NCBI RefSeq assembly: GCF_006716315.1
Contig: NZ_VFOV01000001.1
Span: forward strand, 3,488,501-3,552,500
Direction of reading: 5' to 3'
DNA from: Nocardioides albertanoniae
GTDB taxonomy: Bacteria > Actinomycetota > Actinomycetes > Propionibacteriales > Nocardioidaceae
DNA: 64,000 bases
Part shown: positions 1 to 64,000 of the stretch, one piece after another
How the letters are laid out: each line of letters begins with the position of its first letter
Position numbering within the stretch: the first letter of the stretch is position 1
Made by a program: the position numbers and the translations under genes
The notes under the pieces: model-generated
The model's database searches: none
What the model saw: the letters and a program-made list of their open reading frames with translations, nothing else
What the model was told of the DNA's origin: nothing

Positions 1-52
1 TGATCAGTCTCGAGCTTCCCAGGTGACGCCATGACGGCGACCCTATGAGAAC

Positions 53-87
53 GGGCGCCCGGCGTGGATCATCCACGCCGGGCGCCC
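53..87 (-). terminator. Perfect hairpin terminator of the first methyltransferase gene
   Basis: A 17-bp arm at 53-69 and its exact reverse complement at 71-87 flank a single C. It lies 16 bp beyond the stop codon of the minus-strand gene that follows. There is no clear U-run, which is common for actinobacterial terminators. Confidence 0.75.
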
Positions 88-102
88 GCGATGACGTGGG
101 TC

Positions 103-831
103 TCAGCCCTTGGTGAGCACCGAGGTGCGCTCGGGGTAGGGCAGGGTCGGGGTGAGGCCGGAGTGGATGGCCTCCTTCATCCCCGAGGCGGCGATGGCGT
201 CGACGTAGCGCTTGCGCCGGCTGTTGTCGAAGACGATGATGCCGCCCGGCGCGAGCCGGTCCTTGGCCTTCTCCAGGCACGCCTCACGCGCGCGCCCGTC
301 GATCACCACGAGGTCGAACTCGCCGTCGACGTCGTCGATGGAGTTGACGTAGGCCTCGAAGTCGAGGGCGGCGTGACCCTCCTTGTGGGAGGGGACGACG
401 GGGTGGTCGCTGGCGACCGGCTCGATGACGCGCAGCGAGATCTCCTCCTCACCGGCGAGCTCGGCCTGCATCATCTCGCCGAACCCCTTGTGGTGCTCGA
501 CGGAGTGGATCTCGTCGGCGCGACGCGAGAGCCAGATGGTGGAGGCACCCGAGCCGTACTCGTAGGCCCGGATCGGGCGCTCGCGCTCGCTGAGCCAGGC
601 GTCGACGGCGGCGATCGCGTCGTAGGTCCACCACGGCACGTCCAGCTTCGCCATCGCGAGGGAGTCATAGACCTTGGTCAGCGAGTGGGTCCAGTGACGC
701 CAGCGCTGCTCGACCGGCGGTGCGGTCTCCTGTGCGAGCCCGGTGCGCGTCAGGCCGCGGCCCACGGCCTTCATCGAGGCGGCATAGGACTGCTTTGCCA
801 GTGACAGCGGGGAACGGCCTGAGGTGGACAT
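103..831 (-). CDS. Class I SAM-dependent methyltransferase-fold protein
   Basis: The 242-aa protein has a Rossmann-type methyltransferase core. A glycine-rich motif I (EYGSGAS) lies at residues 91-97, an acidic strand end at 111-113 (VEH), VVIDGR at 175-180 and a post-motif FDNS at 201-204. About 85 residues precede the core, with no signal peptide. The start at 831 is preceded by GGAG at 4-5 nt. The gene is last in its own short unit and ends at the hairpin at 53-87. Its substrate cannot be read from the sequence. The fold resembles small-molecule or cell-surface methyltransferases rather than rRNA enzymes. Confidence 0.75.
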   Translation of the reverse strand: MSTSGRSPLSLAKQSYAASMKAVGRGLTRTGLAQETAPPVEQRWRHWTHSLTKVYDSLAMAKLDVPWWTYDAIAAVDAWLSERERPIRAYEYGSGASTIWLSRRADEIHSVEHHKGFGEMMQAELAGEEEISLRVIEPVASDHPVVPSHKEGHAALDFEAYVNSIDDVDGEFDLVVIDGRAREACLEKAKDRLAPGGIIVFDNSRRKRYVDAIAASGMKEAIHSGLTPTLPYPERTSVLTKG

Positions 832-891
832 TGATCTCCAGAGAAAAGAATGACGGGCAGCGTTGACGACGATACCGGCGAACCGTGCCCG

Positions 892-1383
892 TTACTCGGA
901 ACGTTCTGCCAAACGCTTGGTGAGTCGTGCGAGAACATCCGGCGGCAGGAATGCCGACACATCCCCGCCGAAGGTGGCCATCTCCTTGATCAGACTGGAC
1001 GAGACCGCGGCCCAGCGCGGGTCGTTGAGCAGGAAGACGGTCTCCACGCGGGTCATGTGGGCGTTCATCTGCGCCATCGGAGCTTCGTACTCCAGATCGG
1101 GCGCACCCCGCAGGCCCTTCACGATCGCCTGGGCGTCGATCTCGACGCAGAAGTCGGTGACCAGGCCGGTGAAGCCCTTCACCCGTACGTTGCCGAGCGG
1201 CGCCGTGAGGTCGGTGAGCATCTCCATGCGCTCATCGGCGGTGAACAGGCGCTTCGACTTCGACGGGTTGACCCCGACGGCGACCACGACCTCGTCGAAG
1301 ATCGCCGAGGCGCGGGTGAAGATGTCGAGGTGGCCCAGCGTGGGCGGGTCGAACGACCCCGGGCACACCGCACGACGCGTCAT
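892..1383 (-). CDS. coaD: Phosphopantetheine adenylyltransferase (CoaD)
   Basis: CoaD transfers AMP from ATP to 4'-phosphopantetheine, the penultimate step of coenzyme A synthesis, in the cytosol. The 163-aa product has the usual family length (about 160). It shows the nucleotidyltransferase signature GSFDPPTLGHLDI near its N-terminus (the TxGH variant of HxGH) and the C-terminal SSSLIKEMA segment that contacts phosphates. Two ATGs, at 1389 and 1383, are in frame. The second is preferred because GGGAG lies about 8 nt before it. It follows rsmD by 28 nt, the conserved rsmD-coaD pair of actinobacteria. Confidence 0.96.
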   Translation of the reverse strand: MTRRAVCPGSFDPPTLGHLDIFTRASAIFDEVVVAVGVNPSKSKRLFTADERMEMLTDLTAPLGNVRVKGFTGLVTDFCVEIDAQAIVKGLRGAPDLEYEAPMAQMNAHMTRVETVFLLNDPRWAAVSSSLIKEMATFGGDVSAFLPPDVLARLTKRLAERSE

Positions 1384-1411
1384 TTCCATGTCTCCCTCGG
1401 GTTGGGCTTGA

Positions 1412-1975
1412 TCAGTCGGGCGCGTGGGCGAACCACAGCGTGGTCTCGCCGTACTTCTTCGACTTCTGGTCGCTGAACCCGTCGGGCCAGGTCGGCTCCG
1501 GGCTCCGGGCGGACCGCTCGACGATGACCAGGGCCGACGGCACCAGCCAACCGTGCTTGACCAGCAGCATGATGTCTTCGGCGACGGCATCGTCGGAGAG
1601 CGGGTAGGGCGGGTCGAGAAAGACCAGGTCGTAGGGAGCAGGCGGCGGAGTCACCAGGGTGCTCGCCACGCTGCCGGCCATCACGTTGGCGCGCGGAAAC
1701 CCGATCTCCTTCGCGTTGGAACGGATCACCCCAGCCGTACGCCGATCCGACTCGACCATCGTCACGACCCCGGCGCCACGCGACCATGCCTCGAGGCCGA
1801 CGGCACCGGTGCCTGCGTAGAGATCGAGGAACCGCAGCCCGTCGAGCGAACCGCAGGAGGACTCGATCGCGGAGAAGAGCGCCTCGCGGACCCGGTCGGT
1901 GGTGGGGCGGGTCCGGACCCCTTTGGGGGCCAGCAGGCGACGCCCTCCCGCGACACCTCCGATGATCCGAGTCAT
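1412..1975 (-). CDS. rsmD: 16S rRNA (guanine(966)-N2)-methyltransferase
   Basis: RsmD methylates G966 of 16S rRNA during 30S assembly. The 187-aa protein carries the N-terminal RIIGG, the RPTTDRVREALF segment, a SAM motif DLYAGTGAVGLEA and the catalytic DPPY typical of N2-guanine and N6-adenine methyltransferases. The ATG at 1975 has AAGG 7 nt upstream; a GTG two codons earlier is an alternative. It lies 9 nt after the recG stop and 28 nt before coaD, so recG-rsmD-coaD is probably one transcript. Confidence 0.94.
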   Translation of the reverse strand: MTRIIGGVAGGRRLLAPKGVRTRPTTDRVREALFSAIESSCGSLDGLRFLDLYAGTGAVGLEAWSRGAGVVTMVESDRRTAGVIRSNAKEIGFPRANVMAGSVASTLVTPPPAPYDLVFLDPPYPLSDDAVAEDIMLLVKHGWLVPSALVIVERSARSPEPTWPDGFSDQKSKKYGETTLWFAHAPD

Positions 1976-1984
1976 TGGCACACC

Positions 1985-4249
1985 TTATGACTTTTCCAGG
2001 TAGTCGGCGGAAGTGGTCTCCTCGATCTCTGCGACACGCTCGGCCAGGAGCGGGGTGCGCTCGAGATCGGCGTCGCTGCTCAACAGCTTCTCGGCTGCTT
2101 CGCGGGCACGCAGGATCGTCTCCTCGTCGCGGAGCACGCGCAGGCTCTCCAGGCTCGAGCGGCGGCCCGACTGGGAGGCGCCGAGCACGTCGCCCTCGCG
2201 ACGCTGGTCGAGGTCGACGCGGGAGAGCTCGAAGCCGTCGGTGGTCTGCGCGACCGCGTCGAGGCGTTCGCGCGCCGGGGTGCCGGTCTCGGCGTGGGAG
2301 ACCAGCAGGCACAGCCCGTGGAGCCCGCCTCGACCGATCCGGCCACGCAGCTGGTGGAGCTGGGAGACGCCGAAGCGGTCGGCGTCGAGGATGACCATGG
2401 TGGTCGCGTTGGGCACGTCGACGCCGACCTCGATCACGGTGGTGGCGATCAGCACGTCGATGTCGCCGGCGGCGAAGGCACTCATCGTGCGCTCCTTCTC
2501 CTCGGCGGGCAGCTTGCCGTGGAGCTTGGCGACCTTCAGCCCCTGCAGCGGGCCGTGGGTCAGCTCGTCGGCGACCTCGTCGACGGCCGAGAGCTGAACC
2601 TTGGTGGCGGCGACCTCGTTGCCGTCGGCGTCGAAGTCGCGCTGGTCGCGCTCCCCCTGCTCCGGCTCGTCGCCGCTGATCCGTGGGGCGACGACATAGA
2701 CCTGGTGACCCTTCTCCGCCTCCTCCTTGACGCGCTCCCACACCCTGCTGATCCACGCGGGATGGTCGACGAGCGAGACCAGGTTGGTCTGGATCTCGGC
2801 ACGGCCCGCCGGGAGCTCGGTCAGCGTCGAGACCTCCAGGTCGCCGAAGACGGTCATCGCGACCGTGCGCGGGATCGGCGTCGCGGTCATCACCAGCAGG
2901 TGTGGCGGGGTGCCGGCCTTGTCGGTCAGGGCAGCGCGCTGCTCGACGCCGAACCGGTGCTGCTCGTCGACGACCACGAGCCCGAGGTCGTCGAACATCA
3001 CCTGGTCCTGCAGCAGCGCGTGGGTGCCGATGACGATGCCGGCCTCTCCCGTCGTGATGCGGCTGAGCGGCTCCTTGCGCTGGGTCTTGGTCATCGACCC
3101 GGTCAGCAGCTCCACGTGGGTCTGCTCCTGGTCGCCGGCGAAGAGGCCGCCGCTCATCCCGCTGGCCGCCAGGTCGCCGAGCATGGCGGTGATCGAGCGG
3201 TGGTGCTGCTGGGCGAGCACCTCGGTGGGCGCCAGCAGCGCGGCCTGACCACCTGAGTCGACGACGCGCAGCATCGCCCGGAGCGCGACCAGCGTCTTGC
3301 CGGAGCCGACCTCACCCTGCAGGAGTCGGTTCATCGGATGGGGCCGCGCCAGCGCCGCCTCGATCTCGGCCCCGATCTCCTGCTGCCCCGTGGTCAGCGT
3401 GAACGGCAGCCGGTCGTCGAAGGCGGCGAGCAGGTTGCCGGTGCCGCCGGTGCGGGCGGTGGTGGCCAGCGCCTCGAGGGCTCGTCGCCGGCGACCCAGC
3501 ACCAGCTGCAGGCCGAGCGCCTCCTCGAACCGGAAACGGTGCTGGGCGCGCTGCACGTCGCCGGGCTCATGGGGCGCGTGGATCAGGTCGAGCGCCTCGC
3601 GCAGCCCCGGCACGGCGTACGTCTCGCGCAGCTGCTCGGGGATCACGTCGGTGACGTCCTCGACGACCTGCCGGGCGAAGCGCACCGCGCGCATCACGTC
3701 CCAGTGCTGCAGGCCCGCGGTGAGCGGGTAGATCGGGAAGAGCTCGGTCAGCGCCTCGACAGCGAGCTCGTTGTCGGCGGCCTCACCGGCGCTGCTGGCA
3801 TCTGAGGGGTCACCGAAGACCACCATCTGCGGGTTGGCGAGCTGCCACTGGTTGCGGAAGGAGCCGGCCTTGCCGACGAAGACGCCGCGTACGCCCGGCG
3901 CGAGCACTCCCTTCCGCCACTCCGCCACCCGCTGCGACTTCGAGAAGAAGGTGAGCTGGAGGTCGGCACCACCGGCACGCAGCTGGGTCTCGACGCGGTA
4001 GGCGGGCCGCCCGGTGCGGCGGTCGGTGTGCTGCCGCACAGCGCTGCGGACCACCTCTCCAAGCACGGTGAGCATCTCGCCCTCGTGCAGCTGAGGGGTC
4101 TGGCTGAGGTCGGCGGTGCGCAGGTAGCGGCGCGGGAAGTGGTAGAGCAGGTCGCCGACGGTGCGCAGGCCGAGCCCTTTGGTGAACTTCGCGGCGTGCT
4201 TGCTCGTGCCCAGCACCGCCTCGATCGGGGACTCGAGGGTGATCGCCAC
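1985..4249 (-). CDS. recG: ATP-dependent DNA helicase RecG
   Basis: RecG is a branched-DNA translocase that regresses stalled forks and remodels Holliday junctions. The 754-aa product starts with a wedge/OB-fold region of about 250 residues. The SF2 helicase core follows with Walker A (GEVGSGKT; most RecG proteins have GDVGSGKT), the DEQHRFG box and a C-terminal RGRIGRG motif VI. An insertion around residues 540-560, rich in Asp and Glu, makes it slightly longer than average. It is the first gene of the recG-rsmD-coaD unit and starts 27 nt beyond the preceding DAK-domain gene. Confidence 0.97.
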   Translation of the reverse strand: MAITLESPIEAVLGTSKHAAKFTKGLGLRTVGDLLYHFPRRYLRTADLSQTPQLHEGEMLTVLGEVVRSAVRQHTDRRTGRPAYRVETQLRAGGADLQLTFFSKSQRVAEWRKGVLAPGVRGVFVGKAGSFRNQWQLANPQMVVFGDPSDASSAGEAADNELAVEALTELFPIYPLTAGLQHWDVMRAVRFARQVVEDVTDVIPEQLRETYAVPGLREALDLIHAPHEPGDVQRAQHRFRFEEALGLQLVLGRRRRALEALATTARTGGTGNLLAAFDDRLPFTLTTGQQEIGAEIEAALARPHPMNRLLQGEVGSGKTLVALRAMLRVVDSGGQAALLAPTEVLAQQHHRSITAMLGDLAASGMSGGLFAGDQEQTHVELLTGSMTKTQRKEPLSRITTGEAGIVIGTHALLQDQVMFDDLGLVVVDEQHRFGVEQRAALTDKAGTPPHLLVMTATPIPRTVAMTVFGDLEVSTLTELPAGRAEIQTNLVSLVDHPAWISRVWERVKEEAEKGHQVYVVAPRISGDEPEQGERDQRDFDADGNEVAATKVQLSAVDEVADELTHGPLQGLKVAKLHGKLPAEEKERTMSAFAAGDIDVLIATTVIEVGVDVPNATTMVILDADRFGVSQLHQLRGRIGRGGLHGLCLLVSHAETGTPARERLDAVAQTTDGFELSRVDLDQRREGDVLGASQSGRRSSLESLRVLRDEETILRAREAAEKLLSSDADLERTPLLAERVAEIEETTSADYLEKS

Positions 4250-4276
4250 CGGCTCTCTCTCCTTCTAGATCACGAT

Positions 4277-5911
4277 CTACTCGACCGACATCAGCAGGGG
4301 GTAACGCTCCTGGCCGCCGTCGTAGACCATCACGTCGACGGTCGGGTGGTTGGCAGCCAACCATGTCGCGACCGCGTCGGCGAGCTCACCGTTGGCGTCC
4401 TCGAGCCCGGAGACGAGCGTGACCAGCTCGCCACCACCGCCGATGAGTCGCGCGAGCACATAGGTGGCACATCCCTCCAGATCCTGGCCGACCTTGACGA
4501 AGTCTCCGCCCAGCACCCCCAGCGCGTCTCCGGGCATGCACGGCCCGGCCATCGTAATCGCTCGGGTGTTCGAGATGGTGACCGCACCGTGCCGCGCGTG
4601 TCGGGCGGTTGCGGTCATCTCCAGCACGTCCTTGTCGAACTTCCGCCCCGGCTCGTGCACCGCGATCGCGGCCAGCCCCTGCACCTGGGTGCGGGTCGGG
4701 ATGACCGCGACGCTGATGTCGAGGTCGTCCTCCGCGGTGCGGGCGGCGGCCTCGGCAGACTGTCGCGTCGGCGTGTCGTTGGGCAGCACGATCACCTCCT
4801 CCGCACCCGACGCGGTGACCGCCTCGAGCAGCTCGGAGGTCGTCGGACGCCGGTAGGGGCCGCCCTCGATCACGATCGCACCCGCGCCACGGAAGAGCTC
4901 GGCCAGACCAGGACCCGCCGCGAACGCGATCACCGCCCGGCCGCTGCGGTTGGCGTGGCGATGGGCCTGACCGGCGATCTGCTCGGCGAAGTGGGTCACG
5001 TGGATCCGGTGCGGATGCCCGGCGCTGATGCCGGCCTCGATCGCGGCGCCGACGTCGTCGACGTGCACGTGCACGTTCCAGATGCCCTCGCCGCCGACGA
5101 CGACCAGCGAGTCGCCCAACGGCTGGAGGCTCTTGCGGAGATCGGGGATCGCGGCGTCGTCGGCGTCGAGGAGATACATGACCTCGTACGCCGGGCCGCC
5201 CGGCTCCAGCGCGTGCTCGTCGCCGGTGCCGAGGCCGGTCGGGATCGGGATGTGCGGAGTGCTCGCCGCAGGCGCCTGCGGGCTCGGGCGGCGCCCGGTC
5301 AGGGCGGTCTCGAAGGCGTCGAGCAGCACGCAGAGGCCGCGGCCACCGGCATCGACCACACCGGCGGCGGCCAGGGCGGGCAGCTGCTCCGGGGTGTGCG
5401 AGAGGGCGTCGCGAGCCGCGCCCGCGGCGGCCGACATCACGTCGCGGGTGTGGGCTGTCTCGTCCTCGACGCACGTCTCGGCCTCGTCGGCGGCGGCCCT
5501 CAGCACGCTGAGCATGGTGCCTTCCTGGGGCTCACCCACCGCGGCATAGGCGGCGTTGGCGGCATTGCGCAACGCGTCGGCGAAGACCGCGGCGGCACGC
5601 TCCTGGTCGAGGCCCTGGGCCAGGCGGCGCAGCAGCGCGCCGATGATCTCGGCGAGGATGACGCCCGAGTTGCCGCGGGCGCCCAGCAGCGCGCCCCGGG
5701 AGAAGGCGCGCAGCCCTTCGCGCCAGTCGTCGCCGGTGAACTCGCGCAGCCGGTCGCGGGCAGCGGCGATGGTCAGGTAGAGGTTGGTGCCGGTGTCGCT
5801 GTCGGGCACCGGGAAGACGTTGAGCGCATCGATCTCCTCGCGGTGCGACGCGAGCGCATCGGTCGCCAGGTCGGCGAACCGACGGAACAGGTCGAGCTTG
5901 ACCTCGGTCAC
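4277..5911 (-). CDS. DAK2/DegV-type kinase, FakA-like
   Basis: The 544-aa protein begins with a DhaL-type (DAK2) nucleotide-binding domain. The PVPDSDTGTNL motif that holds two metal ions with ATP lies near residue 35, and GARGNSGVI and DAGGRGL follow. The C-terminal half matches the FakA/YloV architecture. In Firmicutes FakA phosphorylates fatty acids bound to FakB; whether this protein does the same is inferred. The GTG start at 5911 has GGGAGG 7 nt upstream. A much longer reading frame continues upstream but is a shadow of the divergent methyltransferase gene. A homologue next to recG is conserved in actinobacteria. Confidence 0.88.
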   Translation of the reverse strand: MTEVKLDLFRRFADLATDALASHREEIDALNVFPVPDSDTGTNLYLTIAAARDRLREFTGDDWREGLRAFSRGALLGARGNSGVILAEIIGALLRRLAQGLDQERAAAVFADALRNAANAAYAAVGEPQEGTMLSVLRAAADEAETCVEDETAHTRDVMSAAAGAARDALSHTPEQLPALAAAGVVDAGGRGLCVLLDAFETALTGRRPSPQAPAASTPHIPIPTGLGTGDEHALEPGGPAYEVMYLLDADDAAIPDLRKSLQPLGDSLVVVGGEGIWNVHVHVDDVGAAIEAGISAGHPHRIHVTHFAEQIAGQAHRHANRSGRAVIAFAAGPGLAELFRGAGAIVIEGGPYRRPTTSELLEAVTASGAEEVIVLPNDTPTRQSAEAAARTAEDDLDISVAVIPTRTQVQGLAAIAVHEPGRKFDKDVLEMTATARHARHGAVTISNTRAITMAGPCMPGDALGVLGGDFVKVGQDLEGCATYVLARLIGGGGELVTLVSGLEDANGELADAVATWLAANHPTVDVMVYDGGQERYPLLMSVE

Positions 5912-6154
5912 ACTGCCTCCTCCCAACTCCTCGAAACTCCCCGAACACTGTGACGGCGGACACACTGCCCGGTGCCGCGGGCCCAAGGTTAGGCCGTGGC
6001 CGGGCAATGGGTAAACGACGGGTGAACAAACCCAAGGCTGCAGGAAAGACACGTCCGAGTAACAGGTTCGACCGAGTCGTGCCCACCATCCGCTGCCGGA
6101 CGTCCCTAGTGTGGTGCTCCCCCGGACGCTCCCCCGATGGCGAAGGACTCCCGC

Positions 6155-7180
6155 ATGTCGATCCCGACCCCGACCCCACGCGCGAGCCGCGTCAACGAGA
6201 TCTTCGACTTCTCGGCCGGACGCGGCCTGGAGATCGGGCCGCTGCACAAGCCGCTCGTCCCCCGTGACGCCGCCGACGTCGCCTATCTCGATCTCTACGA
6301 CCGCGACCGGCTCTACGAGACCAACGACGACAACCCCAACGTGACCCGCGAGGCGATCCCCGAGATCGACTTCCCGATGTGGGACGGCACCCGGATGCGT
6401 ACGCTCGACGAGGCCGCCGCGGGCGGCGCCCCGTTCGACTGGGCGCTGGCCAGCCACGTGGTCGAGCACGTGCCCGACCTGGTCGCCTGGCTGGGCCAGA
6501 TCGAGGCGGTCACCGCCCCCGACGGAGCGCTGGTCCTGGTGGTTCCCGACCGGCGCTACACCTTCGACGCGCACCGTCCGCCCACCACCATCGGCCAGAT
6601 CCTGCAGGCGCACGAGGACGGCGACATCGTTCCGTCGGTGCGCGCCGTCTACGACCACCACCGCACGGCGGTCAGCCACGACCCCAAGCGACTCCACCAC
6701 CGCGGGCCCAGCGAGGCCGAGACCTGCATCCATGACCTCGGCTACACACGGAGCCAGCTCGAACGGGCGCGCCGCGGTGAGTACGTCGACTCCCACGTGT
6801 GGACCTACACCGACCGCTCCTTCCCCGAGATCATCGCCGAGCTGCGCCGCCTGGGGCTGACGGACTGGTCGGTCGAGACGCTGCTGCCGGTGCCCGGGAA
6901 CGACATCGAGTTCTACGTCGTGCTCCGTCGCGGCCTCTCCCCTGAGCTTCCCGAGATGCCTGGGCTGCCCGACTGGGTCGAGCAGGGCATCGAGCTGCAG
7001 GAGGAGGTCGCCCGGCTGCGTGAGGTCGTCGAGGACCAGCGGCGGCGGCTGAAGGCGCAGCGCAAGCAGCTCGGCGGCCAGCGCGCCGAGATCGACGACC
7101 TCCGCGGATCGAAGCGCTGGAAGCTCGCGACCGCGCTGGCCGCACCGCTCGATCGCTGGCGCGAGCGCCGTAAGGAGTGA
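6155..7180 (+). CDS. SAM methyltransferase with C-terminal coiled coil, glycan-type
   Basis: The 341-aa protein has the motif GLEIGPLHKP near residue 32, a DLYDRD acidic loop and SHVVEH, the layout of methyltransferases attached to polysaccharide synthesis. Residues about 275-310 form a charged coiled coil (ARLREVVEDQRRRLKAQRKQ), followed by a basic SKRWKLATALAAPL tail. That tail resembles the W-R-L-T-x-P-L end seen on many O-antigen and glycan glycosyltransferases. The ATG at 6155 is chosen because GAAGGA lies 7 nt upstream; the ATG at 6137 has no such site. It is divergent from the DAK gene. The substrate is unknown. Confidence 0.78.
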   Translation: MSIPTPTPRASRVNEIFDFSAGRGLEIGPLHKPLVPRDAADVAYLDLYDRDRLYETNDDNPNVTREAIPEIDFPMWDGTRMRTLDEAAAGGAPFDWALASHVVEHVPDLVAWLGQIEAVTAPDGALVLVVPDRRYTFDAHRPPTTIGQILQAHEDGDIVPSVRAVYDHHRTAVSHDPKRLHHRGPSEAETCIHDLGYTRSQLERARRGEYVDSHVWTYTDRSFPEIIAELRRLGLTDWSVETLLPVPGNDIEFYVVLRRGLSPELPEMPGLPDWVEQGIELQEEVARLREVVEDQRRRLKAQRKQLGGQRAEIDDLRGSKRWKLATALAAPLDRWRERRKE

Positions 7181-7307
7181 CGATTTCGTGCGACGACGAC
7201 ACGTCGGATACGCTGGTTTGGTTGCCTTGGCAGGGCGGCCGTCGATAGCGCGCCCGCTGGCAATTTCCAATCGACCTCGATCATCTATTCAAACTCAGGA
7301 GTTCACG

Positions 7308-7493
7308 GTGGCTGCCGTCTGCGACATCTGCGACAAGAAGCCGGGCTTCGGCAACAACCGGCCGTGGTCCAAGAAGGCGACCAGGCGCCGCTTCGACCCC
7401 AACATCCAGCGCGTCCGTGCCGTCATCGGTGGCACCCCGAAGCGCATGAACGTCTGCACGACCTGCATCAAGGCCGGCAAGGTCGCTCGCTGA
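7308..7493 (+). CDS. rpmB: Ribosomal protein bL28, zinc-binding form
   Basis: The 61-aa protein of the large ribosomal subunit carries two CxxC pairs (CDIC near the N-terminus and CTTC at 48-51), the zinc-ribbon C+ form of bL28. Many actinobacteria keep a second, cysteine-free copy under Zur control; none is seen here. The start is the GTG at 7308 with AGGAG 6 nt upstream. An in-frame ATG at 7188 would add 40 unrelated residues and is rejected. A strong terminator follows 12 nt after the stop. Confidence 0.96.
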   Translation: MAAVCDICDKKPGFGNNRPWSKKATRRRFDPNIQRVRAVIGGTPKRMNVCTTCIKAGKVAR

Positions 7494-7505
7494 CCTGAGT
7501 CTTCC

Positions 7506-7541
7506 ACGAAGGCCGTCACCCCTCGGGGTGGCGGCCTTCGT
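7506..7541. terminator. Bidirectional terminator between rpmB and thiL
   Basis: Near-perfect inverted arms (ACGAAGGCCG and its complement, plus CACCCC with GGGGTG around TC) sit between the convergent stops of rpmB and thiL. Confidence 0.85.
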
Positions 7542-7550
7542 CGTTCTCGT

Positions 7551-8507
7551 TCAGAAGTGCGTCCAGCCCGTGGCGCCGCCGTAGACCTCACCGTCGACGG
7601 TCACCGGCGCCTCGCCGCTCTCCTGCACCTCGCCGATGACGGTCCACCCCTCCGGCAGCTCGACCTCGGGCGGGAACGCGGCCAGCAGAGCGTGGTCGTC
7701 TCCCCCGCCCAGCACGAACCCGAGCGGGTCGGCACCGGTGGCCGAGGCGACCGCGTTGAGCTCCTCGGGGACGGTCAGCGCAGCGGTGCGCACGTCGACG
7801 GTGACCTCCGAGGCCGCAGCGATGTGGGCGGCTTCGGCGAGGAGCCCGTCGGAGACGTCGATCATCGCGGACGCACCGGCCTTCGCGGCCTCAGGACCGG
7901 CGGCGTACGGAGGCTGTGGTCGTCGGTAGGCGTCGACCAGCACGCGGGGTGACCGGAAGCCTCGTTTGAGGATCGCCAGGCCCGCCGCGGCCCATCCCTG
8001 CCGGCCGCACAGAGCCAGCACGTCGCCGGGTTCGGCCCCCGAGCGCAGGATCGGCGCCTGGGTGACCGCGCCGATGGCGGTCACGGAGATGACGATCTGG
8101 TCGGCGCTGGTGATGTCGCCACCGACGACGGAGGCGCCGACCAGCGCACACTCGGCGGCGAACCCCTCGGCGAAGTCGACCGCCCACTCGGCGGGGAGGT
8201 CGGCCGGGGCGGCGAGCCCGAGGGTCATCGAGTGTGCGATGCCGCCCATCGCCGCGATGTCGGCGAGGTTCTGTCCGGCCGCTCGGTGGCCGATGTGAGA
8301 GGCCTCGGCCCAGTCGCGCCGGAAGTGGCGGCCCTCGACCATCATGTCGCTCGAGACGACGACATGGCCCTGCGTGATCCGCAGCAGCGCGGCGTCGTCG
8401 CCCGGGCCGACCAGCACCTGCTTCCCCTGGGGGAAGTGCTTGGTCATCTCGGTGATCAGCCCGAACTCACCGGCGTCGGCGAGCGTCGTGTCCCTCGGAA
8501 AAGCCAT
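7551..8507 (-). CDS. thiL: Thiamine-monophosphate kinase
   Basis: ThiL phosphorylates thiamine monophosphate to the active diphosphate. The 318-aa protein belongs to the PurM/AIR-synthase-like family, with VGPGDDAAL near residue 33, SSDMMVEGRHF (metal and substrate loop) and IDVSDGLL in the second half. The ATG at 8507 gives the family length; the upstream in-frame ATG at 8585 would add 26 unrelated residues. Only a weak GGGA lies upstream. It converges with rpmB. The thiL-ddl neighbourhood is typical for actinobacteria. Confidence 0.94.
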   Translation of the reverse strand: MAFPRDTTLADAGEFGLITEMTKHFPQGKQVLVGPGDDAALLRITQGHVVVSSDMMVEGRHFRRDWAEASHIGHRAAGQNLADIAAMGGIAHSMTLGLAAPADLPAEWAVDFAEGFAAECALVGASVVGGDITSADQIVISVTAIGAVTQAPILRSGAEPGDVLALCGRQGWAAAGLAILKRGFRSPRVLVDAYRRPQPPYAAGPEAAKAGASAMIDVSDGLLAEAAHIAAASEVTVDVRTAALTVPEELNAVASATGADPLGFVLGGGDDHALLAAFPPEVELPEGWTVIGEVQESGEAPVTVDGEVYGGATGWTHF

Positions 8508-8695
8508 GGTCCCATCAAACCTTCCCCGCCTCGCTCTGAGATACCGGGACACGCATCGCGCCGTCTCCGCACGTCGATCGGCCACTGCCTCGCTCGTCTT
8601 ATCCCCAGGGTCGGTGTAGGTCGAGCGATAGATAACGCGATAGGTTATTGGCTGGACAATGTGCCGAGGGAGGCACAGAGAACAGGAGCTGCACC

Positions 8696-8932
8696 ATGGT
8701 CGTACAGGCGTACATCCTCATTCAGACCGACGTCGGCAAGGCCGCGGAGGTCGCCACCGAGATCGGCAAGGTCCAGGGCGTGACCCTGGCCGAGGACGTC
8801 ACCGGTCCGTACGACGTGATCGTCCGTGCCGAGGCCCGCAACGTCGACGAGCTCGGCAAGATGGTCGTGGCCCGCGTCCAGAACCTCGAGGGCATCACCC
8901 GCACACTGACCTGCCCGGTCGTCCACATCTGA
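8696..8932 (+). CDS. Stand-alone Lrp/AsnC ligand-binding (RAM) domain protein
   Basis: The 78-aa protein is a single RAM (ACT-like) domain of the Lrp/AsnC family. It has the pattern V-x-A-x-I-L-I-Q at the N-terminus and GPYDVIV in the middle. The DNA-binding helix-turn-helix of full-length Lrp proteins is absent. Such short proteins assemble into rings and can bind amino acids or partner Lrp regulators, so a small-molecule sensor role is inferred. The start at 8696 has AGGAG 7 nt upstream. The gene precedes the Ddl-like gene by 19 nt and is probably co-transcribed with it. Confidence 0.85.
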   Translation: MVVQAYILIQTDVGKAAEVATEIGKVQGVTLAEDVTGPYDVIVRAEARNVDELGKMVVARVQNLEGITRTLTCPVVHI

Positions 8933-8951
8933 GATCTGTTACAACGAACTC

Positions 8952-9908
8952 ATGAGCACTCCTCCTCTGCCCGGGCCCGTCGCCGTCATCGCCGGCGGGC
9001 TGAGCCACGAGCGCGACGTGTCGCTGGCCTCCGGCCGCAACCTCGTGCGCGAGCTTTCGGCGCTGGGTGTGGAGGTGGCTGCCTATGACTTCGATCGGGC
9101 CCTGCTGCACAACCTCGAACGCGACAAGGCCGTCGTGGCGCTGCCCGCGCTGCACGGCCAGTTCGGTGAGGACGGCGAGATCCAGACGCTCCTCGAGCTG
9201 ATCGGTGTCCCCTACGTCGGCACCGACTCCGCCTCCTGCCGGGTCGCCTTCGACAAGGCCGCCGCGCGCGAGATCCTGCGCCGCGGCGGCATCCCGGTGC
9301 CCGACTCGGTCTCGCTCTCGGCCACGACCTTCCGCGACGTCGGCGCACCCGTGCTGATGGAGCACGTCATCTCCCGCATGGGCGAGCGCGTCGTCGTCAA
9401 GCCGTCGCGAGGTGGCTCGGCGCTCGGCATCACCGGTGTCGACGGCCTCTCGGCCCTCCCGGCCGCCCTGGTCAAGACCTACGCCTACTGCGACGAAGCG
9501 CTCATCGAGCGCTTCCACTCCGGCATCGACGTCTCCGTGGTGGTGCACGAGACCGAGTCCGGCGCCAAGCCCCTGACGCCGATCGCCATCGACTTCAGCA
9601 AGGGCCACGAGTTCGACTTCGCCGCCCGCTACACCGCCGAGTTCGTCGGCTTCGGTCGCCCCGACCTCCCCGACTCGCTGCTCGCCAAGCTCGGCGAGAC
9701 CGCCGTACGCGCCCACGAACTGCTCGGCATGCGCGACATCTCCCGCACCGACTTCATGGTCACCCCCGAGGGCAGCTTCGTCGTGCTCGAGGTCGCCATC
9801 ACCCCCGGCGCCACCGAGACCAGCGTCTTCCCCTTCGCCGCCAAGCACGACGGCACCTCGATGGGCGAGGTCACCCTCGCCCTCCTCCAGCGCGCCCTCG
9901 ACCGCTGA
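8952..9908 (+). CDS. D-Ala-D-Ala ligase-like ATP-grasp enzyme (altered metal site)
   Basis: The 318-aa protein follows the Ddl fold: GGLSHERDVSL at 15-25, HGQFGEDGEIQ at 68-78, the phosphate loop GGSALG at 154-159 and R265/D267 (RTDF). The C-terminal metal motif reads E280-V-A282-I-T-P-G, whereas characterised Ddl enzymes have E-x-N. The Asn that binds the second Mg2+ is therefore Ala. The Tyr-Ala-Lys-Tyr loop of canonical Ddl is also not obvious. It should ligate an amino acid or similar substrate with ATP, but D-Ala-D-Ala synthesis is doubtful. It lies in tandem with the RAM-domain gene and converges on the inverted-repeat unit at 9917-11217. Confidence 0.8.
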   Translation: MSTPPLPGPVAVIAGGLSHERDVSLASGRNLVRELSALGVEVAAYDFDRALLHNLERDKAVVALPALHGQFGEDGEIQTLLELIGVPYVGTDSASCRVAFDKAAAREILRRGGIPVPDSVSLSATTFRDVGAPVLMEHVISRMGERVVVKPSRGGSALGITGVDGLSALPAALVKTYAYCDEALIERFHSGIDVSVVVHETESGAKPLTPIAIDFSKGHEFDFAARYTAEFVGFGRPDLPDSLLAKLGETAVRAHELLGMRDISRTDFMVTPEGSFVVLEVAITPGATETSVFPFAAKHDGTSMGEVTLALLQRALDR

Positions 9909-9916
9909 CGCGGGTC

Positions 9917-10002
9917 GGCTGGGATACCCGGTCGACCGGGTATCCCTGGACATGATGGGCGCTGAAACACCCACCAGGTCCATGAAGTGCCCGTCAAGCA
10001 GC
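9917..10002 (+). repeat. Left 86-bp inverted repeat with a 26-bp perfect palindrome
   Basis: This arm is the reverse complement of 11132-11217 without gaps, at 74 of 86 positions by hand alignment. It contains a perfect 26-bp palindrome at 9921-9946 (arms starting GGGATACCCGG, centre TCGA). The 12 differences all lie in the inner part of the arm (9952-10000). Confidence 0.9.
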
Positions 10003-10039
10003 ACTGTTCATCTCGCCATTCGGTGGTCGACCGTTTACT

Positions 10040-11005
10040 TCAGGCTGCTGACCGCGCGAAAGCGGCGCGAATCTTGGCGGCGACCCGCTCGGGGTGGGCG
10101 AGGTCAGCCCAGGACAGCCGGATGCATCGCCAGCCCGTGAGGTCCTCGATCATCTCCTGCCGACGCTTCTCCCGAAGCACCGCATCGGTGGCTGACTCGC
10201 CCTCGCGTCGCAGCTCCTCATATTTGATGCGCCCGTCAAACTCGACCCACACGCCGTACTCCGGCCACGCGAAGTCAAGTCGCGCGACTACGCGTCCCGA
10301 TTCGTCACGAACCTCGTACTGCAGGCAAGGCATCGGAAGCGCTTGAGCGAAGCAGAGATGCAACACCCTCCCTTCGCCAACGGACTCGATGCGTCCGTCA
10401 GCGAGCCGGAGGACCAGGTCGGTGGTCAGGGTCTGCGGCCAATGATCCATCGTGCCGGCATACCGCTGGACCACTTGCTCCATCGTCACGAGCTTGCGAT
10501 GGAGCAAACAGCTCGCCAGGACGAGGCCGACCTCAACCGTTGCCAACGTAGTGACCTCGAGTAGTGCCCGCACCGGCGATGTGACGTCGACATCGCCCAG
10601 ACGGATGACGTCGCCATCGATCAGGCGTCCGCGATGTTGTTGGATGCCGGCTTCCTTCCGCCCGCTTCTTCCGTCTCTCCGCGTCAGATGCACGTTGCGC
10701 AGATCCAGACCCCACGTCGGGATCGGGTCGGGAAATAAGGCGATAGCGGAGGTATGGGAGACCACCACGTCCGTCTTCGCTTGCCTGGCCGCAGCTCTAG
10801 CTCGCACCGCATGCCTCGAGCGATCGTCGAGCGCCGCGAACGGCGCCGCATTCACGTACGCACCGCGGCGAGCTCGTACCCACTCTCCCGACCGGACAGC
10901 ACGCAGGATCGCGGCATCGTCGTAGCCTGAGGCGAGCAACTCCCGTCGCAACTGGATGGGCATGAGACGCACGTCGTCTGGTTCGAGATTCATGCCGCTC
11001 AGCAT
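10040..11005 (-). CDS. AbiEi-like HTH plus DUF559/Vsr-type nuclease domain protein
   Basis: The 321-aa protein has an N-terminal winged-helix segment (residues about 15-52, ending RRGAYV) of the type found in AbiEi antitoxins. A middle domain follows, then a C-terminal DUF559 domain of the Vsr/PD-(D/E)xK class, with LDFAWPEYG at 243-251 and the catalytic-type E-x-D-G-x-x-K-Y (VEFDGRIKY) at 254-262. The start is uncertain: the ATG at 11005 (AGG 8 nt upstream) or the ATG at 10993. No AbiEii toxin partner is adjacent. The gene is alone between two inverted repeats, and it may nick or process DNA; this is an inference. Confidence 0.75.
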   Translation of the reverse strand: MLSGMNLEPDDVRLMPIQLRRELLASGYDDAAILRAVRSGEWVRARRGAYVNAAPFAALDDRSRHAVRARAAARQAKTDVVVSHTSAIALFPDPIPTWGLDLRNVHLTRRDGRSGRKEAGIQQHRGRLIDGDVIRLGDVDVTSPVRALLEVTTLATVEVGLVLASCLLHRKLVTMEQVVQRYAGTMDHWPQTLTTDLVLRLADGRIESVGEGRVLHLCFAQALPMPCLQYEVRDESGRVVARLDFAWPEYGVWVEFDGRIKYEELRREGESATDAVLREKRRQEMIEDLTGWRCIRLSWADLAHPERVAAKIRAAFARSAA

Positions 11006-11131
11006 GACGAAGACCTGCGACAATCTCGGGCCTGCCAGAGCGGGCTGTGGATAACTCGATCCCCAAGTGACGCTGTGGACACTCACCGGCCCGCGATAAT
11101 CCGAGCATGGCCATACTCCGAGACGCTCGGG

Positions 11132-11217
11132 GCGGCTTGACGGGCACTTCGTGGACTTGAGGGCCGTTACTTTGCCCGTCATGTCCAGGGATACCCGGTC
11201 GACCGGGTATCCCAGCC
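11132..11217 (-). repeat. Right 86-bp inverted repeat with a 26-bp perfect palindrome
   Basis: Partner of the arm at 9917-10002. The identical 26-bp palindrome lies at 11188-11213. Read on the minus strand, it is followed by the nuclease gene, with about 126 bp between the arm and the gene start. Confidence 0.9.
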
Positions 11218-11237
11218 CGGTCGACCGACGGCAGGCG

Positions 11238-12353
11238 TCAGCTCAGGCCGGTGAGCTTGCCGGCGATGCCGCCGGCGGCCTTGAGGGCGACGCCTTCCTC
11301 GAAGTTGCGGGTCACCTGGGGCACGTGCTTCTCGGCCTCCTCGATCGCGCTGGTGAGCACGTCGGAGGCCGGGGTGTCGGGCCACAGGTAGAGGGAGAGG
11401 GCGCCGGGGATCGAGTTGACCTCGTTGATGTAGACCTCGCCCTTGCCGTCGGAGAGGAAGTCGATGCGGAGGATGCCGGTCAGGCCGGTGAGCTCCACGA
11501 CGCGTGCGGCAAGGTCCTTGATCTGCTTGGTGACCGACTCCTCGACCTGCGCGGGAAACTCGCGCGGGGAGGAGGAGAGACCGTCGGTGTGGACGTACTT
11601 GGCGGAGTAGTCGTACATCTTCGCCTCGTCGGAGCGCAGCGGGCGCTCGACGTCGCTGACCGCGACCTCGGGCGCGGTGCGCACCGAGGCGTTGAGGTCG
11701 AAGAGGTCGGGGCGGTACGGCTCGACGACCGCGCCGGCACGCAGGTGCGGCGAGGTGTTGAGGAGCGCGAGACCGGTCTCGTAGTCGTCGACGACCTCGA
11801 TGCCGATCGAGGAGCCACCGAAGCGCGGCTTGACGATGTAGGGGCCGGTGAAGGAAGGCTCCGCGAACCGGGAGAGCAGCTCACGCTGCAGCGACGGGAG
11901 GCCGGCGTTGAGCATGACCGCGCCGAAGGCGAGCTTGTCCATGCCGAGCGCGGCCGAAGCCGGGGTGGCGCCGGTGGCCCGAAGGCCCGCGAGCTCGAAG
12001 AGCCACTGGATGCCGCCGGCCTCGCCCGCGCCGCCGTGGAAGGCGGAGAGGATCGGGCCGGTCTCGAGGCGCTTGCCGCCGCCGAAGCCACCGGTCGTGT
12101 AGAAGCCGTCGCCCTTCTCGGCGCCGAGGCGGAACTCGACCGGCTTGGAGCCCTTCGGCTCGCCGCCGAGGAAGTCGCGCGCCTCCTGCTTGGCGGGCAC
12201 CAGGAACCACTTGTCGGAACGCGCCCAGTAGAGGCACGTCACCTCCACACCGGCACCAGAGAGGACCCGCTCGGCCTGCAGGCCGGTGAGGATGCTGATG
12301 TCGTGCTCGGCGCTGGGGCCGCCGAAGACGATCGTCGCCTTGGTTACGCTCAT
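11238..12353 (-). CDS. D-Ala-D-Ala ligase-family ATP-grasp protein, divergent
   Basis: The 371-aa protein has FGGPSAEHDIS at 10-20, GGSSIG at 179-184, YSAKY at 249-253, RIDF at 296-299 and NEVNSIPG at 310-317 with both metal ligands (E311, N313). The usual HGxxGEDG loop reads HGGAGEAGG (106-114), and the end of the active site reads PGALSLYLW instead of PGxTxxSxxP. Canonical Ddl makes D-Ala-D-Ala for peptidoglycan; the altered loops suggest a different acceptor. It is the third gene of the hydrolase-Mur ligase-Ddl operon, 18 nt after the Mur ligase. By position it matches ddlA of mycobacteria, so a true Ddl role is not excluded. Confidence 0.82.
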   Translation of the reverse strand: MSVTKATIVFGGPSAEHDISILTGLQAERVLSGAGVEVTCLYWARSDKWFLVPAKQEARDFLGGEPKGSKPVEFRLGAEKGDGFYTTGGFGGGKRLETGPILSAFHGGAGEAGGIQWLFELAGLRATGATPASAALGMDKLAFGAVMLNAGLPSLQRELLSRFAEPSFTGPYIVKPRFGGSSIGIEVVDDYETGLALLNTSPHLRAGAVVEPYRPDLFDLNASVRTAPEVAVSDVERPLRSDEAKMYDYSAKYVHTDGLSSSPREFPAQVEESVTKQIKDLAARVVELTGLTGILRIDFLSDGKGEVYINEVNSIPGALSLYLWPDTPASDVLTSAIEEAEKHVPQVTRNFEEGVALKAAGGIAGKLTGLS

Positions 12354-12371
12354 TCGTGGGTCTCCTGGGTG

Positions 12372-13862
12372 CTACGCGTAATGGTCGGGGAGGTCATTCT
12401 CATACAGCACCACGTCGCCCTCCTTGGCCGCGGTCAACGCGTGGTCGGCTGCCGCCTTGCGGCTCTCGAACGTGGTGGTTCGCGCCGGCTCCCCCGCCCG
12501 CAGCGCTTGTCGGTTGGTGCGACCGACGATGCACAGGTGCATCTTGTCGGAGGCCGTGGCAGCCCGCGCGAACTCGGTGTTGCGCGCCGCCTGCTCGGTG
12601 CCCAGCTCGACCATACCGGGGGTGATGGTCCACACCGTGCCCGACTCCCCTGCCAGCCTCTTGGCCTTGGCCAGTGCTGACGCGGCACCGGTCGGGTTGG
12701 AGTTGAAGGTGTCGTCGACGACCCACACGCCGCCGGGGGTCTTGTTGGCCTCTGCCCGGTGGGGCGTGCCGGGGATCGACGTCAGCCGCTCGGTGATCGT
12801 CTCGATCGGCACCTCGACCGCGAGCGCGAGACCGACGGCGATGGCCACGTTGATCGGGTGCCCGACCTCGTCGGGAAGGTCCACGGCGTACGCCTCGCCG
12901 TTGATCTGCAGATGACCGTCAGCGACCACGACGTCGGCGGTGGTGCCCGGGATCGCGGAGCAGGCGATGACTCGCTTGCTGGCCCGCAGGTTCTCGGCGA
13001 TGAGGGCGAGCTCGGGCACGTCGATGTTGAGCACGACGGTGGAGGCGTTGGGGAGGATCTCCGACTTGGCCTTCACGATCGTCTCGCGCGACTTCATCCG
13101 CTCCAGGTGGGCCTCGCCGATCGTGGTGATCGCGGCGACCTCGGGCGGGAAGATCTCGGTGAGCTTCGCGATCTCGCCGGGGCCGTAGGTGCCCATCTCG
13201 GCCACGAAGATGTCGGTGCCGGGCTGGAGACGGTCGTTGACCGCACGGGAGAGGCCCATCGCGTTGTTGAAGGAGGCCGGCGAGGCGAGCGTCGACCAGC
13301 GGCCCTGCATGAGGTGGGTGGCGTAGTTCTTGGTCGAGGTCTTGCCGTAGGAGCCGGTGATCGCGACGATCCGCGGGGCGACCTTCTTGATGGTGGCGGC
13401 GGCCTGCACCTGCCACTTCTTCGCCATCGACCTCTCGACCGGCCACATGATCGCCAGCGCCGCCTCGGCGAGCGGCACGGCCAGGATCGGCAGCAGCCCG
13501 GCGGCGACCGGCGCGAGGAGCGCGATCAGCACGGTCACGAGCGCGTGCAGCACGAAGAGCACCGCGGCCAGACGCTTGACGCGGTCGGTCCAGACCAGCG
13601 GCTTCGCACCCTTGAACGACATGCCCACCGGCCAGCCGACGAACAGCAGCGCCCCGACGATCGCCCCGTAGGGCAGCACGAACGCGGCCAGACAGACCAC
13701 GATCACCGCGCCGAGGAGGATCGCCTCGACCGGGCGGGCCTTGATCCAGATCCACTCGATCGCGAACAGCCGCGTCGGCTCGTAGTGCTCACGCTGAGCC
13801 ACCCGCAGCCAGCGGTAGTAGGAGACCAGGGTCAGCACGGAGGCGACCAGGACGATCCACAT
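12372..13862 (-). CDS. Membrane-anchored MurF-like Mur ligase
   Basis: The 496-aa protein starts with hydrophobic helices at about 1-19, 48-80 and 98-140, replacing the UDP-binding first domain of MurF. A Mur ligase ATPase domain follows with the P-loop TGSYGKTST at 169-177, AEMGTYGPGEI at 221-231 and the Lys region VKAKSEIL (candidate carbamylated Lys). The C-terminal domain has TPHRAE at 366-371 and DDTFNSNP at 383-390, the MurF hallmark (DxYNANP). It should form an amide bond between a membrane-bound or membrane-proximal acid and an amine. Spacing to its neighbours is 20 and 18 nt, so the three genes are one operon. The substrate is unknown. Confidence 0.85.
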   Translation of the reverse strand: MWIVLVASVLTLVSYYRWLRVAQREHYEPTRLFAIEWIWIKARPVEAILLGAVIVVCLAAFVLPYGAIVGALLFVGWPVGMSFKGAKPLVWTDRVKRLAAVLFVLHALVTVLIALLAPVAAGLLPILAVPLAEAALAIMWPVERSMAKKWQVQAAATIKKVAPRIVAITGSYGKTSTKNYATHLMQGRWSTLASPASFNNAMGLSRAVNDRLQPGTDIFVAEMGTYGPGEIAKLTEIFPPEVAAITTIGEAHLERMKSRETIVKAKSEILPNASTVVLNIDVPELALIAENLRASKRVIACSAIPGTTADVVVADGHLQINGEAYAVDLPDEVGHPINVAIAVGLALAVEVPIETITERLTSIPGTPHRAEANKTPGGVWVVDDTFNSNPTGAASALAKAKRLAGESGTVWTITPGMVELGTEQAARNTEFARAATASDKMHLCIVGRTNRQALRAGEPARTTTFESRKAAADHALTAAKEGDVVLYENDLPDHYA

Positions 13863-13882
13863 GATTGTTCAGCCCCTCGGGT

Positions 13883-14623
13883 TCAGTTCGTACGCAGGTC
13901 GTCGATGGCGACGCGCAGGCTCTTGACCAGCCCGGCGTCGAGCAGATGGGCGGAGCCCGGGACGATCTCCAGGGTCGCGTTGTCGCCCAGGATCGCCATG
14001 GCCTCGTCGGGCATCCAGGACGGGGCGGCGGTGTCGTTCTCGCCCCAGACCAGCTTGACCGGCAGGTCGGTGGCGGCGACGGACTCCAGCTGCTCGGTGT
14101 AGTCGTCGTTGACGGCCTTCACGAGCACCTCGCGCATCACGCCCTTGGCGTTGCGGTAGTCCGACGAGCCGTACTTCTCGCGCAGCCCATCCATCCTGGA
14201 CTCGGAGATGAGCTTCTTGGCGTACGCCCAGCGGCCGATCCGGTAGGCGAGCTTGGGCTTGCCGCCGGTCTTCGGGCGGAAGAGCGGCAGACCGGTGATC
14301 ACCAGGCCACGGACCAGCTCGGGATGTGCGGCGGCAAGCTGCACGGCGACCCGGCCGCCGAAGGAGTGACCGACGAGCACCGGGCGGTCGAGATCGCGCA
14401 GGATCTCGGCCAGCCACTCGGCGTACTGCCTCGTGTTCCAGGCCTCGTCGGGGGCAGGGGTCGCACCGAAGCCGGGCTGGTCGAGCGCGAGCGCGTCCAG
14501 GCCGTCCAGGGTCGAGCCCCAGTCGCTGCGGTTGCGCGCCCAGCCGTGCAGGGCGACGACGGTGGCAGCACCTTTGCCGTGCTTCTCACCGAAAGCACGT
14601 CCATCCAGCAGGGTCGTCAACAC
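13883..14623 (-). CDS. Alpha/beta hydrolase
   Basis: The 246-aa protein has the nucleophile elbow GHSFGG with Ser near residue 87, an oxyanion-type HGWARN segment, an acid in VWGENDT and a His in PGSAHLL, a full catalytic triad. No signal peptide is present. The GTG at 14623 is preferred (AAGG 8 nt upstream); TTG at 14620 is possible. It is the first gene of the operon with the Mur-like and Ddl-like ligases, which suggests it hydrolyses an ester or amide in the same pathway. A longer frame upstream is antisense to the trans-sulfuration gene and is not used. Confidence 0.85.
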   Translation of the reverse strand: MLTTLLDGRAFGEKHGKGAATVVALHGWARNRSDWGSTLDGLDALALDQPGFGATPAPDEAWNTRQYAEWLAEILRDLDRPVLVGHSFGGRVAVQLAAAHPELVRGLVITGLPLFRPKTGGKPKLAYRIGRWAYAKKLISESRMDGLREKYGSSDYRNAKGVMREVLVKAVNDDYTEQLESVAATDLPVKLVWGENDTAAPSWMPDEAMAILGDNATLEIVPGSAHLLDAGLVKSLRVAIDDLRTN

Positions 14624-14698
14624 GGCCGCAACCTTATCCGGGACCGCCCCTCGACCCGTAACCGCGCGTCGGGTGAGCGTCCGATTACGCTCGGCCAC

Positions 14699-15766
14699 AT
14701 GGATCACAAGCCCGCCACGATCGCCGTCCACGCCGGGCGGCCGGCCCACGAGCCCGACCAGCCGCTCAACGTACCGATCACGATGGCCTCGACCTATGTC
14801 GCCGGCGGCGACAAGGAGTACGGGCGCTACACCAACGACTCCTGGGTGGCGTTCGAGGAGGCGCTGGGCAGGCTCGAGGGCGGCCGAGCGCTCTCCTTCT
14901 CCTCCGGTCTGGCGGCGGTCGCGACCCTCCTCGACCTGGTCAACGACTCGGTGGTCGTGGCCACCGAGCAGAGCTACCTGGGCACGATCGGGCAGCTGGC
15001 CGACCTCGAGGCGCGCGGACGCCTCACCGCGAGGCTGGCCGACTTCTCCGACACCGACGCGGTCGTCCGGCTGCTCGAGAAGCTCGACGGCGAGGTCGCG
15101 CTGGTGTGGATCGAGACGCCGACCAACCCGGGCATGCAGCTCGCCGACCTGCCGGCGATCATCGCCGCGGCACACAAGGCCGGCGCACGGGTCGTGGTCG
15201 ACAACACCTTCGCCACTCCCCTGCTCCAGCAGCCGCTCGCCCTCGGCGCCGACATCGTCATCCACTCGGCCACCAAGTTCATCGCGGGACACTCCGACGT
15301 GGTCATGGGCGCGGCCGTCGTCTCCGACGACGCCCTCTGGGACGTGCTCAAGGCCCGTCGCGACCTGCTCGGCGCCATCCCCGGACCGTTCGAGGCGTGG
15401 CTGGCGCTGCGAGGCATCCGTACGCTGCACCTGCGTGTCGAGCGCTCGGCGGCCAACGCCGCCGAGCTCGCCGAGCGGCTGGCCGCGCACCCCGCCGTCG
15501 CCGAGGTGCGCTACCCGGGGTTCGGAGGAATGCTGGCCGTCGTGCTGCCCACCGCGGAGCAGGCCGACTTCCTCACCCACGCCACCTCGCTGTGGGTCCA
15601 CGCCACCTCGCTCGGAGGCGTCGAGTCGACCTTCGAGAGGCGTCGGCGCTGGAAGACCGAGTCGGCGACCGTGCCCGACGGGCTGGTGCGGATGTCGGTC
15701 GGCGTCGAGGACGTCGACGACCTCTGGGCCGATCTCGAGCAGGCGCTCGGCCGGCTCGAGCGCTAG
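14699..15766 (+). CDS. PLP-dependent trans-sulfuration enzyme family protein, shortened
   Basis: The 355-aa protein belongs to the cystathionine gamma-synthase/lyase family. It has YTNDSW near residue 41, SSGLAA, VDNTFATP and the PLP lysine in HSATKFIAGHSD. Family members are usually 380-400 aa. Here the segment after AEVRYPGF joins GGML directly, dropping about 20 residues, and the usual GGVESL-hPaxMTH loop reads GGVESTFERRRRWK. The substrate is therefore uncertain. The start has no clear Shine-Dalgarno. Its last codon and TAG stop lie at the edge of the MITE-like repeat. Confidence 0.83.
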   Translation: MDHKPATIAVHAGRPAHEPDQPLNVPITMASTYVAGGDKEYGRYTNDSWVAFEEALGRLEGGRALSFSSGLAAVATLLDLVNDSVVVATEQSYLGTIGQLADLEARGRLTARLADFSDTDAVVRLLEKLDGEVALVWIETPTNPGMQLADLPAIIAAAHKAGARVVVDNTFATPLLQQPLALGADIVIHSATKFIAGHSDVVMGAAVVSDDALWDVLKARRDLLGAIPGPFEAWLALRGIRTLHLRVERSAANAAELAERLAAHPAVAEVRYPGFGGMLAVVLPTAEQADFLTHATSLWVHATSLGGVESTFERRRRWKTESATVPDGLVRMSVGVEDVDDLWADLEQALGRLER

Positions 15767-15928
15767 GGCATGTCTGGCAAAGACACGGCGGCCGCGAGCG
15801 GCGTTTCGGGCCGATCTGGCCAGGCGTCCGCTGCGAAGGCATCCCGGAGGCTGTCGAGCGGCAGCAACGCAGCCAGATCGGATGCGAAACGTCGCATAGC
15901 GGGCGTGGATCTGCCAGACATGCCCTAG
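15763..15928. repeat. MITE-like imperfect palindrome, 166 bp
   Basis: Both ends read CTAGGGCATGTCTGGCA inwards as inverted repeats, and similarity continues for about 60 bp (GTTTCG and CCGATCTGGC blocks recur). It carries no gene. The TAG stops of both convergent neighbours fall in its terminal CTAG. Confidence 0.8.
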
Positions 15929-17760
15929 CCTGCGGGCCTCACGACCAGCGCCGAGCCACCTCCGCGACGCCAGGGTTCGGCCGTCGCGGTGAGCAGCCCG
16001 TCCGGGCCGATCCCGATCGCGGTCGCCGCCCCGATCTCGGCGGTCGAGGCGAAGCTGTGTCCCAGCGACTCCAGCGGCCCGGCGTACGCATCGATGAACG
16101 CCGGCTCGGCGTCGGTCTTCGCGACGTTGCGCTGGGAGACCCGCGGCGCTGCCATCGCCTCGGGCAGGCTCCGGTCGCGCGCGAGCCTCTCCACGAGGAT
16201 CTGCAGCACCGTGGTGATGATCGTCGAGCCGCCGGGCGATCCGACGGCGAGGATCGGCTGCTTCTCGCCGTCGGGGCCTTCGCCGAGGACGATCGTGGGC
16301 GACATCGAGCTGCGCGGACGCTTGTTGGGCTCGATGCGGTTGGGGTCGTCGGCGCGGTAGGTCGTCGAGAAGTCGGTCAGCTCGTTGTTGAGGAGGAACC
16401 CGCGGCCCGGCACGGTGATCCCGGAGCCGCCGGTCTGCTCGATGGTCAGCGTGTATTCGACGACGTCGCCCCACCGGTCGACGACGGTCAGGTTGGTGGT
16501 CTCCAGGTTCTCGGTGTCCCGAGCGGTCTCACCGGCTCCGGCCTCGCCGTCGCAGACCCCGTCGTAGTCGTCGACGTCTCCGGCCGCGACCGGCTTGGGC
16601 TGCGCGGCCGCAGGGTCGATCCCGCAGGCCCGCTCGGCGGCGAAGGTGTCGTCGAGCAGCGCGTCGACGGGCACGTCGACCTGGTCGGCGTCGCCGACGT
16701 AGGCACCCCGGTCGGCGAAGGAGATCGCGCTCGCCTCGATCAGGTGGTGGTAGGCCTCGGTCGGGCTCATCGCGTCGAGCTCGTAGCGCTCCAGGATGTT
16801 GAGCGCCTCCCCCACCGATGTGCCACCCGACGACGGCGGAGCCATCCCGACGACGTCGAGGCCCCGGTAGGTCGAACGGGTCGGCTCGCGCTCGGGTGCG
16901 GTGTAGGCGGCGAGATCGTCGGTGGTCACCCACCCGGCCGGCACCGGCAGATCGGTCTCACCTGTCTTCGGCGGGCTGGTCACCGCGTCGGCGATCTCTC
17001 CCGCCAGCCGACCGTGGTAGAACGCGCCCACGCCCTGGTGACCGATCATGTCGTAGGTGGCGGCGACGTCGGGGTTGCGGAACCTGCTGCCGACCTCGGG
17101 CGCCGATCCTCCGGGAAGGAACAGCTCGGCGGTGGAGTCGATCGCTGCGAAACGTTCGGCGTTGTCGACGGTCTGCTGATGGAAGGTCTCGTCGACGACG
17201 AAGCCTCGGCGGGCCAGCCTGGCGGCCGGCGCGAGGGTCTGTCGCAGGCTCTTCGTGCCCCACTTCTTCAAGGCGTTGTGCCAGGTCAGAGGCGTGCCAG
17301 GCACGCCGACCGAGGCCCCGCTGGTGACCATGTCGGGGAAGAACGGGTATTCCTCTCCCGTCTCCGGGTCGATGAACGCGTCGTGGGGCATCGCCGAGGG
17401 CGCCTTCTCGCGTCCGTCGATCGTCTCGACCTCGCCGGTGCGTGCGGAGTAGTGGACGAAGAATCCGCCCCCGCCGAGACCGGCCGAGTAGGGCTCGGTG
17501 ACGCCGAGCGCGGCCGCGGTCGCCACCGCGGCGTCGGTCGCGTTGCCGCCCTTGCGCAGCACCTCGAGACCGACCCGGCTCGCCTCGGCGTCGACGCTCG
17601 CCACCGCTCCCCCGTAGCCCACCGCGGTGGGCGCCTTCGGGGGTGGCGCGTGCCTGTCGTTCGCCGGGTCGGCGGTGGCTGCGGCGCTGGGCACCAGAGC
17701 GGCCAGCGCGAGTGCCCCGGTGGTCAGTGAGGCGATGACTGCAGAACGACGTCCGAGCAT
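15925..17760 (-). CDS. ggt: Secreted gamma-glutamyltransferase
   Basis: The 611-aa proenzyme of the Ntn-hydrolase family cleaves gamma-glutamyl bonds (for example glutathione) outside the cytoplasm. The N-terminus MLGRRSAVIASLTTG leads into a Sec-type signal with an Ala-rich cleavage region. YSAGLGGGGFF, the autoprocessing site ETTNLTVVD (catalytic Thr), NNELTDFS and SSMSPTIV and the GSPGGS oxyanion region are all present. The ATG at 17760 has GGGAG 6-7 nt upstream; an earlier in-frame ATG at 17808 is rejected. It is divergent from the chitinase gene. Confidence 0.93.
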   Translation of the reverse strand: MLGRRSAVIASLTTGALALAALVPSAAATADPANDRHAPPPKAPTAVGYGGAVASVDAEASRVGLEVLRKGGNATDAAVATAAALGVTEPYSAGLGGGGFFVHYSARTGEVETIDGREKAPSAMPHDAFIDPETGEEYPFFPDMVTSGASVGVPGTPLTWHNALKKWGTKSLRQTLAPAARLARRGFVVDETFHQQTVDNAERFAAIDSTAELFLPGGSAPEVGSRFRNPDVAATYDMIGHQGVGAFYHGRLAGEIADAVTSPPKTGETDLPVPAGWVTTDDLAAYTAPEREPTRSTYRGLDVVGMAPPSSGGTSVGEALNILERYELDAMSPTEAYHHLIEASAISFADRGAYVGDADQVDVPVDALLDDTFAAERACGIDPAAAQPKPVAAGDVDDYDGVCDGEAGAGETARDTENLETTNLTVVDRWGDVVEYTLTIEQTGGSGITVPGRGFLLNNELTDFSTTYRADDPNRIEPNKRPRSSMSPTIVLGEGPDGEKQPILAVGSPGGSTIITTVLQILVERLARDRSLPEAMAAPRVSQRNVAKTDAEPAFIDAYAGPLESLGHSFASTAEIGAATAIGIGPDGLLTATAEPWRRGGGSALVVRPAG

Positions 17761-17840
17761 GACGTACTCCCAGATTGGCGGCCTTCCGAACCTACTACGC
17801 CGCGGCACTGCGGGAATTACGATCTGAAATTCCTTAATTA

Positions 17841-17855
17841 GTAAGGGTTGCTTAC
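17841..17855 (+). promoter_or_regulatory. AT-rich promoter region with an inverted repeat upstream of the chitinase gene
   Basis: GTAAG and CTTAC flank GGTTG in an AT-rich stretch (17815-17865) unusual for this genome, between the divergent ggt and chitinase genes. A regulator-binding site is inferred from symmetry and position only. Confidence 0.4.
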
Positions 17856-17933
17856 AATTAAATGCGCTGCCACCATCGAAAGGCGATCAGGCTGCTCGAG
17901 CCCGATCCAGCCATCCCCTCGGAGGTGTCACCC

Positions 17934-19358
17934 ATGCATGTCGCCTTGCCCCGCACCCGCCGGAGCGCCGGCCGTCTCATCGGCCCGCTCGTCGGCACGC
18001 TCGCCGCAGCGCTCGCCCTCACCGGCACGCTGGCCACGACGGGCGCCGCTGGTCCCGCCAGCGCCTCTTCGACCTCGACCGCGGCGGATCCGACCGCGGT
18101 CGCCGGCTACCGCAACGTCGGCTACTTCGTGCAGTGGGGCGTCTACGGCCGCGCCTTCAAGGCCAAGCAGCTCGAGACCTCCGGAGTCGCCGACGATCTC
18201 ACCCACCTCAACTACGCCTTCGGCAACATCCACCACGAGTCGCTGACCTGCTTCGAGGCCAACAAGGCCCAGGGCGAGGGGCCCAACGGCTCCGACGGCG
18301 CCGGGGACGCGTGGGCCGACTACGGGATGTCGTACGCAGCCGGCGACTCCGTCTCCGGAGAGGCCGACACCTGGGACCAGCCGCTGGCCGGGTCCTTCAA
18401 CCAGCTCAAGCAGCTCAAGGCGAAGCACCCGGACCTCAAGGTGCTGCTCTCGCTCGGCGGCTGGACCTGGTCGAAGAACTTCTCCCTGGCCGCGGCCACC
18501 CCGGAGTCGCGCCAGAAGTTCGTCTCCTCCTGCATCGACCTCTATATCAAGGGCAACCTGCCGGTGATCGACGGGCGCGGCGGCGACGGCGCGGCCGCCG
18601 GCGTCTTCGACGGATTCGACATCGATTGGGAGTGGCCGGGCTCGCCCAACGGCAACGCCGGCAACCACGTCGACCCCGAGCACGACAAGGAGAACTTCCG
18701 CCTCCTGCTCGCGGAGTTCCGCAGCCAGCTCGACGCGCTCGGCGACGGCTACGAGCTCTCCGCCTTCCTGCCCGCCAACCCCGAGGACATCGACGCCGGC
18801 GGCTGGAACGACCCGCGCAACTTCGAGTCGCTCGACTTCGGCAACATCCAGGGCTACGACCTCTGGGGTGCCTGGGACCCGACGATGACCGGCCATCAGG
18901 GCAACCTCTACCCCGACCCCGCCGACCCGCGCCCCGACGGCAAGCGGTTCAGCGTGGACGAGTCCGTGAACGCCTACCTCGACGCCGGCATCTCCCCGGC
19001 CCAGCTCGGCCTCGGCATGGCGACCTACGGCCGCGGCTGGCAGGGCGCGACCTCGGCCGACCCGTGGGGCCCGGCGACCGCCGCTGCCCCGGGAACCTAC
19101 GAGGCGGGCAACGAGGACTACGACAAGCTCAAGACGCGGGGCACCGACCACTACGACGCCGACGTCGGTGCCGCCTGGCGCTACGACGGCGACCAGTGGT
19201 GGAGCTACGACAACGTCTCCACGATCGAGCAGAAGGCGGCGTACGCCATCTCGAAGGGGCTCGGCGGAGGCATGTGGTGGGAGCTCTCCGGCGACCGCGA
19301 GGGTGAGCTGGTCGGCACCTTCGCCGACGCCGTTCGCAGCAGCGGCTCGGGCGGATAA
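17934..19358 (+). CDS. Secreted chitinase, glycoside hydrolase family 18
   Basis: The 474-aa protein has a twin-basic/Ala-rich signal peptide over the first 45 residues. A single GH18 TIM barrel follows: LLSLGGWTWS, the catalytic DGFDIDWEWP (DxxDxDxE with the acid Glu), QGYDLWG and GGMWWELSGD. It should hydrolyse beta-1,4-GlcNAc polymers with substrate-assisted catalysis. No carbohydrate-binding module is visible. The ATG at 17934 has GGAGG 8 nt upstream. It is a monocistronic gene ending in a strong terminator. Confidence 0.95.
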   Translation: MHVALPRTRRSAGRLIGPLVGTLAAALALTGTLATTGAAGPASASSTSTAADPTAVAGYRNVGYFVQWGVYGRAFKAKQLETSGVADDLTHLNYAFGNIHHESLTCFEANKAQGEGPNGSDGAGDAWADYGMSYAAGDSVSGEADTWDQPLAGSFNQLKQLKAKHPDLKVLLSLGGWTWSKNFSLAAATPESRQKFVSSCIDLYIKGNLPVIDGRGGDGAAAGVFDGFDIDWEWPGSPNGNAGNHVDPEHDKENFRLLLAEFRSQLDALGDGYELSAFLPANPEDIDAGGWNDPRNFESLDFGNIQGYDLWGAWDPTMTGHQGNLYPDPADPRPDGKRFSVDESVNAYLDAGISPAQLGLGMATYGRGWQGATSADPWGPATAAAPGTYEAGNEDYDKLKTRGTDHYDADVGAAWRYDGDQWWSYDNVSTIEQKAAYAISKGLGGGMWWELSGDREGELVGTFADAVRSSGSGG

Positions 19359-19379
19359 CCGACCCGCGAACGCGAAGGC

Positions 19380-19405
19380 GGCCCCGGAGCACTCGCTCCG
19401 GGGCC
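19380..19405. terminator. Terminator between the chitinase gene and gpsA
   Basis: Perfect 11-bp GC-rich arms (GGCCCCGGAGC) around ACTC between convergent genes. Confidence 0.85.
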
Positions 19406-19441
19406 GTCCTCGTGGTTCTGCTCGGTAGTTGCTCGGTCGCG

Positions 19442-20455
19442 CTACTCGGTCTCGGCCTTGGTCGGGCGCTCGAGCATCTCGTCCATGATGGCGGTGACGG
19501 TCTTGGCGCCGGAGACGACGTCGTCGACGTACTGCGCCAGCGGCGCGTCCACGCCGACCTTCGCGGCCAGCTCGCGCAGCGAGTGGGACGACTTGGCGCC
19601 CTCGGCGACCTGGTGGCTGGAGGCGAGGATGTCGGCGGTGGTCATGCCCTGGCCGAGCTTCTCCCCGAACGTACGGTTGCGCGAGAGCGGCGAGGAGCAG
19701 GTCGCGGCCAGGTCGCCGAGACCGGCCAGACCCATCAGGGTGATCGGGTTGGCGCCGAGCTGCATCGCCAGCCGGGCGGTCTCCGCCAGACCGCGGGTGA
19801 TCAGCGAGGCCTGGGTGTTGTCACCGAAGCCGAGGCCGGCGGCCATCCCGGTGGAGATGGCGACCACGTTCTTGTAGGCCCCGCCGATCTCGCACCCGAC
19901 GACGTCGGTCGAGGTGTAGGGCCGGAAACCCGGGCTGTGCACGCGCGCCTGGACCGTCTTCGCGACCTCCTCGTCGGCGCACGCCACCACACCGGCGGCG
20001 GGCTCACGACGGATGATCTCCTTGGACAGGTTGGGCCCGCTGACCACGGCGATCCTCTCGGGACCGGCACCGGTGACGTGAGCGATGACCTCGCTCATCC
20101 GCTCCAGGGTGCCGAGCTCGACGCCCTTCATCAGCGAGACCAGCGGCACGTCCTTGGGCAGGAACGGCGCCCAGTCGGTCAGGTTCTTGCGCAGCGTCTG
20201 CGACGGCGCCGCCAGGACGACCAGCTCGGCTCCGTGCGCGGCCTTCTCGATGTCGTGGGTCGCGCTGATGTTGTGCGGCAGCTCGGTGCCCGGGTGATAC
20301 TCGGGGTTCTCGTGGGTGTCGTTGATCGCTGTCGCGACCTCCTCACGGCGCGCCCACATCGTGACGTCGTTGCCGGCGTCGGCGAGGATGACCGAGAACG
20401 CGGTGCCCCACGAGCCCGCTCCGAAAACCGCTACTTTGCCCTGACGCTCGCTCAA
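19442..20455 (-). CDS. gpsA: Glycerol-3-phosphate dehydrogenase [NAD(P)+]
   Basis: GpsA reduces dihydroxyacetone phosphate to sn-glycerol-3-phosphate, the phospholipid backbone. The 337-aa protein has the nucleotide motif FGAGSWGTAF near its N-terminus, SGPNLSKEI, the catalytic Lys in GGAYKNV and GLGDLAATC near the C-terminus. It overlaps plsC by 4 nt (ATGA), coupling glycerol phosphate supply to the acylation step. Gene order plsC-gpsA opposite cofC is conserved in actinobacteria. Confidence 0.96.
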   Translation of the reverse strand: MSERQGKVAVFGAGSWGTAFSVILADAGNDVTMWARREEVATAINDTHENPEYHPGTELPHNISATHDIEKAAHGAELVVLAAPSQTLRKNLTDWAPFLPKDVPLVSLMKGVELGTLERMSEVIAHVTGAGPERIAVVSGPNLSKEIIRREPAAGVVACADEEVAKTVQARVHSPGFRPYTSTDVVGCEIGGAYKNVVAISTGMAAGLGFGDNTQASLITRGLAETARLAMQLGANPITLMGLAGLGDLAATCSSPLSRNRTFGEKLGQGMTTADILASSHQVAEGAKSSHSLRELAAKVGVDAPLAQYVDDVVSGAKTVTAIMDEMLERPTKAETE

Positions 20456-21216
20456 TTGCCGTCCTTCTTCTTGCTCTTGCGGGGGTCGCCGGTCTCGTTC
20501 ACGCCGGCCTTCTTCGGGTCGAAGAGCTCGCTGGGCGGCTCCTCGCCCCTGATCTCGGCCACCAGGCCGACGATCGCCTTCATGATCCGGTCCGTCGCCT
20601 GGCTGACGACCGCGACGGTGTGGTCCTGGACCTCGAGATCCTTCAGATCGACCGGGTCACCGACCTTCATCTGGATCGTCTTGCGGCCGATCAGGTGCGG
20701 CTTGAGAGAGTACGCCGGGAGCAGCTCCTGCGCGCCCCACTGTCCCACCGGGTAGACCGGGGCGCCGGTCGCGAGCGCGATCCGAGCCGCACCGGACTTG
20801 CCGCGCATCGGCCAGCCGTCGGGATCCTTGGTGATCGAGCCCTCGACGTACACGACGACGAGGCTGCCCTCGTTGACCGCCTTCACGGCCTCGTCGAAGG
20901 AGGACGAGCCGGCCTTACGGTCGACGGGGATCTGGCCCGCGGCACGCAGATACTTGCCCAGCGGCCCCTTGAACAGGCCGGCCTTCGCCAGATAGCTCGG
21001 GCGGCGTCCGTAGTCCCATACGATGTGGGCCGCGGTGAACGGGTCGATCTCGGAGACATGGTTGAGCGCGATCACCGCGCCCCCGGACTCCGGGATCTTC
21101 TCGCCACCCTCCCACTGGTGCTTGGTGGTGGCGAGCAGGACTGGCTTCACGATGCCGACGGCCACTGTCCACGGCCAGCCGACCTTGCCCTCCTGGAACT
21201 TCCGGTACTTTCCCAC
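20452..21216 (-). CDS. plsC: 1-acyl-sn-glycerol-3-phosphate acyltransferase
   Basis: The 254-aa membrane-associated acyltransferase has the catalytic NHVSEID (Hx4D), a GPLGKYLRAAGQIPVDR block II/III and a YVEGSIT motif where most members have EGTRS. It makes phosphatidic acid from lysophosphatidate and an acyl donor. The C-terminus is Lys-rich. GTG start at 21216. It is translationally coupled to gpsA. Confidence 0.9.
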   Translation of the reverse strand: MGKYRKFQEGKVGWPWTVAVGIVKPVLLATTKHQWEGGEKIPESGGAVIALNHVSEIDPFTAAHIVWDYGRRPSYLAKAGLFKGPLGKYLRAAGQIPVDRKAGSSSFDEAVKAVNEGSLVVVYVEGSITKDPDGWPMRGKSGAARIALATGAPVYPVGQWGAQELLPAYSLKPHLIGRKTIQMKVGDPVDLKDLEVQDHTVAVVSQATDRIMKAIVGLVAEIRGEEPPSELFDPKKAGVNETGDPRKSKKKDGN

Positions 21217-21276
21217 GGGGGCAGGCTACCGGGCCCTCGCCGCGTCGTTGTGAGTCACCTGTAAAGATCTACCCTG

Positions 21277-21915
21277 ATGCCCGCACCTGCACCCGGTTAC
21301 GTCGTCCTGCTGCCAGTCAAGCCGCCCGCGCGCGGCAAGTCGCGGCTGGTCGGTCTGGCGTCGCACGAGCGGGCCGATCTCGCCCGCTCCTTCGCGCTCG
21401 ACACCACCGAGGCGTGCCTGGCGACCGCGGCGGTCGGTGCGGTCCTCGTCATCACCGACGACTCGTTCTTCGCCGCCGAGGTCGCCCAGCTCGGCGCCGC
21501 CGTCATCCCCGACGGGGTCAGCGGCGACCTCAACGGCACCCTCGTGCAGGGCTCGCTCGAGGCCCGCCGCCGGTGGCCGCACCTTCGGCCCGTGGCCCTG
21601 TGCGGCGACCTGCCCGCGCTGCGCTCGGCCGACCTCGGCGCGGCTCTGGCCTCGGTGGGTGCTGGTGCGGCGTACGTCGAGGATGCGGCGGGTGGGGGCA
21701 CCACCCTCTACACCGCCCCCTATGACCGTTTCCGGCCCGCGTTCGGGCCGGGTTCGGCCGCCGCTCACCTCGACGGCGGCGCGGCGGCCCTGCCGGGTGC
21801 CCTCGACTCGCTGCGACACGACGTGGACACCCTCGAAGACCTCGAAGCCGTACGCCGATTGGGGCTCAGGCCGCGCACCGCGCTCGCGTCGACGCGGGTC
21901 GCCAGCCTCGGCTGA
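21277..21915 (+). CDS. cofC: Phospholactate/phosphoenolpyruvate guanylyltransferase
   Basis: CofC (FbiD) joins GTP with 2-phospholactate or, in actinobacteria, phosphoenolpyruvate, to start coenzyme F420 side-chain assembly. The 212-aa protein has LLPVKPPARGKSRL at the N-terminus, VITDD, NGTL and CGDLPALRSAD, the signature of this nucleotidyltransferase group. No Shine-Dalgarno is seen. It is divergent from plsC-gpsA as in mycobacteria. It indicates F420 use by the host. Confidence 0.93.
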   Translation: MPAPAPGYVVLLPVKPPARGKSRLVGLASHERADLARSFALDTTEACLATAAVGAVLVITDDSFFAAEVAQLGAAVIPDGVSGDLNGTLVQGSLEARRRWPHLRPVALCGDLPALRSADLGAALASVGAGAAYVEDAAGGGTTLYTAPYDRFRPAFGPGSAAAHLDGGAAALPGALDSLRHDVDTLEDLEAVRRLGLRPRTALASTRVASLG

Positions 21916-21921
21916 GGCCTG

Positions 21922-22746
21922 CTAGGCGTCGCTCGACGGCTTCTCCGGGCTGGGGTTCGTGCTCGTCGGCGCGGCGGGCGCGGTCGACGATCCCGTCGAG
22001 GCGTCGCTCGAACCGGCCACCGTGGGAGCGCTGGTCGAGCTCCCGCCGGGTGTCGACTTCTTCGCGGGCGCCTTCTGGGCCGGTGTCTTCTTCGCGGTCG
22101 CGGTCTTCGTGGCGGCCGTCTTCTTCGTGGCGGCCGTCTTCTTCGTGGCGCTCTTCTTGGCTGCGGTCTTCTTGGCTGCGGGCGCCGTCGTCGTGGTCTT
22201 CTTCGCGGCGGACTTCTTGGCCGGGGCCTTCTTCGCCGTGGTCTTCTTCGTGGCGGACTTCTTCGCCGGTGACGCCTCGGAGGTCGAGGAGTCGGCGGCG
22301 GCCTTGCCGTTCGCCTTCGCGGCAGGAGCCTTCTTGGCCGCAGTCTTCTTGGTCGTCGTCTTCTTCGCGGGGCTCTTGGCCGGAGCCTTCTTCGCGGCAG
22401 TCTTCGAGGCGGTCGACGTGGCGGCGCTGGTCTCGGCGGCAGGAGCGTTCTCGGCAGCGGGAGCCTTGGGAGCCGCGGCCTTCTGCTCCGTAGCAGCCTT
22501 CTCCTGGGCGGTCGCCTTGCTCGTCGGCTCAGCAGTCTTGGTGGGCTCAGCAGGCTTGGCGGTCTTGTCGGTCTTGGCGGTCTTGGCGGTCTGACGACCC
22601 CGACCCTGCACCTTGACCTTGCCGGCGACCACGTCGGAGACCAGCTTGGCAGCAGGCTTGGGCACGAGCTTCCCGGCCGTGCCCTTCACCGCGTCGACGA
22701 CCTTCCCGGCCTGCTTGCTCGCGTCAGATACTCGTTTTCTCACCAT
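21922..22746 (-). CDS. Histone H1-like Lys/Ala/Pro-rich protein at the hupB position
   Basis: The 274-aa low-complexity basic protein has an N-terminal stretch of about 55 residues (VRKRVSDASKQAGKVVDAVK) that could form an amphipathic helix. A long tail of AKK, KKTTAKKAPAKK and AAKKS repeats follows, as in the C-terminal tails of actinobacterial HU and histone H1. It lies between cofC and leuD, where mycobacteria carry hupB, but no HU beta-arm domain (GFGxF) is present. A nucleoid or RNA-binding role is inferred from composition. The ATG at 22746 has AAGG 8 nt upstream. Its stop lies 6 nt from that of cofC. Confidence 0.75.
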   Translation of the reverse strand: MVRKRVSDASKQAGKVVDAVKGTAGKLVPKPAAKLVSDVVAGKVKVQGRGRQTAKTAKTDKTAKPAEPTKTAEPTSKATAQEKAATEQKAAAPKAPAAENAPAAETSAATSTASKTAAKKAPAKSPAKKTTTKKTAAKKAPAAKANGKAAADSSTSEASPAKKSATKKTTAKKAPAKKSAAKKTTTTAPAAKKTAAKKSATKKTAATKKTAATKTATAKKTPAQKAPAKKSTPGGSSTSAPTVAGSSDASTGSSTAPAAPTSTNPSPEKPSSDA

Positions 22747-22952
22747 CCAAGGGACCTTAAGGCATGCCGGTGCATTCAAGAAGGCATACCGACAGCATGT
22801 GAACACGTAGAATTCACCTGATCTCTCCTGATAGGGACGCCTCGCCACGGATACCGTGAATCCTCGGTCCGGACGAGGAAGGCACGACCATCACCGACGT
22901 ACACATCGACGAGAAGCAGCCGCACGTCGCGCCCGAGGAGCCGCACCCGACG

Positions 22953-24092
22953 ATGCGGCACAGCCGCGCCGGCATCGTGTTCTCCGGCTGCGTGGCCCTC
23001 GCGCTGGTGGCGTCGGTGGCCTGGCTCGCCATCCACACGACCCGCCTCGCCGAGGGTCGCGCCGACGCCGATGAGGCCACCCCCGCGCCGCCGGCCCCGA
23101 CCGTACGCAACAGCGCGCCCGCGATCCCGTCGGCCTACGCCGATCTGCCCGTCGGACCGGCCACGACCCTGCCGTTCATCGATGCCGCCGGGCGGCTCCA
23201 GCTCGGCGCGAAGCCGCAGAAGGTCTTCGGCAGCCAGATGAGCGTAGCCGGCTGGACGGTGCTGATGTACGAGCGCGCCGACCGGCCCGGGCCGGTGTGG
23301 ATCGCCCGCCGCGGATCGCCGACCATCCAGGTTCCCGGGCTGTGGACCCAGCCCGTGCTCAGCAGGGACGGCACCCGGCTCTACGCGCTCCAGCAGACCG
23401 GCGACGAGACCTCCGCGCTGGTCGCGGTGGACACCACCAGCGGCGAGGAGACCGACCGCCTCCCCCTCGAAGGGGCACCCGTCGCCACCCAGCTGGTGGG
23501 CACCGACCGCACCCGCGCCTACTTCCGCACCGGCATCGTGCCCGCACCGCCGGCCGTCCCGGGCAGCGACGAGGAGCTGGCCGTACGCCGGCCTCCGGTC
23601 AACGCGTGGAAACCCGGCGACGCCACCCAGAAGATCTCGCTGCCGCTGGGCTACCAGGATCTGATCCCGCTGCGCCGTGGCGTGCTGCTGCACAATCCCG
23701 GCGAACCCGAGACCCGCTTCGCCGCCATCGAGGCAGACGGGTCGCTCACGCAGCCGGGCGTGGACGCGCCGCTGCCCGGATCGGTCGCCGACTCCCCCGA
23801 CGGCTCCATCGTCGCCATCGCCCACAACCCCGGCGACCCGGGCATGACCGGCTACGCCCCCGAGCGTGGCATCGCCGTCAACATGAGCACGTCCGAGCAC
23901 ATCGACCTGCGCGTGCCCGACTCCGTCGAGAAGGTCCGCGTCGTCGGCTTCGAGTCCGACCGAAGCCTGGTGCTCGACACCTCGGCCGGCTCCGAGTCGT
24001 GGTATCTGCGCTGCTGGGTCCACACCGGCTCCTGCGACCGCATCACCGGCTCCTCCAGCACCGCAGAGGGCCGCCAGATCCACCTCCCCTGA
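22953..24092 (+). CDS. Single-pass membrane protein with extracytoplasmic repeat-type domain, unknown function
   Basis: The 379-aa protein has one transmembrane segment at residues about 8-28 and an outside part of roughly 340 residues. Repeated short strands such as VLSRDGTRLYAL and SVADSPDGSIVAI are typical of beta-propeller proteins. Two Cys near the end (YLRCWVHTGSC) could pair. The ATG at 22953 has only a distant GAGGAG. The frame is open back to 22860 with no ATG, GTG, TTG or CTG, but an ATC at 22890 has AGGAAGG 7 nt before it. It is not recognised as any named family. Confidence 0.75.
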   Translation: MRHSRAGIVFSGCVALALVASVAWLAIHTTRLAEGRADADEATPAPPAPTVRNSAPAIPSAYADLPVGPATTLPFIDAAGRLQLGAKPQKVFGSQMSVAGWTVLMYERADRPGPVWIARRGSPTIQVPGLWTQPVLSRDGTRLYALQQTGDETSALVAVDTTSGEETDRLPLEGAPVATQLVGTDRTRAYFRTGIVPAPPAVPGSDEELAVRRPPVNAWKPGDATQKISLPLGYQDLIPLRRGVLLHNPGEPETRFAAIEADGSLTQPGVDAPLPGSVADSPDGSIVAIAHNPGDPGMTGYAPERGIAVNMSTSEHIDLRVPDSVEKVRVVGFESDRSLVLDTSAGSESWYLRCWVHTGSCDRITGSSSTAEGRQIHLP

Positions 24093-24102
24093 CCCCTACC
24101 CA

Positions 24103-24180
24103 CAGGTCGAGAAGTCACTTCTGCAGGCCGAGGCGTCACGTCGGTGACTTCTCGACCTGCAGAGGTGACTCTTCGGCCTC
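24103..24180. repeat. Palindromic repeat of the TGCAGGTCGAGAAGTCAC family
   Basis: Perfect 16-bp arms (24103-24118 and 24144-24159) with further partial copies (CTGCAGGCCGAGGCGTCAC and CTCTTCGGCCT) lie between convergent genes. The same unit recurs at 42905-43100 and 49233-49512. It may act as a two-way terminator. Confidence 0.75.
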
Positions 24181-24784
24181 AGGCGTGCTGGGTGACTGGC
24201 TTGAAGGAGGGACGAGTGGCTTCGTACGTGGCGATGTCGTCCTCGTGGGAGAGGGTGATGCCGACGTCGTCGAGGCCCTCGAGGAGGCGCCAACGGGTGT
24301 AGTCGTCGATATCGAAGGAGTCTTCGATGGCGTCGGGGCCCTCACCGGCTCGGACGGTGCGCGACTCCAGGTCGACGGTGATCGTCGCGCCGGGGTTGTC
24401 CTCGAGGTGGTCCCACAGCCGCTGGACGACCTTCTCGTCGACCTTGGCGGCGACCAGGCCGGCCTTGCCGGAGTTGCCGCGGAAGATGTCGCCGAACCGG
24501 CTCGAGATCACGACGCGGAAGCCGTAGTCCATCAGCGCCCAGACGGCGTGCTCACGCGAGGAGCCGGTGCCGAAGTCGGGGCCGGCGACGAGCACGGAGG
24601 CCCCGGCGTACGCCTCGTTGTTGAGCACGAAGGTCGGGTCGTTGCGCCAGGCGGCGAACAGACCGTCGTCGAAGCCGGTGCGGGTCACGCGCTTGAGGTA
24701 GACCGCGGGGATGATCTGGTCGGTGTCGACGTTGCTGCGGCGCAGCGGCACGCCGACGCCGGTGTGAGTGGTGAACTTGTCCAT
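24179..24784 (-). CDS. leuD: 3-isopropylmalate dehydratase small subunit
   Basis: LeuD is the swivelling subunit that, with LeuC, isomerises 2-isopropylmalate to 3-isopropylmalate in leucine synthesis. The 201-aa protein shows the [13 protein letters not shown] start, [13 protein letters not shown] and [12 protein letters not shown], diagnostic of this subunit. It starts 18 nt after the leuC stop, so the two are translated from one message. Confidence 0.96.
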
Positions 24785-24802
24785 GATGGAGGCGCTCCGT
24801 GG

Positions 24803-26215
24803 TCAGGCTCGGGCGAGAGCGATGTCGGTCGGGGACGAGAGGGTGCCGCGCACGGCGGTGGCGGCGGCCACCTCGGGCGAGACCAGGTGGGTGCGGCCGC
24901 CCTTGCCCTGGCGTCCCTCGAAGTTGCGGTTGGAGGTCGAGGCGCTGCGCTCGCCGGGAGCGAGGGTGTCGGGGTTCATGCCCAGGCACATCGAGCAGCC
25001 CGCGCCGCGCCATTCGGCACCGGCGTCGAGGAAGACCTTGTGCAGTCCCTCCTCCTCGGCCTGGAGACGCACCTTGGCCGAGCCCGGCACGACCAGGAAC
25101 CGGGTGCCGTCGGCGACCTTGTGGCCGGCGATGATGTCGGCTGCCGTACGCAGGTCCTCCATGCGTCCGTTGGTGCAGGAGCCGAGGAAGACGGTGTCGA
25201 TGTGCACCTCGCGCATCGGGGTGCCGGCCTCGAGGCCCATGTAGGTCAGCGCCTTCTCGGCGGCGATCTTGGCGTCGGCGTCCTCGAAGTCGTCGGGGCT
25301 CGGCACGGCAGCGCCCAGCGGCACGCCCTGGCCGGGGTTGGTGCCCCAGGTGACGAACGGGGTGACCTCGGCGGCGTCGATGACGATCTCCTTGTCGAAG
25401 ACCGCGTCGTCGTCGGTGACCAGCGACTTCCAGTGCGCGACGGCCTGGTCCCACTCGGCGCCCTTCGGGGCCTCGGGCTTGTCCTGGATGTAGTCGAAGG
25501 TGGTCTCGTCGGGCGCGATCAGACCGGCCTTGGCGCCCCACTCGATCGACATGTTGCAGATGGTCATCCGGGCCTCCATGGAGAGATCGCGGATCGCCTC
25601 GCCGCGATACTCCACGATGTAGCCCTGGCCGCCGCCGGTGCCGGTCTTGGCGATCAGGGTCAGGATCAGGTCCTTGGCGCTGACGCCCTCGGGCAGCGCA
25701 CCGTTGACCGTGACCGCCATCGTCTTCGGCTTGTCCTGCATCAGCGTCTGGGTGGCCAGCACGTGCTCGACCTCGGAAGTGCCGATCCCGAACGCGATCG
25801 CGCCGAACGCACCGTGCGTCGAGGTGTGCGAGTCGCCGCAGACGATGGTCATGCCCGGCTGGGTCAGCCCGAGCTGCGGGCCGACCACGTGGACGATCCC
25901 CTGCTCGGCATCACCGAGAGGATGGAGACGTACGCCGAACTCCTCGGTGTTCTTGCGCAGCGTCTCGACCTGCGTGCGGCTGACCGGGTCGGCGATCGGC
26001 TTGTCCCAGTCGAGGGTCGGGACGTTGTGGTCCTCGGTGGCGATGGTGAGGTCGGGGCGGCGCACCTTCCGGTCGGCCAGCCGCAGGCCGTCGAAGGCCT
26101 GAGGGCTGGTCACCTCATGGATGAGGTGAAGGTCGATGTAGAGGAGATCAGGCTCTCCCGCGGTCGACCGGACGACATGCTCGTCCCACACCTTCTCCGA
26201 CAAGGTCCTGCCCAT
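24803..26215 (-). CDS. leuC: 3-isopropylmalate dehydratase large subunit
   Basis: LeuC is the aconitase-type [4Fe-4S] catalytic subunit. The 470-aa protein carries [13 protein letters not shown], the cluster cysteines in LGSCTNGR and the distal [12 protein letters not shown]. The ATG at 26215 ([10 protein letters not shown]) has GGAG 8 nt upstream and matches the usual length. An ATG seven codons earlier (26236) is less likely. It is divergent from ndgR, which in Streptomyces controls leucine genes. Confidence 0.96.
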
Positions 26216-26347
26216 GACATGTTCTCCATCTGGCATGTTGGTCTGTAGTGGCCGGTGGCGGTTCGTGCATCGAGTCAGACGTTCAGTCTCGCAGTCTCAG
26301 AGCACTGTCAGATCCGCCACTTCCAATCTGCTTCGACGAGCCTAACG

Positions 26348-26376
26348 TTGCATCTCAGGTTCTGAGAAGTTAGTCT
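26348..26376 (+). promoter_or_regulatory. ndgR promoter with an operator-like palindrome between -35 and -10
   Basis: TTGCAT at 26348-26353 and TAGTCT at 26371-26376 are 17 bp apart. A perfect 6-bp-arm palindrome TCTCAGGTTCTGAGA (26353-26367) fills the spacer. The ATG of ndgR follows the -10 box by 6 nt with no Shine-Dalgarno, consistent with a leaderless transcript and autorepression. Inferred from sequence only. Confidence 0.6.
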
Positions 26377-26382
26377 TGCGAT

Positions 26383-27105
26383 ATGGACAGTTCCAGCGGT
26401 GTAGGCGTGCTCGACAAGGCCGCCCTTGTGCTCACAGCCCTTGAGTCGGGCCCGGCGACCCTCGCGGGTCTGGTGGCCGGGACGGGCCTTGCCCGACCGA
26501 CCGCGCACCGGCTGGCGGTCGCCCTCGAGCACCACCGGCTGGTCGCCCGTGACATGCAGGGACGCTTCGTGCTCGGCCCCCGCCTGGCCGAGCTCTCCGC
26601 CGCCGCCGGCGAGGACCGGCTGCTCGCGACCGCCGGGCCCGTGCTGGCGCGTCTGCGCGACATCACCGGCGAGTCCGCCCAGCTGTGGCGCCGCCAGGGC
26701 GACTTCCGCGTCTGCGTCGCCGCCGCCGAGCGCCCCTCCGGCCTGCGCGACACCATCCCGGTCGGCTCACAGCTGACCATGCGCGCCGGGTCGGCCGCCC
26801 AAATACTGATTGCGTGGGAGGACCCCGAGCGCCTCCACCGTGGCCTGCAGAACGCCGCCTTCTCCGCGGCCGCCCTCTCCGGCATCCGTCGCCGCGGCTG
26901 GGCCCAGTCGATCGGCGAGCGCGAGGCCGGTGTCGCCTCGGTCTCTGCCCCCGTACGCTCCCCCGGCGGCAAGGTCATCGCCGCCGTCTCCGTCTCCGGG
27001 CCCCTCGAGCGCCTCAGCCGCCAGCCCGGCAAGATGCACGCGCCCGCCGTGCTCGCCGCCGCCGACCGACTCTCGGAGTCGTTGCGGCGGGCCGCGGCGG
27101 AGTAG
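26383..27105 (+). CDS. ndgR: IclR-family regulator, NdgR/LtbR type
   Basis: The 240-aa protein has an N-terminal winged helix-turn-helix (LAGLVAGTGLARPTAHRLAVAL) and a C-terminal effector domain (GSAAQILIAWE and VSAPVRSPGGKVIAAVSVSGP). Length, sequence style and divergent placement next to leuCD match NdgR of Streptomyces and LtbR of Corynebacterium, which regulate leucine and other amino-acid genes. It probably binds the shared 26216-26382 region. No Shine-Dalgarno precedes the ATG. Its stop is 8 bp from a palindromic repeat. Confidence 0.88.
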   Translation: MDSSSGVGVLDKAALVLTALESGPATLAGLVAGTGLARPTAHRLAVALEHHRLVARDMQGRFVLGPRLAELSAAAGEDRLLATAGPVLARLRDITGESAQLWRRQGDFRVCVAAAERPSGLRDTIPVGSQLTMRAGSAAQILIAWEDPERLHRGLQNAAFSAAALSGIRRRGWAQSIGEREAGVASVSAPVRSPGGKVIAAVSVSGPLERLSRQPGKMHAPAVLAAADRLSESLRRAAAE

Positions 27106-27112
27106 CGACGCG

Positions 27113-27146
27113 GAGATGTTCACCGAGGTATCTCGGTGAACATCTC
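27113..27146. repeat. Palindrome of the TTCACCGAG family, probable two-way terminator
   Basis: 15-bp arms (27113-27127 and 27132-27146) surround GTAT between convergent genes. A related copy with the reverse-complement loop (ATAC) lies at 52815-52838, also between convergent genes. Confidence 0.75.
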
Positions 27147-27573
27147 AGCCGCAGATCCGCCGCACCGCCTCCCGCACCGCCCCGAAGTCCTCGGCACGCG
27201 ACTGCCCCTCGGCGGACTCGAGGATCGCAGCGACGCCGTAGTCCTCGAAGAGCGGCGCCCTGGCCTCCTCGAGATCGCCCGCGACCAGCGCGACGACCCC
27301 GGCCGGGGTGCTCTCGGCGAAACGTACCGACCAGGTCGGCTGCTGGAGCCCGCCGACGCGTTCGATCGTCGTCTTCGCCTCGTCGCTCGAGACGTCCTTG
27401 TCGCAGGTGAGCCGGCCGTCGACGACCAGCTCACCGACGCTCCCGCTCCTGCTCGCGGCCGTCGCCGAGCTCACCGGTGGCGACGACTCCTCCCCGCACC
27501 CGGCGACAGCGACGAGGCAGGCCAGGACAGCCGGGAGCACCACCGCAGTCGTACGCCACATCGGTCTCGCCAT
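27145..27573 (-). CDS. Small lipoprotein, function unknown
   Basis: The 142-aa protein has an N-terminal hydrophobic segment and a lipobox (LVAVAGC) with Cys near residue 26, so it should be lipid-anchored outside the membrane. The rest has two further Cys (LTCDKD and RRICG) that may form a disulfide. No known domain is recognised. Its ATG overlaps the ogt stop by 4 nt, so it is translated from the alkylation-repair operon, although a link to repair is not evident. Confidence 0.72.
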   Translation of the reverse strand: MARPMWRTTAVVLPAVLACLVAVAGCGEESSPPVSSATAASRSGSVGELVVDGRLTCDKDVSSDEAKTTIERVGGLQQPTWSVRFAESTPAGVVALVAGDLEEARAPLFEDYGVAAILESAEGQSRAEDFGAVREAVRRICG

Positions 27574-28052
27574 CAGAACAGCGCGCCGCTCTCCAGGCCC
27601 AGCAGCGCGGTCTTGCGGTCCAGACCGCCGGCGTAGCCGGTGAGCGAACCGTCAGCGCCCACCACACGGTGGCACGGGATCACGATCGGGATCGGGTTCC
27701 TGCCGTTGGCGAGCCCGACGGCACGGGCGCCGTGACCGGTCATCGAGAGGCGGCCGGCGATCTGCCCGTAGGAGCAGGTGGTGCCGTAGTCGATCTTCTG
27801 CAGCTGATCCCAGACCCGCTCCTGGAAGGCGGTGCCGGCCGGCGACAGCGGGAGGTCGAAGGTGGTCCGGTCACCGGCGAAGTACTCCGCCAGCTGTCGG
27901 GCACACTCGACGAGCAACGGGTCGTCGTCGGCCCGATCCCCGCGCACGCGGCCGTCGGCGTAGTCGGCGGGCATGAATTCGATCGCGGTGATCGCGCCGT
28001 CGTTGGCGACCAGCCTCAGCTGGCCCACGGGCGATTCGACGAGAGTCCACAT
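27573..28052 (-). CDS. ogt: Methylated-DNA--[protein]-cysteine S-methyltransferase
   Basis: The 159-aa suicide protein removes alkyl groups from O6-guanine. It has the acceptor motif PCHRVVG with the reactive Cys, RAVGLANGRNP before it and GGLDRKTALLGLE after it, the normal order. The ATG at 28052 has GGAGG 7 nt upstream and shares one base with the ada-alkA stop (TGATG), so it is translationally coupled. The neighbouring adaptive-response gene supports the role. Confidence 0.95.
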   Translation of the reverse strand: MWTLVESPVGQLRLVANDGAITAIEFMPADYADGRVRGDRADDDPLLVECARQLAEYFAGDRTTFDLPLSPAGTAFQERVWDQLQKIDYGTTCSYGQIAGRLSMTGHGARAVGLANGRNPIPIVIPCHRVVGADGSLTGYAGGLDRKTALLGLESGALF

Positions 28053-29539
28053 CAGAGTTCCTCCACAGCAGTCAGTGATGTCCATAGGTAGAGCAGGGCG
28101 TAGGAACGCCAGGGGCGCCACGCGGCGGGGTCCGCGTCAGCGGCATCCAGCACGTCGAGGGCTCGTTTGATGCCGAGGTCGGTCGGCAAGAAGATGTCGG
28201 GGTGCCCGAGCGCGCGCAGGGCGACGTAGTCGGCGGTCCAGGGGCCGACCCCGGGCTGACTCATCAGCTGCTCGTGCACGACGTCGCGGTCGGTGCCACG
28301 GTCGAGCTGGAGCTCACCGGCGGCAAGAGCGGACGCGAGCCCGGTGACCGCGCGGCCCCGGGCGCGCGGCATCGGCAGGCCGGCCGGGTCGGCGGCGGCG
28401 AGCGTCTCCGCGGCCGGGAAGAGGTGGGTGAGGCCGTCGATGCCGGTCGCGATCGGGCGTCCGTGCTCGGCGACCATCCCGGCCAGCACGGTGCGCGCGC
28501 CGGCCACCGAGACCTGCTGGCCCACGATCGTACGCAGTGCCAGCTCGCCCCCGTCGACGGTGCCGGCCACGCGCAGCCCCGGCAGGGCCGCGGCCAGCGG
28601 CCCGATGACCGGGTCGTCGGCGAAGACGTCGGCCACCGCGAGCGGGTCGCAGTCGGCGTCGAGAAGACGCCGGGCGCGCTCCACGGCCGCGGTGGTGTCG
28701 CGCAGGTCGGCGAGCTCGAAGGTGGCATGGACGAACCCCGTCTCCCCCGCGGGGATGTCGGTGAGCTCGATGCGCAGCGTGCCCGGCCCGTTGGGAAGGT
28801 CGAGCGTGCGGGCGAACCACCGCCGCCCCTCCGCGACCCCGGCGGCCTCGACACCCGGCACCAGGTGGTCACGCAGGAAGGCATGCAGCGCCCGGCCGGC
28901 GAACGGCGTACGCACCGCGAGGCGTAGCGCGATCGTGCCGTCGGCGTGACGGCGGGCCCCACGGCGGCCACGGAGATCGGTGGGCGAGGCCGCATAGACC
29001 TCGCGGACGGTGTCGTTGAACTGGCGCACGCTCGAGAAGCCCGCCGCGAAGGCGATGTCGGCGAAACCGAGCTCGGTGGTCTCGACCAGCGTGCGGGCGG
29101 TCTGCGCCCGTCGGGCCCGCGCCAGGGCGAGCGGCCCGGCGCCCAGCTCGGTGGTCAGCAGCCGGGTCAGATGACGCGGCGAGTAGCCGACACGATGGGC
29201 CAGTCCTTCGACGCCCTCACGATCGACGACGCCGTCGGCGATCAGCCGCATCGCGCGCCCGGCGAGCGAGGCCGCCACATCCCACTCGGGGCTGCCCGGC
29301 GTCGCGTCGGGGCGGCAGCGCTTGCACGCCCGGTAGCCAGCCGCCTGGGCGGCCGCCGCGGTGCGGTGGAAGGAGACGTTGACCAGCGCCGGCGTACGTG
29401 CCGGGCAGGAGGGCCTGCAGTAGATGCCGGTGGAGGAGACAGCGGTGTAGAAGATCCCGTCGAAGCGCCGGTCCCGTGAGCGAACAGCGCGGTAGCACGA
29501 CTCGAGGTCGAGGCCGTTCACGCTCGTTGTTCCGTCCAT
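28052..29539 (-). CDS. Ada-type regulator fused to AlkA DNA glycosylase
   Basis: The 495-aa fusion has three parts. The Ada zinc/methyl-acceptor domain has C41 (YCRPSCPARTP), C45, C72 and C75. An AraC-type helix-turn-helix follows (YSPRHLTRLL, FAAGFSSVRQFN). The AlkA HhH-GPD glycosylase comes last (VGQQVSVAGA, QPGVGPWTADY and the catalytic Asp in LPTDLGI). It should sense methylphosphotriesters, activate its own operon and excise alkylated bases. It is first of ada-alkA, ogt and the lipoprotein gene. The fused AlkA is common in actinobacteria. Start at 29539. Confidence 0.94.
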   Translation of the reverse strand: MDGTTSVNGLDLESCYRAVRSRDRRFDGIFYTAVSSTGIYCRPSCPARTPALVNVSFHRTAAAAQAAGYRACKRCRPDATPGSPEWDVAASLAGRAMRLIADGVVDREGVEGLAHRVGYSPRHLTRLLTTELGAGPLALARARRAQTARTLVETTELGFADIAFAAGFSSVRQFNDTVREVYAASPTDLRGRRGARRHADGTIALRLAVRTPFAGRALHAFLRDHLVPGVEAAGVAEGRRWFARTLDLPNGPGTLRIELTDIPAGETGFVHATFELADLRDTTAAVERARRLLDADCDPLAVADVFADDPVIGPLAAALPGLRVAGTVDGGELALRTIVGQQVSVAGARTVLAGMVAEHGRPIATGIDGLTHLFPAAETLAAADPAGLPMPRARGRAVTGLASALAAGELQLDRGTDRDVVHEQLMSQPGVGPWTADYVALRALGHPDIFLPTDLGIKRALDVLDAADADPAAWRPWRSYALLYLWTSLTAVEEL

Positions 29540-29702
29540 GTCATCAATATTGCCGTTTTAGACGGTGATTTACGCGCGGAAATCGGACAACGCCATCCTC
29601 ATGGTTTCACAATGTCGTTACCTGAACCAGCAACCTCTCGGCCCGCTGGAGCGTAGTACCAGGTGGGGGCTGCCGCAGCAGAGCGAGAACCGAGGGGGAC
29701 CG

Positions 29703-30908
29703 ATGAGGAGCAAGACGTGGTCCGGCACGCGCACGGTCGCGGTGACCGTCGCGGTGACGATGCTGATCCTCGCGGCCGGCACCGGGATCGCCACCTGGGC
29801 CTTCTACGGCCACCTCAACCGCAACCTCGACACCAGCGGTGACATCCAGCATCTCCTCGACGGGGCCGACGACAACGACGACGGCCCCCGGCGACCGCTC
29901 AACATCTTGATCCTCGGCACCGACGGCCGCGACTGCAAGGGCTGCTCGATCGACGGCGAGAGCGGGGCCGGCGGATCCGACAGCACGATCCTGCTCCACG
30001 TCGCGGCCGACCGGAAGTCCGCCTACGGCGTCTCGATCCCCCGCGACGCGATCGTCGACCGCCCCGAGTGCACCACCGAGGACGGCAAGAAGATCGACGA
30101 GGCCAAGGACGTCATGTGGAACCAGGCGTACGCGCTCGGCGGCCCGATCTGCACCGCCCGCCAGACCGAGCTGCTGACCGGCGTGCCCTTCGACCACTAC
30201 ATCGCCCTCGACTTCGCCGGGTTCCGCGGGATGGTCGACGCGGTCGGCGGCGTCACGGTCTGCATCCCGGAGGCCATCGACGACAAGGAGCACAACATCT
30301 TCCTACCCGCCGGCACCCACAACCTGCGCGGGAAGCAGGCGCTCGACTACGTGCGCAACCGCTCCTCGACCCCCAACGCCGACCTGGGCCGGATGCGACG
30401 CCAGCAGTACTTCCTCACCACCCTGTCCACCAAGGTCCTCTCGGCCGACACGTTGACCCGCCCGCGCCGGCTGGCGAAGTTCGCCGCCGAGCTCTCCAAG
30501 TCGATCAGCACCGACATCGGCTCCGTCTCCGGCCTGGCCGAGCTGGCCGCCCAGATGCGCGAGATCAAACCGACCGGCGTCGAGTTCGTGACCGTGCCCA
30601 ACGCCGGCTTCCCCACAGGCGACCCCAACTGGGGCCGGCTGCGGATCCTGCCCGAGTCCGACCAGCTGTGGCAGCGGATGCTCGATGACCGTCCGCTCCA
30701 CGACCCGCGCGACCCGGCGCCCTCGTCCGCCTCGCCGACCACGCCCGCAAACCCCGGCAGCGCTTCGGCCGCGCCGGGCCCCACCGGGTCGGGATCGTCC
30801 GCCGGCCCGGGCTCCGAGGCGGCCCCGAGCGACGTACCGGCGGATGCGATGAGCCCCGAGGAGAAGGACAAGGACGCCGCCGACAACGGCCTGTGCGCAC
30901 CCGCCTGA
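29703..30908 (+). CDS. LytR-CpsA-Psr (LCP) family cell-wall ligase
   Basis: The 401-aa protein has one N-terminal transmembrane helix (residues about 10-32) and an extracellular LCP domain. NILILGTDGRD, SIPRDAIV (Arg/Asp of the active site), DAVGGVTVCIPE and LDYVRNR are visible. LCP enzymes attach teichoic acids, arabinogalactan or other glycopolymers to peptidoglycan. The last 85 residues are a Pro/Ser/Ala-rich, acidic low-complexity tail ending in Cys-Ala-Pro-Ala. The ATG at 29703 has GAGGGGG upstream. Confidence 0.92.
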   Translation: MRSKTWSGTRTVAVTVAVTMLILAAGTGIATWAFYGHLNRNLDTSGDIQHLLDGADDNDDGPRRPLNILILGTDGRDCKGCSIDGESGAGGSDSTILLHVAADRKSAYGVSIPRDAIVDRPECTTEDGKKIDEAKDVMWNQAYALGGPICTARQTELLTGVPFDHYIALDFAGFRGMVDAVGGVTVCIPEAIDDKEHNIFLPAGTHNLRGKQALDYVRNRSSTPNADLGRMRRQQYFLTTLSTKVLSADTLTRPRRLAKFAAELSKSISTDIGSVSGLAELAAQMREIKPTGVEFVTVPNAGFPTGDPNWGRLRILPESDQLWQRMLDDRPLHDPRDPAPSSASPTTPANPGSASAAPGPTGSGSSAGPGSEAAPSDVPADAMSPEEKDKDAADNGLCAPA

Positions 30909-30931
30909 GCGTGATGTGATCCACTCTCGTC

Positions 30932-32473
30932 ATGACCTACACCACGGTTCCCGTCGGGGTCGGCGCACTCACCTTCGACCAGGTAGTCGCCGTCGCCCGT
31001 GACAACGCCCAGATCACCCTCACCGACGAGTCTCTGAACGCGATGGCCACAAGCCGCGCGCTCATCGAGGATCTCGCCCACGACACCCGGCCCCACTACG
31101 GCATCTCGACAGGTTTCGGCGCTCTGGCCAACACCTCGATCCCGCCCGAGCACCGCGCCCAGCTGCAGGCCTCGCTGGTGCGCTCGCACGCCGCGTCGTC
31201 CGGCGCCGAGATCGAGAAGGAGGTCGTCCGCGGCCTCATGCTGCTGCGCCTCTCGACCCTGGCCACCGGCCGCACGGGCGTACGCCCCGAGGTCGCCTCG
31301 ACCTACGCCGAGCTCCTCAACGCCCAGATCACCCCCGTGATCGGCGAGTACGGCTCGCTCGGCTGCTCCGGCGACCTGGCCCCGCTCGCGCACTGCGCGC
31401 TCGCGGCGATGGGCGAGGGCGAGGTACGCGACGCGTCCGGTGGGCTCGTGCCGGCGGCTGACGCGCTGGCGGCTGCCGGGATCACCCCGGTCAGCCTCCG
31501 CGAGAAGGAGGGGCTGGCGCTGATCAACGGCACCGACGGGATGCTGGCGATGCTCATCATGGCGCTCGCCGATCTCGACGACCTGGTCGCCACCGCCGAC
31601 ATCGCCGGAGCGCTCAGCATCGAGGGCCTCCAGGGCACCGACACCGTCTTCGCCTCGGATCTGCAGGAGCTGCGCCCGCACGCCGGACAGGCCGTCTCGG
31701 CCGCCAACATCCGCGCGGTGCTGGCCGAGAGCGGCATCGTCGCCGACCACCGTGGCACCGGGTTCACCCGCGTGCAGGACGCCTACTCGCTGCGCTGCGC
31801 GCCCCAGGTGCACGGCGCGGTGCGCGACACGATGGCCCACGCCGCCCTGGTGGCCAAGACCGAGCTCGCCAGCGCGGTCGACAACCCGGTGGTCACCCTC
31901 GACGGCCGGGTCGAGTCCAACGGCAACTTCCACGGTGCACCGGTCGGCTACGTGCTCGACTTCCTGGCGATCGCCACCGCCGACCTCGCCTCGATCTCCG
32001 AGCGCCGCACCGACCGCTTCCTCGACAAGGCTCGCAACCACGGCCTGCCGCCGTTCCTGGCCCACGACCCCGGCGTCGACTCCGGGCACATGATCGCGCA
32101 GTACACGCAGGCCGGGATCGTCTCCGACCTCAAGCGCCTCGCCGTGCCGGCGTCGGTCGACTCCATCCCGACGAGCGCGATGCAGGAGGACCACGTCTCG
32201 ATGGGCTGGAACGCCGCCCGCAAGCTGCGCCGCGCGATCACCGGCGCTCAGCAGGTCGTGGCCATCGAGATCCTCACCGCTGCCCGTGCCATCGACATGC
32301 GCGCTCCCGAACGCCCCGGCCCGGTGGGCGCCGCGCTGGTCGAGGAGATCCGCCGGCTCGTCCCCGCTCCTGGGCCCGACCGGTTCCTCTCCCCCGACAT
32401 CAAGGCCGTCGTCGGCCTCGTCACCGACGGCACCCTGCTCTCCCGGGCGCGCTCGTTGACGTCGGTGTTGTGA
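30932..32473 (+). CDS. hutH: Histidine ammonia-lyase with Cys-Ser-Gly MIO triad
   Basis: HutH deaminates L-histidine to urocanate. The 513-aa protein has YGISTGFGAL, the cofactor site GSLGCSGDLAPLAH, NGTDGMLA, SSDNP-type SAVDNPV and QEDHVSMG. The autocatalytic MIO prosthetic group normally forms from Ala-Ser-Gly. Here residues 145-147 are Cys-Ser-Gly, a variant I believe occurs in other actinobacterial HutH. No other hut gene is adjacent. It starts 23 nt after the LCP gene and ends before a long inverted repeat. Confidence 0.93.
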   Translation: MTYTTVPVGVGALTFDQVVAVARDNAQITLTDESLNAMATSRALIEDLAHDTRPHYGISTGFGALANTSIPPEHRAQLQASLVRSHAASSGAEIEKEVVRGLMLLRLSTLATGRTGVRPEVASTYAELLNAQITPVIGEYGSLGCSGDLAPLAHCALAAMGEGEVRDASGGLVPAADALAAAGITPVSLREKEGLALINGTDGMLAMLIMALADLDDLVATADIAGALSIEGLQGTDTVFASDLQELRPHAGQAVSAANIRAVLAESGIVADHRGTGFTRVQDAYSLRCAPQVHGAVRDTMAHAALVAKTELASAVDNPVVTLDGRVESNGNFHGAPVGYVLDFLAIATADLASISERRTDRFLDKARNHGLPPFLAHDPGVDSGHMIAQYTQAGIVSDLKRLAVPASVDSIPTSAMQEDHVSMGWNAARKLRRAITGAQQVVAIEILTAARAIDMRAPERPGPVGAALVEEIRRLVPAPGPDRFLSPDIKAVVGLVTDGTLLSRARSLTSVL

Positions 32474-32479
32474 TGGGGA

Positions 32480-32547
32480 TGCACACAGTCGTGACGGGTG
32501 TGACGCCTGATCCACCTCAACCGTCACGTCCGTAACGACTGTGTGCA
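32480..32547. repeat. Long-loop inverted repeat after hutH
   Basis: A perfect 13-bp arm (TGCACACAGTCGT at 32480-32492) pairs with 32535-32547. Inner GTGACG/CGTCAC pairs add to the stem. It may terminate hutH or lie in the leader of the next gene, whose start is 17 nt downstream. Confidence 0.55.
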
Positions 32548-32564
32548 CCAGCAAGGGAGAGATC

Positions 32565-33080
32565 GTGCCAACGACTCCGGACCGCAGGATCCGTCCAGCC
32601 ACCGCGGACGACGCGGCCGCGTGCGCGCGCATCTACGCCCCCTACGTCGAGAACACCGTGGTCTCCTTCGAGACCGAGCCGCCGAGTCCCGAGGAGATGG
32701 CGCGCCGCATCGAGGCCGCGACCGCCGAGCACGCCTGGCTCGTCCTCGAGGTGGACGCCGCGAACGGCTCCGAGGTGATCGGCTACGCGTACGCCACCCA
32801 GCACCGCACCCGCGCGGCCTACCGCTGGGCCTGCGACGTGTCGATCTACCTCGACCAGGACCGTCGCGGCGAAGGCGCGGGCGCCGCGCTCTACACGGCC
32901 CTGTTCCGGGCCCTCGCCGAGCGCGGCTACCGCCGCGCCCTGGCCGGCATCGCGATCCCCAACGAGGCCAGCCTCGGCATCCACCGCTCCTTCGGCTTCA
33001 CCGAGGTCGGGACGTATCGACGGATCGGCTGGAAGTTCGATGCCTGGCACGACGTCACCTGGTTGCAGTTCGATCTGTGA
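32565..33080 (+). CDS. GNAT N-acetyltransferase, phosphinothricin acetyltransferase-like
   Basis: The 171-aa protein has the acetyl-CoA loop DQDRRGEGAGAAL and the C-terminal GFTEVGTYRRIGWKFDAWHD pattern of the Pat/Bar/MnaT branch. That branch acetylates phosphinothricin, methionine sulfone or sulfoximine and similar amino acids. The exact substrate cannot be told. The GTG at 32565 has GGGAG close upstream; a GTG eight codons earlier is an alternative. Confidence 0.85.
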   Translation: MPTTPDRRIRPATADDAAACARIYAPYVENTVVSFETEPPSPEEMARRIEAATAEHAWLVLEVDAANGSEVIGYAYATQHRTRAAYRWACDVSIYLDQDRRGEGAGAALYTALFRALAERGYRRALAGIAIPNEASLGIHRSFGFTEVGTYRRIGWKFDAWHDVTWLQFDL

Positions 33081-33090
33081 GGGAACGACG

Positions 33091-33121
33091 AAGGGCCCCG
33101 AGTCAGTGACTCGGGGCCCTT
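33091..33121 (-). terminator. Terminator of the first tRNA-Glu gene
   Basis: 15-bp perfect arms around one G, directly beyond the 3' end of the minus-strand tRNA. It can also serve the convergent GNAT gene. Confidence 0.85.
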
Positions 33122-33128
33122 CCGTGCG

Positions 33129-33204
33129 TGGTACCCCCGACCGGATTTGAACCGGCGTTACCGCCGTGAGAGGGCGACGTCCTAGGCCGCTAGACGACGG
33201 GGGC
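33129..33204 (-). tRNA. tRNA-Glu (anticodon CTC), copy 1
   Basis: The reverse strand folds as a standard cloverleaf. The 7-bp acceptor GCCCCCG pairs with CGGGGGT, the anticodon loop CTCTCAC reads CTC, the T arm is CCGG-TTCAAAT-CCGG and CCA is encoded. It decodes GAG and sits near gltX, which charges it. Confidence 0.95.
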
Positions 33205-33331
33205 TTGCACCTCCTGCACGGACCTTTCGGCCCCGCAGGCAGGAGAAACATTACCTGACGACCTGCCGATCCCCCACATCGGGACCGCCCCGCCGACACC
33301 GGCCACCCCGAGACCCACGGCCGGAAATGAC

Positions 33332-33362
33332 GAAGAGCCCGAGTCGATGACTCGGGCTCTTC
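33332..33362 (-). terminator. Terminator of the second tRNA-Glu gene
   Basis: 14-bp perfect arms around GAT, placed exactly as the terminator of copy 1 relative to its tRNA. Confidence 0.85.
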
Positions 33363-33367
33363 CTGCG

Positions 33368-33443
33368 TGGTACCCCCGACCGGATTTGAACCGGCGTTAC
33401 CGCCGTGAGAGGGCGACGTCCTAGGCCGCTAGACGACGGGGGC
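33368..33443 (-). tRNA. tRNA-Glu (anticodon CTC), copy 2
   Basis: The sequence appears identical to copy 1 including the encoded CCA. Together with its terminator it forms a tandem duplication of about 240 bp period. Confidence 0.95.
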
Positions 33444-33506
33444 TTGCAGCGGGCGAAACCTTAGCGAAGCGCTTCGGTGACTCCCAAATCCTCCGTAGAG
33501 GATCCG

Positions 33507-33578
33507 CTGGGCTACTAGGACTCGAACCTAGAATAACTGGACCAGAACCAGTCGTGTTGCCAATTACACCATAGCCCA
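33507..33578 (-). tRNA. tRNA-Gln (anticodon CTG)
   Basis: The 72-nt cloverleaf has acceptor TGGGCTA paired with TAGCCCA, anticodon stem ACTGG/CCAGT around TTCTGGT (CTG) and T loop TTCGAGT. CCA is not encoded, unlike the neighbouring tRNA-Glu genes. Confidence 0.95.
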
Positions 33579-33705
33579 TCGTATTGCTCGACTTAGCCTC
33601 TCAGAGGCCGTCACAGACGAACGATGTCGGTCTCGGAATTGCTCCCTCAACCGAGAGAGAACACTACCGGCGGGGCCCCGACGTACGAAATCGGCACGCC
33701 CGAAT

Positions 33706-34650
33706 TCACACCTCGGCGGTCTTCGTCGTGGTCGAGAGGCCGGCAGAGCGCGCAGCCCACACCGTCAGAGCGAGGAAGACGCCGGCCTGCACCAGCGTCA
33801 CCGGGATCCGCCACCAGGTGCCCTCGCTGGTGTTGAGCACGGTGGAGATGTCGCCGAAAGCCACCGCCATGCCGAGACTGAAGAAGTTGTTGAGCACGTG
33901 CATCGCGATGCCCGCCTCGATACCACCGGTGGCGATGACACAGATGCCCGCCATGATCCCGAAGGCGAACCGGTCGAGGAAGAGCGGCAGGTCCTGGGAT
34001 CCGTGGGCGAAGGCGAAGAGCAGCGCGGTGATCGTCACCGAGACCGTGCGCGAGCCCAGCATCCCGCCGAACAGCGCCCCGAAGGTCTGGAAGATGTAAC
34101 CGCGGAAGAGGTACTCCTCCCCCGCTGCCTGCAGCGGCGTGAGCAGCACGATCACGAGCACGAAGTCGCGCATGGTGGACGTGTAGGGGTTGAGCGTGCT
34201 CGGGCCGACGTCGCCACCTGGGATCGGCAGCCGCGAGGCGATGATGATCGTGACCACCATCGTGACCGCCGCGATCCCGATGCACTGCATCAGCCACGGC
34301 CACCGGATCCTGCGCTCGACCGAGGCCAGCCACCCCGGACGCAGCCCGTGCAGCGCCCAGCACAGCAGCATCGCGGCCGGGATCGCCCCGGCCAGCGAGA
34401 GCAGCACGAACGCGAGCGACTCCGGAGTCACCGTGCCCACCTCGGAGACGCGAGCCATCAACGTCTCCGCGTCCTGACCGGTGAGCAGGAAGAAGACCTC
34501 GAACCCGACCAGCACGACCGCCGGCGAGACGAAGAAGACGCACAGCCCGATCAGGATGAGCCCGACCAACGGCCGCCCCCAGCCGCTGCGCCCACCGCGC
34601 TGCACCTGGTAGTAGGCCAACCCCGACGGCGGCTCCATGACCGTGCTCAT
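33706..34650 (-). CDS. CPBP family intramembrane metalloprotease
   Basis: The 314-aa protein has about seven hydrophobic helices. The CAAX-protease/bacteriocin-processing motifs are EEYLFRG (EExxxR), FAFAHG and HVLNNF, which hold the catalytic Glu, Arg and His. It is an integral membrane protein with unknown substrate; homologues act in bacteriocin immunity or membrane-protein processing. It starts 20 nt after gltX and may be co-transcribed. Confidence 0.88.
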   Translation of the reverse strand: MSTVMEPPSGLAYYQVQRGGRSGWGRPLVGLILIGLCVFFVSPAVVLVGFEVFFLLTGQDAETLMARVSEVGTVTPESLAFVLLSLAGAIPAAMLLCWALHGLRPGWLASVERRIRWPWLMQCIGIAAVTMVVTIIIASRLPIPGGDVGPSTLNPYTSTMRDFVLVIVLLTPLQAAGEEYLFRGYIFQTFGALFGGMLGSRTVSVTITALLFAFAHGSQDLPLFLDRFAFGIMAGICVIATGGIEAGIAMHVLNNFFSLGMAVAFGDISTVLNTSEGTWWRIPVTLVQAGVFLALTVWAARSAGLSTTTKTAEV

Positions 34651-34670
34651 CTTCCGTGTCCTGACACTGC

Positions 34671-36203
34671 CTAGGCCTTCCCGAGAACCGCCTTCAGGCG
34701 AGCCAGCGTACGCTCCCGCCCGAGCAGCTCCATCGACTCGAACAGGGGCGGGCTGATCCGCTTGCCTGTCACCGCGACCCGCACCGGGCCGTACGCCTTA
34801 CGGGGCTTGAGCTCGAGGCCGTCGATCAGGGCCGCGGTCAGCGCGTCCTGGATCTCGGCCGTCGACCAGGTCGACAGCCCCGAGAGCGCGTCGTACGACG
34901 CCTGGACGACACCGATGCCGGTCTCGTCGAGCAGCTTGGCGGCATCCTCCTCGTCGAGGGCGAAGTCGGCCTCGGTGACGAAGAGGAACCGCAGCATGTC
35001 GGAGGCCTCGCCGAGCTTGCCGATCCGCTCGGCGACCAGCGGCATCGCCTGCTCCAGCATCTGCGCGTCGGCGTCGGAGACGGGGTCGGAGACGATGCCG
35101 TCGGCCTTGAGGTAGGGAATCACCCGGTGGGTGATCTCCTCGACCGGCAGCAGCCGCATGTGGGAGGCGTTGATCGCCTCGGCCTTCTTGACGTCGAAAC
35201 GGGCCGGGTTCTTGACCACGTCGGAGATCTCGAAGGCCTCGACCATCTCCTCCATGGTGAAGATGTCGCGGTCGGCCGCGATCGCCCAGCCGAGCAGCGC
35301 CACGTAGTTGAGCAGCCCCTCGGGCAGGTAGCCCTCCTCGCGATACTTCAGCGCGTGCGCCTCCGGGTCACGCTTGGAGAGCTTCTTGTTGCCCTGGCCC
35401 ATGACATAGGGCAGGTGGCCGAACTCCGGCGCCCGCTCGGCCAGGCCGATCTCGACGAAGGCGTCGAAGAGCGCGACCTGACGCGGCGTCGAGGAGAGCA
35501 GGTCCTCGCCGCGGAAGACGTGGGTGATCTTCATGGTGGCGTCGTCCACCGGCGCGGTGAGCGTGTAGAGCGGGTCGCCGTTGGCGCGCGCCAGCGCGTA
35601 GTCGGGCACGTGCTTGGTCTCGAAGGTCACCTCGCCGCGGACGAGGTCGTCGAAGGTGATCGAGCCGTCGGGCATGCGGAACCGCGGCACCGAGGTGCGG
35701 CCCTCGGCCTCGTACGCCTTGATCTGCTCCTCGCTCAGGTCACGGCAGTGGTTGTCGTAGCCCTGAGCGGGCGCCTCGCCCTTGATCCCTTCGGCCTTCG
35801 CGGCCTTGTAGGCGGCCAGCCGCTCCTCGTAGCGGGCGGTGGTCTCCTCGCCGGTGCAGTAGCACTCGTAGACGTAGGAGGAGTCGCGCAGCTTCGCCAG
35901 GGCGTCGGCGTAGACGTCGGAGCGCTCCGACTGGCGGTAGGGGCCGTAGGGGCCGCCGACCTCGACGCCCTCGTCCCAGTCGAGACCGAGCCAGCGCATC
36001 AGGTCGAGGAGGCCGTCGTAGGACTCCTGCGTGTTGCGGGCCTTGTCGGTGTCTTCGATGCGGAAGACGAAGGTGCCGCCGTGGTGACGCGCGAAGGCCC
36101 AGTTGAACAGCGCGGTGCGGACCAGGCCGACGTGGGGCGAGCCCGTGGGGCTCGGGGCCATCCGGACCCGGTAGTCCTTGGGCTCGAGGGTGTTGTTCGT
36201 CAA
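34671..36203 (-). CDS. gltX: Glutamate--tRNA ligase
   Basis: The 510-aa class I synthetase has the HIGH-type motif SPTGSPHVG, the KMSKS-type [11 protein letters not shown] and a C-terminal helical anticodon-binding region. It charges tRNA-Glu, whose genes lie 1.2 kb downstream, and may also load tRNA-Gln if the host uses GatCAB. It overlaps the FAH gene by 4 nt. The order FAH-gltX-tRNA is conserved in actinobacteria. Confidence 0.97.
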
Positions 36204-37012
36204 CGCTGTGCCACCTTGTTCGTCAGAGCTCCGAGCCCCTCGACGAAGATCTCGATCTCGTCACCGGGCTCCATGGGACCGACACCTTCGGGGGTGCCGG
36301 TGAGGATCACATCGCCCGGCAGCAGCGTCATCACGCTGCTGATGTGGGCGATCAGCTTCGGGATGTCGTGCACGAGATCCTTCGTGGACCCGTCCTGCAC
36401 GACGTCACCGTTGAGGAATGTCTGGATGCGTACGCCGGCGGCCAGCTGCTCCGTCTCGACGTCGGTCTCGATCCAGGGACCGAGCGGGCAGAAGGTGTCG
36501 TAGCCCTTGGCCTGGGAGAAGTGCTTCGTGCTGCGCTGCACGTCGCGCGCGGTCACGTCGTTGGCGACGGTCATCCCGTAGATGACGTCCTTGACCTTCT
36601 CCACCGGCACGTCGCGGCAGATGCGACCGATCACGATCGCAAGCTCGCCCTCGTAGTGGAGGTCCTCGACTCCCGCGGGGCGCTGGATCGCGTCGTCGGG
36701 CCCGCACACCGCGGTGTTGGGCTTGAGGAAGAAGAGCGGCTCGGCCGGCACCTCGTTGTCGAGCTCGGCGGCGTGCTTGGCGTAGTTGCGGGCGACCGCG
36801 ACCACCTTGCTGCGCGGGATGACCGGCGCGAGCAGCTTGACGTCGTCGAACTTGTGGACCTGGTCGGTGAGGTTGACCCCGGAGAACAGCGGGTCGCCCT
36901 GCAGCGCGACCACGGTCGCTTCCTCGCTGAGCTGACCGTAGCCGTCGAGGTCGCCGACGACGACGCCGAACTGGGGCTCGCCACCCTTGGTGGTGAATCT
37001 GGCGATACGCAC
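36200..37012 (-). CDS. Fumarylacetoacetate hydrolase family protein
   Basis: The 270-aa protein of the FAH/HpcE fold has [27 protein letters not shown] (metal-binding Glu residues), [11 protein letters not shown] and [10 protein letters not shown]. Members hydrolyse or decarboxylate beta-diketo or 2-oxo acids, and many are oxaloacetate decarboxylases or acylpyruvases. The exact role is not clear. It is the first gene of the transcript with gltX, coupled by a 4-nt overlap. Confidence 0.9.
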
Positions 37013-37078
37013 ACGCTGAGCCTATCCGTTGCGCTCCGAGTGCTCGTGGTCGAGACCTCCACGCGTACGATCCACTGG

Positions 37079-37939
37079 GTGGAGGTGCTCGCGCGATCGG
37101 ACTGGACCGCCCGCGCGGCGGCCCACCGCGCACGTCTCGCGCCGTACGTCGAGCCCCATCTGGCCCGACGGGGCGCCCGGGTCAAGCACCCGGTCAACGA
37201 CTTCCTGTTCACCTACTACTCCCACCGGCCCGCCCAGCTGCTGCGCTGGCACCCGGGGTTCGGGGTGGAGCTCGCGGACGCGGCCGAGTACGAGGGCATC
37301 CGCGGCTACCGCGACGGCTCCGTCACCGACGAATTCCTGGCCGAGCGGCGGGTGCTGCTCGAGACGCTCCTCAAGCTCCTGCGAGCCACCGCCTCGCGAG
37401 AGGGACACTTCGGCTGCTTCGGCCTCCACGAGTGGGCGATGGTCTACCGGCTGACCCCGGAGCAGGTGCGTCACGCCGACTGGCCGCTGCGGCTCGGCGC
37501 CACCGGCACCGACCGCGTCGTCGAGTCGCACCGGATCGCCTGCAGCCACTTCGACGCCTACCGCTTCTTCACTCCCCCGGCCGAGCCGCTCAACACCCTC
37601 TCGCCGCGATCCGACGACCGGGCCTCCTTCGAGCAACCGGGCTGCCTGCACGGCAACATGGATCTCTACAAGCACGCCTTCCGGCTCTCGCCTCTGGTCT
37701 CCTCCGACCTGATCGCCGACTGCTTCGAGCTCGCCTGGGACATCCGCACGATGGACATGCAGGCCGCGCCGTACGACCTCGCCGAGCTCGGTCTCGACCC
37801 GATCCGCATCGAGACCGCCGCCGGAAAGCAGGAGTACGCCGCGGCCCAGCGCACTTTCGCCGAGCGCGCCGCCCCGCTGCGGGCGCGGCTGATCGCCGAG
37901 TGCGAGCGGCTGCTCACACTCGCTGCTCGAGCGTGCTGA
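37079..37939 (+). CDS. Protein annotated in relatives as 3-methyladenine DNA glycosylase; function tentative
   Basis: The roughly 286-aa soluble protein has the conserved blocks HPVNDFLFTYYSHRPAQLLRWHPG, GCFGLHEWAMVYR and CLHGNMDLYKHAF. Relatives in actinobacteria carry the glycosylase label, but I see no HhH-GPD motif, so the function is unproven. His and Cys are frequent (HxxxC and GCLHGN), suggesting a metal site. The start is uncertain: GTG at 37079, 37046 or 37040, none with a clear Shine-Dalgarno. Its last 26 nt overlap the 3' end of the antisense toxin gene. Confidence 0.7.
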   Translation: MEVLARSDWTARAAAHRARLAPYVEPHLARRGARVKHPVNDFLFTYYSHRPAQLLRWHPGFGVELADAAEYEGIRGYRDGSVTDEFLAERRVLLETLLKLLRATASREGHFGCFGLHEWAMVYRLTPEQVRHADWPLRLGATGTDRVVESHRIACSHFDAYRFFTPPAEPLNTLSPRSDDRASFEQPGCLHGNMDLYKHAFRLSPLVSSDLIADCFELAWDIRTMDMQAAPYDLAELGLDPIRIETAAGKQEYAAAQRTFAERAAPLRARLIAECERLLTLAARAC

Positions 37940-38237
37940 ACCGGAGAGCGAAGGCGTTGGCGATCGCCTTGGCCAATGCGGGTTCCTGACGGTCGAAGAA
38001 GTAGCCGATGTGGCGGCCGAGCGCGGCCTTGTCGATGGTGATGACGTTGTCGCAGCTGACGACGCACGCCTGCTCGAGCCCGTTCTCCGGGCCGACCTCG
38101 ACCTCGGTACTGAGGCCCTTGATCGTGGTGGTGATCGGAGCCACCGTGACGCGCCGCATCGCGGCGCGCACCGGTTCGCGGGTCAGCACGAGGACCGGGC
38201 GAGCCTTGTCCAGGTGGGCTATGTGGATGTCACGCAT
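37914..38237 (-). CDS. PemK/MazF-family toxin
   Basis: The 107-aa protein has the PemK/MazF order: RPVLVLTREPVR, VTVAPITTTIKGLSTEV, NGLEQACVVSCDNV and a C-terminal helix. Family members are ribosome-independent endoribonucleases. The usual basic start strand is preceded by MRDIHIAHLDK. It overlaps the antitoxin gene by 8 nt and is translated with it. The 3' end overlaps the glycosylase-family gene on the other strand. Confidence 0.88.
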   Translation of the reverse strand: MRDIHIAHLDKARPVLVLTREPVRAAMRRVTVAPITTTIKGLSTEVEVGPENGLEQACVVSCDNVITIDKAALGRHIGYFFDRQEPALAKAIANAFALRFSTLEQRV

Positions 38238-38448
38238 CGAGGGCGGCGTGCTTCACCATGTCGTCGAAGTCGTCATAGTCGCCTGACTCCTCGAGGATCC
38301 GAGCATCCGCCTCGGCGCGACGATGCTGCTGATAGAAGCTCAGGGCTTCGCACACGATCGCCGCTCGCGGACCGTCGCCGGCGCGCACGAGCTCGTCAAC
38401 GTACGCAGCCAGCTCATCCGGCAGTCGAACGGTGATCTGAACACTCAT
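38230..38448 (-). CDS. Ribbon-helix-helix antitoxin, MazE-like
   Basis: The 72-aa protein begins with a ribbon-helix-helix domain (VQITVRLPDELAAYVDELV), which binds operator DNA. It ends in an acidic segment (ESGDYDDFDDM) of the kind that covers the toxin active site. TATTAT lies 6 nt before the ATG (38455-38460) with no Shine-Dalgarno, so the mRNA is probably leaderless. It is the first gene of the toxin-antitoxin pair. Confidence 0.87.
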   Translation of the reverse strand: MSVQITVRLPDELAAYVDELVRAGDGPRAAIVCEALSFYQQHRRAEADARILEESGDYDDFDDMVKHAALDA

Positions 38449-38570
38449 ACCGAAATAATACCAAGTTGGGATTCACCCCCACCTGACCGAGCACCCGCCG
38501 TAACGGACGTCACACGCGGCGCACGCGGCTCCCGCCGTGACCTCCTCGAAAGCGTTACGTTAAGCCAACA

Positions 38571-39659
38571 ATGGCCCTCATCCCCCACCCCCGAACCGCT
38601 GCCGCCTCGATCGCCACCACGGTCGGCGCCGCGGCGGGCAACGTCGCGCACTCGCTGCTCTACGGCGGTCTCGCCGACCTGCGGCCGATGCCGCGCACGC
38701 TGATCGACGACGGCGTCCGTCGCGAGCTCTACCACTACCGGCCCACCGCCGGCACGACGCCGGAGGGCGATCCGGTGCTGCTGGTGACGCCGCTGGCGGC
38801 GCCGGCGATCTGCTACGACCTGCGCCGCGGCTGCTCGGTCGTCGAGCACCTGGTGGGCACCGGGCGGCCGACCTATCTGGTCGAGTACGGCGAGGTGAAC
38901 TTCGCCGACCGCAGCCTGGGGATCGAGCACTGGATCGACCACGTCGTGCCGGAGGCGATCCGCTCGGTCTCCGAGCATGCCGGCGGCCGCCCGGTGCACG
39001 TGGTCGGCTGGTCGCTGGGCGGCATCTTCACGATGCTCTCCGCCGCCGACTCCTCCGACCTGCCGATCGCGTCGATCTCGGTGCTCGGCTCCCCCTGCGA
39101 CGTACGCCAGGTGCCGCTGGTCGCACCGCTGCGACCGCTGGTCAACCTGCCTCCGGGGCGCCTGGTCACGGCCGCCTACCAGGCCTTCGGCGGCGCACCG
39201 AAACCGCTGGTCAGGTGGGCGTTCCAGATCTCTTCGGTCGACAAGATGGTCACCAAGCCGGCCGCGAAGCTGACCAACCTGGCCGACCGTGAGTTCCTCG
39301 CTCAGCTGGAGGCGGTCGACAGGTTCACCGACAACATCATCGCCTACCCGGGGCGCACGTTCGGGCAGCTCTACCACCACTTCTTCCGCACCAACTCGCT
39401 GTTCAGCGGGCGGATCAACCTCGGCGACCGCACCGTGCACCTGCGCGACGTCAAGCAGCCGACACTGGTGGTCGCGGGGGCCAACGACGGTATCGGCCCG
39501 GTCGCGGCGGTCAAGCCGCTGGTCGGCCTCCTCACCGGCGCCGAGGAGCTCCGCTTCGAGATCGTCCCCGGCGGCCACCTCGGCCTGCTGACCGGCCGCG
39601 CTGCCCGCGACAGCACCTGGCCGCTCCTCGACGAGTGGTTCACGCAGCACGACTCCTGA
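38571..39659 (+). CDS. PHA-synthase-like alpha/beta hydrolase
   Basis: The 362-aa protein follows the polyhydroxyalkanoate synthase layout: LLVTPLAAPAICYDLRRGCSVVEHL, YLVEYGEVNFADR, the nucleophile elbow GWSLGG, a lid of about 100 residues, VVAGANDGI and PGGHLGL. PhaC enzymes use Cys in G-x-C-x-G. Here it is Ser, so hydrolase or acyltransferase chemistry is more likely than polymer synthesis. No phaB, phasin or phaE gene is adjacent. The start has no clear Shine-Dalgarno. Confidence 0.82.
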   Translation: MALIPHPRTAAASIATTVGAAAGNVAHSLLYGGLADLRPMPRTLIDDGVRRELYHYRPTAGTTPEGDPVLLVTPLAAPAICYDLRRGCSVVEHLVGTGRPTYLVEYGEVNFADRSLGIEHWIDHVVPEAIRSVSEHAGGRPVHVVGWSLGGIFTMLSAADSSDLPIASISVLGSPCDVRQVPLVAPLRPLVNLPPGRLVTAAYQAFGGAPKPLVRWAFQISSVDKMVTKPAAKLTNLADREFLAQLEAVDRFTDNIIAYPGRTFGQLYHHFFRTNSLFSGRINLGDRTVHLRDVKQPTLVVAGANDGIGPVAAVKPLVGLLTGAEELRFEIVPGGHLGLLTGRAARDSTWPLLDEWFTQHDS

Positions 39660-39690
39660 CCTGTCGGTGGCGGGTGGCAGGGTGTGCGCC

Positions 39691-40299
39691 ATGTCGAATC
39701 CACCCGCCGAGGCGACCGGCGAGCACTTCCGCAACGAAGACTGGTACGCCGCCGAGCTCACCGGAGCCCGGTTCGTCGACTGCGTCTTCTCCGATGTCGA
39801 CCTCACCGAGGCGACGACCTCCGCGGCGACCTTCGAGGGCTGCACGTTCCACGGCGGACGCCTCAACGCCTCGACCCACCACGGCACGGCGTTCATCGGG
39901 TGCGATTTCCGGCGTACGAACTTCTTCGACGCGACGTTCGAGGGCTGCAAGCTCAGCGGCACCGAGTTCTCGGGCTGCACCCTGCGACCGATGAAGGTGA
40001 GCGGCGGCGTCTGGCGCGGGGTCTCGCTGCGCGGCGCGAAGCTCACCCGGCTCGACCTCTCCGGGCTCGACCTGCGCGACGCCGACCTCTCGCTGGCCGA
40101 CCTCACCGACACCGTCCTCCGAGACGCCCGGCTCGAGGGAGCAACCCTTCAGGAGACGATCCTGCGCGACGCCGACCTGCGCGGCGCCGGGCTGGACCGC
40201 GTCGACCTGAGCGCCGCCTCGCTGCGGGGCACGAAGCTGGATCTCGCCGGTGCCGTGATGCTCGCCGAGCTGCACGGCGCGGAGGTCGACGCCGGCTGA
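39691..40299 (+). CDS. Pentapeptide repeat protein
   Basis: The 202-aa protein consists almost wholly of A(D/N)LXX-type repeats: FVDCVFSDVDL, FEGCTF, FIGCDFRRTNF, LSGLDLRDADLSLADLTD and LRDADLRGAGLDRVDL. These form a right-handed quadrilateral beta-helix. Some such proteins (MfpA, Qnr) mimic DNA and protect gyrase, but this one cannot be assigned to that role by sequence alone. The ATG at 39691 is chosen over 39667 because GGGTG precedes it. It follows the PhaC-like gene by 31 nt. Confidence 0.85.
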   Translation: MSNPPAEATGEHFRNEDWYAAELTGARFVDCVFSDVDLTEATTSAATFEGCTFHGGRLNASTHHGTAFIGCDFRRTNFFDATFEGCKLSGTEFSGCTLRPMKVSGGVWRGVSLRGAKLTRLDLSGLDLRDADLSLADLTDTVLRDARLEGATLQETILRDADLRGAGLDRVDLSAASLRGTKLDLAGAVMLAELHGAEVDAG

Positions 40300-40314
40300 C
40301 CGGCGCACGAGGAG

Positions 40315-40884
40315 TCAGCGGTTCGCCGAGGCCTCGCGGACGGCCTTGGCCATGGAGATGCCGGCGGTGACCAGACCCAGGCCGGTGACGAAGTCGTCGG
40401 TGTCGCGTACGTCGTCCTCGATGGCGCCCGCGGCGGCCGCCTGCAGGTGGGTCTGCTCGTCGACGGCGTGGCCGTAGACGAAGTGGAGCAGGGTGCGGGC
40501 AGCGACCGGGGCCAGGTCACCGAGGCCGCCGTCGCGCAGCGCCGCGACGAGGTCGTCGTGGGGCTGGGTCGCACCAAGACCGAAGGCCCACACGGTGGCG
40601 ACGACCTCGGCGCCGTCGCGATAGGCCTGCAGCGAGTCGTGCAGGTCGGTGCAGATGCTGGTGACGCGTTCGTCCCAGGATCCTGATCGTTCCTGGCGGC
40701 CGCGGAGCAGGATCTCGTCGGCCACCGCGGCCAACAGGGACTGCTTGTTGGCGAAGTGGTGGTAGAGCGCGCTGGGGCGCACGCCGAGCTCGGTGCCGAG
40801 GCGGCGCATCGTCAGGTCGGCGAGACCGTAGTCGTCGAGCACGCGCAGCGCGCGAGCCACGACGTCCTCACGGCGGTATCGCAT
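40315..40884 (-). CDS. bioQ: TetR-family repressor of biotin transport, BioQ
   Basis: The 189-aa protein has an N-terminal TetR helix-turn-helix (LTMRRLGTELGVRPSALYHHFANKQSLL) and an all-helical effector domain. It is divergent from bioYMN, and the intergenic region has two TGAAC-N3-GTTCA-type sites. This is the BioQ binding pattern described in Corynebacterium and Mycobacterium. It should repress the transporter and itself. The ATG at 40884 lies shortly after CTGGGGG; a longer frame to 40950 would run through the operators. Confidence 0.85.
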   Translation of the reverse strand: MRYRREDVVARALRVLDDYGLADLTMRRLGTELGVRPSALYHHFANKQSLLAAVADEILLRGRQERSGSWDERVTSICTDLHDSLQAYRDGAEVVATVWAFGLGATQPHDDLVAALRDGGLGDLAPVAARTLLHFVYGHAVDEQTHLQAAAAGAIEDDVRDTDDFVTGLGLVTAGISMAKAVREASANR

Positions 40885-40943
40885 GGTGCCCCCAGGGTCA
40901 GGTGGTGGGACGAAGTGGACGAAGACGTACGCCGACCTTAACC

Positions 40944-40971
40944 TGAACACCGTTCACCTGAGCAAGGTTCA
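40944..40971. promoter_or_regulatory. Two BioQ-type operators
   Basis: TGAACACCGTTCA (40944-40956) is a perfect TGAAC-N3-GTTCA palindrome. TGAGCAAGGTTCA (40959-40971) is a one-mismatch copy whose centre is 15 bp away. They lie 23-50 bp before bioY and 60-87 bp before bioQ. Confidence 0.82.
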
Positions 40972-40994
40972 GGTCTGAGTACGCAGGAGCGAGT

Positions 40995-41603
40995 ATGACC
41001 GAGTCCCCCACCAGCACCGAGTCGACCCCGGTGGCGAAGTCGTCGCGGCTCGACACGACCGACCTCGCGCTGATCGCCGCGTTCGCCGCACTGATCGCGG
41101 TCTGCTCCTACCTCGCCGCCATCCCGATGGGCGGCGCCGGCGTGCCGCTGACACTGCAGGGATTCGCACTCCTGCTGACCGGCGCTCTGCTCGGACCGCT
41201 GCGCGGCACCGCCGCGGTGATCCTCTACCTGCTCCTGGGCGTCGCCGGCCTTCCCGTCTTCGCGGGCCACGCCGCCGGACCGGGCGTCTTCATCGGCGTG
41301 ACCGGCGGCTACCTGTGGACCTTCCCGCTGATGGTGCTCGCCGTGGGTCTCCTCGTGAAGCACGTGCTGCGCCGCCGGCGCACCAACCCGCTCCTGGTCT
41401 TCGCCGCCTGCCTGGTCGGCGTGGTCATCAACCACCTCGGCGGCATCGTCGGCATGGCCGTCGTGCTCCGCGTGGGCCTGCCGGAGGCGGCCGTCTTCGA
41501 CGCCCCCTACTGGCTCGGTGACCTGATCAAGGCGGCAGTCGCCGCGGTCGTCGCCTCCCAGGTGCACCGCGCCTTCCCGAAGATGCTCGCCCGACGTGCC
41601 TGA
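40995..41603 (+). CDS. bioY: Biotin transporter substrate-binding component BioY
   Basis: The 202-aa S component of an ECF transporter has six membrane helices. The biotin-binding loop GVPLTLQGFALLLTGALLGPLRG, LLLGVAGLPVFA, GPTGGY-like GVTGGYLWTFP and a Asn/His-rich helix (INHLGGIVG) are present. It binds biotin and, with BioM and BioN, imports it. A short polar N-terminus of about 20 residues precedes the first helix. It is the first gene of bioYMN and faces the BioQ operators. Confidence 0.95.
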   Translation: MTESPTSTESTPVAKSSRLDTTDLALIAAFAALIAVCSYLAAIPMGGAGVPLTLQGFALLLTGALLGPLRGTAAVILYLLLGVAGLPVFAGHAAGPGVFIGVTGGYLWTFPLMVLAVGLLVKHVLRRRRTNPLLVFAACLVGVVINHLGGIVGMAVVLRVGLPEAAVFDAPYWLGDLIKAAVAAVVASQVHRAFPKMLARRA

Positions 41604-42297
41604 GATCCGCTTCGAGGCCGCCGAGGTCCGGGTCGAGTCCCCGGAGCTCGACGGCGAGCGCACCATCTTGGCACCGACCAGCCTCACCCTGAGCGAACAA
41701 CGGATCGGGATCGTCGGCAGCAACGGCTCCGGCAAGTCGACCCTCGCCCGGATGATCAACGGGCTGGTGCTGCCGAGCGCAGGCCAGGTCACGGTCGACG
41801 GTCTCGACGTGGCCCGGCGCGGGGCCGCCGTGCGCCGGCGCGTCGGGTTCACCTTCACCGATCCCGCCGCCCAGCTGGTGATGCCGACATGTGTCGAAGA
41901 CGTCGAGCTGTCGTTGCGGCGTACGGTGAAGGATCGCGTACGCCGCAAGCAGCTCGCCCTCGAGACGCTCGCCCGCTTCGGCCTCTCCGAGCGCGCCGAG
42001 GTCAGCGTGCACGCGCTCTCCGGGGGCCAGCGTCAGCTGCTCGCTCTGGCCGGTGTGCTCGCGACCGAACCCGACGTGCTCGTCACCGACGAGCCGACGA
42101 CCCTGCTCGACCTGCGCAACACCCGGATGGTCGGCGACCTGCTCTTCTCGCTGCCTCAGCAGCTGGTGCTGGTCACCCACGACCTCGACCTCGTCCGCCG
42201 CTGCGACCGCGTGCTCGTCGTCGAGGACGGCCAGGTCTGTTACGACGGCGACGCCGAGGCCGCGGTGAAGCACTACGTGAAGACGGTGGGCGGGTGA
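41596..42297 (+). CDS. bioM: ECF transporter ATPase BioM
   Basis: The 233-aa ABC ATPase has Walker A GSNGSGKST, a Q-loop region (TFTDPAAQL), LSGGQRQLLALAGVL, Walker B VLVTDEP and the H-loop VTHD. A Thr replaces the more usual residue after DEP (DEPTTLLDLRN). It starts with GTG inside the bioY end (8-nt overlap) and overlaps bioN by 4 nt, so the three proteins are produced together. Confidence 0.95.
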   Translation: MPEIRFEAAEVRVESPELDGERTILAPTSLTLSEQRIGIVGSNGSGKSTLARMINGLVLPSAGQVTVDGLDVARRGAAVRRRVGFTFTDPAAQLVMPTCVEDVELSLRRTVKDRVRRKQLALETLARFGLSERAEVSVHALSGGQRQLLALAGVLATEPDVLVTDEPTTLLDLRNTRMVGDLLFSLPQQLVLVTHDLDLVRRCDRVLVVEDGQVCYDGDAEAAVKHYVKTVGG

Positions 42298-42899
42298 GCT
42301 TGACGGTCGGGCTCTACCGGCCCGGTGACACCCTCCTCCACCGGCTCCCGGTGGGGGCCAAGCTGCTCGGCCTCGCAGTGCTCAGCGTTGCCATCGTGGC
42401 GCTGCGCGGGCCGATCATCGCCGCCGGGTTCCTCGCGGTCGCCGTCGTGCTCGCGCTCGTCGGCCGGCTCGACCTGGTGGCCACGGCGCGGGCGCTGCGC
42501 GCCGTGCTGGTCATCGCGGTGCTGGTGGCCCTGCTGCAGTGGTGGCTGTTCACCTTCGACCGGGCCGTGGAGTCGCTGCTCGACCTCGTCTCCCTCGCGC
42601 TGCTGGCGCTCACCCTGACCGTGACCACGCCGACCACCGAGACGCTCGACGCCGTCGTCCGCTGGCTCCGACCGCTGCAGCGCGTCGGGATCGACCCGGA
42701 GCGGATCGCCCTCACCATCTCGATGGCTATCCAGGCGCTTCCTGGCACTCTGACCCTGGCCCAGGAGACCCGCGACGCCGCCCGCGCCCGCGGCCTCGGG
42801 CGCTCCCCCAGGGCCTACCTCTCCCCCTTCGTCATCCGCGTCGTCGCCCGCGCCCACGAGACCGGCGACGCCCTCAAGGCCCGCGGTCTCGGCGACTGA
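42294..42899 (+). CDS. bioN: ECF transporter transmembrane component BioN
   Basis: The 201-aa EcfT protein has 4-5 hydrophobic helices and the two cytoplasmic coupling motifs ARARGLG and LKARGLGD that contact the ATPases. It starts at GTG 42294 overlapping the bioM stop (GTGA). It is the last gene of the operon and ends beside a palindromic repeat array that probably terminates transcription. Confidence 0.92.
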   Translation: MSLTVGLYRPGDTLLHRLPVGAKLLGLAVLSVAIVALRGPIIAAGFLAVAVVLALVGRLDLVATARALRAVLVIAVLVALLQWWLFTFDRAVESLLDLVSLALLALTLTVTTPTTETLDAVVRWLRPLQRVGIDPERIALTISMAIQALPGTLTLAQETRDAARARGLGRSPRAYLSPFVIRVVARAHETGDALKARGLGD

Positions 42900-42904
42900 C
42901 CACC

Positions 42905-43105
42905 CCCAGCCGAGGCGTCATCTCTGCAGGTCGAAGCGTCACGTCTGCAGGTCGAAGCGTCACGTCTGCAGGTCGAAGCGTCCGTCTGCAGGTCGAAGCG
43001 TCCGTCTGCAGGTCGAAGCGTCCGTCTGCAGGTCGAAAAGTCACTCGGTGACTTCTCGACCTGCAGGAGTGACCTTTCGACCTGCGGGGGTGACTTCTCG
43101 GCTTC
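42905..43105. repeat. Short tandem repeat array ending in a hairpin
   Basis: Seven head-to-tail copies of CTGCAGGTCGAAGCGTC-type units, spaced 17-20 bp (42924-43025), are followed by arms 43026-43044 and 43048-43066 that pair with one mismatch, then two inverted degenerate copies. It lies between convergent bioN and the amidase gene. The unit is shared with 24103-24180 and 49233-49512. Confidence 0.85.
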
Positions 43106-43111
43106 GGAGGG

Positions 43112-44518
43112 TTACCAGCGGGGTGGGCGACGATCGGCCCAGGGGGCGGCGGCTTCGATCTGAGCCGAGAGGGAGAGGAGCAGGGACTCCTCGGCGGGGC
43201 GGGCGGCGAGCATGACGCCGACCGGAAGGCCGGCAGGCGTCCAGTGGAGCGGCAGGGAGATCGCGGGCATGCCGGTGACGTTCCAGGCAGAGGTCCAGGG
43301 GGTGAACTCCTTCTGGGCCTGGAAGTCGCCGGCGGGGTCGGCGTCGTCGCGGATCGCGCCGACCGGTGGCGGCGGGGTCGCCAGGGTCGGCGTGAGCACG
43401 GCGTCGTAAGGCGCCAGCGCCTCCAGGGCGCCGGCGGCGTACCTGCGCAGCTCACCGATCGCCAACCCGAACTCCGGGCCACGGACGGCCTCGCCGCGCT
43501 CGGTCAGCCAGCGGGTCAGCGGCCGGATCTGGGCCCGCTGGTCAGGGGCGAGGTTCACCACCGACATCGCGGTTCCGACCGACCAGACCGTCTCGAAGGC
43601 CGCGACGGCCTCGACCGGCAGCGGCCGCGGGATGTCGACGACCTCGTGACCCAGCGACTCCAGCAACCGCGAGGCGTCCTCCCAGGCCGCGACGCACTCG
43701 GCGTCGACCGTCGTCTCGGCGATCAGCGGCTCGATGAACCGGGCGATGCGCAACCGCCCCGGCGGCCGCTCGCACGCCTCCAGGAACGGCGCCGCCTCGG
43801 CGGGCGCCCAGAAAGGATCACCCGTACGCCGCCCCGCGAGCACGTCGAGAAGCGCAGCCGCGTCCCGCACCGACCGGGCCAGCGAGCCGGCCGTGGCGAG
43901 CCCCGCCGCGTCGCCGTACATCGGCGAGGGCGAGATGCGTCCGCGGGTCGGCTTGAGACCGACCAGGCCGCAGCACGAGGCCGGGATGCGGATCGAGCCT
44001 CCGCCGTCGGAGCCCTGCGCGACCGGCACCAACCCGGCGGCGACCGCGGCGGCAGCGCCGCCGGAGGAGCCGCCGGCGGTCCGCGTACGGCCCCAGGGGG
44101 TGACGGCGGGCGGGGCGACGTCGGGCTCGGTGTAGCAGGGCGAGCCGAACTCGGGGGTGTTGGTCTTCCCCAGGGAGATCATCCCGGCGGCCTCGATCGA
44201 GAGCGCGACGTTGTCGGAGACGTCGGGGACGAAGTCGGCGAACACCGCCGACCCGAAAGTCGTACGCACCCCACGAGTCAGGTTGAGATCCTTGATCGCC
44301 GTCGGCACTCCCCACAGCGGCGAGGCGCCGACCGCCTTGATCGACAGCTCTCGCGCGCACGTCGAGATCCGCTCTTCGGCGATCGTGACGAACGCGCCGA
44401 CGTCATCGAACCGGGAGATCCGGTCGAGATAGTGCTCGGCGAGCTCTCCTGGGGAGATCTCGCACCGATGCAGCAGCTCTCCCTGTTCCAGGGCGGTCAG
44501 ATCATGAATCTCAGCCAC
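43112..44518 (-). CDS. Amidase-signature family amidase
   Basis: The 468-aa protein has the Ser-cisSer-Lys catalytic machinery: Lys in VPTAIKDLN, GGSSGGAAAAVAAGL, and the nucleophile region GSDGGGSIRIPASCCGLVGLKPT. It hydrolyses an amide bond, but the substrate is unknown. It is not GatA, as no gatB or gatC is near. The start MAEIHDLT at 44518 fits the family. It is preceded by the RimJ-like acetyltransferase gene with 23 nt between. Confidence 0.92.
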   Translation of the reverse strand: MAEIHDLTALEQGELLHRCEISPGELAEHYLDRISRFDDVGAFVTIAEERISTCARELSIKAVGASPLWGVPTAIKDLNLTRGVRTTFGSAVFADFVPDVSDNVALSIEAAGMISLGKTNTPEFGSPCYTEPDVAPPAVTPWGRTRTAGGSSGGAAAAVAAGLVPVAQGSDGGGSIRIPASCCGLVGLKPTRGRISPSPMYGDAAGLATAGSLARSVRDAAALLDVLAGRRTGDPFWAPAEAAPFLEACERPPGRLRIARFIEPLIAETTVDAECVAAWEDASRLLESLGHEVVDIPRPLPVEAVAAFETVWSVGTAMSVVNLAPDQRAQIRPLTRWLTERGEAVRGPEFGLAIGELRRYAAGALEALAPYDAVLTPTLATPPPPVGAIRDDADPAGDFQAQKEFTPWTSAWNVTGMPAISLPLHWTPAGLPVGVMLAARPAEESLLLSLSAQIEAAAPWADRRPPRW

Positions 44519-44541
44519 ACGACGAGGCTAGCGCCCGATCC

Positions 44542-45168
44542 TCACTCCTGCCGCCACTCCTGCTCGAGCATCGCGTAGCGCAGCAGGGTCGTCCACTGCC
44601 CCTTGAACCACTCGGCCTCACGCTCGACGGCCTCCTGGCGCATGCCGAGCCGCTCGAGCACGCGCGCCGAAGGGCCGTTGCGCTGGTCGACCCGGGCGGT
44701 CACCCGGTGCAGCCCGAGTCCGTCGAAGGCCAGCCCCAGCAGGGCGCGGCCGACCTCGGTCGCGTAGCCCTGCCCGTGGAAGTCGGGGTTGATCGCGTAG
44801 CCGATCTCGCCGGAGCGATGCTCGGCGCTGTGCCAGAAGAGCACGACGTCACCGATCAGCCGCCCGTCGAGCTCGACGCCGAGGTTGAGCACCTCACCCT
44901 CGCTGCGCAATACCGACAACCGCCTCGACGGTGCGTACGCCTCCCGCAGCTGCTCCCGGTCGCGCGGCTGCCGCGGGATGAACCGGCACACGTCCTCGCG
45001 CGAGAGATAGGCGTGCAGGTCGTCGAGGTCGCGCTCGACGTCGACCGGGCGCAATGACAGCCGCTCGGTCAGGACCGGATAGGCCGGCGCGAGAGCGGGC
45101 TCGGCGAGCTCGAGGTGGTCCTCGGCGCCGTCGACCCCCGGCTGGACCGGCTTCACGGTTTCACTCAT
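44542..45168 (-). CDS. GNAT N-acetyltransferase, RimJ/RimL-like
   Basis: The 208-aa protein has the acetyl-CoA pyrophosphate loop in NPDFHGQGYATEV and RNGPSARVLERLGM, typical of the RimJ/RimL group that acetylates ribosomal-protein N-termini, antibiotics or small amines. About 28 polar residues precede the domain. It reads towards the amidase gene with 23 nt spacing. Specificity is unknown. Confidence 0.87.
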   Translation of the reverse strand: MSETVKPVQPGVDGAEDHLELAEPALAPAYPVLTERLSLRPVDVERDLDDLHAYLSREDVCRFIPRQPRDREQLREAYAPSRRLSVLRSEGEVLNLGVELDGRLIGDVVLFWHSAEHRSGEIGYAINPDFHGQGYATEVGRALLGLAFDGLGLHRVTARVDQRNGPSARVLERLGMRQEAVEREAEWFKGQWTTLLRYAMLEQEWRQE

Positions 45169-45267
45169 GCCCGCAACGTACGACCGAACGGCGCGGAGCG
45201 CACGCGATAAATGACGAGCGGGTAGGTCCCCCCGCAGACCTACCCGCCCATCACCGACCTGATGCGG

Positions 45268-45807
45268 TCAGGCCGCCGCCGGCTCGAAGCCCGCGAGCTT
45301 CTCGACAGCGGTGCGGAACCGGGCCTGCGCCTCGACGTCGGTGAAGACGTCGATCTCGTGCACCGGCTGGGAGACGATGGCGTCCTCGACGATGATCGCG
45401 CCGCCGATACCGGCCGAACGGGCGGCGTCGGCGTGGGACCACTTCGCGCCGTAGGGCGTGGGCGCGACGCCGACGACCGAGAGGATCTTGCCCTTGAGCA
45501 CGCCGGCGGCGTAGGGACGCGAGAGCCAGTCGATGGCGTTGTTGATGACGGCCGGCATGGTGCCGTTGTATTCCGGGGTCACGATGAGCACGCGGTCGGC
45601 CTCGTCGATGACCTTGCGCAGCTGGGTCACCGCCTCGCCCGGCTCGGCCTCGAGGTCCTCGTTGAAGAACGGCAGCTCCGCGAGCCCGTCGACGATCTCC
45701 AGGACGACTCCCTCAGGTGCCTGGGCCACGAGCTTCTCGGCGACCTTGCGGTTGATGGAGTCGGCGCGCAGGCTGCCGACGAGCACTGCGATACGAGTCT
45801 CGGACAC
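45268..45807 (-). CDS. NAD(P)H-dependent FMN reductase
   Basis: The 179-aa flavodoxin-fold protein has the FMN phosphate loop GSLRADSINRKVA, the isoalloxazine-binding TPEYNGTMPAVINNAIDWLS and the family C-terminus. It reduces quinones, azo compounds or FMN with NAD(P)H. A perfect palindrome lies 25 bp upstream of the ATG, suggesting control by a redox- or quinone-responsive repressor. No regulator gene is adjacent. Confidence 0.9.
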   Translation of the reverse strand: MSETRIAVLVGSLRADSINRKVAEKLVAQAPEGVVLEIVDGLAELPFFNEDLEAEPGEAVTQLRKVIDEADRVLIVTPEYNGTMPAVINNAIDWLSRPYAAGVLKGKILSVVGVAPTPYGAKWSHADAARSAGIGGAIIVEDAIVSQPVHEIDVFTDVEAQARFRTAVEKLAGFEPAAA

Positions 45808-45831
45808 GGGTTCTCCTCGAGGTCAGGGGTA

Positions 45832-45845
45832 GTTCAATGTTGAAC
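45832..45845 (-). promoter_or_regulatory. Operator-like palindrome upstream of the FMN reductase gene
   Basis: GTTCAATGTTGAAC has perfect 6-bp arms around TG. It resembles sites of MarR-type repressors that control NAD(P)H-quinone reductases. The assignment is by analogy. Confidence 0.5.
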
Positions 45846-45869
45846 GAACAACGGCGCGGCCCTCGCGAT

Positions 45870-47519
45870 TCATTCCAGCTCGGGGCCTTTCGCGGGTGTG
45901 GTCTCGCCCACATGAGCCCGCAACCCGAAGGTCAGCCCGTCGACCAGCGCCTCCCACGAGGCCTCGATGACGTTCGCCCCGACCCCCACCGTGGTCCACG
46001 ACGTCGACCCGTCGGAGGTCTCGATCAGCACCCGCGTCTTCGCGTCGGTGCCGTGACCCTGGTCAACGCGTCGCGTCGTCGCTCCCTCGAAGATCCGCAC
46101 CTTGAAGTCGATCAGGTCGAAGTCGGCGACGACCGGGAAAGCTCGGGTGATCGCCGCCCGCAGCGCCTGGTCGAGCGCGTTGACGGGGCCGTTGCCCTCG
46201 CCGGTCTCGACATGACGTACGCCGTCGGCGTGGATCTTCACGATCGCCTCGGTGTCTGCGGCGCCCGAGCCGTTCGAACCGGCCGAGCCGTCTCCGCGAG
46301 CCTCCGAGATGACCCGCCAGGACTCGACGTCGAAGAAGGACGGGCGCGCGCCCTCGACCTCCTCGATCAGCAGCAGCTCGAAGGAGGCGTCGGCAGCCTC
46401 GAAGGTGTAGCCGCGCTGCTCGGCCTCCTTGACGCGCTCGGTCACGCGCGTCACCAGGTCGCGATCGGCGGAGAGGTCGTAGCCGAGCTCGCGACCCTTC
46501 AGCTCGATCGAGGCGCGCCCGGCCATGTCGGAGACCAGCAGTCGCATGTCGTTGCCGACGCCGGCCGGGTCCATGTGCTGGTAGAGATCGGGATCCACCT
46601 TGATCGCGCTCGCGTGCAGGCCTGCCTTGTGCGTGAACGCGGAGGCGCCGACGTACGGCTGCCTGCCCGCGGGCGGCACGTTGGTCACCTCGGCGACCGC
46701 ATGGGCCACCCGGGTCGCCTCGCCCAGCAGGCCGGTCGGCAGCACCTCGCGGCCCATCTTCAGCTGCAGGTTGGCGACCACGGAGACGAGGTCGGCGTTG
46801 CCCGTACGCTCCCCGTAGCCGTTGATGCAGCCCTGGACGTGCATCGCGCCGGCGTCGACGGCCGCCAGCGTGTTGGCGACCGCGCACCCGGTGTCGTTGT
46901 GGCAGTGGATGCCCACCGCACCCTGGGTCTGCTCGCGCACGTCGTTGACGACGTCGGCGACCCAGGTCGGCAGCATCCCGCCGTTGGTGTCACACAGCGC
47001 GATCACCTCGGCGCCCGCTTCATAGGCGGTCTTGAGCACCTCGAGGGCGTAGTCGCGGTTGGCCCGATAGCCGTCGAAGAAGTGCTCGGCGTCGAGGAAG
47101 ACCTGCTGACCCTCCTCACGCAGGTGGGAGACGGTGTCGCGGATCATCGCGAGGTTCTCCTCGAGCGTGGTGCGCAGCGCCAGCTCGACGTGGCGGTCGT
47201 GGGACTTGGCGACAAGGGTGACGACGCTCGCGCCCGAGTCACGCAGCGCGGCCACCTGGGGATCGTCGGCTGCCCGCACCCCGACCCTGCGGGTGGCTCC
47301 GAAGGCGGCCAGTCGCGCGTGCTCGAGGGCGAGCTCGGAGACGGCTCGCTTGAAGAACTCGGTGTCGCGCGGGTTCGCCCCCGGCCAGCCGCCCTCGATG
47401 AACCCGACGCCCAGCCCGTCGAGGTGACGCGCGATCGCAAGCTTGTCGGCGACGCTGAGGTTGAGGCCCTCCTGCTGCGCACCGTCGCGCAGGGTGGTGT
47501 CGTAGACGTGGAATTCCAT
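45870..47519 (-). CDS. cimA: Citramalate synthase
   Basis: CimA condenses pyruvate with acetyl-CoA to (R)-citramalate, feeding isoleucine synthesis without threonine. The 549-aa protein has YDTTLRDGAQQEG, the GxGERTGN-type GYGERTGNADL, HCHNDTG (metal His) and a C-terminal regulatory domain (LIDFKVRIFEG and TRVLIETSDG). Length and the second-domain pattern fit CimA rather than LeuA. The ATG at 47519 follows GAGGAA. A leader peptide with three Ile codons and a terminator lie upstream, supporting isoleucine control. Confidence 0.9.
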   Translation of the reverse strand: MEFHVYDTTLRDGAQQEGLNLSVADKLAIARHLDGLGVGFIEGGWPGANPRDTEFFKRAVSELALEHARLAAFGATRRVGVRAADDPQVAALRDSGASVVTLVAKSHDRHVELALRTTLEENLAMIRDTVSHLREEGQQVFLDAEHFFDGYRANRDYALEVLKTAYEAGAEVIALCDTNGGMLPTWVADVVNDVREQTQGAVGIHCHNDTGCAVANTLAAVDAGAMHVQGCINGYGERTGNADLVSVVANLQLKMGREVLPTGLLGEATRVAHAVAEVTNVPPAGRQPYVGASAFTHKAGLHASAIKVDPDLYQHMDPAGVGNDMRLLVSDMAGRASIELKGRELGYDLSADRDLVTRVTERVKEAEQRGYTFEAADASFELLLIEEVEGARPSFFDVESWRVISEARGDGSAGSNGSGAADTEAIVKIHADGVRHVETGEGNGPVNALDQALRAAITRAFPVVADFDLIDFKVRIFEGATTRRVDQGHGTDAKTRVLIETSDGSTSWTTVGVGANVIEASWEALVDGLTFGLRAHVGETTPAKGPELE

Positions 47520-47557
47520 GATCGTTCCTCGGTCCGGCTGGTCTGATTCTGGGCAAC

Positions 47558-47584
47558 AAAAAACCCTCTCGGGCACGAGAGGGT
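47558..47584 (-). terminator. cimA attenuator terminator
   Basis: 9-bp arms ACCCTCTCG/CGAGAGGGT around GGCA, followed on the transcript by six U (A-tract 47558-47563). It stands 38 nt before the cimA start, so cimA expression requires read-through. Confidence 0.9.
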
Positions 47585-47585
47585 G

Positions 47586-47610
47586 GCGCGTCGAGCAGTG
47601 CTCGACGCGC
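47586..47610 (-). promoter_or_regulatory. cimA leader pause/antiterminator hairpin
   Basis: Perfect 12-bp arms (GCGCGTCGAGCA and complement) around one G. The stem begins at the leader-peptide stop codon, so a ribosome stalled at the Ile codons or released at the stop would change its folding. Confidence 0.7.
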
Positions 47611-47639
47611 TAGCGAATGATGATGACGTGAGTCGTCAT
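47610..47639 (-). CDS. cimA leader peptide MTTHVIIIR
   Basis: Nine codons ending in TAG encode Met-Thr-Thr-His-Val-Ile-Ile-Ile-Arg. Three consecutive Ile codons after Val directly precede the hairpin and terminator. This is the classic arrangement for ribosome-mediated attenuation. A weak AGGG lies just before the ATG; a leaderless start is also possible. Confidence 0.8.
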   Translation of the reverse strand: MTTHVIIIR

Positions 47640-47683
47640 AGCCCTGATACTGCCACGAAATACCATCTCGTGGGACGGTCGTC

Positions 47684-49171
47684 TCACCAGCCGAGGAGCT
47701 CGACCCACCAGGGTTCGTCGCCACCGGCGAACTGCGGGCCCTCGGCGGCGAGCGTCTGCATCGGGAAGACCGCGAGCACCACGACCACCGCGAACCCGAG
47801 GATCCAGGGCACCCACCTCGCCGAGACGCGGTGGACCACCCTGGCGACCGGGTCGCGCAGCCGATCGCGCCCCGACCCGCGCCACAGCGCAATCACGAAG
47901 GAGAGGCCGGCCAGCGCAAGCGTCGCTTCCAGCGAGAGCTGCAGGGCGAAGCCGATCAGCGTCGCCGCCACCACGAACCCGTAGCCCCACAACCCGAGCA
48001 GCACCGTCTTCGGGACGGCACGGACCAGCCGCCACGGCGCACCGATGAGGAGCCGCGGCGCGTCGTGCCACTTGCGACCGCGATACCAGCGCCACCGGCG
48101 CAGGTCACCGGCCGCCAGCGTGCCCGCGCGGATCAGCCCGGCCACACCGAGCACCGTGAGCAGACCGAGGCCCGGCCAGGCGGCGACCACACCGGCCGCG
48201 AAGGCGAGCAGGCCGAGCCAGAGCGCCCCTCGCCGCAGCTTCTCGAGGCCGGGATGCCGGCTCAGGGCGGCCGCGCCCGACGCGGGCAGCGCCGGCTGCG
48301 GGAGGAGCGGGGTGGTCGCCTTCGCGCGCTCGGCCCGGTCGCTCAGCGAGAGCCGCTCGGCCGGCTTTCGCGCGAACGGTCGCCGCGGCGTACGCAGCCA
48401 CTCGCGCAGCTCCTCCAGCGTCGGGCGGTCGGCCGGATCGGGTGCGAGCGCCTGGGCCAGCACCCCGCGCAGCGGCTGTGGCACCCCGTCCAGGTCGTGG
48501 TCGCCGCGGCGGGCGCGGTCCATGAGCTTCATCGCGTTGCCGTCGCCGAAGGGCGCGCGGCCGGTCGCTGCGTACGTCACCACGGAGGCCCACGAGTGCA
48601 CGTCTGAGGCGGGCGTGGCCGGATCGCCCACCGCGATCTCGGGTGGCAGATATCCCGGCGTGCCGATCAGTACGCCGGTCACGGTGATCTTGGGATCCTC
48701 GGCGACGCGGGCCAGCCCGAAGTCGATCAGGATCGGGGTGGCGCCCTCGAGGATGATGTTGGCCGGCTTGATGTCGCGGTGCAGGACCCCGACCGCATGA
48801 CAGTCGGCGATGCCCTCGGCGAGATCACCGGCGAGCTGCTCGACCACCGACCTGGGGAGCGGCCCCTCGCGGAGCACCTTGTCGTGCAGCGTCGGCCCCG
48901 GCACATAGCGGGTCGCCAACCACGCCACCTCGCCCCACGGGTCGGCGCCGACCACCCCGGCCACCCATCTGCTGTACACCCGCTGCAGCGAGGAGACCTC
49001 ACGAGCGAGGCGCCGACGCCCTTCGTCGTCGCTCACGAACTGCGTACGCAGCACCTTCAGCGCCACCCGCTCGCCGCTCCCCCGATGGCTCGCGAGGTGA
49101 ACCCGCCCCATCCCGCCCTGCCCGATCTCGGAGAGCAGGTCATAGTCGCCGATCGAGTCGCGATCGGCCAT
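47684..49171 (-). CDS. Ser/Thr protein kinase with a polytopic membrane C-terminus
   Basis: The 495-aa protein has a Hanks-type kinase domain at residues 7-275: GQGGMGRV (17-24), K39, HRDIKPAN (131-138), DFG (150-152) and GTPGYLPPE. The C-terminal 200 residues have about five hydrophobic helices and no PASTA, NHL or other sensor domain. It should phosphorylate Ser/Thr at the membrane; the signal is unknown. A GTG at 49201 (10 codons earlier) follows a TAGGGT box by 7 nt and could be a leaderless start. The ATG at 49171 lacks a clear Shine-Dalgarno. Confidence 0.88.
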   Translation of the reverse strand: MADRDSIGDYDLLSEIGQGGMGRVHLASHRGSGERVALKVLRTQFVSDDEGRRRLAREVSSLQRVYSRWVAGVVGADPWGEVAWLATRYVPGPTLHDKVLREGPLPRSVVEQLAGDLAEGIADCHAVGVLHRDIKPANIILEGATPILIDFGLARVAEDPKITVTGVLIGTPGYLPPEIAVGDPATPASDVHSWASVVTYAATGRAPFGDGNAMKLMDRARRGDHDLDGVPQPLRGVLAQALAPDPADRPTLEELREWLRTPRRPFARKPAERLSLSDRAERAKATTPLLPQPALPASGAAALSRHPGLEKLRRGALWLGLLAFAAGVVAAWPGLGLLTVLGVAGLIRAGTLAAGDLRRWRWYRGRKWHDAPRLLIGAPWRLVRAVPKTVLLGLWGYGFVVAATLIGFALQLSLEATLALAGLSFVIALWRGSGRDRLRDPVARVVHRVSARWVPWILGFAVVVVLAVFPMQTLAAEGPQFAGGDEPWWVELLGW

Positions 49172-49232
49172 CGGCCGGGAACGTCGCGGCGCAGTCGTCA
49201 CACCCCGAACCCTATCCGCCACCCCACACCCC

Positions 49233-49512
49233 AGCCGAGACGTCACCCCTACAGGGTGAGAGGTCACGTACGCAGGGCGAGAGGTCACTTCTGCAGGCCG
49301 AAGAGTCACCCCTGCAGGCCGAGACGTCACGTACGCATGCCGAAGAGTCACTCCCGCAAGACGAGACGTCACGTACGCAGGGTGAGGAGTCAGTTGTGCA
49401 GGTCGACAAGGCAGCCGTGCCACCTCGGTCTGCGCAACTGACTCCTCGCCGTGCAGGAGCGACCTCTCGACCTGCAGAAGTGACTCCTCGACCTGCAGGG
49501 TGACGTCTCGGC
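49233..49512. repeat. Degenerate 21-bp tandem repeat array with inverted tail
   Basis: About eight degenerate units of the form GTCAC-N6-CAGG-N-CGAGA run from 49238 to 49400, followed by inverted units to 49512 that can pair with them. It is the longest copy of the family also at 24103 and 42905. It lies between the kinase start and the ilvE stop, so it may terminate ilvE. Confidence 0.8.
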
Positions 49513-49513
49513 G

Positions 49514-50599
49514 TCAGACGATCTTGCGCATCCAGCCGAAGGTGTCCTCGGCGCGGCCGAACTGGATGTCGACGAGCTGCTTGCGCAGCGTCTTCCAGAC
49601 CTCGCCCTCGCCGGCGGAGGCGATGGAGCCGCCGGCGTGGACGAGCTCGCCGACGGGGGTGACGACGGCGGCGGTGCCGCAGGCGAAGACCTCGGTGATC
49701 TCGCCGGACTCGACGCCCGACTTCCACTCGTCGATGCCGAACCGGCGCTCCTCGACGGTGTAGCCGAGCTTGCCGGCGAGCTCGATGATGGAGGCGCGGG
49801 TGATGCCTTCGAGGATCGTGCCGGTCTCAGGGGTGACGATGCGGCCGTCGGCGTGGACGAAGTAGAGGTTCATGCCGCCGAGCTCCTCGACGTACTTGCC
49901 CTCCTGGGCGTCGAGGAAGACGACCTGGTCGCAGCCCTGCGCGGAGGCCTCGGCCTGGGCGACGAGCGAGGAGGCGTAGTTGCCGCCGGTCTTGGCCGCG
50001 CCCATGCCGCCGCGGCCGGCGCGGGTGTAGTCCTCGGTGAGCCAGATGCGCACCGGCTTCACGCCGCCCTTGAAGTAGGCGCCGGCGGGCGAGGCGATGA
50101 CCATGTAGGTCACGTGCTGGGCCGGGCGCACGCCGAGGAACGACTCCGAGGCGAACATGAAGGGCCGCAGGTAGAGGCTCTTCTCGTCGGTCTCCGAGGC
50201 CTCGGGCACCCAGCGCTCGTCTGCCTTGACGAGGTCGAAGACCGACTGGACGAAGTCCTCGATCTCGAGCACGGGAAGCGCGAGCCGCTCGCTGGAACGG
50301 GCCATCCGGGCCGCGTTGGCCTCGGGCCGGAAAGCCCAGACCGATCCGTCGGCGTGCCGGTAGGCCTTCATCCCCTCGAAGATCTCCTGGGCGTAGTGCA
50401 GCACGGCTGCCGACGGGTCCAGGCTGATCGGCGCGTACGCCTCGATGCGACCGTTGTGCCAGCCCTGGTCGGGCGTCCACTCGATGGTGAGCATGTGGTC
50501 GGTGAAATGGTTGCCGAAGCCTGGGTTCGCCAGGACCTCCGCGAGCTGCTTGTCGGTGGCCGGTTGGGTCGACAATGTGGTGCTGATCTCCATGACCAT
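49514..50599 (-). CDS. ilvE: Branched-chain amino acid aminotransferase
   Basis: IlvE catalyses the last step of Leu, Ile and Val synthesis with glutamate and PLP. The 361-aa class IV enzyme has YAQEIFEGMKAYRH, the PLP Lys region GKYVEELGGMNLYFV (the catalytic Lys lies upstream in AAKTGGNYA), GTILEGITRASI and CGTAAVVTPV. The ATG at 50599 has AGGA 8 nt upstream; the ATG two codons later is possible. A terminator separates it from leuB, so it likely has its own promoter. Confidence 0.95.
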   Translation of the reverse strand: MVMEISTTLSTQPATDKQLAEVLANPGFGNHFTDHMLTIEWTPDQGWHNGRIEAYAPISLDPSAAVLHYAQEIFEGMKAYRHADGSVWAFRPEANAARMARSSERLALPVLEIEDFVQSVFDLVKADERWVPEASETDEKSLYLRPFMFASESFLGVRPAQHVTYMVIASPAGAYFKGGVKPVRIWLTEDYTRAGRGGMGAAKTGGNYASSLVAQAEASAQGCDQVVFLDAQEGKYVEELGGMNLYFVHADGRIVTPETGTILEGITRASIIELAGKLGYTVEERRFGIDEWKSGVESGEITEVFACGTAAVVTPVGELVHAGGSIASAGEGEVWKTLRKQLVDIQFGRAEDTFGWMRKIV

Positions 50600-50660
50600 G
50601 AGATTAGTCCTGTTCTGCTCGGTCCGTGCTATGCGGGAGGGTTTGTGATGAGGACGCAGA

Positions 50661-50693
50661 AGGGCCGGGCGCAGAATGTCTGCGCCCGGCCCT
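50661..50693 (-). terminator. leuB terminator
   Basis: 15-bp perfect arms (AGGGCCGGGCGCAGA and complement) around ATG, 16 bp beyond the leuB stop. Confidence 0.85.
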
Positions 50694-50708
50694 CGAAAGG
50701 TTGAGCGT

Positions 50709-51794
50709 CTAGCTGATTACTCGCGCGGCGATCGCGTCGCCGACCTCGGAGGTCGTACGAGGCGCCGAACCGCGCTCGGAGAGGTCGGTGAGCACGGCGG
50801 CGTCGATGGCCGCGGCAGCCTCGGGACGGCCGAGGTGCTCGAGCAGGAGGGCCGCGGAGAGGATGGCCGCGGTGGGGTCTGCCTTCTGCTGACCGGCGAT
50901 GTCGGGGGCCGAGCCGTGCACGGGCTCGAACATCGAGGGGAACTCGCGCGAGGAGTTGATGTTGCCCGAGGCCGCCAGGCCGATGCCGCCGGTGATGGCA
51001 GCGGCGAGGTCGGTGATGATGTCGCCGAAGATGTTGTCGGTGACGATCACGTCGAAGCGGGCGGGGTCGGTGGCGAGGAAGATCATCACCGCGTCGATGT
51101 GGAGGTAGTCGACGGTGACGTCGGGGAACTCCTCGGCGACCTGCTGGGTGATGCGCCACCACAGCGAGCCGGCGTTGACGAGCACGTTGGTCTTGTGGAC
51201 CAGCGTCAGCTTCTTGCGCGGGCGGGCGGCAGCGCGGGCGAAGGCGTCGCGGACGACCCGCTCCACGCCGAAGGCGGTGTTCATCGAGGTCTCGGTGGCG
51301 ACCTCGTGCGGGGTGCCGACCCGCATCGCGCCACCGTTGCCGACGTAGAGGCCCTCGGTGCCTTCGCGGACGACGACGAAGTCGATCTCACCCTGGTCGA
51401 GCACGGCCGGCGACAGCGGGGAGGTCGCCCCCGGGAACAGCCGCGAGGGGCGCAGGTTGACGTAGTGGTCGAGCTCGAAGCGGAGCTTGAGCAGCAGGCC
51501 GCGCTCGAGGATGCCGGGAGGCAGGTTGGGGTCGTTGGGCTTGCCGCCGACAGCGCCGAGCAGGATCGCGTCCTGCCCCTTGATCTCCTCGAGCACCGAG
51601 GTCGGCAGCACCTCGCCGGTGGCGAGATAGCGCTCGGCTCCGAGGTCGTAGCGGGTCTGCTCGAACTTGATCAGGCCCGCAGAAGCAGTGCCCTCGATGT
51701 TTGCCGCGGCCTCGAGCACCTTGAGCGCCTCAGCGGTCACCTCCGGGCCGATGCCGTCGCCGGGAATGACTGCGAGATTGGTCGTCGTTGACAT
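50709..51794 (-). CDS. leuB: 3-isopropylmalate dehydrogenase
   Basis: LeuB oxidatively decarboxylates 3-isopropylmalate with NAD+ in leucine synthesis. The 361-aa protein has the [10 protein letters not shown] start, [28 protein letters not shown] and the metal-site [10 protein letters not shown] with [14 protein letters not shown]. The ATG at 51794 lies 10 nt after the stop of the 53-aa gene. No good Shine-Dalgarno is seen, so translation may be coupled to it. A leader-peptide region stands 270 bp upstream. Confidence 0.96.
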
Positions 51795-51804
51795 ATGTCG
51801 AAGA

Positions 51805-51966
51805 CTAGTTGTCGTCGGGCAGCTGGCCGCCGTTGTCCCGCAGGTCGAGCGCCTGCTGAACCGCGGCGATCGTGTTCTCGGCGCTGTGCGGGTTGTCCGG
51901 GTCGTGGCTGGCCGGGCCCCATTCACGGCCGTACTTGTTGTATTCGGCGGGGTACATCGCGTACAT
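51805..51966 (-). CDS. Small acidic protein upstream of leuB, function unknown
   Basis: The 53-aa frame starts [18 protein letters not shown] and ends [13 protein letters not shown] strong GAAGGA lies 7 nt before the ATG at 51966, and the composition (five Asp, four Tyr, three Trp or Met-type residues) is protein-like, not that of an antisense shadow. It ends 10 nt before leuB and lies after the leader region, so it belongs to the leuB transcript. I do not recognise a domain. It is too short to be caught by many gene finders. Confidence 0.75.
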
Positions 51967-52032
51967 GGCTTCTTCCTTCACACATCAGGGAAACAGGTGG
52001 TGTGGGAGAGAAGCCGGGGTCTTTGAGAGACG

Positions 52033-52057
52033 GAAGCCACCGCGACGAGGTGGCTTC
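52033..52057 (-). promoter_or_regulatory. Hairpin in the leuB leader
   Basis: 9-bp arms GAAGCCACC/GGTGGCTTC around GCGACGA, 11 nt after the leader-peptide stop. The downstream RNA lacks a long U-run, so it could be a weak terminator or one half of a switch. GAAGCC recurs at 52009-52014 and before the small gene. Confidence 0.6.
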
Positions 52058-52068
52058 TCCTGCGGTCG

Positions 52069-52119
52069 TTACCGCCGGGCCCCGTCGCGGCACTCGAGTA
52101 CGAGAAAAATGCTCCGCAT
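52069..52119 (-). CDS. Candidate leuB leader peptide MRSIFLVLECRDGARR
   Basis: The 16-codon frame with stop TAA contains Ile-Phe-Leu-Val-Leu in a row. The coding DNA shares the core TCTCGTACT with the ilvB leader. It precedes a hairpin and then the small gene and leuB. The layout is that of a branched-chain amino acid attenuator, although the terminator is not as clear as for ilvB and cimA. Confidence 0.62.
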   Translation of the reverse strand: MRSIFLVLECRDGARR

Positions 52120-52232
52120 GGTGAATCGACGGTAACCCGGAACCGACCCCGCGTCACCGAAAATGGACGAAAGGTCCGCCATCCGAGACGCCCGTGCGCG
52201 CACTCGCCCCCTCTATCGGGAAGACTGTCCCT

Positions 52233-52802
52233 GTGAGCGCACCCACAGAACTGCCGGACATCGTGACCCGCGCCTTCGACGTCTCCCGTCGAGCGGGCTA
52301 TGTGTCGTTCTGCCGCAACGAGACCGGACGGCTGCTGGCGACCCTGGCCGCGACCCGCAGCGGCACGATGGCCGAGTTCGGCACCGGGTGCGGCGTCGGC
52401 ACCGCATGGCTGCGGAGCGGCGTACGCGGCGGGGCCGCACACATCGTCTCCGCCGAGCTCGACGAGCACCTCGCCAAGGAGGCCGCCGAGATCTTCGCCG
52501 ACGACGAGCAGGTCGAGGTCATCGCCGCCGACTGGGGCATCCTGCGCGACCGCGGCCCGTTCGCGCTGCTCTTCCTCGACGCCGAGACCCCCGGCGGGGT
52601 CTCCCCCGACCAGCTCTCCGACCTGGTCGAGGAGGGCGGCATCGTCGTGATCGACGACCTCATCCCCACCGACATGTGGCCGCCGATCATCTACGGCCGC
52701 GTCGACACGCTGCGCGAGTCGTGGCTCACCGACGAGCGCTTCACCACCGTCGAGGTCATGGTCGCCCCCGACACGAGCGTCCTGATCGCTACCAAGCGCT
52801 GA
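52233..52802 (+). CDS. O-methyltransferase-like SAM enzyme
   Basis: The 189-aa class I methyltransferase has motif I AEFGTGCGVGTAWL, an acidic VSAELDEHLA and LLFLDAETPGG, followed by GGIVVIDDL, the order of small catechol-type O-methyltransferases. The GTG at 52233 has GGGAAG 9 nt upstream; a GTG at 52194 is an alternative. The substrate is unknown. It converges with efeB across a palindromic repeat. Confidence 0.82.
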   Translation: MSAPTELPDIVTRAFDVSRRAGYVSFCRNETGRLLATLAATRSGTMAEFGTGCGVGTAWLRSGVRGGAAHIVSAELDEHLAKEAAEIFADDEQVEVIAADWGILRDRGPFALLFLDAETPGGVSPDQLSDLVEEGGIVVIDDLIPTDMWPPIIYGRVDTLRESWLTDERFTTVEVMVAPDTSVLIATKR

Positions 52803-52814
52803 GGTCGTCTGGAT

Positions 52815-52838
52815 GTTCACCGAGATACCTCGGTGAGC
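52815..52838. repeat. Palindrome of the TTCACCGAG family (second copy)
   Basis: Arms TCACCGAG/CTCGGTGA around ATAC between convergent genes. The loop is the reverse complement of that at 27113-27146. Confidence 0.72.
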
Positions 52839-52853
52839 AACCCACCCGCCGAC

Positions 52854-54104
52854 CTAGCCGAAGAGCTCCTGCGCCAGGAAATGCCCCGACCTCGGCGCCC
52901 GCGGGACCGCGAAGATCGCCGAGCCGACATGGGCGATGTACTCGTTGAGGAGATCGACACGGCCGAGCTTGCGCTGCAGGTCGACGAACGTCTCCGGATC
53001 CTTCTGGAAGGCGATGAAGAAGAGCCCCGCGTCGAGCTGGCCGAGCGAGTTGAGCCCGTCGGTGAAGTTGTAGCCCCGGCGCAGGATCTTGGCTCCGCCG
53101 TTGTTCTCCGAGGCGGCCAGCGCGACGTGCGAGGTCGGGTCGATGACCGGTTCGCCGTGGCGTACGGCCTTGAAGTCCGGGGTGTCGAACTCCTTCTCGC
53201 CGCTCAGCGGCGCGCCCTCGCCCTTGTCGCGGCCGATGGTCGCGTGCTGGGTCTCGACGGTGGTGCCGTCCCAGACCTCGATGTCCATGTTGATCTTGCG
53301 GGTGACCAGATAGCTGCCGCCGCGCATCCAGGCGGGCTCGTCGGGGTCGGTGACCCAGACGAACTCGTCGAGCTCCTCGTCGGTCTTGATGTTGCGGGTG
53401 CCGTCCTTGAGGCCCATCAGGTTGCGCGGCGTCTTCTGGCCCTTGCCTGCCGAGGCGCGCCCGAAGCCGAGCACGGTCCACCGGGTGGTGACCAGGCCGC
53501 GTCCGATCCGGGTCAGCCCGCGGATGGCGTGGTAGGCGACCTGCGGATCGTCCGCGCACGCCTGCAGCGCCAGGTCTCCTCCGCACAGCTCCGCCTGGAG
53601 CTCGTCGCCCGGCAGCCGCGGGATCTCCTCGAGCAGCCTCGGCCCCTTGCCGGCCAGCCCGAAACGGTCGTCGAAGAGCGTCGGGCCGAGGCCGAGCGTC
53701 AGCGTCAAGGAGGCCGGCGAGAGGTCGTAGGCCTCCCCCGTGTCCTGCGGCACCCCGTTGGCGCGCGAGGGCTCCACGGAGCCGACCGGGTCGCCCTTCA
53801 TCATGGTCGCCATCGCCGCCGACCAGCGTGCGAAGAGCACCTTGAGCTGCTCGGCGGTGGTGCCCTCGACGACGTCGAGGGACATGAAGACCAGGTGCCG
53901 CTGCGGCGGCGTCGCGATGCCCACCTGGTGGTCACCGGTGTAGAAGTCGTACGCCGTGGAGAGATCGAGCGCGTCGGAGGCCGACGCCTGGGCCGGGGAG
54001 GCGGCCCGGCCACCGGCGAAGCCCACCGCGGCGCCGACGACCGCGCCTCCACCGGCGCCCGCGATCAGCCGGCGCCGGGAGAAGCCTCTGGGTTCTGCTG
54101 ACAT
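52854..54104 (-). CDS. efeB: Dye-decolourising peroxidase EfeB (deferrochelatase type)
   Basis: The 416-aa Tat-exported haem peroxidase has a twin-arginine signal (FSRRRLIAGA) and the Dyp signature GLKDGTRN (GxxDG). HGEPVIDPTSHV and a C-terminal FIAFQKDPETF follow. It acts outside the membrane with EfeU and EfeO in ferrous iron uptake or haem iron release. Its ATG shares a base with the efeO stop (TGATG). It is last of efeUOB. Confidence 0.93.
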   Translation of the reverse strand: MSAEPRGFSRRRLIAGAGGGAVVGAAVGFAGGRAASPAQASASDALDLSTAYDFYTGDHQVGIATPPQRHLVFMSLDVVEGTTAEQLKVLFARWSAAMATMMKGDPVGSVEPSRANGVPQDTGEAYDLSPASLTLTLGLGPTLFDDRFGLAGKGPRLLEEIPRLPGDELQAELCGGDLALQACADDPQVAYHAIRGLTRIGRGLVTTRWTVLGFGRASAGKGQKTPRNLMGLKDGTRNIKTDEELDEFVWVTDPDEPAWMRGGSYLVTRKINMDIEVWDGTTVETQHATIGRDKGEGAPLSGEKEFDTPDFKAVRHGEPVIDPTSHVALAASENNGGAKILRRGYNFTDGLNSLGQLDAGLFFIAFQKDPETFVDLQRKLGRVDLLNEYIAHVGSAIFAVPRAPRSGHFLAQELFG

Positions 54105-55309
54105 CAGGCCGTCGCGGCCTTCTCCGCGAGCCGGCCGAGCACGTCCTGCAGCGACTGCACGGTCGCCGAGAGCTTCTTGCCGTCCGACGCCTTCAGCTCG
54201 GCGGTGTAGGGCCGGTAGCCGCCCAGCGACTTGGTGTCCTTGTAGCCCTCGAGATCGTCGGTGACCGCGGTGAAGCGAGCGTCGATGGTCTTGACCAGCT
54301 CCGCGTCGACCTTCTCCAGACCCGGGCGCAGCGCGGCGTAGGCCTGCTGGGCGCCCTCGACATTGTTGGCGAAGTCGACCAGGTCGATGTGGCTGTAGGC
54401 CTCCTCCTCGCCGGTGATCTTGCCCGACTGGACCTCCTCGAGCAGCGCGGCGGCGCCGTTGGCGAGGTCCTCCGGCTTGAACTCGAGGCTCTTGCCCACC
54501 TCGGCGAGCTTGGTGACGTTGGTGACCAGGTCGGCGGCGTACTTCTTGGTCTGGGCGGTGATCTTCTTCGCCTGGAACAGGTCGCGCTCGACGGCGTGGA
54601 AGCCGCTCCAGCCGACCGCCTCGTCGAGGTTGGAGGCGCGCATGTCGATCAGGTAGTCGAGGTTGCCCTTGTTGTCGGTCGGGTCGAAGCCGTCCATCAC
54701 GAAGCCCTCGACGTCGGACTCGATCTTCTCGTAGAAGGGGCGCGCGTCGGCGTAGGCCTGCTGCGCCTTGGCGAGGTCACCGGAGTCGACGGCCTTCTGC
54801 AGGTTCTCGACGCCGACGACCATGGAGTCGATCTGGGTGCGTACGTAGGTGGTGTAGTCCTTCGACCCGCTCGCCAGCAGCTCGGCGGCATCGCCGGTGG
54901 GCTCGGCCGCGGCCTCGCCGGTGACCTTGAACGGCACCCGCTCCTGGGTCGCGCCCGGGCAGTAGATCTCGTAGTCGCCGCCACCGAGGGTAAGCGTGAA
55001 GGTCGCCTCGGCCAGGCCGGGTGCGAGATTCTCCTTCTCGCCGAGGATCTTCTGGCCGTCCATCAGCTCGACCTCGGTCAGACCGGCTGCCGACTCGTTC
55101 TTGACCGTGAAGGTCACCGGGCCGGCCGCGACGCTGTCGGTATCGAGCTCGCACGCGTCGCCGTCGGATCCGCTGACCATGCTCACCGCCACCTGGGTGG
55201 CGCCGCCCTTCTTGGTGGCCTTCGAGTCGTCGTTCTCGCCGCCACAGGCGGCCAGTCCGGTGACGCACAGCGCGGCGAGCGCTGCGAGGGAGATCGCCTT
55301 ACGCGACAT
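54104..55309 (-). CDS. efeO: Iron uptake lipoprotein EfeO
   Basis: The 401-aa lipoprotein (lipobox LAAC near residue 22) has an N-terminal cupredoxin-like domain (VTFTVKNESAAGLTEVEL) and a C-terminal imelysin-type EfeM/EfeO domain. The metal motif HxxE is in WSGFHAVERDLF. It delivers or oxidises Fe2+ for EfeU. It overlaps efeU by 11 nt and efeB by 1 nt, so the three are one operon under the iron box at 56855. Confidence 0.93.
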   Translation of the reverse strand: MSRKAISLAALAALCVTGLAACGGENDDSKATKKGGATQVAVSMVSGSDGDACELDTDSVAAGPVTFTVKNESAAGLTEVELMDGQKILGEKENLAPGLAEATFTLTLGGGDYEIYCPGATQERVPFKVTGEAAAEPTGDAAELLASGSKDYTTYVRTQIDSMVVGVENLQKAVDSGDLAKAQQAYADARPFYEKIESDVEGFVMDGFDPTDNKGNLDYLIDMRASNLDEAVGWSGFHAVERDLFQAKKITAQTKKYAADLVTNVTKLAEVGKSLEFKPEDLANGAAALLEEVQSGKITGEEEAYSHIDLVDFANNVEGAQQAYAALRPGLEKVDAELVKTIDARFTAVTDDLEGYKDTKSLGGYRPYTAELKASDGKKLSATVQSLQDVLGRLAEKAATA

Positions 55310-56840
55310 GGGTTGAACCTTTCACTGAAGACTCCTGCCGCACCTCGCGGGCAGGGTCGTTGAGGGCGCGCGGATCGTTGCCGCGGCCGGGCCTGCGCAG
55401 GGACTGCCACAGCAGCAGCCCGGCGAGGAGGATGAGGGCGACCGGCACCCACCGCTTCCACAGCAGCCGGTCATGGGCCGTCGCGTCGGCCGACCGGATC
55501 TTGTCGGCGAGGCCAGAGGCGTACGCCGCGTCGATCTGCAGCGCGGGGTCGACGGTGAAGGTGCGTGGCGAGGTCAGGCCGCCACCTTCGATCGTGAGCA
55601 GCAGCCGGCCGGTGGAGCGTACGTCGACGAGGCCGTCGTCGCGGGTCAGGACCGTGGCGCGGGTGGTGTCGGTCCAGCGGGTCTCGTAGGGGCCGGGGGC
55701 GGTGGTCAGGTCGAGGCCGACCGGGACCCGGTCGCCGGTGTAGGTCAGCAGGTCGGCCGCGGTGAGGCTGCCCGGCAGCGCGCCGGCCCCGGTCGCGTGC
55801 CAGGCGGTGTCGGCGTTGCCCGCGTGGCCGGTCGGGTCGCCGAGCTCGATCCGGTCCTCACCGACAGACAGGCTCGCCGAACGACCGTCGACGGACAGCT
55901 CGGCGGTGCGCCCGTCGGCGAGCGGCGCACGAGCCGGCACCTCGACCTCGGGCAGCGGCACGAGCGCGAAGAGCGCGGCGGCCACGGCGAGCGCCGCGAT
56001 GGCACCGCCGAGGCGCAGCCGCCTGGCCAGGCGGGCACCGGGACGCGCGGTGGCGGGCAGGAGCAGCATGGCGAGCATCGGCACCAGGTAGGCCAGCCAG
56101 CCGAGCACCTCGATCACCCGCGGGTCGGCCGGGATGCCGAGGATCCCGGTGATCACCGCCGAACGCACCGACCCGTTGGGGATGAGCCACGACAGGTCGA
56201 CGGTGTGCGCCTGGCCGACCGTGACCCAGCCGGCCTCGTGGCCGGTGCGCAGCGCGAACATCACCAGGCCGGCCGCGACGAAGACCAGGAAGACGCCGGT
56301 GACCTGGAAGAAGGTCTTGAGGTTGAGACGCAGGCCGCCGGCGAAGATGCCCCAGCCGAGCCCGATCGCGATCGCCAGACCCAGCAGTGCGCCGAGGATG
56401 GCGGCCGGCGCGCTGGTCGCGTTCTGGATCGTGGCGAGCAGGAAGACCGAGGTCTCGAACCCCTCCCGCAGCACGGCCAGGAAGCCCATCACCGCCATCG
56501 CCGTCATCGTGCCCGCGCTCAGCGCGGCGGCCGCCGCCTGCTCGAGATCACCCTTCAGCGTGCGCGCGTGGGTGTGCATCCAGCGGATCATCCCGGTGAC
56601 GAACACGATGGCGATCACGCCGATGACGCACTCGAGCATCTCCTGCTGGCGCTGGGGCAGAGCCTGCTCGAGCAGCCGCAGCGCGACGCCCACGGCGATG
56701 CTCAGTCCGATGCCCGCGCCGACACCGACCCACAGCCCGCGCAGCGGCGCGCCGTTGCGGCGCAGGAAGGTGGCGATGATCGACACGATCAGCGCCGCCT
56801 CGAGGCCTTCGCGCAGGCCGATCACGAACGTCGGAAGCAT
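55299..56840 (-). CDS. efeU: FTR1-family iron permease EfeU
   Basis: The 513-aa protein has the FTR1 iron-translocation motif REGLE near residue 10 and a second REGFE around residue 124, within seven predicted helices. A long extracytoplasmic segment follows (residues about 300-480), then a final helix. The segment contains PxDxRT-like strands not found in E. coli EfeU (276 aa) and may be an extra periplasmic-type domain. Start MLPTFVIGLREGLEAA at 56840, just downstream of an IdeR-like box. Confidence 0.92.
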   Translation of the reverse strand: MLPTFVIGLREGLEAALIVSIIATFLRRNGAPLRGLWVGVGAGIGLSIAVGVALRLLEQALPQRQQEMLECVIGVIAIVFVTGMIRWMHTHARTLKGDLEQAAAAALSAGTMTAMAVMGFLAVLREGFETSVFLLATIQNATSAPAAILGALLGLAIAIGLGWGIFAGGLRLNLKTFFQVTGVFLVFVAAGLVMFALRTGHEAGWVTVGQAHTVDLSWLIPNGSVRSAVITGILGIPADPRVIEVLGWLAYLVPMLAMLLLPATARPGARLARRLRLGGAIAALAVAAALFALVPLPEVEVPARAPLADGRTAELSVDGRSASLSVGEDRIELGDPTGHAGNADTAWHATGAGALPGSLTAADLLTYTGDRVPVGLDLTTAPGPYETRWTDTTRATVLTRDDGLVDVRSTGRLLLTIEGGGLTSPRTFTVDPALQIDAAYASGLADKIRSADATAHDRLLWKRWVPVALILLAGLLLWQSLRRPGRGNDPRALNDPAREVRQESSVKGSTHVA

Positions 56841-56854
56841 TCCGGCAGAGTAAC

Positions 56855-56873
56855 TTAGGCAAACCTCACCTAA
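56855..56873 (-). promoter_or_regulatory. IdeR/DtxR-type iron box before efeUOB
   Basis: TTAGGCAAACCTCACCTAA on the plus strand. On the transcribed strand it matches 15 of 19 positions of the IdeR consensus TTAGGTTAGGCTAACCTAA. It lies 15-33 bp before the efeU ATG, where Fe-IdeR would block transcription. Confidence 0.85.
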
Positions 56874-56932
56874 CAGACGAGGTGTCCATATTTTGCCTCG
56901 CGGTCACCTTCGCCACCTTCGCGGTCCGAGGC

Positions 56933-57628
56933 TCAGATCGCGCACCCGTCGGGGCCGCAGGCGTCGCCGTCGCCGACGATCGTGAGAGCGGGCTTGCTCT
57001 CGGCGTACGCCTTCTCGAGGAGCTGGGCGAAGAGCTCGGTCGGCTGTGCGCCGGAGACGCCGTACTTGGCGTCGACGACATAGAACGGCACACCGGTCGC
57101 ACCGTAGGCACGGGCCTGGTCGATGTCGGCTTGTACGTCGTCGGCGAACTCCTCCCCGGCGAGCACCTCGCCCACCCTCGCCTCGTCGAGGCCCACGCTC
57201 ACCGCTGACCGCGCCAGGACGGAGTGGTCACCCATCGACTCACCGCGGGAGAAGTAGGCGGCGAGCAGCTCCTCCTTGAGCTCGGCCTGCTTGCCCTCGG
57301 CCTTGGCGAGGTGGAGCAGCCGGTGGGCGTCGATCGTGCGCGCGTGCGGGGTGTCGTCGTGTCGGAACTCGAGCCCGGCAGCAGCCGCCGGGACGTTGGC
57401 CTGCTTCATCATCTCCCGGGCCTGCTCCACGGAAGCGCCGAACTTCTTCGCCAGCGCCTCCACCGTGGTCTCGACCGGCACCTGCGGCGCGGTCGGGTCG
57501 AGCTCGAAGGAGTGGTAGACGACCTCGACCTCGTCGCCGTGCTCGAAGCCGTCCAGGGCCGCTTCGAGGTGCCGCTTGCCGATGTAGCACCACGGGCAGA
57601 CGACGTCGGACCACACATCAATACGCAT
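56933..57628 (-). CDS. DsbA-family oxidoreductase, FrnE-like
   Basis: The 231-aa thioredoxin-fold protein has the CPWC active site at about residues 11-14, SFELDP, the cis-Pro region TGVPFYVVD and a C-terminal ACGPDGCAI. It has no signal peptide and is a cytosolic disulfide or 2-hydroxychromene-isomerase-like protein, as FrnE in Deinococcus and Streptomyces. The ATG at 57628 starts MRIDVWSDVVCPWC. It is divergent from the ABC transporter genes. Confidence 0.9.
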   Translation of the reverse strand: MRIDVWSDVVCPWCYIGKRHLEAALDGFEHGDEVEVVYHSFELDPTAPQVPVETTVEALAKKFGASVEQAREMMKQANVPAAAAGLEFRHDDTPHARTIDAHRLLHLAKAEGKQAELKEELLAAYFSRGESMGDHSVLARSAVSVGLDEARVGEVLAGEEFADDVQADIDQARAYGATGVPFYVVDAKYGVSGAQPTELFAQLLEKAYAESKPALTIVGDGDACGPDGCAI

Positions 57629-57787
57629 GCTCCGAGAACGTCTAGTTCGGTATGAAACATTCCGCAACGGACCGATCTACCCCGAGACGGTCTCAGGGAA
57701 GGTCAGGGGAAGCGCCAGGAACCCACCAGGGATCTTCCAGGGGTCTGCCGGACGCGCGCGATCGCTGCTGTGGAACAGGCTCGTCGC

Positions 57788-58705
57788 ATGATCCAGATCG
57801 ATGCCCTCTCCAAGAGGTACGGCAGGTTCACGGCCGTCGACAACGTGACCTTCAACGCCGAGCCCGGCCGGGTGACCGGCTTCCTCGGCCCCAACGGCGC
57901 CGGCAAGTCCACCACCATGCGCATCCTGGTCGGACTCACCGATCCGTCCTCCGGCAGCGCCCATCTGCTCGGCCGCCACTTCTCCCAGCTCCCCAACCCC
58001 GGCCTCGAGGTCGGCGTGCTCCTCGACGCCTCCGCCCAGCACGGCGGCCGCACCGGACGCGAGATCCTCACCCTCGCCGCCCGCACCATGGGACTGCCGA
58101 AGTCTCGCGTGGCCGAGACCCTCGAGCGGGTCAGCCTGAGCGAGGAGGAGGCCGGCCGCCGCGTACGCAACTACTCGCTCGGGATGCGGCAGCGGCTCGG
58201 CATCGCGACCGCCCTGATCGGTGACCCCGAGGTGCTGATCCTCGACGAGCCGGCCAACGGTCTCGACCCTGCCGGGATCCGCTGGATGCGTGACCTGCTG
58301 CGCCGCTTCGCCGACGACGGCGGCACCGTGCTGCTCTCCTCCCACCTGCTGCACGAGATCGAGGTGATCGCCGACGACATCGTGGTCATCGGCAACGGCC
58401 GGATCGTCGCGCAGGGCACCAAGCAGGAGCTGCTGGCCAGCGGCGAGACGTACGCCCGGACCGGTGATCCCACCGCACTCGGCCGGGCGCTCCAGCGGGC
58501 CGGCCACAACGCCGAGCTCACCACCGAGGGAGCCGTCCGCACGGGCGCCGACCTCGCGACCGTCGGCCAGGTCGCCTTCGACTCCGGGCTGGTGCTGACC
58601 GAGCTCCGCGCCGCCGACGGCTCCGGCCTGGAGGAGATGTTCCTCCAGCTCACCGCCGAGACCCAGCGCGACCACCTCGACGCCCAGGAAGGAAAGGCAG
58701 CATGA
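57788..58705 (+). CDS. ABC transporter ATP-binding protein
   Basis: The 305-aa ATPase has GPNGAGKST, the signature YSLGMRQRLGIATAL, VLILDEPANGLDP and SSHLL with a C-terminal extension of 80 residues, the type found in antibiotic or lipid exporters. The start ATG at 57788 has CAGG 8 nt upstream. It overlaps the permease gene by 4 nt. The export substrate is unknown. Confidence 0.93.
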   Translation: MIQIDALSKRYGRFTAVDNVTFNAEPGRVTGFLGPNGAGKSTTMRILVGLTDPSSGSAHLLGRHFSQLPNPGLEVGVLLDASAQHGGRTGREILTLAARTMGLPKSRVAETLERVSLSEEEAGRRVRNYSLGMRQRLGIATALIGDPEVLILDEPANGLDPAGIRWMRDLLRRFADDGGTVLLSSHLLHEIEVIADDIVVIGNGRIVAQGTKQELLASGETYARTGDPTALGRALQRAGHNAELTTEGAVRTGADLATVGQVAFDSGLVLTELRAADGSGLEEMFLQLTAETQRDHLDAQEGKAA

Positions 58706-59529
58706 GCACCGCGACCATCGCACCAGAGCCTCTCGAAGGCACCGTAGGCTCCGCCCGGCACCGCCAGCGGACCACGCCCGCACCGATCCCGTTCACCCGC
58801 GTGCTCTCCGTCGAGCTGCGCAAGATGTTCGACACCCGCTCCGGGTTCTGGCTGTTGGTGAGCATCGGCGTGCTCACCGTGATCGCCACCGCGGCGATCA
58901 TCCTCTTCACCTCCGACGACGCGCTCACCTACGGCATGTTCGCCACCGGGATCGGCATCCCGATGGCCGTCGTCCTGCCGATGATCTCGGTGCTGTCGGT
59001 CTCGAGCGAGTGGAGCTCGCGCACCGCACTGACCACCTTCACCCTCGTGCCCAGCCGGGGCAAGGTGATCGCCGCCAAGGCCGTGCTGACGGTCGTCCTC
59101 GGGATCGTCTCGATGGCCGTCGCGCTCGGCGTCGGGGCACTCGGCAACCTGGTCGGCACGGCCATCGCCGGGGTCGACCCGGTCTGGGACCTCAGCGCGG
59201 TCATCCTGGCCCAGACCGTGCTGGCCCAGGTCATCGGGATGCTGATGGGTTTCATGCTCGGCACGCTCTTCCGCAGCTCACCGGCGGCCATCGTCGGCTA
59301 CTTCGTCTACTCCCTGATCCTGCCGACGATCTCCAACGCGCTCGTCATGGTCAACGACTGGTGGCGCGACCACGGCGCCTGGGTCGACCTGAACTGGGCC
59401 TCCACCCGGCTCTTCGACGACGACATGACCCGGGAGGCCTGGGCGCAGCTCGGCACGGCCACCACCCTCTGGCTGCTCGTCCCGCTCCTGATCGGCCTCC
59501 GCCTCGCCCTCAGGTCCGAGGTCAAATAA
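58702..59529 (+). CDS. ABC transporter permease (ABC-2 type)
   Basis: The 275-aa protein has six hydrophobic helices after a polar N-terminus of about 35 residues ending in RVLSVELRKMFDTRSGFW, typical of ABC-2 exporter permeases. It partners the preceding ATPase, forming a two-gene exporter. It ends 4 bp before a large nested palindrome that separates it from ilvC. Confidence 0.9.
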   Translation: MSTATIAPEPLEGTVGSARHRQRTTPAPIPFTRVLSVELRKMFDTRSGFWLLVSIGVLTVIATAAIILFTSDDALTYGMFATGIGIPMAVVLPMISVLSVSSEWSSRTALTTFTLVPSRGKVIAAKAVLTVVLGIVSMAVALGVGALGNLVGTAIAGVDPVWDLSAVILAQTVLAQVIGMLMGFMLGTLFRSSPAAIVGYFVYSLILPTISNALVMVNDWWRDHGAWVDLNWASTRLFDDDMTREAWAQLGTATTLWLLVPLLIGLRLALRSEVK

Positions 59530-59532
59530 CCC

Positions 59533-59627
59533 GCCGAGTCGGCGCGTTCTCACCAGAAATCCCGTCGAGTCGGCGCGTTAGAACGCGCCGACTCGACGGG
59601 ATTCTTCGTCAGGACGCGCCGACTCGG
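59533..59627. repeat. Nested palindrome, two-way terminator between the permease gene and ilvC
   Basis: Perfect 22-bp arms at 59558-59579 and 59582-59603 surround AG. A second pair of arms with GCCGAGTCGGCGCGT lies outside (59533-59550 and 59611-59627). The unit GTCGGCGCG occurs four times. Confidence 0.88.
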
Positions 59628-59676
59628 CACATCCCCAGGGTCAGCGAGCAGATGCTCGCTGGCGCTCGCGAGCTCG

Positions 59677-60702
59677 TTACCTCGCTGCGCTCCCCTCGGT
59701 GTAGTCGTCGTCGGACTGGCTCCACGAGAAGTGGGAGCGCAGGGTCTTGCCGGTGGCCTCGATCGGGTGACCGGCCTCCTCCTCGCGCAGCTTCTTGAAC
59801 TCGACGGCGCCGTTGTCCTGGTCGGCGATGAAGCGCTCGGCGAAGGAGCCGTCCTGGATGTCGGAGAGCACCTTCTTCATCGTCTCCTTGACCTCCGGGC
59901 CGACGATGCGGGGGCCGGAGACGTAGTCGCCGTACTCAGCGGTGTCGGAGATCGACCAGCGCTGCTTGGCGATGCCGCCCTCCCACATCAGGTCGACGAT
60001 GAGCTTGAGCTCGTGGAGAACCTCGAAGTAGGCGATCTCCGGCTGGTAGCCGGCCTCGGTCAGCGTCTCGAAACCGGCCTGCACCAGGTGGGACATGCCA
60101 CCGCAGAGCACGGCCTGCTCACCGAAGAGGTCGGTCTCGGTCTCCTCGGTGAAGGTGGTCTTGATGACACCGGCGCGGGTGCCACCGATGCCCTTGGCGT
60201 ACGCCTTGGCGATGTCCCACGCGGAGCCGGACGCGTCCTGCTCGACGGCGATGATGTCCGGGATGCCGCGACCGGCGACGAACTCGCGACGGACGGTGTG
60301 ACCCGGCGCCTTCGGGGCCACCAGGATCACGTCGACGCCCTCGGGCGCCTTGATGTAGCCGAAGCGGACGTTGAAGCCGTGGCCGAAGACCAGGGTCTTG
60401 CCGGCGGTCACGTGCTTGGCGAGCTCGTCGTTGTAGAGCCCGCGCTGGTGCTGGTCGGGGGCGAGGATGACGATCACGTCGGCCTCGGCGGCGGCGTCGG
60501 CCGGGCTGAGGACCTTGAAGCCCTCCTCCTCCGCCTTGGCGGTCGACTTCGAGCCGGGCTGCAGGCCGATGCGCACGTCGACGCCGGAGTCACGCAGGTT
60601 GAGCGCGTGGGCGTGGCCCTGGCTGCCGTAACCGACGACAGCCACCTTCTTCGCCTGGAGCAGCGAGAGGTCAGCGTCGTCGTCGTAGAAAATCTCAGCC
60701 AC
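59677..60702 (-). CDS. ilvC: Ketol-acid reductoisomerase
   Basis: IlvC converts 2-acetolactate and 2-aceto-2-hydroxybutyrate to the dihydroxy acids with NADPH. The 341-aa class I enzyme has [15 protein letters not shown], the NADPH loop [18 protein letters not shown] and the metal-site [12 protein letters not shown]. The start is GTG 60702 with AAGGAG 8 nt upstream. It follows ilvN by 67 nt as the last gene of ilvBNC. Confidence 0.97.
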
Positions 60703-60769
60703 GGGGGCTTCTCCTTTTCGTCGGTGGTCGACCTTGTCGTGACCACCAGTAGGGGTTGATGGAATCAGT

Positions 60770-61333
60770 TCAGACAGCTGATGGCGGAGCGGGCACCGCC
60801 ACGGTGCGAAGGCTCCGCTCGGAGATCGACCGGGCGCCGCGGCCCATGCCGACCATGCCGGACTGGGAGAGCTCTCGGATGCCGAAGGGCTCGATCACCC
60901 GAAGGAAGTCGTTGAGCTTGCCGGTGTTGCCGGCGAGCTGCACGACGACGGTGTCGGTGGACACGTCGACGACCTTGGCCCGGAAGAGCTGGATCGTGTC
61001 GAGCACCTGGCTGCGGGTCTCCGTGGTGGCGGAGATCTTGACCAGCATCAGCGCACGCTGCACGCGCGCCTCGGGCTCGAGCTCGACGATCTTGATCACC
61101 TCGACCAGCTTGTTGAGCTGCTTGGTGACCTGCTCGAGAGGGGTGTCCTCGAGGTTGACCACGACGGTCATCCGGGAGATCTCGTCGTGCTCGGTCGGCC
61201 CCACGGCGAGCGACTCGATGTTGAAGCCTCGGCGCGAGAAGAGCGCGGAGACGCGCGTCAGGACACCGGGCTTGTTCTCGACCAGCACGCTCAGCGTGTG
61301 CTTGCCGCCGGTCTTCACAGGCTGGATCGTCAT
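60770..61333 (-). CDS. ilvN: Acetolactate synthase small (regulatory) subunit
   Basis: The 187-aa protein has an N-terminal ACT domain ([22 protein letters not shown]) that mediates valine feedback inhibition, and the C-terminal domain ([10 protein letters not shown]). It activates IlvB. The ATG at 61333 shares a base with the ilvB stop (TGATG); GTG 61336 is also possible. Translation is coupled to ilvB. Confidence 0.96.
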
Positions 61334-63099
61334 CACAGATCGTCCTCGTCGAACTCGGGCGCGAGGTCGCGCGCGTACTGGATCTCGTCGTTCGAGGAGC
61401 CGGCGGCGACCATCGGCCAGACCATGGCGTCCTTGTTGACCCGGAAGTCGACGACGACGGGCATGTCGTTGATCTCCATGGCCTTCTCGATGGTGGAGTC
61501 GACGTCCTCGGCCGAGTCACAGGCCAGACCGACACAGCCGTACGCCTCGGCCAGCTTCGGGAAGTCGGGGATGCGGGGCGAGCCCGTTCCGAGACGATCC
61601 GTGTGCCGTTGCAGGTTGGTGTTGGAGTAGCGCTCGCCGTAGAACAGCGTCTGCCACTGGCGCACCATGCCGAGGTTGTCGTTGTTGATGACCGCCACCT
61701 TGATCGGGATGCCCTCGATCGCGCAGGTGGCGAGCTCCTGGTTGGTCATCTGGAAGCAGCCGTCGCCGTCGATCGACCACACGGTGGAGTCGGGCATGCC
61801 GACCTTCGCGCCCATCGCCGCCGGCACGGAGTAGCCCATCGTGCCCAGACCACCGGAGTTGATCCAGGTGTTGGGGTTCTCGTAGCCGATGAACTGCGCG
61901 GCCCACATCTGGTGCTGGCCGACGCCGGCGGTGAAGATCGTCTCCGAGCCGGAGATGTGACCGAGCCGCTCGATGACGTACTGCGGGGAGAGGCCCTCGG
62001 TGGGCAGGTCGTAGCCGAGCGGGTAGGACTTCTTGATCCCGGCCATGAAGGCGATCCAGCCCTCGTAGTCGCCCTCCTTGCCGGCCGCCTTCTCGGCGGT
62101 GAGCACCGCGATCAGGTCGGTGAGCACCTCACGCACGTCGCCCACGATCGGCACGTCGGCGTAGCGGTTCTTGCCGATCTCGGCCGGGTCGATGTCGGCG
62201 TGGATCACCTTGGCGTTGGGTGCGAAGGAGTCCAGGTTGCCGGTGACGCGGTCGTCGAAGCGGGCACCCAGGCTGATGATCAGGTCGGACTTCTGCAGGC
62301 CGGCGACCGCAGGGACGGTGCCGTGCATGCCCGGCATACCGAGGTGCTGCGGGTGCGAGTCGGGGAACGCGCCGCGGGCCATCAGCGTGGTCACGACCGG
62401 GATCCCGGTCAGCACGGCCAGCTCCATCAGCTCGCGGTGGGCACCGGAGCGGATCGTGCCACCGCCGACGTAGAGGACCGGCTTCCTGGCCTCCAGCATC
62501 AGGCGTGCCGCCTCGCGGATCTGCTTGGCGTGGGGCCTGGTCACCGGGCGGTAGCCCGGCAGGTGGAGCTCGGTCGGCCACCGGTAGGTGGTGGTGGCCT
62601 GCAACGCCGACTTGGTGACGTCGACGAGGACCGGACCCGGGCGCCCGGAGGCGGCCAGGTGGAAGGCCTCAGCGACCCGCTGCGGGATCTCCGCGGGGTC
62701 GGTGACGAGGAAGCTGTGCTTGGTGATCGGCATCGTGATGCCGCGGATGTCGGCCTCTTGGAAGCCGTCGGTGCCGATCAGGTTGGCGGCCACCTGCCCG
62801 GTGATCGCGACCATGGGCACCGAGTCCATGTTGGCGTCGGCCAGCGGGGTGACCAGGTTGGTCGCGCCCGGGCCGCTCGTCGCCATGCAGACGCCGACCT
62901 TGCCGGTCGCGGCCGCGTAGCCCTGGGCCGCGTGGCCGGCGCCCTGCTCGTGGCGTACGAGAATGTGGCGGATCTTCGAGTCCATCAGCGGGTCGTACGC
63001 CGGAAGGATCGCCCCTCCCGGAATGCCGAAGATGTCCTCGACCCCCGCTGCTTCCAGCGACTTGACCAGGCTCTGTGCGCCTGTCATCTGCTCGCTCAT
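61333..63099 (-). CDS. ilvB: Acetolactate synthase large subunit
   Basis: The TPP-dependent enzyme forms 2-acetolactate or 2-aceto-2-hydroxybutyrate, the first common step of Val, Leu and Ile synthesis. The 588-aa protein has [11 protein letters not shown], the catalytic Glu in [14 protein letters not shown]-region [11 protein letters not shown] and [11 protein letters not shown] with [11 protein letters not shown] (TPP-Mg). ATGs at 63111, 63099 and 63087 are in frame; 63099 is chosen. A frame reaching 63297 runs through the attenuator and is rejected. Confidence 0.97.
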
Positions 63100-63176
63100 A
63101 TCCGTCGCCATCCTGTCGGCCCTGTCGGCACTGTCTACTCCGTCGAAACTGTTGGAAGGTGCTGTTCTCGTGCAAT

Positions 63177-63209
63177 AAAAAACCCTCCGGCCCGGTGGGC
63201 AACGGAGGG
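63177..63209 (-). terminator. ilvB attenuator terminator
   Basis: CCCTCCG (63183-63189) pairs with CGGAGGG (63203-63209) and inner GCCC/GGGC. The transcript then reads six U (A-tract 63177-63182). It stands between the leader peptide and ilvB. Confidence 0.92.
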
Positions 63210-63212
63210 AGA

Positions 63213-63248
63213 CGCGTCGTCTGGGGCCAGTGGCTCCTAGGCGACGCG
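63213..63248 (-). promoter_or_regulatory. ilvB leader hairpin
   Basis: CGCGTCG (63213-63219) pairs with CGACGCG (63242-63248), overlapping the end of the leader peptide. It is a candidate pause hairpin whose formation depends on ribosome position. Confidence 0.65.
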
Positions 63249-63278
63249 CCTGATAAGTACGAGAATGTTCTGCAACAT
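63237..63278 (-). CDS. ilvB leader peptide [13 protein letters not shown]
   Basis: Thirteen codons with stop TAG, including Ile-Leu-Val-Leu-Ile and a later Val, lie upstream of a hairpin and a strong terminator. Corynebacterium ilvBNC is controlled by a comparable leader. The product controls ilvBNC by ribosome stalling. Confidence 0.85.
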
Positions 63279-63363
63279 GCTCACACGTTAACCCCATGTG
63301 TCGCGCCGTGTCACCTCACCCTATCGCGCGTCCCAGGATCTGAGATCACCGTCCCAGTATCTG

Positions 63364-64000
63364 TCAGTCGTTCGGGGTAGCGGCTCCCATCAGGCGCTGA
63401 CGGAGGAAGGTCCAGGCGAAGGCGGAGAGGTGAGCGGCCTGGGCGTTGTTGGCGGCGCCGCCATGACCTCCCTCGATGTTCTCGTAGTAGGTGACGTCCT
63501 TGCCGGTCGCGGCCAGCAGCGCAGCCATCTTGCGGGCATGGCCGGGGTGGACGCGGTCGTCCTTGGTGGAGGTGGTGAGCAGCACGGGCGGGTAGGTCTT
63601 CGCCTCCTCGAGCAGGTGGTAGGGCGAGAACGTCCGGATGAACTCCCACTCCTCCGGCACGTCGGGGTCGCCGTACTCGGCCATCCACGACGCCCCTGCG
63701 AGCAGGTGGGAGTAGCGCAACATGTCGAGCAGCGGCACCTGGATCACGAGAGCACCGAACAGCTCGGGGTAGCTGGTGAGCATGTTGCCGGTCAGCAGCC
63801 CGCCGTTGGAGCCACCCTGTGCCCCGAGATGCTCGGCGTCGGTCACCCCGGTCTCGGCGAGATGGCGCGCGACGGCGGCGAAGTCCTCGTACGCCGTGTG
63901 CCGGTGCTCCTTCAGGGCCGCCTGGTGCCAGGCCGGGCCGTACTCGCCTCCCCCGCGGATGTTGGCCACCACGTAGACGCCGCCCTCCTCGAGCCAGGCG
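63364..64000 (-). CDS. Prolyl oligopeptidase family protein, C-terminal part
   Basis: The frame is open to the window edge, so at least 211 C-terminal residues are present and the N-terminal beta-propeller is outside. The peptidase S9 catalytic domain shows GGGEYGPAWH, the nucleophile GGSNGGLL, the acid in TKDDRVHPGHA and the His in EGGHGG. It cleaves after Pro in short peptides. It ends 86 bp from the ilvB leader start, so the ilv promoter region lies in between. Confidence 0.93.
   Translation of the reverse strand, partial: AWLEEGGVYVVANIRGGGEYGPAWHQAALKEHRHTAYEDFAAVARHLAETGVTDAEHLGAQGGSNGGLLTGNMLTSYPELFGALVIQVPLLDMLRYSHLLAGASWMAEYGDPDVPEEWEFIRTFSPYHLLEEAKTYPPVLLTTSTKDDRVHPGHARKMAALLAATGKDVTYYENIEGGHGGAANNAQAAHLSAFAWTFLRQRLMGAATPND

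What the first reader, a model, noticed from the sequence alone, without database searches (positions are those of the whole stretch)
9917..11217. Nuclease-type gene framed by 86-bp inverted repeats with perfect 26-bp palindromes
Seen directly: two gap-free inverted arms of 86 bp (about 86 percent identical) bracket a single AbiEi/DUF559 gene, and each arm holds the same 26-bp perfect palindrome. No transposase is present. The layout matches the logic of RAYT-REP units, but the protein is a Vsr/PD-(D/E)xK-like nuclease with a winged helix. A mobile or domesticated palindrome-spreading system is possible and, to my knowledge, not described.
Basis: partly seen in the sequence, partly recalled or inferred. 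Interest (0 to 1): 0.8.

Follow-up and report, generated by a model that had tools for sequence, protein, structure and literature searches.

The report
Nuclease gene with cognate dispersed hairpins
A small nuclease gene in a Nocardioides bacterium sits between two inverted, hairpin-forming DNA arms whose copies are also scattered through the same genome, and most of its relatives examined in other Actinomycetes have matching arms of their own, which points to an undescribed kind of palindrome-spreading genetic element.

Summary
In detail: arms 9917-10015 and 11119-11217 (99 nt, 83%) bracket one intact gene, each with the same perfect 26-bp palindrome. The protein is an AbiEi-like part joined to a Vsr/I-Bth0305I-like nuclease fold. 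Three findings lift it above a curiosity. (1) Relatives are mostly bracketed by inverted arms: score >=30 in 77 of 79 named loci and 36 of 40 loci from other genera (five shared), against 1 of 83 ordinary genes and 0 of 121 neighbours, both from the genus. Arm sequence differs between lineages but agrees within a locus; the unpaired central tetranucleotide matches in 56 of 70 loci (4.5 expected). (2) Arms of the matching type are dispersed in the same genome (17 palindrome places here), mostly behind stop codons (44 of 53). (3) Of eight close species three have gene plus arms and five do not; at other sites one hairpin family stands in for another. No RAYT gene in the genome, no target duplication, no adjacent AbiEii gene. 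Best reading: a REPtron-like system run by a Vsr-like nuclease, probably acting on hairpins at gene ends. Mobility and enzymology are inferred, not shown. Eight searches of an open-access library found no description.

The parts
9917..10015 (+). left inverted arm (palindrome P, hairpin H, segment D)
   Evidence: I1, 99 nt, 83%; its first 90 nt fold with z -4.3 as ssDNA
9921..9946 (.). 26-bp perfect palindrome P, left copy (as a hairpin: stem 11, TCGA centre)
9947..9982 (+). hairpin H of the left arm
   Evidence: helix supported by covariation in relatives
9985..9998 (+). segment D, complementary to the 5' side of H (alternative pairing)
   Evidence: read; the right arm folds this way
10040..11005 (-). 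AbiEi-like / Vsr-like nuclease gene, 321 aa from Met60 (or 317 aa from Met64, end 10993); third-position GC 0.74 against 0.94-0.95 in the two neighbours
11119..11217 (-). right inverted arm
   Evidence: I1
11188..11213 (.). 26-bp perfect palindrome P, right copy
11152..11187 (-). hairpin H of the right arm (less perfect than in relatives)
11136..11149 (-). segment D of the right arm
8952..9908 (+). D-Ala-D-Ala ligase family gene (left neighbour; its stop faces the left arm)
11238..12353 (-). D-Ala-D-Ala ligase family gene (right neighbour; its stop faces the right arm)

Best explanation
This is a single-gene, REPtron-like selfish or domesticated element. The AbiEi-like N-terminal part recognises the element's own hairpin arms, and the Vsr/I-Bth0305I-like domain nicks or cuts DNA there or at hairpins of like kind in gene 3' ends. 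The break is filled with a copy of an arm or, rarely, of the whole arm-gene-arm unit, replacing the hairpin that stood there. The arm-gene-arm unit is the autonomous form; solo arms (P-H-D) and double units (P-H-P) are the dispersed non-autonomous forms. Shown by sequence: architecture, pairing of arm type with gene, conserved fold of the arms, dispersal, presence/absence, different hairpins at the same gene ends, no detectable target duplication. Inferred: binding, cutting, copying, and that the encoded protein is what moves the arms.
Against: No movement was observed. Whole units rarely change place: of the 60 most similar rows shown (of 189; rows repeat genes) 53 share both flanks, so the gene is mostly inherited in place. 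By the strict palindrome test 24 of 72 and 26 of 80 loci show no pair at all. Scores below 30 in two of 71, two of 79 and four of 40 loci; below 25 in five of 35. No ordinary-gene control was run outside the genus. Several genomes carry copies of a palindrome type that the fetched gene loci lack (7 for one type, 4 for the other); the test is not corrected for kinship and not every gene copy was fetched. The protein is nearly absent from plasmids (2 weak matches in 72,556 records) and phages (none in 50,697). The hairpins are also plausible terminators and could be kept for that reason. Foldseek alone gives Vsr and I-Bth0305I E 0.12 and 0.39.
Confidence: 0.62

Rival explanations
1. The arms are transcription terminators or insulators. 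Each gene end has its own, and the nuclease gene merely lies between two of them; similarity comes from selection and recombination.
For: 44 of 53 palindromes have a stop codon facing them within 150 bp and 1 of 53 lies between divergent genes (heuristic ORFs; 7 of 53 fall inside a called ORF). In the window each arm follows the stop of a ligase gene.
Against: Neighbour and ordinary genes lack matching inverted ends. The central unpaired 4 nt match within loci. The arms hold a covarying second hairpin, more than a terminator needs. Inner, not outer, flanks match.
Confidence: 0.13
2. The palindromes are operators: the AbiEi domain binds them to repress its own gene and a set of other genes.
For: AbiEi represses its operon by binding inverted repeats (PMC3985639 passages). 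One arm lies upstream of the gene.
Against: The other arm is downstream of the gene, and dispersed copies lie behind genes rather than at divergent promoters (1 of 53). A repressor does not need a conserved nuclease domain.
Confidence: 0.1
3. Another, unlinked enzyme moves the hairpins; the nuclease gene is a passenger caught between two of them.
For: Solo arms outnumber genes and occur in genomes whose fetched genes have other arm types. Other hairpin families share the same sites and no gene for them is known.
Against: A passenger would not be bracketed in nearly all relatives examined, with lineage-specific arms. No Y1 (RAYT) transposase in this genome; other transposase kinds were not searched.
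Confidence: 0.1
4. A defence or repair nuclease: the protein cuts hairpin or mismatched DNA of invaders or repairs cruciforms, and the arms are its regulatory sites.
For: Vsr-like fold; AbiEi and ZorE models match in the defence library (best E 2e-8).
Against: Both direct neighbours are ligase genes (genes further out were not scanned); dispersed cognate arms are not explained.
Confidence: 0.05

Closest known systems
REPtrons: RAYT/TnpA-REP transposase with REP palindromes (PMC8266576 abstract and outline; PMC3733652 passages)
   Same: chromosomal gene bracketed by cognate palindromes, non-autonomous copies dispersed between genes, palindrome and protein varying together
   Different: enzyme is an AbiEi plus Vsr-like nuclease, not a Y1/HUH transposase; arms carry P, a second hairpin and a third segment; solo units sit mostly behind stop codons
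IS1272 inverted-repeat-replacing transposition (PMC5678879, abstract and outline)
   Same: inverted repeats as targets, replaced by the element's own repeats, no target duplication
   Different: IS1272 is an insertion sequence with its own transposase gene; here a Vsr-like nuclease, and mostly single arms spread; replacement here is inferred from different hairpins at one gene end
EDxHD homing endonuclease I-Bth0305I and Vsr (structures 3r3p, 1cw0; the name EDxHD is recalled)
   Same: catalytic domain fold
   Different: not shown to lie in an intron or intein; joined to an AbiEi-like part; bracketed by hairpin arms
AbiEi antitoxin of type IV toxin-antitoxin systems (6y8q; PMC3985639 passages)
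   Same: fold of the N-terminal two thirds; binding to inverted repeats is known there
   Different: extra nuclease domain, no adjacent AbiEii partner, arms on both sides

Membership tests
RAYT-REP (REPtron) | Y1/HUH tyrosine transposase | tested here: not met
   PF01797 absent from the whole genome, control rings in 5 of 14; the protein itself shows AbiEi_4 and a Vsr-like fold
RAYT-REP (REPtron) | gene bracketed by cognate palindromes | tested here: met
RAYT-REP (REPtron) | same palindromes dispersed between genes of the same genome | tested here: met
RAYT-REP (REPtron) | GTAG tag at the palindrome foot | not tested
   no systematic count made
RAYT-REP (REPtron) | enzyme cuts its cognate single-stranded palindrome | not testable with these tools
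   needs biochemistry
classical insertion sequence | target site duplication | tested here: not met
   shared direct words >=6 nt in the outer flanks in 9 of 44 loci, 17% in mismatched loci; very short duplications could escape
classical insertion sequence | terminal inverted repeats | tested here: met
homing endonuclease (I-Bth0305I type) | Vsr-like catalytic fold | tested here: met
homing endonuclease (I-Bth0305I type) | cuts an allele that lacks the element | not testable with these tools
   empty alleles exist but cutting needs an assay
AbiE type IV toxin-antitoxin | AbiEi-type antitoxin domain | tested here: met
AbiE type IV toxin-antitoxin | adjacent AbiEii toxin gene | tested here: not met
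   one gene between the arms in the window; both neighbours are D-Ala-D-Ala ligases
Pfam DUF559 | profile match | tested here: inconclusive
   not among matches at E <=1 (window protein) or E <=0.1 (31 relatives); I did not check that the model is in this copy

The most novel reading that the evidence does not exclude
A class-wide family of hairpin-armed elements in Actinomycetes, each with a Vsr/homing-type nuclease guided by an AbiEi-like DNA reader, spreads by replacing the 3'-end hairpins (terminators) of host genes with copies of its own arms, so that gene ends across these genomes are a battleground between rival hairpin families, each with its own enzyme.
Probability: 0.45. Interest if true: 0.93.

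Novelty: categorically new. Interest (0 to 1): 0.87.

Why it matters
PMC3733652 (passages) reports palindromic repeats (CGTC type) that lack a dedicated transposase and leaves open what moves such repeats. The present palindromes are other repeats in another bacterial class, but they offer a concrete, testable case: a second, unrelated enzyme family with its own cognate palindromes. If the protein acts on hairpins at gene ends, it would explain why close species carry different hairpins behind the same gene, and it would supply many natural enzyme-hairpin pairs of differing specificity. Several relatives are now named 'AbiEi family antitoxin' in public records and would need another name.

Tried and rejected

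Rows dropped or selected: L080 and L196 (short flanks); L430; one of the class-wide loci (L406) is from the same family and two (L414, L415) from one genome of the same order. Four of 44 arms (L081, L082, L135, L140) were left out of the covariation set A2 after I had seen, three of them with weak inner similarity, so that set is selected. Loci for one search were those with palindrome score >=7, made non-redundant at 99% identity. L063 and the window were left out. rests on the 59 genomes whose gene loci I had, of 215. Sites A and D are defined by the left flank only or nearly so; their right flanks are not conserved.

Literature: eight searches in an open-access library found no paper on this gene family with palindromes; subscription papers and preprints are largely missing. 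The names EDxHD, REPIN, MITE and the GTAG tag rule are partly recalled.

Full report
What is there. The window lies at 3488501-3552500 of a single 4.97-Mb contig. Between two convergent D-Ala-D-Ala ligase genes lies one minus-strand gene, bracketed by inverted arms of 99 nt (83%). Each arm starts, from the outside, with the 26-bp palindrome P, then a second hairpin H, then a segment D that can pair with the 5' side of H in its stead. As single strands, 90 nt of either arm fold better than all 200 shuffles (z -4.3). The gene's third-position GC is 0.74 against 0.94-0.95 in the ligase genes.

Relatives carry arms too. In the genus 178 of 215 genomes have a relative at E <=1e-30; in a sample of the family, 174 of 198 genomes and 24 of 26 genera at 1e-20; in a sample of the class, 166 of 246 genomes and 81 of 103 genera at 1e-10. 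Aligning the upstream flank to the reverse complement of the downstream flank gives a score >=30 in 69 of 71 genus loci, 77 of 79 named loci (partly the same genes) and 36 of 40 loci from other genera of the family (five of them also in the named set), against 1 of 83 ordinary ORFs of the genus. With one pipeline for both, 56 of 70 nuclease ORFs and 0 of 121 neighbours reach 30. In the class-wide sample 30 of 35 scored loci reach 25 and 27 reach 32, without an ordinary-gene control there. The two distant paralogues of this genome (L105, L106) have their own, different arms; L105 shows them only with wider flanks and counts as a miss.

Arms match within a locus, not across. Matching palindromes flank 47 of 80 named loci and 0 of 309 displaced windows; 26 of the 80 show none by that strict test. 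For 44 loci the similarity lies inside the palindromes (mean score 28.8) and not outside (11.8) or in direct orientation (10.3, 9.7). In 70 non-redundant loci the central four nucleotides, which do not pair, are the same in both arms in 56, against 4.5 expected from other loci. Stem sequence follows protein distance (Mantel r 0.275, 0 of 2000 permutations). The H hairpin, not used for choosing loci at first, shows double changes in all 12 pairs (78.5% of cells paired); with P, 86% of cells pair against 31-46% in slid controls (40 of 44 arms, see Tried and rejected).

Arms are dispersed. This genome has 17 palindrome places with <=3 mismatches to the core; of the seven with one mismatch six differ in the unpaired centre. 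Forms seen are P-H-D, P-H-P (palindromes 62 bp apart, start to start) and P alone. Ten solo copies read in two other species have H-like sequence beside P. GATACCCGG-N4-CCGGGTATC occurs in 25 of 215 genomes and GAATCSCCGGTCGACCGGSGATTC in 16 of 215, the reversed control being zero in the genomes listed. Among the 59 genomes whose gene loci I had, two or more further copies occur in 6 of 7 with that arm type against 6 of 52 without, and in 5 of 6 against 3 of 53 (Fisher p 1.3e-4 and 6e-5, not corrected for kinship). Of 53 palindromes in fetched loci 25 lie between convergent genes, 26 between genes in line, 1 between divergent genes and 1 at a contig end; 44 have a stop codon facing them within 150 bp and 7 fall inside a called ORF (heuristic ORFs).

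Presence and absence. Five close species (ligase 93-95% identical) have 138-285 nt between the two ligase genes, filled with other hairpins; three (G000, G010, G209) have 1330-1336 nt with gene and arms. A second Nocardioides luteus record (L190) also has the unit at this place. At further sites of this genome seven relatives were compared. Behind one gene (site A, left flank only) two relatives have a TTAA-centred arm, four a GCCGAGTCGGC hairpin and one a plain hairpin. At site B none of seven has the P-H-P unit; all have other hairpins. At site C G209 has a like P-H-P unit, G010 and G014 a TTAA-centred one, G133 and G111 another family, G210 and G042 a plain hairpin. At site D none has a palindrome, but the right flank differs. 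In G209 two systems coexist: gene L077 with its arms, and gene L109 with TTAA-centred arms like the solo arm at site A. No target duplication is seen. Whole units seldom move: 53 of the 60 most similar rows shown share both flanks; one genome (G200) has two copies 81% alike at unrelated places.

How it most likely works. By analogy with RAYT-REP (PMC8266576 abstract; PMC3733652 passages) and with IS1272, which replaces inverted repeats and leaves no duplication (PMC5678879 abstract), I infer that the AbiEi part reads the arms, since AbiEi binds inverted repeats (PMC3985639 passages), and that the nuclease breaks DNA at hairpins, after which an arm is copied in. The agreement of both centres in a locus suggests that arms are renewed from one another. 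Membership: it is not a REPtron (no Y1 enzyme), not a classical IS (no duplication seen) and not an AbiE system (no adjacent partner), although it works like the first.

Standing. The association of gene, arms and dispersed copies is firm in the genus and well supported beyond it. That the protein moves the arms is likely; the cutting step and hairpin replacement are hypotheses.

Noticed in passing
window 27113-27146: A 15-bp-stem palindrome, 7 nt behind the stop of an IclR-family gene, resembles the arm palindrome of the distant paralogue L105 (the alignment score is not above the best of 300 random segments). Possibly a solo copy of a second system.
   Followed up: partly
window 59533-59640: A 22-bp-stem hairpin flanked by GCCGAGTCGGC motifs (family Y), a type that in close relatives stands at the same gene ends as the P-H elements. 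Its source is unknown.
   Followed up: partly
L160, L161, L164, L166 (between the ligase genes) and L287, L290, L291: Another hairpin family (GTCGAG...GTGTCGAGACCAACAC) occupies the sites in relatives; found in 0 of 238 nuclease gene loci scanned.
   Followed up: partly
L075/L077/L189 and other orthologous loci: The nuclease looks less conserved than the DNA around it (for example 87% protein identity against about 90-93% nucleotide identity of flanks); no rate test was made.
   Followed up: no
G000:C1:452057 (L105) and 4733105 (L106): Two further members of the family in the same genome with quite different arms.
   Followed up: partly
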